A stretch of 24,545 nt of DNA from positions 1 to 24,545 of IMG/VR virus record IMGVR_UViG_3300031722_000163, one strand, 5' to 3'. The notes under the pieces are model-generated. The model saw only the letters and a list, made by a program, of their open reading frames with translations. It searched no databases and had not been told where the DNA came from. A program made the translations under genes and the position numbers. Origin of the DNA: a virus. This document shows positions 1 through 24,545 of the stretch, one piece after another. Every line of letters begins with the position of its first letter. Within the stretch, counting starts at the first letter, position 1.

Positions 1-34
1 CGTGAGGTTCTTCTACTCAGAATTGGGGTCTTCT

Positions 35-52
35 AACCCCAAGGCTGGGGTT
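35..52. repeat. C/G-rich hairpin
   Basis: AACCCC and GGGGTT pair perfectly around a 6-nt loop (AAGGCT). The surrounding 60 bases repeat the elements GGGGTCTT and GGGGTTCTT. A similar CCCCC/GGGGG hairpin followed by TTCTAAG occurs at 12260-12280. It may be a terminator or a short dispersed repeat. It lacks a long T tract. Confidence 0.3.
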
Positions 53-331
53 CTTGATAGGTCAGTTGGGGTAGATGAACCGTATTTTAGGGTTGTATTA
101 TAAGGCATAAAACAAAAAGTACATAACCACAACTCATAAAAGCCTGATAATTAATTAATAATAAATTTGGAGTGAAAAACAAATTGTACATTTACTTTAA
201 TTATGCTTATATAATTAACATATAAAAGCCGAACAAACGAATGATTACTTTAATTAGTGCTTAATACCCGTTTAAACGCCACGTAAAAGCCTATTAAATA
301 AGGATAGAACGATAATAAAACCGAATGATAT

Positions 332-356
332 AAGCCTCTGAAATGGGGCTTTTTTT
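332..356 (+). terminator. Rho-independent terminator, rightward
   Basis: AAGCCTC (332-338) pairs with GGGGCTT (345-351), with one G-T pair, around loop TGAAAT, and a run of T follows. No rightward gene is visible before it inside the window. It may end a transcript that starts to the left of position 1. Confidence 0.55.
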
Positions 357-403
357 ATGCCTAAAAGTACCGATCTAGGGGGTGATGGTAAATGTGCAAT
401 TTG

Positions 404-463
404 ATGAAAAAACTGGATTGGGCTTACAAATGGGCATACAGTTGGGCATACAAAAACATGTAA
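404..463 (+). repeat. 12-bp tandem repeat x3, also readable as a 19-residue WAY-repeat peptide
   Basis: TGGGCTTACA at 419 and TGGGCATACA at 431 and 443 recur with an exact 12-bp period. The same stretch is open from ATG 404 to TAA 461-463 and would encode MKKLDWAYKWAYSWAYKNM, in which W-A-Y recurs every four residues. The DNA may be an iteron-like protein-binding array, such as transposase or repressor sites. Alternatively a tiny amphipathic peptide may be made. No start signal was recognised and neither role is proven. Confidence 0.35.
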
Positions 464-558
464 AATTTATGCTTTAAATATATGCTTAATTACATATAAA
501 CGTGCAAATTCGGTTAAATACGTGTTTAAACTACCCCTTAATGCAGTGTAATAGCATT

Positions 559-580
559 AAAAAAGCGACCTAAGTCGCTT
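559..580 (-). terminator. Rho-independent terminator of the repressor gene
   Basis: Read on the minus strand, AAGCGAC pairs with GTCGCTT around loop TTAG and is followed by six T. It lies about 60 bases beyond the stop of the leftward repressor gene, which fits its transcript end. Confidence 0.65.
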
Positions 581-642
581 ATATATAGAAAAATACAAAT
601 TATTATGTACAAATAGAGCCTACCTGCCTATAATATATGGAT

Positions 643-1110
643 TTATGGATTTGGTTCTGCTGCAATTTTACTCCCCGATTTTGGTATTTTATATGTTGCC
701 TTTTTTGGTATTTTTTCTATTTCTTTCTCTAAGACTGTAACTTTCTCTTTCAATACTCCATTTTCATATGCTAATGTCTCGTATCGAGTAAAAAAGAAGA
801 AAAATGATTTGTCTTCTGATAGATTTATATCTGAATTTATAAATATTTCTTCTTTATTCTCCCTTTTTTCATCGCTATTTATCATTTTCCCCTTACCGGT
901 TATAAGCCAACGAGCGTCTATTTCTTCAAACTTGTTTGTAATATCACATAGTATTTGGAACGATGGAGATGCTCCTGGCGTCTTCAATCTGTTTATTTTC
1001 TCAGATGAGTCGTATTTTAAGTGCTCTGTAGCGAAAGAATTGATACTTTTAATATTATAGTAATCAAGTATTTGCAAAATTCTTTCAAAGAAAGTTGAAA
1101 TTTGTTTCAT
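643..1110 (-). CDS. HTH phage repressor-like protein
   Basis: This 155-residue protein is transcribed leftward, away from the transposition operon, as expected for the lysogeny repressor of a Mu-like phage. Residues about 18-75 resemble the XRE-type helix-turn-helix proteins common in Bacteroidetes prophages. They include a partial DNA-recognition segment (NSFATEHLKYDSSEKINRLK) and the characteristic ending ARWLITGKGKM. Residues about 110-140 (ENGVLKEKVTVLEKEIEKI) are a heptad-like coiled coil, probably for dimerisation. The C-terminus is basic and proline-containing. The first methionine at 1110 sits about 15 bases from a TATGTTTG promoter element, giving a very short leader. A terminator follows at 559-580. 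The name repressor is inferred from position and HTH type; there is no LexA-like protease domain, so RecA-stimulated self-cleavage is not expected. Confidence 0.7.
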   Translation of the reverse strand: MKQISTFFERILQILDYYNIKSINSFATEHLKYDSSEKINRLKTPGASPSFQILCDITNKFEEIDARWLITGKGKMINSDEKRENKEEIFINSDINLSEDKSFFFFFTRYETLAYENGVLKEKVTVLEKEIEKIPKKATYKIPKSGSKIAAEPNP

Positions 1111-1150
1111 ATTTGTTTGTGTATTTCAAACATATTTGTGATATTTGCAA
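1108..1150. promoter_or_regulatory. Divergent promoter/operator between repressor and early operon
   Basis: On the minus strand TATGTTTG (1134-1127) matches the Bacteroidetes -7 consensus TAnnTTTG, with a TTG about 18 bases upstream. On the plus strand TTTG (1116-1119), then 20 bases, then GATATTTG (1140-1147) matches the -33/-7 pair in all but one base. CATATTTGT is repeated at 1108 and 1131 with a variant GATATTTGC at 1140, and CAAACATATTTG (1127-1138) is a near palindrome. The two promoters overlap, so one bound regulator could switch both. Assignments are by motif matching only. Confidence 0.4.
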
Positions 1151-1209
1151 AGCAATTCAGTATTGAAATAACGATACAAATATATAAAAAGTTTAAACAA
1201 TAATAGTTC

Positions 1210-1386
1210 ATGGAAAAAGAAAACAGAATAATTGTAGACAATGGAGTAAAATCAAAGCTATTGATATTGGGAAGTTACCCTACAATACGCCTGGCATTAA
1301 AAGGTGAAGTGAATACGCCACAAAAGATAAAAATCAGAAAAATGGCAATTGAACTTGGTGGTGTACTTAAAGAAAAAAAGGAATGA
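1210..1386 (+). CDS. Ner/Cro-like small DNA-binding protein
   Basis: A 58-residue basic protein is the first gene of the rightward operon, directly opposite the repressor. Residues about 12-50 (GVKSKLLILGSYPTIRLALK then GEVNTPQKIKIRKMA) resemble the small HTH proteins of Bacteroidetes phages: a helix, a turn with S-x-P-T acting as recognition-helix start, then K/R-rich helices. The position corresponds to ner in Mu, whose product turns down early and repressor transcription. The start ATG is at 1210. The stop overlaps the next start (ATGA at 1383-1386), showing translational coupling. Function is inferred from position and a weak HTH likeness. Confidence 0.55.
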   Translation: MEKENRIIVDNGVKSKLLILGSYPTIRLALKGEVNTPQKIKIRKMAIELGGVLKEKKE

Positions 1387-1520
1387 AAAATTTAATTTAC
1401 TGTTTTTTCGAAAACATGTTGGTGAAACCGATAGGTGATAAAATTAGTAAGTACGGTTTATTGATTTGTACAATTCTATTTTTCGGACAATTGGTTTTGA
1501 GAGCTTACCTAAAAGCTTAA
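1383..1520 (+). CDS. Small single-pass membrane protein
   Basis: A 45-residue protein starts within the stop of the preceding gene (ATGA overlap), which supports real translation. Residues about 24-43 (YGLLICTILFFGQLVLRAYL) form one hydrophobic helix after a short, mildly basic N-terminus. No family is recognised. The place between a Ner-like gene and the transposase suggests an early-expressed accessory role, but nothing in the sequence defines it. Confidence 0.5.
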   Translation: MKNLIYCFFENMLVKPIGDKISKYGLLICTILFFGQLVLRAYLKA

Positions 1521-1552
1521 GTGGTTTTTAAACGATTTTTAAAAGTACAACT

Positions 1553-3577
1553 ATGCAATATTATAATAACACACTCACGGTAGAGGCAGGTTGGTTGATT
1601 GAGAATGAAATAATTTCAAAAACTAATTATGACGCACTAGTTCTGCGAAAGAAAATAACTGTTGTCAGAAGAGGATGTAATAATACTCCGGCATTGGTAC
1701 AGTATGATTCTATGCCCGACAGATTTAAAAGAAAAACTGTCGACAAAATTGGATGTGACCCGCATAGAGTAGTAGCGGAAAATCAAATACAAGTGTATAT
1801 CCGTGAAAATATAAAATCGATAGATTTTTTTGAAACACATAAAATTGCTGATGGTCGATTTTTGCCTAAAGATGTACAACGAGAGTATTACGCTAATGCA
1901 ATAGTGCTTGATGCTATCCATGCAATGATTATAAGTAAAAAGATAAAGCGAAGTGCATTAAGTCATAAAACTACACGATCATGGGATAAGATAGCAGAAG
2001 AGGTTCAAGAACTTGACCGCACAAAGTTTCCTCACTCGCTACCGGCTAACCCCCGCAGACTGGAAGACAAGTATAAAAAGTATTTGAAAGATGGCGTGGA
2101 GATGCTTATTCACAAGAATTATTGCAATAAGAATTCGGCAAAAATTGAAAGCGATGTGAAAGAGGCAATTTTAGCCGAATTACTAGCTGACCCACGAAAC
2201 TTTGATAATGCCCAGGTGATGCGATTCTACAACATTTTTGCAAAAACAACAGGGTCGCAAGAAATAACGAGCAGTACAGTAGCCAACTGGCGTGATAAAT
2301 TTGATACTAACATATTTGCAGGCCGTAGAGGTGCAGTGGCATTCTCAAATAAAAAAGCAATGCAGGTAAAACGTTCGGCACCGAGTTGCCCGCTCTATTA
2401 TTGGACAATGGATGGTTGGGATGTGGAACTACTCTTCCAACGAACAGAAGTAAAAGCGAAAACCGGATATTCAACCACTACATATCATCACAGACCAACC
2501 GTAGTAGTGATTTTGGATGCATTCAATAAATATCCGGTGGGATATGCGATAGGAATACATGAAAGCCCGGACTTGATACGGTTAGCAATGAGAAATGCTG
2601 CACAACATACCAAGGAGCTATTTGGAACGATGTATCGCACTCACCAGGTACAGAGTGATAGGTATCAGATAAAGAACCTGACACCATTTTACGAAACGAT
2701 GGCCGATAAGAGTACACCTGCTAAAGCAAAGAACGCAAAATCAAAAATCATTGAACCTTACTTCAAGCATTTGAACCGCGATTATTGCCAACTAGAACCA
2801 AACTGGGCAGGATGGGGTATTACCTCGAAAAAAGATAGTCAGCCGAACGATGAGTTCCTGCAAAAATACAAAAAGAATTTCCCGAACTACGAAGAGGTTT
2901 GCCAAATGGTAGTTGATATAATCGAAAAAGAGCGCGCACTGAAACTTGAACAGTATATGCAAAAGTGGGGTGAAATGCCCGAAGCTGATAAAATTGAGTT
3001 TAAAGTTGAGAATTACCTGAATGCATTTGGCGAAGTGCTTACACATTCAAGAACCGGAAAGGAAACAACGGCAATGATTCAGCATAATGCTATAACAATA
3101 ACAATAAACGGCATTAAACGCGAATATGATTGCTTTGATCTAGAATTTAGAGATCACTATAGTACTCAATGGCGATTTAAGTACGATCCGAATGATGCGA
3201 CTAAGGTATTGGCCATAAACAGAGATGAAACGCTTCAATTCTTACTCGAAGAGAAATACATTCAGCCAATGGCTTTGAAAGATAGAAAAGTTGGCGATAG
3301 TGGCGAGTTGCAACGAGTGAGAGAGTTTAATTCCAGTTTGGAAAAACAATCGACTGATTTTAGAGCTCAAAACATTGAAAAGATGGCAAGTGTAATGCCT
3401 CTAATGTTGCAGAACGATACGCTTAAAAAACTTATGATTACCGATAGTCATGGACAACATAAGGACCGTAGAAATGACGACCGACGAGTGACAGCAAAAG
3501 CATCTCCACAAAAGGAATTGAAAAGCCGGGCAGTGGATGTTGAGGATGAGGAAATTGATTTTAGAAGTTTATACTAA
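1553..3577 (+). CDS. MuA-like DDE transposase
   Basis: This 674-residue protein has the size and layout of the Mu transposase A family (Mu A is about 660 residues), which catalyses integration and replicative transposition by strand transfer. The N-terminal 50 residues look like a Mu-type DNA-binding domain and residues 100-250 are helical and basic. The catalytic core is clear: D287 in WTMDGWD, D369 in VQSDRYQ and E401 in KIIEPYFKHLNR, with 31 residues between the second D and E, as in DDE recombinases. VVVILDAFNKYPVGYAIG (317-334) is the core beta-hairpin region. Residues after about 470 should form the beta-barrel and the C-terminal region that contacts the ATPase. The AAA ATPase follows 45 bases downstream, matching the Mu A-B order. 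Assignment of E401 rather than a nearby acid is by pattern. Confidence 0.9.
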   Translation: MQYYNNTLTVEAGWLIENEIISKTNYDALVLRKKITVVRRGCNNTPALVQYDSMPDRFKRKTVDKIGCDPHRVVAENQIQVYIRENIKSIDFFETHKIADGRFLPKDVQREYYANAIVLDAIHAMIISKKIKRSALSHKTTRSWDKIAEEVQELDRTKFPHSLPANPRRLEDKYKKYLKDGVEMLIHKNYCNKNSAKIESDVKEAILAELLADPRNFDNAQVMRFYNIFAKTTGSQEITSSTVANWRDKFDTNIFAGRRGAVAFSNKKAMQVKRSAPSCPLYYWTMDGWDVELLFQRTEVKAKTGYSTTTYHHRPTVVVILDAFNKYPVGYAIGIHESPDLIRLAMRNAAQHTKELFGTMYRTHQVQSDRYQIKNLTPFYETMADKSTPAKAKNAKSKIIEPYFKHLNRDYCQLEPNWAGWGITSKKDSQPNDEFLQKYKKNFPNYEEVCQMVVDIIEKERALKLEQYMQKWGEMPEADKIEFKVENYLNAFGEVLTHSRTGKETTAMIQHNAITITINGIKREYDCFDLEFRDHYSTQWRFKYDPNDATKVLAINRDETLQFLLEEKYIQPMALKDRKVGDSGELQRVREFNSSLEKQSTDFRAQNIEKMASVMPLMLQNDTLKKLMITDSHGQHKDRRNDDRRVTAKASPQKELKSRAVDVEDEEIDFRSLY

Positions 3578-3622
3578 TACTAACATGGTAATTGAATTTT
3601 ACCATACAAAAAAAATACGAAA

Positions 3623-4507
3623 ATGAATAGAATTAAAAAAGAAGTAATTGTAAATGCCCTTTGGGAGTATTGCGAACGATATGGTAGTCAGAGTAAAGCA
3701 GCAAAAAGTTTAAAGGATGTAAGTGCTGCAACTATCAGCCAAATGCTTAATGAAAATTGGGGTTTGATACGCGATGAAATGTGGAGGTCGGTTGCTTCGC
3801 AAATAGGGGTTAAACTTAAAGAATGGGAGCAGGTAGATACGGCAGACCACAAGCTTATGACTTCGATTTTGGAGGATGCAAAAGAAAATAGCCTGGTAAT
3901 GGCTATATGCGGTCAGGCAGGAAGCGGTAAAAGTTTTACAATTGACCATTTTCGCAGTAGAAACAAAAATGTATTCGCCCTGAAATGTAATAGCTTTTGG
4001 AATAAGAAAACATTTTTAGCAGAGATACTCAAAGAGATGGGTATTGAATACAGGGGATTGACCGAAAGCGATATGATGTCAGAGGCAATTCACAGTATTA
4101 TTAAACTTGAAAATCCTCTTTTGATTTTTGACGAAGCCGATAAATTAAGCGATGCCTCTCTTTACCTTTTCATTTCGCTGTATAACGCTATTGAAGATGA
4201 ATGCGGAATTATACTCTGCGCTACCAAACACCTCGAAAAAAGCTTGCTACGTGGCGTATCGCTTAATAAAAAAGGGTACAACGAAATTTGGAGTCGTATT
4301 GGTCGCAGATGTATTTCATTGAGAGGTGTAACAGCTGCTGATATAGTGGGAATATGCGAAAGTAATGGAGTTACAGACCAACGATCAATACAGGCAGTAA
4401 TTGCAGACTCGGAAAGTGATCTGAGACGTGTGAAGCGAAAAATATATGCCATTAAAAAGAGTCGGACTGCTCACATTGGTGAAGTACGGGTTTCAAATGA
4501 GGATTAA
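3623..4507 (+). CDS. MuB-like AAA ATPase, transposition target-capture protein
   Basis: This 294-residue protein corresponds to Mu B, the ATP-dependent DNA-binding protein that selects target DNA and stimulates the transposase. Residues 22-44 form an N-terminal helix-turn-helix (SQSKAAKSLKDVSAATISQM). Walker A is GQAGSGKS (97-104) and Walker B is LLIFDEAD (166-173). A sensor-1-like stretch IILCATKHLE lies near 196-205, and arginines in WSRIGRR near 223-229 may supply the arginine finger. The stop codon is immediately followed by the start of the next gene. N-terminal HTH plus AAA core is the standard arrangement in this family. Confidence 0.88.
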   Translation: MNRIKKEVIVNALWEYCERYGSQSKAAKSLKDVSAATISQMLNENWGLIRDEMWRSVASQIGVKLKEWEQVDTADHKLMTSILEDAKENSLVMAICGQAGSGKSFTIDHFRSRNKNVFALKCNSFWNKKTFLAEILKEMGIEYRGLTESDMMSEAIHSIIKLENPLLIFDEADKLSDASLYLFISLYNAIEDECGIILCATKHLEKSLLRGVSLNKKGYNEIWSRIGRRCISLRGVTAADIVGICESNGVTDQRSIQAVIADSESDLRRVKRKIYAIKKSRTAHIGEVRVSNED

Positions 4508-5146
4508 ATGGCGATTAAAAGAGCTTTAACGGCTAAGGATGTAATGAATTACAAACCTCACTTATTGAACTTTGAAAGTGATTGGTTGGATTTAATAGGA
4601 AAGCCGGAACTAACGGGTACTTGGTTGATATGGGGTAATTCGGCAAACGGTAAAACACGATTTGCATTACAACTAGCAAAGTACATGAGCAAATTTGCGC
4701 GAGTGGCGTATAATTCATTGGAGGAAGGTTTAAGCCAGTCGATGAAAGCAGCTATAAGCGATGTAGGTATGATGGATGCAAAGGGTTTTTTGCTCCTGGA
4801 CAAAGAGCCAATAAACGAATTGACTGAACGACTTAGGAAGCGTAAAAGCCCGGATGTGATCATCATTGATTCGCTCCAATATACCGGAATGAATTATTGC
4901 GATTACAAAAAGCTAAAGGACGAATTCAGAAATAAGCTTTTCATTTTTGTGAGCCATGCCGATGGGCGTGAACCAAAAGGACAAGTGGGTAAGTCGATAC
5001 GATACGATGCTTTTGTAAAGATAATGGTTGCCGGATATATGGCAAAAGCTGAAAGCCGGTACGGTGGCGATAAAGATAGTCAGTATGTAGTTTGGCAAAA
5101 GGGATATGACAGTTTTTACGCTTGCGAAAAAGTTGGAAATAAATAA
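4508..5146 (+). CDS. RecA-like P-loop ATPase
   Basis: This 212-residue protein begins on the base after the MuB-like stop, so the two are coupled. Walker A is GNSANGKT (43-50) preceded by a beta strand (TWLIWG). Walker B is VIIIDS (117-122), and FVSHADG (147-153) fits the following strand and conserved polar turn of RecA/RadA-fold ATPases. The fold suggests DNA-related ATP hydrolysis, as in phage Sak4-type recombinases or DnaB/RadA-like proteins. Mu itself has no such gene at this position. A role in replication-repair or strand annealing during transposition is inference. Confidence 0.65.
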   Translation: MAIKRALTAKDVMNYKPHLLNFESDWLDLIGKPELTGTWLIWGNSANGKTRFALQLAKYMSKFARVAYNSLEEGLSQSMKAAISDVGMMDAKGFLLLDKEPINELTERLRKRKSPDVIIIDSLQYTGMNYCDYKKLKDEFRNKLFIFVSHADGREPKGQVGKSIRYDAFVKIMVAGYMAKAESRYGGDKDSQYVVWQKGYDSFYACEKVGNK

Positions 5147-5164
5147 TTAAAAAAACATACGGAT

Positions 5165-5611
5165 ATGAAAACGATTATGGACGTAGAACAAAAAAGATTG
5201 CTAAAGAAGTTTCACACGCTTCTTGGTTTAGCCGGAATTGATAATGAAGGTAAGTTATTGCTGTTGGCACAATACGGTGTAGAGAGCAGCAAAGATTTAT
5301 CGCCTTACGATTTATTAGAATTGTGCAATAAGCTGCAATTGCAATCTGACCCACAACTGGCTGCACTGGATAAAGCCCGCAAACGCCTGATAGCTTCTAT
5401 ATGTGGATGGCGTGTGAGCATGGGTGCCACACCTTCGGTAATTGAAGCTAAAAAGATAGCATGCCATGCAGCCTCGGTGAAAGACTTCAATCAAATAACT
5501 CAGGAGCGACTGCGAAGCCTATACAGTGCTTTCGGTAAGAAAACAAAGGATTTGAAAACAGTCAGTGAAATGACCAACGAGAATATAAAGAGAATTATCA
5601 CCTTAAATTAA
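5165..5611 (+). CDS. GemA/gp16-like (DUF1018) phage protein
   Basis: This 148-residue protein has an N-terminal helical part (KRLLKKFHTLLGLAGIDNEG), the pattern of a small loop plus SSKDLSPYDLLELCNKL, and a C-terminal part beginning ICGWRVSMGATPS and continuing with ITQERLRSLYSAFGKK. This layout matches the DUF1018 family that includes Mu GemA, an early regulator reported to affect host gene expression and DNA supercoiling. Gene order (transposase, B, then GemA-like) agrees with Mu. Similarity is judged by eye over short segments, so the family call is moderate. Confidence 0.6.
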   Translation: MKTIMDVEQKRLLKKFHTLLGLAGIDNEGKLLLLAQYGVESSKDLSPYDLLELCNKLQLQSDPQLAALDKARKRLIASICGWRVSMGATPSVIEAKKIACHAASVKDFNQITQERLRSLYSAFGKKTKDLKTVSEMTNENIKRIITLN

Positions 5612-5619
5612 TCACACAC

Positions 5620-6102
5620 ATGTCGGAAAAATTATTTACAGCAAAAGAGGCCATTGAAAGAAACAAGGTATCACATAGAATAAGTATGCGTAAAAAGCGA
5701 GCTAAAACAACGGCTGAATACGATGCAATAGTAGCTGAGCATAAAAGGCAACTAGCTACTGAAAGAGAGAAAAAAAGGAATATACGTAACATAAAACTTT
5801 CGAAAGAAATGGAAGAACTTGAACTTATCAATCAACAAAAAATTGAACGTCAAAGATTACGTGATTTGCAAGAAAAGTTATTCAAGGATGACGGTACCAA
5901 GCTTCAAAAGCAAGAGCAATTACAAAGTGACTTAGTGCACTGGCTCGAAATGAACCCGATTTCAAACCCAAGCTTTTGGAAAGTGTACGAAAAGCTGCGA
6001 GAATGCGAAGTTCGCATAATGTCGCTGACAAAAGGTCACCAATACGGTGGTGGGTCGGGTGGTTTAAAGGAGTTCTCCACATTCAATCTTAAAACGGCAT
6101 GA
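5620..6102 (+). CDS. Charged coiled-coil protein of unknown function
   Basis: A 160-residue protein of which residues about 15-110 are very rich in K, R and E with a heptad-like pattern (EMEELELINQQKIERQRLRD), predicting a long coiled coil. The tail contains a glycine-rich GGGSGG segment. No family is recognised. The last codon overlaps the next gene's start (ATGA, 6099-6102). It sits between GemA-like and DUF3164 genes in the early operon, where a DNA- or protein-bridging function would be plausible but is not shown. Confidence 0.6.
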   Translation: MSEKLFTAKEAIERNKVSHRISMRKKRAKTTAEYDAIVAEHKRQLATEREKKRNIRNIKLSKEMEELELINQQKIERQRLRDLQEKLFKDDGTKLQKQEQLQSDLVHWLEMNPISNPSFWKVYEKLRECEVRIMSLTKGHQYGGGSGGLKEFSTFNLKTA

Positions 6103-6407
6103 AATATATAAAACCAAAAATAGGCGGCTATTTCAAATACGACAATCTTATTTACTTGGCTAAAGAGCTAATAGAGCCACACTACTGCGTTGGATGCTGT
6201 TTTCATAGCCTAATGAAAGGACACAGCGAATGTAGTGCTACAAATGCATTGAACTGCAAAGGAATGATATTCGAAGATGTGACGGATAACGTGGAAGTTG
6301 AGTTGATAGATGAACGATTTAAAGGTTTTTTCAAATTCTTTGTAATTGTGGCGATATGGTTAGCAGTGATAGTTTATACAGTAATTAATTATAATAAATA
6401 CAATTAA
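6099..6407 (+). CDS. Cysteine-rich protein with C-terminal membrane helix
   Basis: A 102-residue protein translated from an ATG overlapping the previous stop. Residues about 29-55 hold a cysteine cluster (YCVGCCFHS, then SECSATNALNCKG) that could bind a metal. Residues about 79-98 (FFVIVAIWLAVIVYTVI) form a single transmembrane helix near the C-terminus, followed by a short polar tail, giving a tail-anchored topology. No family is recognised. A membrane protein in a transposition operon is noteworthy, but no function can be assigned. Confidence 0.55.
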   Translation: MKYIKPKIGGYFKYDNLIYLAKELIEPHYCVGCCFHSLMKGHSECSATNALNCKGMIFEDVTDNVEVELIDERFKGFFKFFVIVAIWLAVIVYTVINYNKYN

Positions 6408-6414
6408 AATCAAA

Positions 6415-7071
6415 ATGGCAAAACAAGTAAGCGTATCGGACTTAACGCCCGAACAGATTAAAGAACTACATGCTCAGTTTCGTGAGCAAGAAAAAAAGGC
6501 AGCCGAACAACGAACAGCAGACAGACTCGCTCTGATTGACTTGGAAAATGAGGTTGTGATTGAAATGATGGCCGAGGTTGAATTATTATCCTCTGCAATT
6601 GTAAACTTCAAGCAAAAGTGTATTCACAAGCTTGAACCGCTTATGAAAATGAAAACTGACTTAGCAAAAGCGGCATCGCAACAAAAGTCATTCACCTTTA
6701 AGTCAAAGGACAATAAGTTCAAATTCATTGTTGACTACAATGATACTTTCAAGTACGATGACGGTATTCATGCCGGTGTTGAATATGCAAAGCAATGGCT
6801 TACTGAAAAATCAGACGAAAGTGAAGATTCAAAGATGATGACTTCCATTATTGAGAATTTACTCGGAAAATCGAGAGGTGGAACATACTCGGCTGAGAAC
6901 CTTTGGATATTCGTAAGTTCTGCAGAGGATTACGACGTTCCTCTTTTGAAATTGGCTGCTGAAGCGGTGAAAAAATCACTTTATAAGGAAATGACAAGCG
7001 TAAGCGTGAAAGTCTTTAAAAAGGAAGAATTTGGATATAAACAGTTGCCTTTATCAGCAACTAAAGCTTAA
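6415..7071 (+). CDS. DUF3164 family phage protein
   Basis: This 218-residue protein matches the DUF3164 family found in early operons of Mu-like phages. The N-terminal half is helical and charged (MAEVELLSSAIVNFKQKCIH). A beta-rich middle (KFIVDYNDTFKYDDGIHAGV) is followed by a C-terminal helical region ending with a small beta unit. The family has no settled function. Its constant place near gam/gemA-type genes suggests involvement in DNA metabolism. It starts 7 bases after the preceding gene and is followed after 7 bases by the next one, so it is part of the operon. Confidence 0.7.
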   Translation: MAKQVSVSDLTPEQIKELHAQFREQEKKAAEQRTADRLALIDLENEVVIEMMAEVELLSSAIVNFKQKCIHKLEPLMKMKTDLAKAASQQKSFTFKSKDNKFKFIVDYNDTFKYDDGIHAGVEYAKQWLTEKSDESEDSKMMTSIIENLLGKSRGGTYSAENLWIFVSSAEDYDVPLLKLAAEAVKKSLYKEMTSVSVKVFKKEEFGYKQLPLSATKA

Positions 7072-7078
7072 ATAGAAA

Positions 7079-7300
7079 ATGGGAAATACAGAAAAATTAA
7101 AACAGATAGTTTCATTATCAAATGAATTAGAATTAAACCCGGAAGATGAAGCTATGATTCTTTTGGTTGTAGTGGAAGGTAGAGTTAAACCTTGTATAAT
7201 GGGAAATCAGGAACTATTAGAGGCTGCAATTAGTTCAGCCGCTAAAAATAGTGATGATTTCAAAGAAATAATTACTAATGTCGTAGAGAGTTTAAATTAA
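7079..7300 (+). CDS. Small hypothetical protein
   Basis: A 73-residue acidic protein that seems helical throughout, with two hydrophobic helices (EAMILLVVVEG and LLEAAISSAA). It lies 7 bases after the DUF3164 gene in the same orientation. No motif or family is recognised, and only its operon position and open frame support it. Confidence 0.5.
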   Translation: MGNTEKLKQIVSLSNELELNPEDEAMILLVVVEGRVKPCIMGNQELLEAAISSAAKNSDDFKEIITNVVESLN

Positions 7301-7339
7301 AATTAATCAGTTCCACACACGGAACATAAACAAAACAGT

Positions 7340-7831
7340 ATGAGTGATAAAAAAAAGGACTCCGATAAAAAGGAGAAAAAAGTGATTTCAGGCAATTTGC
7401 ATTCATGGTTTAGCACTAAGCTAAAATATGAAAAAACAGCTGAAGAGGGTAAAATTATATCCGTAGCGGAGGAGTATTTAGTCGATGCTCTATCTTTCAC
7501 AGAGGCAGAGGCTCGGATTAATAAAGAGATGGCTCCATTCATTAGCGGAACATTCAAAGTCACAGCTGTAAGACGCGCTCGAATTAATGAGATGTTTACG
7601 AATGAGAATGGTGACAAATGGTATCGTTGTAAAGTATTCTTTATTTCGCTTGACGAAGAAAAGGGAATTGAAAAACGTACTGCAGTTACAATGTTTGCAC
7701 AAGCAAACGACGTGAAAGATGCATGGGATGTTCTCCAAGAAGGCATGAAAGCATCCATGGCCGACTATAAGGTTCATTCAATTGTCGAAACTTCCATACT
7801 CGATGTATATCCATTTGATGCGGCTGCTTAA
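7340..7831 (+). CDS. DUF4494 family protein
   Basis: This 163-residue protein fits DUF4494, a family seen mainly in Bacteroidetes phages and mobile elements. Recognisable parts are WFSTKLKYEKTAEEGK near residues 23-38, the signature YLVDALSFTEAEARINKEM (about 45-64), SGTFKVTAVRRARINEM, WYRCKVFFISLDEEKGIEKR and a C-terminal DYKVHSIVETSILDVY. The first 15 residues are a lysine-rich extension. The function is unknown. Presence here supports the Bacteroidetes assignment. It directly precedes the first DGR target gene. Confidence 0.75.
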   Translation: MSDKKKDSDKKEKKVISGNLHSWFSTKLKYEKTAEEGKIISVAEEYLVDALSFTEAEARINKEMAPFISGTFKVTAVRRARINEMFTNENGDKWYRCKVFFISLDEEKGIEKRTAVTMFAQANDVKDAWDVLQEGMKASMADYKVHSIVETSILDVYPFDAAA

Positions 7832-7880
7832 ATTAATCAGTGGAAGTGTAAAACTGCACTTCCACTTAAATAAACGAAAT

Positions 7881-8351
7881 ATGAAAGTTTTACAAATAGA
7901 AGAAAGTAACGCACGTAAGCTTTACAAAACAGCAAGTCCAGAATTCAAGCAAGCACTTGAAGATACGTTTGGAAAAGAGTTTTTCTCTGCAAAAATTACT
8001 GATCGTATCAAAACATACGAGGATGCATGTTCGGAACTAGGTGTTCAACCTATTGATGAGGCTAAAATGAAACAAATAGGCTTCACGGATGACGAAATCA
8101 CTTATCGTAAAATTAAAACGATCACTCAAGCACTCAACGAAGGTTGGAAATGTGACTGGAACGATAGTAATCAATACAAATGGTATCCTTGGTTTAAAAT
8201 GTCTTCCGGGGGCTTCGTTTTCTGCGATACGTATTGCGATTACTCGCGTGCGTCTGCGGGTAACGCCTCGCGACTTTGCTTTTCAAGTGACGAAATAGCC
8301 ACTTATGCAGGGAAACAATTCTTACAATTATATTCAGATTTTATAAAATAA
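7881..8351 (+). CDS. DGR variable protein 1
   Basis: This 156-residue protein is the first of two targets of the retroelement. Residues 1-85 are a helical domain (ARKLYKTASPEFKQALEDTF, then KITDRIKTYEDACSELG). Residues about 88-106 (GWKCDWNDSNQYKWYPWFK) lead into the VR-coded part, residues 107-133, followed by 23 residues (SSDEIATYAGKQFLQLYSDF). The W-Y-P-W-F to S-R-L-C-F stretch resembles the C-type-lectin-like fold used by DGR proteins. Residues C115, Y118, C119, Y121, R123, S125 and G110 differ from the TR-encoded ones. No signal peptide or membrane segment is visible. Start ATG 7881 is preferred because an upstream in-frame ATG at 7782 lies inside the DUF4494 gene. Related proteins occur widely in Bacteroidales; the natural ligand is unknown. 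Confidence 0.85.
   Translation: MKVLQIEESNARKLYKTASPEFKQALEDTFGKEFFSAKITDRIKTYEDACSELGVQPIDEAKMKQIGFTDDEITYRKIKTITQALNEGWKCDWNDSNQYKWYPWFKMSSGGFVFCDTYCDYSRASAGNASRLCFSSDEIATYAGKQFLQLYSDFIK
8200..8279 (+). repeat. DGR variable repeat 1 (VR1)
   Basis: Gapless alignment with the TR at 8794-8873 gives 15 differences in 80 positions. Fourteen are at TR adenines (14 of 21 TR adenines changed, to G, T or C) and one is a C to A change near the 3' end. Long adenine-free blocks such as GGGGCTTCGTTTTC are unchanged. It codes residues 107-133 of the first target protein. Confidence 0.93.
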
Positions 8352-8383
8352 TCAGCCGAAAGGCATAAAAACAATTTTCACAC

Positions 8384-8764
8384 ATGGAAAAACAAGAAGT
8401 AACACCAATGGAAAGCATCAAAACAGTAGAAGATGCTCTGAACGTAACCGGAATGTCGGTAACTCCTGAATTCAACGAAGTACCTGAAGAAATGCGGGAC
8501 TATTTTAAAGCTGTATATGCGGCAGTGGTAATAACTAAGGCGATAGTTGGAGACTGGAAAGCTGACTGGAATGATGGTAGTCAACGCAAATGGTATCCTT
8601 GGTTTGAAATGTCTTCCGGGGGCTTCGTTTTCGACGATACGAGTTTCGGTTACTCGGCTGCGAATGCGGGTTACGCCTCGCGCCTTTGCTTTCCTACTGA
8701 GGAGATGGCAGAGTATGCAGGTAGAACATTCACCGACGTTTACAGTCAAATTATTCTGAAGTAA
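8384..8764 (+). CDS. DGR variable protein 2
   Basis: This 126-residue second target has a shorter, unrelated N-terminal part (residues 1-48, acidic) joined to the same variable module: GDWKADWNDGSQRKWYPWFE (about 56-75), the VR-coded residues 76-102, and FPTEEMAEYAGRTFTDVYSQ. VR differences from the TR-encoded peptide include D84, S87, F88, G89, Y90, A92 and Y97. The two targets also share about 50 bases upstream of the VR that the TR lacks, so the genes are related by duplication and not only by retrohoming. No signal peptide is seen. It starts 32 bases after target 1, and the TR follows 29 bases after its stop. Confidence 0.85.
   Translation: MEKQEVTPMESIKTVEDALNVTGMSVTPEFNEVPEEMRDYFKAVYAAVVITKAIVGDWKADWNDGSQRKWYPWFEMSSGGFVFDDTSFGYSAANAGYASRLCFPTEEMAEYAGRTFTDVYSQIILK
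8610..8689 (+). repeat. DGR variable repeat 2 (VR2)
   Basis: Gapless alignment with the TR gives 13 differences in 80 positions, every one at a TR adenine (13 of 21 adenines changed). It codes residues 76-102 of the second target protein. It differs from VR1 at many of the same adenine sites, so the two VRs have been diversified at least partly independently. Confidence 0.95.
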
Positions 8765-8793
8765 AAATAATAGGCTGTTTGTCTTTGTGAGGT

Positions 8794-8873
8794 TGTCTTC
8801 CAGGGGCTTCGTTTTCAACGATACGAATTACGATAACTCGAATGCGAATGCAGGTAACACCTCGCACCTATGC
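8794..8873 (+). repeat. DGR template repeat (TR)
   Basis: An 80-bp copy of the VR sequence lies in the non-coding gap between target 2 and the reverse transcriptase, on the same strand, the usual place for a DGR template. It contains 21 adenines, many in AAY codon positions when read in the VR frame (AAC, AAT, AAC, AAT, AAT, AAC), the arrangement that lets mutation reach many amino acids but no stop codons. In that frame it would read SSRGFVFNDTNYDNSNANAG. Its RNA should template the mutagenic cDNA. The 3' end (CCTCGCACCTATGC) differs from the VR ends, as expected for the IMH* versus IMH distinction. Confidence 0.93.
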
Positions 8874-8977
8874 GAAATAAAGATACAAGGACAAAGGCCT
8901 TGCCACTTGGCAAAAAATTACAAACTTCAAAAGGTACTAGTAGGGAAACTGAAAGTTCCTACACGAAAAGCAAAGCG

Positions 8978-9961
8978 ATGAAAAGACACGGTAATTTATA
9001 CGAACAGGTATGCAGCGAGGATAATATGGTTCTCGCTTGGGAGAAAGCCCGAAAAGGCAAAGCGCACACATACGGTGTGAGACTCTTTGAAAAGGATTTG
9101 GAAAACAATATGAGGCAGTTGCATAATGAACTGACAACGGGAACTTACCGGACTTCGGAATACAGCGTATTTACAATTTATGACCCGAAAGAACGTGAGA
9201 TTTACCGGCTACCATTTCGAGATAGAGTAGTTCACCACGCCATAATGAATGTGATGGAGCCAATATGGACAAGTATTTTCATACAGCAGACGTATAGTTG
9301 CATTAAAGGCCGTGGAATACATGCCGTTTTAATAGCGATTAAACGGGATTTAAAGGACGTTGAAAATACACACTACTGTCTGAAAATGGATGTACGGAAG
9401 TTTTACCCAACCATTGACCACGATATACTGAAAAGCATTATCAGACGGAAGGTAAAAGATAACCGGTTGCTTGATCTGCTTGATCTGATTATTGACAGTG
9501 CGCCAGGTGTTCCAATCGGAAATTATTTATCTCAGTTCTTTGCCAATTTGTATCTTAGTTACTTCGACCACTGGCTGAAAGAAACGAAACAAGTAAAGTA
9601 TTATTACCGATATGCCGACGACATGGTAATACTTGCACCTAATAAAGCGTATTTACATGAATTGCTGACTGAAATAACCGCTTATCTGAACAATGAGCTT
9701 AATCTGCAACTAAAGGGCAATTATCAAGTTTTTCCGGTCGATTTTCGCGGTATTGACTTCGTAGGTTACAAATTCTACCATACGCACATATTAATGCGTA
9801 AATCGATTAAAAAACGGCTTTGCCGAAAGGCTGCAAAGCTAAATAAAAAAGACATTGATGCAAAGAGTTACAGAATTAAAATAGCCCCTTGGTTGGGGTG
9901 GGCAAAGCACTGCGACTCGAAACATTTACTCAAAAAAGTACTGAATGAAGAAATTCTCTGA
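8978..9961 (+). CDS. DGR reverse transcriptase
   Basis: This 327-residue enzyme copies TR RNA into cDNA with errors at adenines. The start at 8978 (MKRHGNLYEQVC) is chosen because it matches the usual DGR-RT N-terminus. An in-frame ATG at 8870 would add 36 lysine/threonine-rich residues and lie inside the TR. RT motifs in order: RLPFRDRVVHHAIM (77-90), KMDVRKFYPTIDHD (136-149, metal-binding D138), GVPIGNYLSQFFANLYL (177-193), YRYADDMVIL (210-219, catalytic YADD) and FVGYKF (261-266). IGNYLSQ replaces the QGxxxSP of group II and retroviral enzymes, a known mark of DGR RTs. There is no maturase, RNase H or integrase domain. The last 17 bases overlap the next gene. Confidence 0.95.
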   Translation: MKRHGNLYEQVCSEDNMVLAWEKARKGKAHTYGVRLFEKDLENNMRQLHNELTTGTYRTSEYSVFTIYDPKEREIYRLPFRDRVVHHAIMNVMEPIWTSIFIQQTYSCIKGRGIHAVLIAIKRDLKDVENTHYCLKMDVRKFYPTIDHDILKSIIRRKVKDNRLLDLLDLIIDSAPGVPIGNYLSQFFANLYLSYFDHWLKETKQVKYYYRYADDMVILAPNKAYLHELLTEITAYLNNELNLQLKGNYQVFPVDFRGIDFVGYKFYHTHILMRKSIKKRLCRKAAKLNKKDIDAKSYRIKIAPWLGWAKHCDSKHLLKKVLNEEIL

Positions 9962-10262
9962 TTTGGGTGTAAAGGCACTCGAAGACAAAAATATATTCAA
10001 TGTTCCAGTAGTTTCGATTCAAGACGTGATAAACGTAGAAATTCAGATATTGGACTTTGAAGCAAACGTAAAGACAGCGCATGGAGATGGGCGGTATATT
10101 TTGAAAGTGAAGCATGAAGATAGGGAATGTAAGTTTTTTACGAATGCAACTCCTATTAAACAGGCACTTGAACAAATAAACAAAAGCGATCTTCCATTTA
10201 CTACAATTATCAAACAACAACGATTCGGAAGCGGATCGGGTAAAACATTTTATTTTACATGA
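9945..10262 (+). CDS. Hypothetical protein overlapping the RT gene
   Basis: A 105-residue protein (MKKFSDLGVKALEDKNIFNV start) whose first 17 bases lie inside the RT gene in another frame, so translation is probably coupled. It looks beta-rich (VVSIQDVINVEIQILDFEAN, GDGRYILKVKHEDRECKFF) and ends in GSGSGKTFYFT, a layout that could be an OB-like nucleic-acid-binding domain. Similar small proteins seem familiar from Bacteroidetes phages, but no named family is recognised. No Avd-type four-helix accessory gene is present nearby, so this is the best positional candidate for a DGR partner, by position only. Confidence 0.6.
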   Translation: MKKFSDLGVKALEDKNIFNVPVVSIQDVINVEIQILDFEANVKTAHGDGRYILKVKHEDRECKFFTNATPIKQALEQINKSDLPFTTIIKQQRFGSGSGKTFYFT

Positions 10263-10263
10263 T

Positions 10264-10497
10264 ATGGAAACAGTAGAAGACTTGAAATCGCATTTAAATA
10301 GTTACGGCCTTAATTGCAAGATAGAATCTTATTTTGACAGAGTGAAAAAGGATAGTCCAAATTGGGGACATCATTTAATCGTAATAAATGGCAGTCAAAA
10401 AAAGATTTTTCAACTTTGGAAATATGGCGATAAACGAGATAAGCTTATAAAAGAGTTTTTGAAATTTGCAGGTAAACAACAAATACTTTTTACCTAA
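10264..10497 (+). CDS. Small hypothetical protein
   Basis: A 77-residue protein starting one base after the previous stop, so tightly linked to it. It has a beta strand HHLIVINGSQKKIFQLW followed by a basic helix (RDKLIKEFLKFAGK). No family is recognised. Its C-terminus ends within the AT-rich start of the next gene. Confidence 0.5.
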   Translation: METVEDLKSHLNSYGLNCKIESYFDRVKKDSPNWGHHLIVINGSQKKIFQLWKYGDKRDKLIKEFLKFAGKQQILFT

Positions 10498-10501
10498 AAT
10501 T

Positions 10502-10861
10502 ATGGAATATGAAGAAAGAATTGATGTAGATCAAGGTACATATATAGTTGCTTCAAGTCGTGATTTTGAAAATATATTAGATAAAACATCTATCGTACTT
10601 AAATCAGGTGTAATTAATCCGGGACAATTTACAACGCTTCATGGTTGGTTTACAAAAGAGGTTGAGTTTTTGGGATTTATTGATAAAAAAGCAATTTTCT
10701 ATTTAGGCGAAGGTGAACATGACTTATTTAGTAATGGTGGTTTTTATTATGATGTAACATATATTTTGCAGCCCGATAGAATAGGTAAAAGCTATAAGAA
10801 AGGTTCTTTTAGAGATTCATTTTTAAGATTTAATAAAAAACAAGAGTATTATTGGAAATAA
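10502..10861 (+). CDS. AT-rich hypothetical protein
   Basis: A 119-residue protein with start ATG 10502. An upstream in-frame ATG at 10466 would overlap the preceding gene by 32 bases. The sequence is aromatic-rich (GGFYYDVTYIL, KKQEYYWK) and visibly more AT-rich than its neighbours, which hints at separate acquisition. No motif or family is recognised. Confidence 0.5.
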   Translation: MEYEERIDVDQGTYIVASSRDFENILDKTSIVLKSGVINPGQFTTLHGWFTKEVEFLGFIDKKAIFYLGEGEHDLFSNGGFYYDVTYILQPDRIGKSYKKGSFRDSFLRFNKKQEYYWK

Positions 10862-10870
10862 ATACACATT

Positions 10871-11131
10871 ATGGAATTAAACTCAGAATTAGACAGATTA
10901 CGTAAATATGCACCAATTGATGCAGAACTTAAACGAGCAGAGAAACTACACCCAAATTATCCTACAGACATGTTCAGGCAGCTTGCTATAATGCAAGAGG
11001 AAGCCGGTGAAGTAACTAAATCAGTAATTGACTACCATTATGCAAAAGATACTGTTGAGCACATAAAAGAAGAGCTTATCCAAACGGCAGCCATGTGTAT
11101 GAGAATGATTTTAAATTTGCCCGATGAGTAA
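10871..11131 (+). CDS. MazG-like NTP pyrophosphohydrolase-family protein
   Basis: This 86-residue all-helical protein carries the acidic metal-binding pattern of the MazG/dUTPase-like superfamily: QLAIMQEEAGEVTKSVIDY with E43, E44 and E47, and KEELIQTAAMCMRM with E67/E68. The usual final aspartate is replaced by Q71, so activity is uncertain. Family members hydrolyse nucleoside triphosphates to monophosphates. Phage versions are thought to adjust nucleotide or (p)ppGpp pools. The stop overlaps the next start by one base (TAATG). Confidence 0.6.
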   Translation: MELNSELDRLRKYAPIDAELKRAEKLHPNYPTDMFRQLAIMQEEAGEVTKSVIDYHYAKDTVEHIKEELIQTAAMCMRMILNLPDE

Positions 11132-11616
11132 TGGCCGAAATTGCAAAAGCTAAGGGCACATGGGGACAGCGAACCCCACGAACAGCGAACGAGCTGAGCG
11201 AAATATGTAAGGCGTTTTTTGATGCATTGGTGGTACCAACGGAGTGGAAGTTCCTGAATTGGTCGAATGTGTTTGACGAATCAATCACTTCAGTGGCTAA
11301 TTCGACAGGTACGTGGATAAGTATTGGTAAAACATTTCGCGATACGCGCACAAGTGGCATTGATTTGAAAGAATACCGTGTCTGCTTCCTTACTTTCTCA
11401 GAACGTGGTGGAGTGGTGGAGAAGTCGATTATTGACTACGGTAAGTTTAAACGGCATTGCATGGTGAGCAATAAGACGGTGGAGAAATTGAATGTGTGGA
11501 TAGCAGAAAGGTTCACTTCGCTCACTTCGACTTCGCTCAGTGGCCACAGTGAACAGGCAGACCAGGTTATTGATGAGAACGATGGTCTTCAGCATTTTCG
11601 AGACAGGTTTAAATAG
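11131..11616 (+). CDS. Hypothetical protein with a repeat insertion near its C-terminus
   Basis: A 161-residue protein with a start overlapping the MazG-like stop. Residues 1-126 appear to be one domain (NELSEICKAFFDALVVPTEW, YRVCFLTFSERGGVVEKSII) of no recognised family. Residues about 128-142 (FTSLTSTSLSGHSEQ) are coded by a GC-rich imperfect palindrome (11511-11554) that looks like an inserted repeat, and the frame remains open through it. The C-terminal tail is acidic then basic. Confidence 0.5.
   Translation: MAEIAKAKGTWGQRTPRTANELSEICKAFFDALVVPTEWKFLNWSNVFDESITSVANSTGTWISIGKTFRDTRTSGIDLKEYRVCFLTFSERGGVVEKSIIDYGKFKRHCMVSNKTVEKLNVWIAERFTSLTSTSLSGHSEQADQVIDENDGLQHFRDRFK
11511..11554. repeat. 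GC-rich palindromic repeat inserted in a coding sequence
   Basis: GTTCACT (11511-11517) and AGTGAAC (11548-11554) are inverted arms. Inside are TTCGCTCACTTCG and CTTCGACTTCGCTCAG. The latter matches CCTCGACTCCGCTCGG at 20889-20904 in 13 of 16 positions. Such CTTCGACTxCGCTCAG elements are a dispersed, REP-like sequence in many Bacteroidetes genomes (recalled, not checked). Confidence 0.55.
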
Positions 11617-11624
11617 CTATTTGT

Positions 11625-11840
11625 ATGAACGATCAATTATCTATAAATTTCACAGATACTGTCAAGGTTCGACGAATAGAGTCGGAACGTAACAGAGACT
11701 CAGAAGGGAAGTTTGCAACCGACCTTGTGGCTGCAAATGATATGATTGAACGTGTGTGCAACGAAAGGGATATTTATAGAACTAATTACTTAACTGTGGC
11801 TAAGGAGCTATCAGAACTTAAAAGAGAACTTAAAAAATAA
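11625..11840 (+). CDS. Small hypothetical protein with C-terminal coiled coil
   Basis: A 71-residue protein, basic in the middle (KVRRIESERNRDSEG) with residues 32-71 helical and heptad-like (YLTVAKELSELKRELKK). No family is recognised. It is followed after 4 bases by the HAD-like gene, indicating one transcript. Confidence 0.45.
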   Translation: MNDQLSINFTDTVKVRRIESERNRDSEGKFATDLVAANDMIERVCNERDIYRTNYLTVAKELSELKRELKK

Positions 11841-11844
11841 ATGT

Positions 11845-12243
11845 ATGGGAGTGATTTTAGCAATAGATTTTGATGGAACAATTGTAGAAGACCGTTTCCC
11901 CGAAATTGGGGATTTTAAACCAGGAGCAAAAGAGAATCTACTGAAACTAAAAAAGGATGGTTATTATTTAATTCTATGGACAAATAGAAATGGTAAAAAA
12001 CTTGCAGAAGCTGCTCAGTTTCTTGGTGAAAATGGAGTTTTATTCGATAGTTATAACAATGGTTGTCCTGCTAATATAGCTGAATATGGAGGTATTGACA
12101 CTCGAAAAGTATTTCACGATATGGTAATAGATGATAGGGGTTTACTTAAACCACTTCCGCACTGGGATGAAATATACGAGATGATTATTGATAGAGTACC
12201 GTTGACTAGGGAGGATAAAGTGATAAGGGAGGGACATCTGTAA
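11845..12243 (+). CDS. HAD-superfamily hydrolase-like protein
   Basis: This 132-residue protein has the HAD core. Motif I is DFDGT, with nucleophile D8 and acid D10, and motif II is the threonine in LILWTNR (T46). A lysine follows near 51-52 and motif IV is MVIDDRG with D96 and D97. Without a cap domain it resembles the short phage HAD proteins related to polynucleotide phosphatase or 5'-nucleotidase types. It may dephosphorylate a nucleotide or a DNA end, but the substrate cannot be read from sequence. With the MazG-like gene it suggests nucleotide-metabolism functions in this cluster. Confidence 0.75.
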   Translation: MGVILAIDFDGTIVEDRFPEIGDFKPGAKENLLKLKKDGYYLILWTNRNGKKLAEAAQFLGENGVLFDSYNNGCPANIAEYGGIDTRKVFHDMVIDDRGLLKPLPHWDEIYEMIIDRVPLTREDKVIREGHL

Positions 12244-12246
12244 ATA

Positions 12247-12281
12247 CTAAGACCCCCTGCCCCCTAATGGGGGTTCTAAGA
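12247..12281. repeat. CCCCC/GGGGG hairpin between genes
   Basis: CCCCC (12260-12264), loop TAAT, GGGGG (12269-12273), framed by CTAAGACCCCC on the left and TTCTAAGAC on the right. It lies just after the HAD-like stop and could slow or end transcription, although there is no T run. It resembles the hairpin at 35-52. Confidence 0.35.
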
Positions 12282-12313
12282 CTATGTTTAAAGATTGATT
12301 AAAGACTGATTAA

Positions 12314-12547
12314 ATGGCAAAGAAACACCCTAAACATATAAGCCGAAAAATGTCGGCTGAAAAGATAAAAGCGATTATCCGACAAAATTACGAGGTTGGA
12401 CGCCAAGACCGCTGCAAACTGTGGGTGTATAGAAATCTGATAAAACCAACGATTGGTATAAGTGAACGTACTTTTTGGCGGTATCAGAAAGAAGTGGATG
12501 TTGAAATGAAACCGGATGACGACCCGAACCAATTGAAACTATTTTAG
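12314..12547 (+). CDS. Small HTH protein, possible middle/late regulator
   Basis: A 77-residue basic protein. KIKAIIRQNYEVGRQDRCKL followed by IGISERTFWRYQKEVD has the helix-turn-helix layout of a DNA-binding protein, with ISERTFWRYQKE as recognition helix. Residues 62-77 are acidic. Its place late in the early module recalls Mor/C activators of Mu, but the protein is much shorter and no family match is claimed. Confidence 0.5.
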   Translation: MAKKHPKHISRKMSAEKIKAIIRQNYEVGRQDRCKLWVYRNLIKPTIGISERTFWRYQKEVDVEMKPDDDPNQLKLF

Positions 12548-12575
12548 TGATATAAATAAATTAAAAAAGAAACAC

Positions 12576-12848
12576 ATGAAAGTATTTAAATTTTACTATG
12601 ACGATTGTCATACAGCTTTTTCAGGAAAGGATGAAAATGAAGCAACCGAAGCATTTAATGAATATGTTCCGGGAGTAAAAATTGATAAAGTGGAAGAAAT
12701 ACCCGAATCTGAATGGGATGAGCCGATTATTTTAATGTACGAAGATAACGATAAGGAAACCGAGCCGTTTAAAGTTTCAATCCGTGAACAACTTGAAGGT
12801 GATACTCCAACTTTAATCTATACGAATGATGTTGATTTATTTGATTGA
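12576..12848 (+). CDS. Acidic hypothetical protein
   Basis: A 90-residue, strongly acidic protein (D/E throughout, for example EIPESEWDEP and YEDNDKETEP). The start KVFKFYYDDCHTAFSGKDEN suggests a small alpha/beta fold. Its acidity would suit a DNA mimic or an inhibitor, but this is speculation. No family is recognised. Confidence 0.5.
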   Translation: MKVFKFYYDDCHTAFSGKDENEATEAFNEYVPGVKIDKVEEIPESEWDEPIILMYEDNDKETEPFKVSIREQLEGDTPTLIYTNDVDLFD

Positions 12849-12961
12849 AATTAGTTGAGTGAGTAGCTGTAGTAATTCTTACGAATTAATCATTGAATTG
12901 TGTAGTAATTAAATTTTTTAAAATAATCGGGTGCAGCGGTATCACGAATTGAAAATTTTAC

Positions 12962-12969
12962 TAATTTTG
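12962..12969 (+). promoter_or_regulatory. Promoter -7 element for the structured RNA
   Basis: TAATTTTG matches the Bacteroidetes -7 consensus TAnnTTTG exactly. Transcription would start about 5-8 bases later, which is where the first pairing base of the structured RNA lies (12974). A convincing -33 TTTG is not present, so strength is uncertain. Confidence 0.45.
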
Positions 12970-12973
12970 AAGC

Positions 12974-13100
12974 GCAGACTTTTATTACATATTATCAGGC
13001 GTAGCTCCTCTAACAGGAGTCTACGTGAGGCGTTAGGAACGCCACTATATTGCGCCTGATAAAGGTGTAGTAAGAGTCTGCAGCACGTAGACTCTTTTTT
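12974..13100 (+). ncRNA. Candidate structured RNA or attenuator, about 125 nt
   Basis: A 286-base gap between genes holds a clear RNA fold. P1 pairs 12974-13001 with 13053-13081: 17 bp including three G-U pairs, a 1x2 internal loop, then 10 bp. Inside are P2 (13002-13023, CTCCT/AGGAG with a lower TAG/CTA) and P3 (13029-13043, GGCGTT/AACGCC, loop AGG), giving a three-way junction. The 3' strand of P1 can instead form the terminator at 13073-13100. Also GAGTCTACGTG (13017-13027) is the exact complement of CACGTAGACTC (13084-13094). Mutually exclusive pairings with a terminator are typical of attenuators, while the matched promoter and terminator also fit a free small RNA. No known riboswitch class is recognised. 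Confidence 0.6.
13073..13100 (+). terminator. Rho-independent terminator of the structured RNA
   Basis: AGAGTCT (13073-13079) pairs with AGACTCT (13089-13095), extended by G-T and C-G inside, around a 5-nt loop, followed by six or more T. It lies 35 bases before the next gene. Confidence 0.7.
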
Positions 13101-13134
13101 GTTTCTACAAATATCACTTTAAAAACATAATACT

Positions 13135-13347
13135 ATGGCTGTTACATTTAATAAAGACAATTTTACTATTTCTATACCTACAGTTATAAACCCTGCTGAA
13201 GATTGGTTGGAGACGACCAATGACTTGTTAGATGTATTGCAATGTTCAGACCCCGAACTATCAGGAGGAAATAAGCACGTAAAGGTTTTACAAGTTTTAA
13301 AGCATATGATGCCGGACTTAGATACGGCTAAGAAAATGACAACCTGA
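13135..13347 (+). CDS. Small hypothetical protein downstream of the structured RNA
   Basis: A 70-residue protein (MAVTFNKDNFTISIPTVINP start) with no recognised family. It looks like a short beta region followed by two helices (NDLLDVLQCSD, VKVLQVLKHMMPD). If the upstream RNA is an attenuator, this gene and the lipoprotein gene would be the controlled ones. Confidence 0.5.
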   Translation: MAVTFNKDNFTISIPTVINPAEDWLETTNDLLDVLQCSDPELSGGNKHVKVLQVLKHMMPDLDTAKKMTT

Positions 13348-13417
13348 TAAAAAAATACGATTTAATGAAAATATTTCAATAAACGAATTTACAAATCACT
13401 TTATTAAATAGTTAGCA

Positions 13418-13669
13418 ATGGATTTGACAAAAATAGATGAAGATAAAACTTCAAAAGAACCGACAATGTATATTGACGTAAATTCTTTAGTTGAAAGAGC
13501 CTTTTTAGAAATAATAAAAGAATTGTCTGATAAGGTGAATTCCATTGAAAAAGAAATAAGAATATCGACAGTGCTAACACGGTTTTTTTTGCAATTAAAA
13601 TTAAAAAAAGTGCAAAATAAACTATCTATACAAAAACAATTTTATGCAGAATTTAAAAAACAAAATATT
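13418..13669 (+). other. Possible small coding region fused in frame to the lipoprotein
   Basis: Residues 1-52 coded here (VERAFLEIIKELSDKVNSIE) look like a real helical protein. Residues 53-84 (LQLKLKKVQNKLSIQKQFYA) are lysine-rich and come from AT-rich DNA containing a run of eight T, where a frameshift could have removed a stop. There is no stop before the lipoprotein ATG. Whether it is translated separately is unresolved. Confidence 0.35.
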
Positions 13670-14242
13670 ATGAAAAAACTAATTCTTATCGCCCTTGTGG
13701 CAACGTTTTTGTTTTCTTGCGGAAAGGATGAACCTAAAGCGTTCGAAGTTATCCCTAACGCACAAATCTCGATCAGACCATCTACTACGGTAGCTAAAGT
13801 TGGAGCTATGCATGTGAAAGCTTCAGAAACTCATTTGAGCAATCTTGAAATTGTAAAACAAGCAGGAGGTCTATCAGCCTATAATATTCCAGTTTATGGT
13901 AATCAGCCTGTAACATGGGGATTTGCAGAGTCTCAACGCGATACTATAGGACTTTCATTAAAGATGTGGGCTAGTGGTATTATTAACGAAAATGGATATG
14001 TTCCTGATTTTATTGAGGCAGTTGATTTAGTAGTTCTGAGAACAAAACCAAATACTACAAATCAAATAGATACTATTGCCTATATTCCAAATGCTAAATT
14101 GAGAGAAGCTGAGGCATTGATTAAAGCAGCGTACAAGGATGGTGATAACGAAACGGTTTACAGACTGTTTGACGAAAAGTTTAGGTTTACAGCAATAACC
14201 GGTGCCGAATGGCGGGCATTAAAAGCTGATAACAAACAATAA
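13670..14242 (+). CDS. Putative lipoprotein, in-frame with an upstream 84-codon extension
   Basis: The 190-residue product starting at 13670 has a typical lipoprotein signal: MKKLILIALVATFLFSCGKD, with basic start, hydrophobic core and lipobox LFSC (C17). Charged residues after the cysteine are usual for Bacteroidetes surface lipoproteins. The mature part (about 173 residues) has no recognised domain. The same frame stays open upstream to ATG 13418, adding 84 residues (MDLTKIDEDK then VNSLVERAFLEIIKELSDKV). Using that start would bury the signal, so either 13418-13669 is a separate gene that has lost its stop or the run is chance. A phage lipoprotein at the end of the early module may act in superinfection exclusion, by analogy only. 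Confidence 0.65.
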   Translation: MKKLILIALVATFLFSCGKDEPKAFEVIPNAQISIRPSTTVAKVGAMHVKASETHLSNLEIVKQAGGLSAYNIPVYGNQPVTWGFAESQRDTIGLSLKMWASGIINENGYVPDFIEAVDLVVLRTKPNTTNQIDTIAYIPNAKLREAEALIKAAYKDGDNETVYRLFDEKFRFTAITGAEWRALKADNKQ

Positions 14243-14244
14243 AT

Positions 14245-14278
14245 AAAAATGGCTAACGAATCAACGTTAGCCATTTTT
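14245..14278. terminator. Bidirectional terminator between convergent modules
   Basis: A perfect 14-bp stem (AAAAATGGCTAACG with CGTTAGCCATTTTT, loop AATCAA) separates the rightward lipoprotein gene from the leftward tail gene. It has a T run on both strands, so it can end transcripts from both sides. The two stop codons lie only 3 bases from its edges. Confidence 0.85.
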
Positions 14279-14281
14279 GTT

Positions 14282-17200
14282 TTAATTAGCTCCATATAGC
14301 GTGAAATCGAATGACCCCGTATCAACAGCCGTTCCGCTCATATTCCTAACCGTAACCTGAAAGGTATTTGTTCCTCTACTTGTTACGCGGGCATTCAGAT
14401 TATCGGTAGTAGATGTTATCTGAACGCTGTAGGTACTTCCGGCTTGATGTGGGACATTATATATTCCAGTTCCACCCTTTGTTACCCATACGTTAGATGC
14501 CCTCTTTTTTGCGCCCCATTCATTGGATAGTCCACCGGAGCTATTGACGCTACCAGTTGCAAGGACTCCTGGTAAATCAGTTGCACCACGTCTTGAAAAT
14601 TCATCATCTCCTAAATGCAGCCACTCATCGGCTGACTTTATGAAATTAAACCCATTCAGTCCTATTTCAGAAATGGTATTTACAATAGTGCCGGTAAGCG
14701 TTTGCCCTGCCGAAATGGAAGCACTGGCTAAGCCGGTTCCTGCGCCTTCGTGTGAAATGCTAATCGTAACATCTATACGGTAAATACTACCTTTCATCCC
14801 GGTAAGTGTTTTTGCTCCGATAGTTCCACTATCCTCAGATACGGATGAATTACTAGACGAAACGCTTTCGTTACTTTCCCATACAGATACTCCTTTTGAT
14901 ACATCAAATAAACTAACACGAACGCTTGCATCACCTGTATAGTGAATTTTATTAATACCGTCATAGTCTCCACTTGCTGAAAGTGAAAAGTTGACTGCAG
15001 GAGTTACTATGGTGAAGAATTTAGTCGGGTCAAGCGTTATAGTTTCGGTACTTCCAATAGTAGCAGTTCCGTCTTCATCTATCGTATTAGCGTGCGCTGC
15101 ATAGGTAGTTGTGGTAACTGTTGTAGAACCTCCAATCTCACCACGTGGAGACACTGTTTTAGGAGATATTTTTACTTTTTCTAACCCGGCATAATCATAA
15201 ATTGTTATAGAGTTATTTGAGTTACTTATTTCTAGCCTATCACCCGATACAGCAGTTCTAATAAGTGCGCTAATCAGCATTATTTGTGAAGCTACATCAA
15301 AGTCAATCAATCCACCACCTATTCGGAAATTACCATTTTTATTGAATATATTTTTCGCTATACCCGCTATAGCATCTGCATACGTTCCACCCGTCCAAAT
15401 ACCAACATTATCATTTTGTACGCCCGACATTCCACCCTTAACAACATTATCAGTATCTCGAACCTGAATCAGGGTTGTACTGAACAAACCGCCATTAGCT
15501 TCAGAACTAGATTGAAGAGCTGATTTTAGATAGTCGGCTTCCATTGCTTTCGCTTTCGCTTCATCTATTTTTATAGTTGTATATTCAGGAGAAGCCATCC
15601 ATGCTAACATCGGTTTCCCACCCTCTACTACTGACACTTCTTTTGTCCAAATAGGGATACTAAAGTCAGACTGATATAAAATCAAAATTCCTGTAGCTTC
15701 ATTCCACCAATTCGGACAAATTCCACGTATTGAAAACTGCTGATAAGTATTTGTAAGAGTAATACCTGCAGAAGCAAATGAGCCGGTTACTGAGTCTAAG
15801 AAATATAAATTAGGACTAACAGTTCTATCCGACTTAGCCATTACTGTACCACAATATTCCTTACCTCTTTTCATTAACGCTCCATAAGTCACATATCCAT
15901 AAACGAGAATTTCAGAGCCATCTCCTGACACTAAATTTTTTGTGCTTATATTTAGGTTATCAATAGTACTTTGTGCTGTATTGGCGACTGCTGTGGCTGC
16001 ATTCGCCTTAGCTGTAGCATCTGCTGCTGCTGCGTTAATCGCTGCTGTCTGAGCGTTATTCGCCTTAGTAGTTGCATCATTTATTGCTCGTTGTTCCTCG
16101 GCTGTAACGATACCGTCAGCATGAGCCTTTGCATTTAATTCGGCTAAATCTGCTTTTGCCTGTGCTGCTGCTGCTGCCGTACTGATTGCTGCCGTTTGGG
16201 CTGCGTTCGCCTTAGCTGTAGCGTCTGCTGCTGCTGCGTTAATCGCTGCTGTCTGGGCGTTGTTCGACTTAGTAGTTGCATCGTTGATTGCTCGCTGTTC
16301 TTCGGCTGTTACGATACCGTCAGCATGAGCCTTTGCGTTTAATTCTGCTAAGTCTGCTTTCGCCTGTGCTGCCAATGCTGCTGTACTGATGGCTGCCGTT
16401 TGAGCTGCGTTCGCCTTAGCTGTAGCGTCTGCTGCTGCTGCGTTAATCGCTGCTGTCTGAGCATTGTTCGCCTTAGTAGTAGCATCGTTGATTGCTCGCT
16501 GTTCTTCGGCTGTTACGATACCGTCAGCATGAGCCTTTGCGTTTAATTCTGCTAAGTCTGCTTTTGCCTGTGCTGCCAATGCTGCTGTACTGATGGCTGC
16601 TGTCTGTGCTGCATTTGCCTTTGAAGTAGCATCAGCAGCCACATCTTCGGGTGCCTCCTCCCATGCAAGCATCGGTTTATCTCCTTCAACAACTGATACT
16701 TCTTTTGTCCAAATTGGGATACTTCCATTTGATTGATAAATAATCAAAATACCTGTTCCCTCATTCCACCAATTAGGACATACCCCACGTATCGAGAATT
16801 GCTGATAAGTAGTAGTAAGAGTAATTCCTGCACTAGCAAAAGACCCTGTGACAGAGTCTAAGAAATATATATTAGCAGCTATGTTTCTGTCGGATTTAGC
16901 CATTACTGTACCGCAGTAGGACTTCCCTCTTCTCAAAATAACAGAACTCCATGAATGACCATTTCCACAAACTTCACTGCCTGAGTTTAAGACTAAATTT
17001 CTAGTACTAATTACTAAATTATTTACAGCAGTATCATCAGTGTATTTGACAGCTTTAACCCAATCGCCCGAAACAAAACTACCTGATGAACGTGCAGTTA
17101 TACAACTATACAAATCACCATTATTAAGCCATAAATCGGCTGCTAAATAAGGTGTAGTAGGTTGTGAATCGAATACAGTTCTCTTGCCATTTGCAATAGC

Positions 17201-19645
17201 TGTAGCCGTTCCTGCTGCTGTTAGTGCTTGTTGTGTTGCAGTGTCGGCAATAACTCCCCATTCCCATGCAGATGTTGAGCCGTTATACTGAAATCTCCAA
17301 CATTTACCGTTGGAAGTATTTGTGTAAGTATCATTTGCATGTTGATTGCGTAGCGTTTCGATTGTCCACTCAGATGCGGGTGAATTTGTCAGCAACGCAT
17401 CTACCTGTCTGAACCACGATATGATCTGACCGTCAATTTGTGATTGCTTATCTGCTCCTACCACATCAGCATAGTTTTTTGCTTCTAAATAGGCTGCATT
17501 TGCCTTATTGGTTGCATCTGCTGAAGCGGTACTTATTGCAGTGTCTTTTGCGGTATTAGCCTTAGTTGTAGCATCGTTTGAAGCGAGCTGAACGGCTTCA
17601 GATTTGGCATCAGCAATGCCGGCACCAACTTCTTTGTAGGTTTCGCCTGATTTGAATTGTACATATCCCTTTATTGAACCATTAGTCATATTAATTTCAA
17701 GTCCACCGCCCGAAATAACACCCGTCTTAATGTTTGCACCGTTTATAGTTGTTTCGCCGTAGGATAGCGAAATGCCGCGCACTCCATTTATTGGCGTGTG
17801 TAATAGTCCTATCAGGAGCATCCAATTAGTTCCGTCGGCATCGAACTTGGTAGCAGTTGTCGAAAAATAGATATCTCCGGTAGTACCGGTGCGGCTACAT
17901 CGAGCATAAATGTACATCGCGCTACTGGCGTACTGAGTGGCAATGGTTAGACTACCTTCCGAAATTACCCATTCTTTTATCTGATCATCCACTAGCGTAA
18001 AGTGTGCTAATGTTCCCGCGCTCCAGGTTATAACTTGCGGATTGTTCAGGTAGTTGGGTTGTAGGGTACACGCAAGCTGAAACGATTGGCTTTTTGTGCC
18101 AACGCTCAACATACCTGTTTCGATAGAAGCCGGCTTTATTTTTTGAGTATCAAAATAGCCGTCAGGGTCGAACACCATATCTTTTACCTCCCTTGTGTTT
18201 TGGTAGGCCTGTAGTCGGTTTTTATTTACTTGGTCGTTCGTTACTACTACCTGATTGGTTACATTCGCCACATCGCCCGCTATGCGTTGAAGTGTGGTTT
18301 TAGTAACCGTATTGGATAGGTCGAATTGAACGTTATAGAAGTCGGTAAGTCCTTTCGTAATTTTTACGATCCGTAAACGCTCATTGATGCCAATGTTAGT
18401 GTCTACTACCGGAACGGTGTCGCCACACTCTATGTTTTGAACATGTTGTTTAGCATATACGGCACTAAATGTGGCTTTATAGTTTACTTTCGGTGTAGCA
18501 TTTGAATTCAGGTATTCAAGGCCTTTGTCCTTTACTTCCAATTCGCCTGAAGTAACGTAATTGGCAGGCATCACAAGGTCAATTAATATATACTTATCGC
18601 CAACAGCTGGCTTAAGGTCGGTAGTTGGTAAGGTAAAGTCTTTTTCGCCTGTATTGGCTATGATTACATACGTTTTAGTAGTATTGTTGTACGATGCTAT
18701 TTCGAAATCATATCCGGCACATTCGCCTGTATTGAAGCGGACTTTTGCTTTTGTTCCATCCAATAAACAATCATTGACATTAAAATCTAAATGACTATCG
18801 GTAAACGCAAATTCATTACCCACGGATGTGACAGTTCCTGCGGCACCTGATGATAAGCGCGGGTAAATATCCTCAAATGTTTTTGACTGTTCGATGATAC
18901 CATACAACGCAGCATTAGCATGTTGCAGATAGGTATCGGGAGCGGGTAAAAGTAATTTTGTACTTCCACCCCGATAATTAGCAGCTATGTTCTTAGAACT
19001 ACCAAATACATACAACCGTGTAACAATATCGGAACTGTTCACGGATGAACGTTCAATATCGTACAAAGTAGAGCCGTATTGAAGTGTTATTTCACGGTCG
19101 GTACTTATTTTCTTTAAATGTATCGTGTGGTTGATAACATGGTATTCGGTTGCGAATTCATCTGCCAACCGACCGAGTACAGTTAAGCAGTCCTCATCTG
19201 AAAAAGTAAGGTTTTTATATTCGGTACCAGGAATAACATCACCTAGCGACCAAGTGGCTGCGCCCGCTACACGGTTGAGGTTATCAATGAGCAATTGCAT
19301 GAACGTTTCGGCCGTTCCTGTAAGCGGGAACTCATCAAGCGGAACAGTATCCGTATTGTCGAAAAGCATGTACATAGCTTTTGAAAGCTCGTATTTTGTT
19401 GACTGAAATACGGCATTGTATTGATAGACCCGAGTACTCAACTTTTTGACAGTTGGTATTTGGTTCATCGTAAAGTTTGAACCTTCGTAAACGATGTAAT
19501 CACCTATGTTTAATTGCAAAAACGTTGGCTGCTCCCACACCAACGTTATTTGTTCTTCGCCCATTACGGCTTTGCTATAGTTCGATGAAGATAGCGGATT
19601 GTCGACTGCCAACAGGTTGGCATTATTTCGTTTAATTTGGATCAT
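14282..19645 (-). CDS. Large phage tail protein (tail tip/baseplate and host-contact)
   Basis: A 1787-residue structural protein and the last gene of the leftward cluster. Residues 1-450 resemble the N-terminal hub region of phage tail-tip proteins (MIQIKRNNANLLAVDNPLSS, TVLGRLADEFATEYHVINHT). Residues about 450-860 look like a beta-rich tail module with the short peptide TFEDIYPRLS. A module of about 125 residues occurs twice, at about 878-1002 and 1231-1357, each with NLV, YCGTVMAKSDR, YFLDSVTGSFASAGIT and PNWWNE. Between them lie three alanine-rich 68-residue repeats with AHADGIVTAEEQRAIND (about 1008-1215), probably a helical stalk. The C-terminal 230 residues are serine/threonine/glycine-rich beta sheet and probably bind the host. 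Its start overlaps the Dit-like gene by 14 bases. Confidence 0.75.
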   Translation of the reverse strand: MIQIKRNNANLLAVDNPLSSSNYSKAVMGEEQITLVWEQPTFLQLNIGDYIVYEGSNFTMNQIPTVKKLSTRVYQYNAVFQSTKYELSKAMYMLFDNTDTVPLDEFPLTGTAETFMQLLIDNLNRVAGAATWSLGDVIPGTEYKNLTFSDEDCLTVLGRLADEFATEYHVINHTIHLKKISTDREITLQYGSTLYDIERSSVNSSDIVTRLYVFGSSKNIAANYRGGSTKLLLPAPDTYLQHANAALYGIIEQSKTFEDIYPRLSSGAAGTVTSVGNEFAFTDSHLDFNVNDCLLDGTKAKVRFNTGECAGYDFEIASYNNTTKTYVIIANTGEKDFTLPTTDLKPAVGDKYILIDLVMPANYVTSGELEVKDKGLEYLNSNATPKVNYKATFSAVYAKQHVQNIECGDTVPVVDTNIGINERLRIVKITKGLTDFYNVQFDLSNTVTKTTLQRIAGDVANVTNQVVVTNDQVNKNRLQAYQNTREVKDMVFDPDGYFDTQKIKPASIETGMLSVGTKSQSFQLACTLQPNYLNNPQVITWSAGTLAHFTLVDDQIKEWVISEGSLTIATQYASSAMYIYARCSRTGTTGDIYFSTTATKFDADGTNWMLLIGLLHTPINGVRGISLSYGETTINGANIKTGVISGGGLEINMTNGSIKGYVQFKSGETYKEVGAGIADAKSEAVQLASNDATTKANTAKDTAISTASADATNKANAAYLEAKNYADVVGADKQSQIDGQIISWFRQVDALLTNSPASEWTIETLRNQHANDTYTNTSNGKCWRFQYNGSTSAWEWGVIADTATQQALTAAGTATAIANGKRTVFDSQPTTPYLAADLWLNNGDLYSCITARSSGSFVSGDWVKAVKYTDDTAVNNLVISTRNLVLNSGSEVCGNGHSWSSVILRRGKSYCGTVMAKSDRNIAANIYFLDSVTGSFASAGITLTTTYQQFSIRGVCPNWWNEGTGILIIYQSNGSIPIWTKEVSVVEGDKPMLAWEEAPEDVAADATSKANAAQTAAISTAALAAQAKADLAELNAKAHADGIVTAEEQRAINDATTKANNAQTAAINAAAADATAKANAAQTAAISTAALAAQAKADLAELNAKAHADGIVTAEEQRAINDATTKSNNAQTAAINAAAADATAKANAAQTAAISTAAAAAQAKADLAELNAKAHADGIVTAEEQRAINDATTKANNAQTAAINAAAADATAKANAATAVANTAQSTIDNLNISTKNLVSGDGSEILVYGYVTYGALMKRGKEYCGTVMAKSDRTVSPNLYFLDSVTGSFASAGITLTNTYQQFSIRGICPNWWNEATGILILYQSDFSIPIWTKEVSVVEGGKPMLAWMASPEYTTIKIDEAKAKAMEADYLKSALQSSSEANGGLFSTTLIQVRDTDNVVKGGMSGVQNDNVGIWTGGTYADAIAGIAKNIFNKNGNFRIGGGLIDFDVASQIMLISALIRTAVSGDRLEISNSNNSITIYDYAGLEKVKISPKTVSPRGEIGGSTTVTTTTYAAHANTIDEDGTATIGSTETITLDPTKFFTIVTPAVNFSLSASGDYDGINKIHYTGDASVRVSLFDVSKGVSVWESNESVSSSNSSVSEDSGTIGAKTLTGMKGSIYRIDVTISISHEGAGTGLASASISAGQTLTGTIVNTISEIGLNGFNFIKSADEWLHLGDDEFSRRGATDLPGVLATGSVNSSGGLSNEWGAKKRASNVWVTKGGTGIYNVPHQAGSTYSVQITSTTDNLNARVTSRGTNTFQVTVRNMSGTAVDTGSFDFTLYGAN
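15573..15950 (-). repeat. Duplicated tail module, copy nearer the C-terminus
   Basis: Codes about 125 residues closely matching those from 16640-17012: YCGTVMAKSDR, YFLDSVTGSFASAGITLT, QQFSIRG and IPIWTKEVSVVEG are shared. It may be a carbohydrate-binding-like beta sandwich, inferred from W/Y content and similar modules in tail fibres. The first 25 residues differ more than the rest. Confidence 0.7.
16020..16632 (-). repeat. Three tandem 204-bp repeats in the tail gene
   Basis: The sequence TTAATCGCTGCTGTCT recurs at 16035, 16239 and 16443, an exact 204-bp (68-codon) period, with high identity across each unit. Differences are mostly at third codon positions (for example GCATGAGCCTTTGCATTTAA versus GCATGAGCCTTTGCGTTTAA). 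The units code alanine-rich helices with a constant DGIVTAEEQRAIND. Copy number can change by recombination, altering stalk length. Confidence 0.9.
16640..17012 (-). repeat. Duplicated tail module, copy nearer the N-terminus
   Basis: Partner of 15573-15950, coding NLVLNSGSEVCGNG to the PMLAWEEAPED end. It lies just N-terminal to the three alanine-rich repeats, so the repeats are flanked by the two copies. Confidence 0.7.
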
Positions 19646-20075
19646 ACGTGCGATTTGTTGGATTCTGTTCGAGAACTGAAATTTCGTAACTAACTATCAC
19701 TTTGCCATATCTGAGCGAACGTGTTTTGTCGATACACTTAGCACCCTCGTAAAGTAAGTGTGTAGTAACCCCAATGTCTTTTACCCATAATGAGAAACTA
19801 CCCGGTGTGGCAATGGCTGCAATAAATGCGTTATACTGCGTCCAAAATGCTGTATAGTCAACTGCTGCAATAATTACTTTGATGTTGAACCTACGCGGCT
19901 CATAGGTTAGCGGACTGGTAGTGTCGACATCTACACCATTCTGATCAGTATATTCATGCTCCAAGCGTTTGCGTGGAGTTGGTGGTGACATGATTTCGTT
20001 ATATGAACCTCGCTTAATACCTACGCCATAAGTACTATAGGTATCAATACCGTTTATTTTCCAAAGAGTTGTCAT
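19632..20075 (-). CDS. Distal tail (Dit-like) protein
   Basis: This 147-residue protein begins MTTLWKINGIDTYSTYGVGI, a typical short beta start of tail-hub proteins, and contains FNIKVIIAAVDYTAFWTQYN and GKVIVSYEISVLEQNP. Position directly before the large tail-tip gene, with overlapping ends on both sides (ATGA with the portal gene, 14 bases with the tail gene), fits a Dit-like adaptor that joins tail tube and tip. The family call rests on position and general look. Confidence 0.5.
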   Translation of the reverse strand: MTTLWKINGIDTYSTYGVGIKRGSYNEIMSPPTPRKRLEHEYTDQNGVDVDTTSPLTYEPRRFNIKVIIAAVDYTAFWTQYNAFIAAIATPGSFSLWVKDIGVTTHLLYEGAKCIDKTRSLRYGKVIVSYEISVLEQNPTNRTYDPN

Positions 20076-22219
20076 TTTGCGTTTTCGTTAAGAAGTTCAT
20101 TGACTAATTTCATTATCATCTCAGCTGATTGAGCATCTGTATTTTTTACATACGGATGTTCTTTCATGTTTACTATTTCGGCCGTATCAGCCGGATTGAA
20201 TGCAAATACAGGATCAATCGTTTCGCCGCCTTCAGGAACATCGGTAACCGGTTTGTCGGTATTTTTAATAGAGCACTCACAACCCCAATCAACTGGTGGT
20301 GTATGATCTTTCCACCAAGGGTGATCCATAGGTAAAATAGTACCGTACCATTCTTTATGTGCTTCGCGCGGTTCGGCCGCCGTACTTGGCATAAATTCAA
20401 GATTTGGGTACAATCGTTTAGTGGCTTCGAATTGCTTTAATTTTGCAGCCATTCGGCTTGAACGTACCGCCATATTGTACTCTGTTTTCAACCAATTCTG
20501 ATTATAATCGGCTTTAATGGTTGTGCCAAGTACCGCCTTTCTGAATTTATCGAACGAAAGTAAATTTCCATCAGCGTCGATTAATTGAGCAACAATATCG
20601 CTTGTTTGTCGGTGGTTCTTAAATGCTGAGAACACAGCTGCATTTTGTTTGAACTCTGCTATAAAAGATTCGTTCTTTTTGCCAAATTCTACGCCCGCAC
20701 TTTTGAACTCTTTGTCAATAGCTTTTTGATAAGATTTATTTGATATGTCGAACAGCGGTTTAGATACAAGTGGCATCTCTTCCGGGTTAAGTTCGTATTG
20801 CGCATAAATGTCATTTAAAGCCTGATTAAACAGTTTATCAATGTTGATGCCCGCCGTATAATTCGTTGACTTGTCTGCTAAACTCAGACCTCGACTCCGC
20901 TCGGTCACCTGATTTGTTGCCCGGCTCCACATTGTCCGGGCGTCCACGAAAAAACCGCTAACCATTTCTTTAAACCATGATTTGTCAGAATCGGATAACT
21001 TGACATCTTTAGACTTTGGCGGCTTTAGTTCGGGTGGAACAGGAGCGTTGGGGTCAATAGGTGCATTTGGATCAGCAGGTGCCGGTTGTGCCTTTTTAGC
21101 AATAATGTCACCCGCTGCCGGTTGTGGTAATCCATATTTATCGTGGAAGTAATAAGCCGGTATTTCAATAATATCGCTAAGGCTTATCAGTTCATCAACG
21201 GTTAAGTCTTTAAGTGCTTTCGGGAAATTGAAAGCTCCATCCTTTACTTTGTAGCCGCGCGCTTCGAGTATAGGTTTAAATTTCTTATTCAGAATACGTT
21301 GAACAAATCGCAAATCAGCCTTATTCAATTCCTCTTCCACATCTTTATGTACCTTACTTTGACTCATGCTCGAACCATCCATAGTAGTCATTGTCTGACT
21401 CAGAATGGTGATAAGCATTAGTTCCTGAAGTGTAGTAATAAAGTCCTTATATAAACCTCCGCCTCCGCTTCCACTAATTGTAGTAGTTTCGATATCGGTT
21501 TCTTTAGGCACTATCAATGTAGCAGCTGCTCCCTGACTATCAAAAGCATCTTGCAGTTGTTTGCGTGCTTCAGTATCGTAAATAGAGTATTTACCAACGC
21601 GCTGAGGCATACCAAAGAGTTCAACCATTTGCGCCCAGTCGCCCAAGCCACCGCGCTGCAAAATAACATAAGGAGCTGCACGGTGTAGTAAACCGTATTT
21701 TGTAGAACGGTTCTTTATTTCAATGACATTTGGAGCATCAGCATACGAAATACCGTTGTCGTAATCCGATTCATTAATGGCAATAAGCTTTTTGTCTGCA
21801 CGAATATGTTTACGAGGTGCTGAGTAGACATCAAAGCCGTTAGAAAAGTCGAATTCAAGAACGGTAATGAACTCAAATACTGACTTCATTACTTCCTCCA
21901 ACATGTACTCAAATTCGTCAGTATCTATCAGATTAATCATCTCATCCGATTCTGTACCGTCAGCAAACTGAAATGTAAGGTCTGCTCCCTTTACCGCACG
22001 AATACGTTTTTCAATGGCATCGGCAAGAATTCCATCTGTCATCAATAACTCATACAAGTCGAACAATTCTTTATACTTACCATTATCAGCAGATTTAAGC
22101 GCGTTCGTCCATTTATCCATTGATAACAGACTACGATTAACCGGCTTTACGATGACCTGATTAATGATTAATGGTTGGTTCGTACTGCCTTTTTTGACAG
22201 TGGCTTTTACTGGTGCCAT
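20072..22219 (-). CDS. Portal (DUF935, Mu gp29-like) fused to MuF-like head protein
   Basis: A 715-residue protein. Residues about 20-375 match the Mu gp29 (DUF935) portal type: SMDKWTNALKSADNG, LYELLMTDGILADAIEKRIR, GGLGDWAQMVELFGMPQRVG and TLQELMLITILSQTMTTMDG. A proline-rich linker follows (DPNAPIDPNAPVPPELKPPK, about 386-406). Residues about 440-715 are a MuF/SPP1 gp7-like minor head protein, with the typical end segment REAHKEWYGTILPMDHPWW and PPVDWGCECSI. In Mu these are two genes (29 and 30), so this is a fusion or a family-wide merged form. The portal is the DNA entry channel; MuF proteins enter the capsid. VTERSRG near residue 440 is coded by the same GC-rich repeat as at 11511. Confidence 0.85.
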   Translation of the reverse strand: MAPVKATVKKGSTNQPLIINQVIVKPVNRSLLSMDKWTNALKSADNGKYKELFDLYELLMTDGILADAIEKRIRAVKGADLTFQFADGTESDEMINLIDTDEFEYMLEEVMKSVFEFITVLEFDFSNGFDVYSAPRKHIRADKKLIAINESDYDNGISYADAPNVIEIKNRSTKYGLLHRAAPYVILQRGGLGDWAQMVELFGMPQRVGKYSIYDTEARKQLQDAFDSQGAAATLIVPKETDIETTTISGSGGGGLYKDFITTLQELMLITILSQTMTTMDGSSMSQSKVHKDVEEELNKADLRFVQRILNKKFKPILEARGYKVKDGAFNFPKALKDLTVDELISLSDIIEIPAYYFHDKYGLPQPAAGDIIAKKAQPAPADPNAPIDPNAPVPPELKPPKSKDVKLSDSDKSWFKEMVSGFFVDARTMWSRATNQVTERSRGLSLADKSTNYTAGINIDKLFNQALNDIYAQYELNPEEMPLVSKPLFDISNKSYQKAIDKEFKSAGVEFGKKNESFIAEFKQNAAVFSAFKNHRQTSDIVAQLIDADGNLLSFDKFRKAVLGTTIKADYNQNWLKTEYNMAVRSSRMAAKLKQFEATKRLYPNLEFMPSTAAEPREAHKEWYGTILPMDHPWWKDHTPPVDWGCECSIKNTDKPVTDVPEGGETIDPVFAFNPADTAEIVNMKEHPYVKNTDAQSAEMIMKLVNELLNENAK
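20887..20908. repeat. GC-rich repeat copy inside the portal-MuF gene
   Basis: CCTCGACTCCGCTCGG (20889-20904) matches CTTCGACTTCGCTCAG (11530-11545) in 13 of 16 positions, with GACC/GGTC arms. It adds VTERSRG in frame in the region between the portal and MuF domains, a place that tolerates inserts. Confidence 0.5.
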
Positions 22220-22222
22220 ATT

Positions 22223-22630
22223 TTAAAAATGATTTGAGCGTTTCGGATTGGAATTGTAAATAATTGTACCTGTTTGCTGTTCTACAGGGAGTGCCGGAAG
22301 GTCGGGCATTACTTCACCTTTTTGAACTTGTCTGAGCCATGAAACTGCACGTTCGTATCTGTCTTGTCGAAGTTCCAACGATGTGTTTACGTTGCATATA
22401 TTTACAAAATGCCACACCGCAATATCTTTCAGAAAAATGATAAGTAAGGCATTACGCGCTTCACCTTCCTTTGCCAGTTCGGATGTAATGTCGAAAGCAT
22501 GCAGATATCCTTTTGCCTCAACAGTTGCTCCATCAATGGCAGCTTGTAGCATGGTATCATCTCCATTGCTAATAGCTTCTATTTGCTCTGCACCCAAATG
22601 GGTGGTTATTTCTTGTGGTGTGATATACAT
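22223..22630 (-). CDS. DUF1320 (Mu gp36-like) protein
   Basis: This 135-residue protein starts MYITPQEITTHLGAEQIEAI and continues with AAIDGATVEAKGYLHAFDIT, AVWHFVNICN and DRYERAVSWLRQVQKGEVMP. This is the characteristic DUF1320 pattern of Mu gp36, a small head-tail connector-type protein. It stops 3 bases before the portal gene start, so the two are coupled. In Mu, gp36 lies after the capsid gene. Here it precedes the portal, a different order. Confidence 0.8.
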   Translation of the reverse strand: MYITPQEITTHLGAEQIEAISNGDDTMLQAAIDGATVEAKGYLHAFDITSELAKEGEARNALLIIFLKDIAVWHFVNICNVNTSLELRQDRYERAVSWLRQVQKGEVMPDLPALPVEQQTGTIIYNSNPKRSNHF

Positions 22631-22645
22631 GACAGTTGATAGTTG

Positions 22646-23017
22646 TTAGTTGACAGTTGATAATTTCTTAGCCGGTTGAAATATGATATTTATTCCAGGC
22701 ACTTCTACATTTTTATAAACAGGGTGCGAGTTCACGTGTCCTTGTGTATCGTAAAGCTGAATTCCTTTCATCTTTTCAAGATTCATAGTGCTTTTAATAG
22801 CTCCTTGATTCTTTAGCCACTGCACTTGCTTCCGGTTTACAACTCGGTACTTCCCACCAAGAAAATAGATATACGTTCGCTTGCCTTTTTGGCGTTGAGT
22901 GCCTATTGCTAACTTTTCAGCTTGCTTTATTGCTTTTACGAAATGTAGGCGATTAGCACGCCACTTGGTACGAATAATAAGGAGTTGAGTCAGTGCTTTA
23001 ATTATAATATTTTTCAT
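22646..23017 (-). CDS. Small basic phage protein
   Basis: A 123-residue, lysine/arginine-rich protein. Start MKNIIIKALTQL (23017) is preferred over an in-frame ATG at 23047, which would begin inside a hairpin at 23038-23060. It contains RTYIYFLGGKYRVVNRKQVQ and PGINIIFQPAKKL, and seems to be a small beta-rich domain. No family is recognised; the gene is in the head/connector cluster. Its end runs through a short direct repeat (ACAGTTGATA, at 22632 and 22653). Confidence 0.55.
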   Translation of the reverse strand: MKNIIIKALTQLLIIRTKWRANRLHFVKAIKQAEKLAIGTQRQKGKRTYIYFLGGKYRVVNRKQVQWLKNQGAIKSTMNLEKMKGIQLYDTQGHVNSHPVYKNVEVPGINIIFQPAKKLSTVN

Positions 23018-23037
23018 CGTGTGTGTTTGTTTTAAAT

Positions 23038-23060
23038 GGGCGACCAAGTACGATCGCCCG
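23038..23060. repeat. Hairpin between structural genes
   Basis: GGGCGA (23038-23043) pairs with TCGCCC (23054-23059), loop of 10 bases. On the minus strand it lies after the acidic protein gene and just ahead of the basic protein start, so it may be a weak attenuator or processing site. No T run follows. Confidence 0.35.
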
Positions 23061-23075
23061 AATTTAGAAGATTGA

Positions 23076-23522
23076 TTAGCGACCTTTCATTACGTCAGCA
23101 TAAAGCTCTGCATGCTCAGCGCAGCAAAATGCTTTATCATTGACATAGAATTCAGTTGTTTCACATACACCACCACAGTAAATGCATTCGTCCTTTTCGA
23201 TGTCGCCACCTTCGGAATTTTCATCGCCTTTAGCATCTTTTCCTAATTCGGATGTATTATCACCTTCTGTAATTTCATCTGCTCCGGGTAGCGTATCGCT
23301 TTTTGTCGATTCGTCTGTTTTAGGCACCTCAATAGTGCCTGTTTGAATAAACCCTCCAGTTACATCAGTACTTTCAGATAAAGTAGTTTCGGGTTCTTTT
23401 TTCGTTTCAGAACTTTCCGTAACTTCCTCTTGAGTTGTTTGTACTTGTTCAACTGTTTTAGGGGTAACTGTTTCTGTGATTTCGGTAGTTGTTTCAGGAA
23501 CTTCCGCTGTTGTTTTAGCCAT
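23076..23522 (-). CDS. Acidic low-complexity protein with C-terminal zinc-binding domain
   Basis: A 148-residue protein. Residues 1-105 are low-complexity T/E/S-rich (TEITETVTPKTVEQVQTTQ), likely disordered. Residues about 109-148 carry ECIYCGGVCETTEFYVNDKA and FCCAEHAELYADVMKGR, with cysteines and a histidine (CxxCxxxC, CC, H) spaced as in a small treble-clef zinc domain. It follows the terminase gene. It might be a small terminase-linked DNA-binding protein or a linker; no family is recognised. Confidence 0.6.
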   Translation of the reverse strand: MAKTTAEVPETTTEITETVTPKTVEQVQTTQEEVTESSETKKEPETTLSESTDVTGGFIQTGTIEVPKTDESTKSDTLPGADEITEGDNTSELGKDAKGDENSEGGDIEKDECIYCGGVCETTEFYVNDKAFCCAEHAELYADVMKGR

Positions 23523-23548
23523 CTTTTTTTGAATTAAATTATTAATAA

Positions 23549-24545
23549 TTAAAATCGTTTGCTGTTTTTATGCTTTACTCCTGTTACTATACTTTCGCTT
23601 GTAATTGATAAAGCTTTGTTATTGCAAATAAATACGCCACCCTCTATGGAATCGGGTCCGTCGGCGGGTGCTTTCATTGTTGCCGAGAAAAGTTTAAATT
23701 GTTCCTCTAGTCGCTGCATGTGTGGATTGTTCTTTTCTTTAATATTGAAAATCAATCTACCAGTACGAATAAGTGGTTCAAGGTTTCCCTCTATACGGCT
23801 GAACTTATCGGGCTTTTTTCGTGCGTCCGGGATAACTCCAATGTGATGCGCTCGTTCCTGACCTTTTCGGAAAAATAGCGGCATAAATACCTGTTCAAAA
23901 AATGGGTCTTGCAGCGTATTATTTTCAATATAGTTATATATCTGCGTGCGCTGTTTGGTATAATCCTCCATAGCGTAGAACCAGTCTACAAATTCATCAT
24001 TCGTTACGCGATCAAGAAAACCGTATATCACATAAAAGTTACCATCTACGCTTCCAATTAGCCATAAGGCTTTAGTCGAGTTCTTGCGGTCGCCAACGTT
24101 GTTGCTTGGGCTTGGGTCGGCATAGGCTATCAGGAACTTGAATTTATTGATTGGCGGAACATCGCCCCATGTAAGCTCTTTGAAAATATCACCTTCCGAT
24201 ATCGGATTGTTGAAGCACTCAGCTTGTTGTGCTTTGGTGCTCATTTTTGATAGTACACGGTCGATTTGTTCCTCCGAGTTCTTAGCCGGCCATGAACTTT
24301 TACCATCTTTGTTACGGATGTTTACAATATCATGATGGTCGGCACGTTTGGCGCAGCGGGTAACACAGCAGTCGCGGGAAATAATATTTCCAAGTACCAG
24401 GAATAAAAGAGGTTTTGAAACCGAACGTGTCATGTATAGCGCACGTTCTAACCAGTCGAACCGTTTATCAATGGTATCTTTATTTCGACAATCCTCATCC
24501 GTATCTAAGTCGGTACAGATAATGGAGTCGGGGCGTAAGTTTTCA
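23549..24545 (-). CDS. Terminase large subunit, partial (N-terminus beyond the window)
   Basis: The frame is open to the right edge, so the gene continues past position 24545; the ATG at 24433 is internal. At least 331 residues are present. The edge-coded part reads RPDSIICTDLDTDEDCRNKD, fitting a Walker B-like region of the packaging ATPase. A later segment FLIAYADPSPSNN fits the first acidic motif of the RNase H-like nuclease, followed by LWLIGSVDGNFYVIYGFLDR. C-terminal residues (LEPLIRTGRLIFNI, LEEQFKLF) match the terminase tail. It cuts and pumps DNA into the head. It resembles Mu gp28-type terminases by context. It is the first gene seen of the leftward cluster. Confidence 0.85.
   Translation of the reverse strand, partial: ENLRPDSIICTDLDTDEDCRNKDTIDKRFDWLERALYMTRSVSKPLLFLVLGNIISRDCCVTRCAKRADHHDIVNIRNKDGKSSWPAKNSEEQIDRVLSKMSTKAQQAECFNNPISEGDIFKELTWGDVPPINKFKFLIAYADPSPSNNVGDRKNSTKALWLIGSVDGNFYVIYGFLDRVTNDEFVDWFYAMEDYTKQRTQIYNYIENNTLQDPFFEQVFMPLFFRKGQERAHHIGVIPDARKKPDKFSRIEGNLEPLIRTGRLIFNIKEKNNPHMQRLEEQFKLFSATMKAPADGPDSIEGGVFICNNKALSITSESIVTGVKHKNSKRF

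Follow-up and report, generated by a model that had tools for sequence, protein, structure and literature searches.

Does this stretch of phage DNA hold a diversity-generating retroelement (DGR) that still works, and which proteins would it alter? DGRs are known mainly for altering phage tail fibres. The window (the whole stretch analysed) is a linear 24.5-kb virus record, a fragment of 24,545 nt without host flanks; its features are collected in Table 1. Its plus strand carries the MuA, MuB, DUF3164 and DUF4494 genes and its minus strand the tail, portal and terminase genes; the Pfam scan of the window ORFs gave a Portal_Mu match (PF06074, E 1.8e-57). Judging by the MuA/MuB transposition genes and the Mu portal, the window appears to come from a Mu-like phage. 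The initial annotation spoke of a "Mu-like prophage". The first half of this name agrees with phrog_310, phrog_296 and PF06074; since the window is a virus fragment, the second half is demonstrated only for a relative (L083), which lies within a 248-kb Paludibacter contig and shows an unchanged order of MuB, portal and TerL.

Table 1. Features of the window (positions in the 24,545-nt stretch)
Feature	Position	Strand	Details
Mu-type transposase A (MuA)	1553-3577	+	phrog_310, 1.6e-34; with MuB (1553..4507) the start of the early block
Mu-type transposase B (MuB)	3623-4507	+	phrog_296, 6.5e-53; MuB C-terminal domain
Target 1 (T1), 156 aa	7881..8351	+	ORF from MKVLQIEE; phrog_11581, 2e-34; VR1 near the C-terminus
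Variable repeat 1 (VR1)	8200-8279	+	15 differences to TR, 14 at TR adenines
Target 2 (T2), 126 aa	8384..8764	+	ORF; phrog_11581, 2.5e-17; carries VR2
Variable repeat 2 (VR2)	8610-8689	+	13 differences to TR, 13/13 at adenines
Template repeat (TR), non-coding	8794-8873	+	80 nt; 2/4226 differences in near-identical loci
RT-17 RNA (Rfam RF03020), TR-RT spacer	8896..8974	+	44.5 bits (gathering 40.4), E 1e-5
DGR reverse transcriptase (RT), 327 aa	8978..9961	+	PF00078, 4e-16; phrog_1423, 1e-135; YADD, IGNYLSQ
RT-linked accessory gene (A3 family), 105 aa	9945..10262	+	overlaps the RT stop; phrog_19665; no Pfam
Structural block (tail, portal, terminase)	14282..24544	-	Prophage_tail, Portal_Mu, weak terminase match

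The annotation listed one 80-bp TR and two gapless 80-bp VRs with 14 of 15 and 13 of 13 differences at adenines; all these coordinates and counts were reproduced, and a blind repeat search of the window recovered the same family. With 21 adenines in 80 positions, the adenine bias has a hypergeometric probability of 1.0e-9 for VR1 and 6.5e-10 for VR2; the one mismatch of VR1 elsewhere is C74 of TR, which reads A. Not all adenine mismatches are equally informative. At TR positions 9, 42, 59, 66, 73 and 77 both VRs have the same base, and among 50 distinct TR/VR pairs the VR base is near-invariant at TR 59 (G, 48/48), 66 (G, 46/50), 73 (G, 47/47) and 77 (T, 47/47). Because these four positions hardly vary in VRs, the adenine mismatches that look truly diversified number about 8 in VR1 and about 7 in VR2; the remaining adenine mismatches look like fixed marks that distinguish TR from VR.

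The RT has the YADD and IGNYLSQ motifs that had been reported for it, both of the DGR type (Y.DD and (I/L/V)GxxxSQ). Its likely start is position 8978 (MKRHGNLYE), as the first ATG (8870) falls inside TR. In the tree the window RT falls together with DGR RTs of the BPP type, and two non-DGR phage RTs stand apart; the branches are long, and the placement of BPP-1 and hankyphage is unsure. A retron or defence RT was also considered: the PADLOC and NCBIfam matches to DRT, retron and group II models are partial and far under the NCBIfam cut-offs, and the TR/VR pairs decide in favour of a DGR. The spacer between TR and RT scores above the gathering threshold as a member of Rfam RT-17, which was also detected in the spacers of L007 and L025; in a comparison of 45 loci, each of the 4 predicted pairs of its UUGCC/GGCAA hairpin shows two-sided changes that preserve pairing. 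A structured TR-RT spacer RNA is a feature of DGRs, and RT-17 is that of the window-type lineage where it was detected (the window, L007 and L025).

Whether the element works was judged from its relatives. Related RTs are encoded at 80 viral and 64 genomic loci, and TR and VRs were located by a script that scores ungapped repeats with adenine mismatches free; in the relatives scanned, the placement of the sets is constant: about -780, -368 and -184, counted from the RT start. Over 8,061 nt the window and the locus L002 differ only six times, each time at a TR-adenine site of VR2; by place alone, the chance of this is about 1e-12. In 60 near-identical pairs (not all mutually independent), VR positions opposite a TR adenine differ at 98/1972 sites, other VR positions at 3/5331, TR at 2/4226 and the remainder at 78/225279 (Fisher 2e-52). 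TR is thus conserved, and variation at non-adenine positions of VRs is far rarer than at adenines, so that neither of the two refutations envisaged in the initial annotation applies. Either repeat can change alone: L034 has 11 differences from L035 in VR1 and none in VR2; from L036 it has 9 in VR2 and none in VR1.

Could the VR differences nevertheless be an old divergence of paralogues, or gene conversion among T1, T2 and TR, with the DGR dead? The six adenine mismatches identical in both VRs would agree with this, as would the natural recombination between VR1 and TR in L004-L006, which removed T2 and TR. Against it, otherwise identical loci differ by adenine-only changes in single VRs, the bases gained in such rewriting are often present in neither TR nor the other VR, and the RT motifs are intact. 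We find this explanation barely credible; the adenine-limited changes in the L002 comparison and in the 60 pairs contradict a dead cassette. Comparison of the sequences thus points to a DGR that is active in nature, with VRs being rewritten and TR kept invariant. The earlier description of the DGR as complete, carried by a Mu-like phage and serving two targets within the early-gene block (phrog_310, phrog_296, PF06074), is upheld.

The three assemblies L004, L005 and L006 deserve a separate remark: upstream of RT, VR1 is recombined with TR, and T2 and TR are gone. We therefore do not regard them as DGRs without repeats. The cassette may have inactivated itself naturally in this way; a collapsed assembly is the alternative.

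As the best explanation of the whole, with mechanism and roles, we propose, with a probability of about 0.85, that a Mu-like phage of Bacteroidota carries an active DGR here. In this explanation TR would be transcribed together with its 3' spacer (the RT-17 RNA); RT, probably with the 105-aa A3 protein replacing Avd, would make cDNA from TR, miscopying most of its adenines; and the cDNA would replace VR1 or VR2, each independently. Each of two small paralogues of ancient origin would thereby acquire a diversified loop close to its C-terminus. By every core test the element is a DGR; it departs from the textbook system in its small early targets with no C-lectin fold detected, in A3 instead of Avd, and in a non-random outcome at CAG. 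The account of the initial annotation is partly right, and it missed the RT-linked 105-aa gene, the RT-17 RNA and the non-random adenines.

The last of these departures is a rule. TR adenines in CAG read G in VR in 343/348 cases over all groups (277/282 in small targets, 46/46 in Bacteroidales tail targets, 4/4 in other tail targets, 15/15 in crAss, 1/1 in Bacillota and similar); the TR/VR pairs share ancestry, so these are not independent events. In other contexts, CAC gives mostly G (82%), CAA is random, and the CTAT adenine (TR 77) is fixed as T, i.e., CTAT becomes CTTT. TR positions 9, 59, 66, 73 and 77 (8802, 8852, 8859, 8866 and 8870 in the window) are such CAG/CAC and CTAT adenines fixed as G (T). 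Four-fold synonymous positions, in which GCA, TCA or CCA precedes a G, have G in 127/128 cases, and CGA|A sites are mixed (G10 A7 T8 C5); hence selection on the protein does not explain the rule. Slippage on the template, where an adenine would take the base of its 3' neighbour, fits CAG and TAT but not CAC, and we reject it. Candidate causes are base choice by RT, RNA modification, repair at integration and an integration mark. The BPP-1 RT is described as context-dependent, and a near-deterministic CAG outcome does not appear in the passages on this RT (PMC12875486).

It is tempting to attribute the invariant changes (CAG to CGG, CTAT to CTTT) not to copying but to IMH/IMH* differences outside the transferred segment. 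A putative asymmetry of this type is present at the 3' end (TR CGCACCTATGC versus VR CGCGCCTTTGC, with CGCGACTTTGC in VR1); 47/47 pairs have it, without variation, at TR 73 and 77, and both positions belong to the 3'-terminal part of the homology, in which BPP-1 leads one to expect such differences. However, CAG adenines inside the outermost variable sites behave in the same way (119/120 in small targets, 16/16 in Bacteroidales tail targets, 2/2 in other tail targets, 11/11 in crAss, 1/1 in Bacillota and similar). The cleanest case is TR 59, which is unchanged between the window and L002 while TR 55 and 64 on its two sides changed. We consider this explanation a serious one, with a chance somewhat below even. 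As for the region beyond the repeats, a BPP-1-type stem-loop directly 3' of either VR was not found; only A/T-rich pairs occur near the stop codons, at least 60 nt downstream. The stem-loop after VR, as in BPP-1, is helpful for a DGR but not essential.

The initial annotation considered two targets served by one short TR to be less common. Within this lineage the opposite was found: at the 87 loci with enough flank, two TR-matched VRs are present in 69 and three in nine, and 81/87 relatives have at least two ORFs of the target family. Two tandem targets are the conserved norm of a Bacteroidota-wide DGR lineage, whose hosts include Paludibacter, Dysgonomonas, Prevotellaceae, Chitinophagaceae, Flavobacteriaceae, Weeksellaceae (Apibacter), Dyadobacter and Emticicia. 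For DGRs in general, 271 with multiple VRs were reported in a study of 948 non-redundant elements (PMC6642488). For the most part T1 and T2 group separately (19/30 T1 belong to a group that holds no T2), which makes the pair an old one. The repeat search of nine relatives of 33-48 kb gave no additional VR, hence no tail target there, and the same search of the window and these nine gave no DGR target in the structural block. Dyadobacter sp. Leaf189 (L121) has VRs matching its own TR at -4106 and +8770 from RT, and L129 has one at -3859; since VRs about 4 and 9 kb away match TR, the system of some members reaches remote targets. In L074 and L091 (Dysgonomonas PH5-45), a unit of about 600 nt (T2 with flank) is tandemly duplicated to give three targets.

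What the targets do is a more difficult matter. Neither Pfam nor NCBIfam gave a significant match for T1 or T2, and phrog_11581 is the one family that they match; up to 2.9e9 stop-free protein variants are possible for each. The two AlphaFold models (pLDDT 85 and 84) are helical, with VR at low confidence, and match only uncharacterised phage proteins; neither a fold search nor a sequence search of PDB gave a match. A C-lectin fold was not detected by Pfam, the PDB sequence search or the two models (in which VR itself is of low confidence); a C-lectin target is thus unsupported, though it may still apply.

Tail proteins make up the majority of viral DGR targets (PMC8144416). T1 and T2 could likewise be adhesion proteins of the virion, namely small proteins of the tail tip or of the head decoration, with an accidental place in the early region. 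Their VR peptide is similar to the one in tail targets: a 447-aa frame in the L077 record is matched by the target profile, in the VR stretch only. The homologue in Bacteroides phage Versailles is annotated "tail protein". This homologue is, however, found among recombination and replication genes. In the window and its relatives T1 and T2 belong to the MuA/MuB block, on the strand opposite to tail, portal and terminase; they have just 126-156 aa, with no Pfam domain or fibre features, and their models are helical with no fold match in PDB. In LoVEphage, the neighbours of the T1 homologue are methyltransferases and a Lar-like restriction alleviation protein; the structural target there is a separate tail protein. 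Adhesion proteins of the virion are therefore, in our opinion, unlikely, although they deserve to be kept in mind. We presume instead that T1 and T2 are early, intracellular, non-virion proteins that bind varying factors of the host or of rival phages and do not serve adsorption.

The position of A3 invites a similar question. Avd, HRDC or MutS-like accessory proteins are common in DGRs but not universal. Among the window ORFs tested by Pfam no Avd (PF22296, bAvd) was found, with a positive Bordetella (BIP-1) control, and no HRDC or MutS-like accessory. A3 has no Pfam family and no PDB match; we accordingly do not take it for Avd, HRDC, MutS-like or OB/SSB, and by our reading of the alignment it may have a beta-beta-beta-alpha-beta-beta pattern. 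A family profile search placed it beside RT in 92/95 small-target loci (64/66 distinct RT sequences). The known DGR accessories are Avd, HRDC and MSL (PMC10053308), and no publication naming the A3 domain was found in the open-access literature.

A3 might be an ordinary early phage gene that merely adjoins RT; it has no known domain, and it was detectable neither in 20 tail-target Bacteroidales loci nor in crAss DGRs. With several related lineages in which it is not detected, A3 is not universal. Yet in five sources it is fused to the C-terminus of RT (hankyphage, L171, residues 328-435, domain E 1e-27; L085; L131; L176; L177), and in L072, L080, L092, L146 and L175 it stands 5' of RT, in L175 between VR and TR, i.e., in the place of avd in BPP-1. 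Twelve whole genomes contain it 13 times, about one per cassette and never away from a DGR-type RT (the coordinates compared coincide with DGR loci), and 7/7 matches among 395 Bacteroidia genomes adjoin such an RT. A bystander gene is therefore improbable. A3 appears to belong to a DGR-specific, RT-linked family and would serve as an RT cofactor in place of Avd. Further downstream in the window, a small HAD-type hydrolase gene (11845-12243, PF13344, 2e-4) is kept in many relatives.

Combining these points, we tentatively propose, at odds that are against us, a Bacteroidota-wide lineage in which an unrecognised RT-specific A3 (a gene or a C-terminal domain of RT) replaces Avd, the targets are tandem, early, non-lectin and non-virion (probably used inside the cell against the host or against rival phages), and RT almost always gives G at CAG. 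The cassette type is known; the non-tail targets, the RT-tied helper gene and the fixed exception to the adenine rule appear undescribed. If this is true, a widespread lineage that hypermutates only two small early proteins would make phage DGRs a tool for conflict within the cell. A3, which is fused to RT in the well-studied hankyphage, is a concrete candidate for the factor that lets DGRs of Bacteroidota do without Avd, and the CAG rule bears on base choice by DGR RTs or on keeping TR distinct from its targets. Isolates carrying relatives exist in Dysgonomonas, Apibacter, Dyadobacter and Emticicia.

It was noted at the outset that a DGR in a Bacteroides Mu-like phage had already been described. 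This is hankyphage (Bacteroides phage p00; PMC6199706, PMC12135933), which shares with the window the Mu-like phage, the VR-TR-RT order and an active DGR. The window DGR is nevertheless a distinct one: the RTs are 33.8% identical, A3 is an extra C-terminal domain of the hankyphage RT and a separate gene in the window, and hankyphage has a single 117-bp VR with a reported tail fibre target instead of two small early-region targets. The hankyphage ORF directly 3' of RT (L171, 4802-5287) matches DUF4376 and not bAvd. We assume that it is the ORF annotated as Avd in PMC12135933; if so, that name is doubtful.

Quimbyvirus and LoVEphage (PMC8008677, PMC8525569) resemble the window in that one TR serves two targets. 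The LoVEphage (L147) TR has its matches (8044-8155 and 24337-24423) in a tail protein and, as the distal target, in a T1 homologue; the latter is about 30% identical to T1 and lies on the strand opposite to the structural genes, and an A3 domain is near RT. The window, in contrast, has small targets only, in tandem. From the split RT and the layout we infer that LoVEphage is Quimbyvirus-like. For Quimbyvirus, a second, non-structural target with a C-lectin domain and a possible role in conflict was described (PMC8008677); its authors found C-lectin domains in both targets, whereas none was detected in T1 and T2.

The tentaclin DGRs of gut phages (PMC10743442) also have two target genes each. 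Both targets, found in small myoviruses, are of the C-lectin type, one of them with Ig domains (569-579 aa); the RT is distant from that of the window (34.7% for nd12). The Bordetella phage BPP-1 has Avd (PF22296 in the BIP-1 control), the Mtd tail fibre with a C-lectin fold, and the stem-loop after VR, none of which was found in the window; the two share the VR-TR-RT mechanism, adenine mutagenesis and a structured TR-RT spacer.
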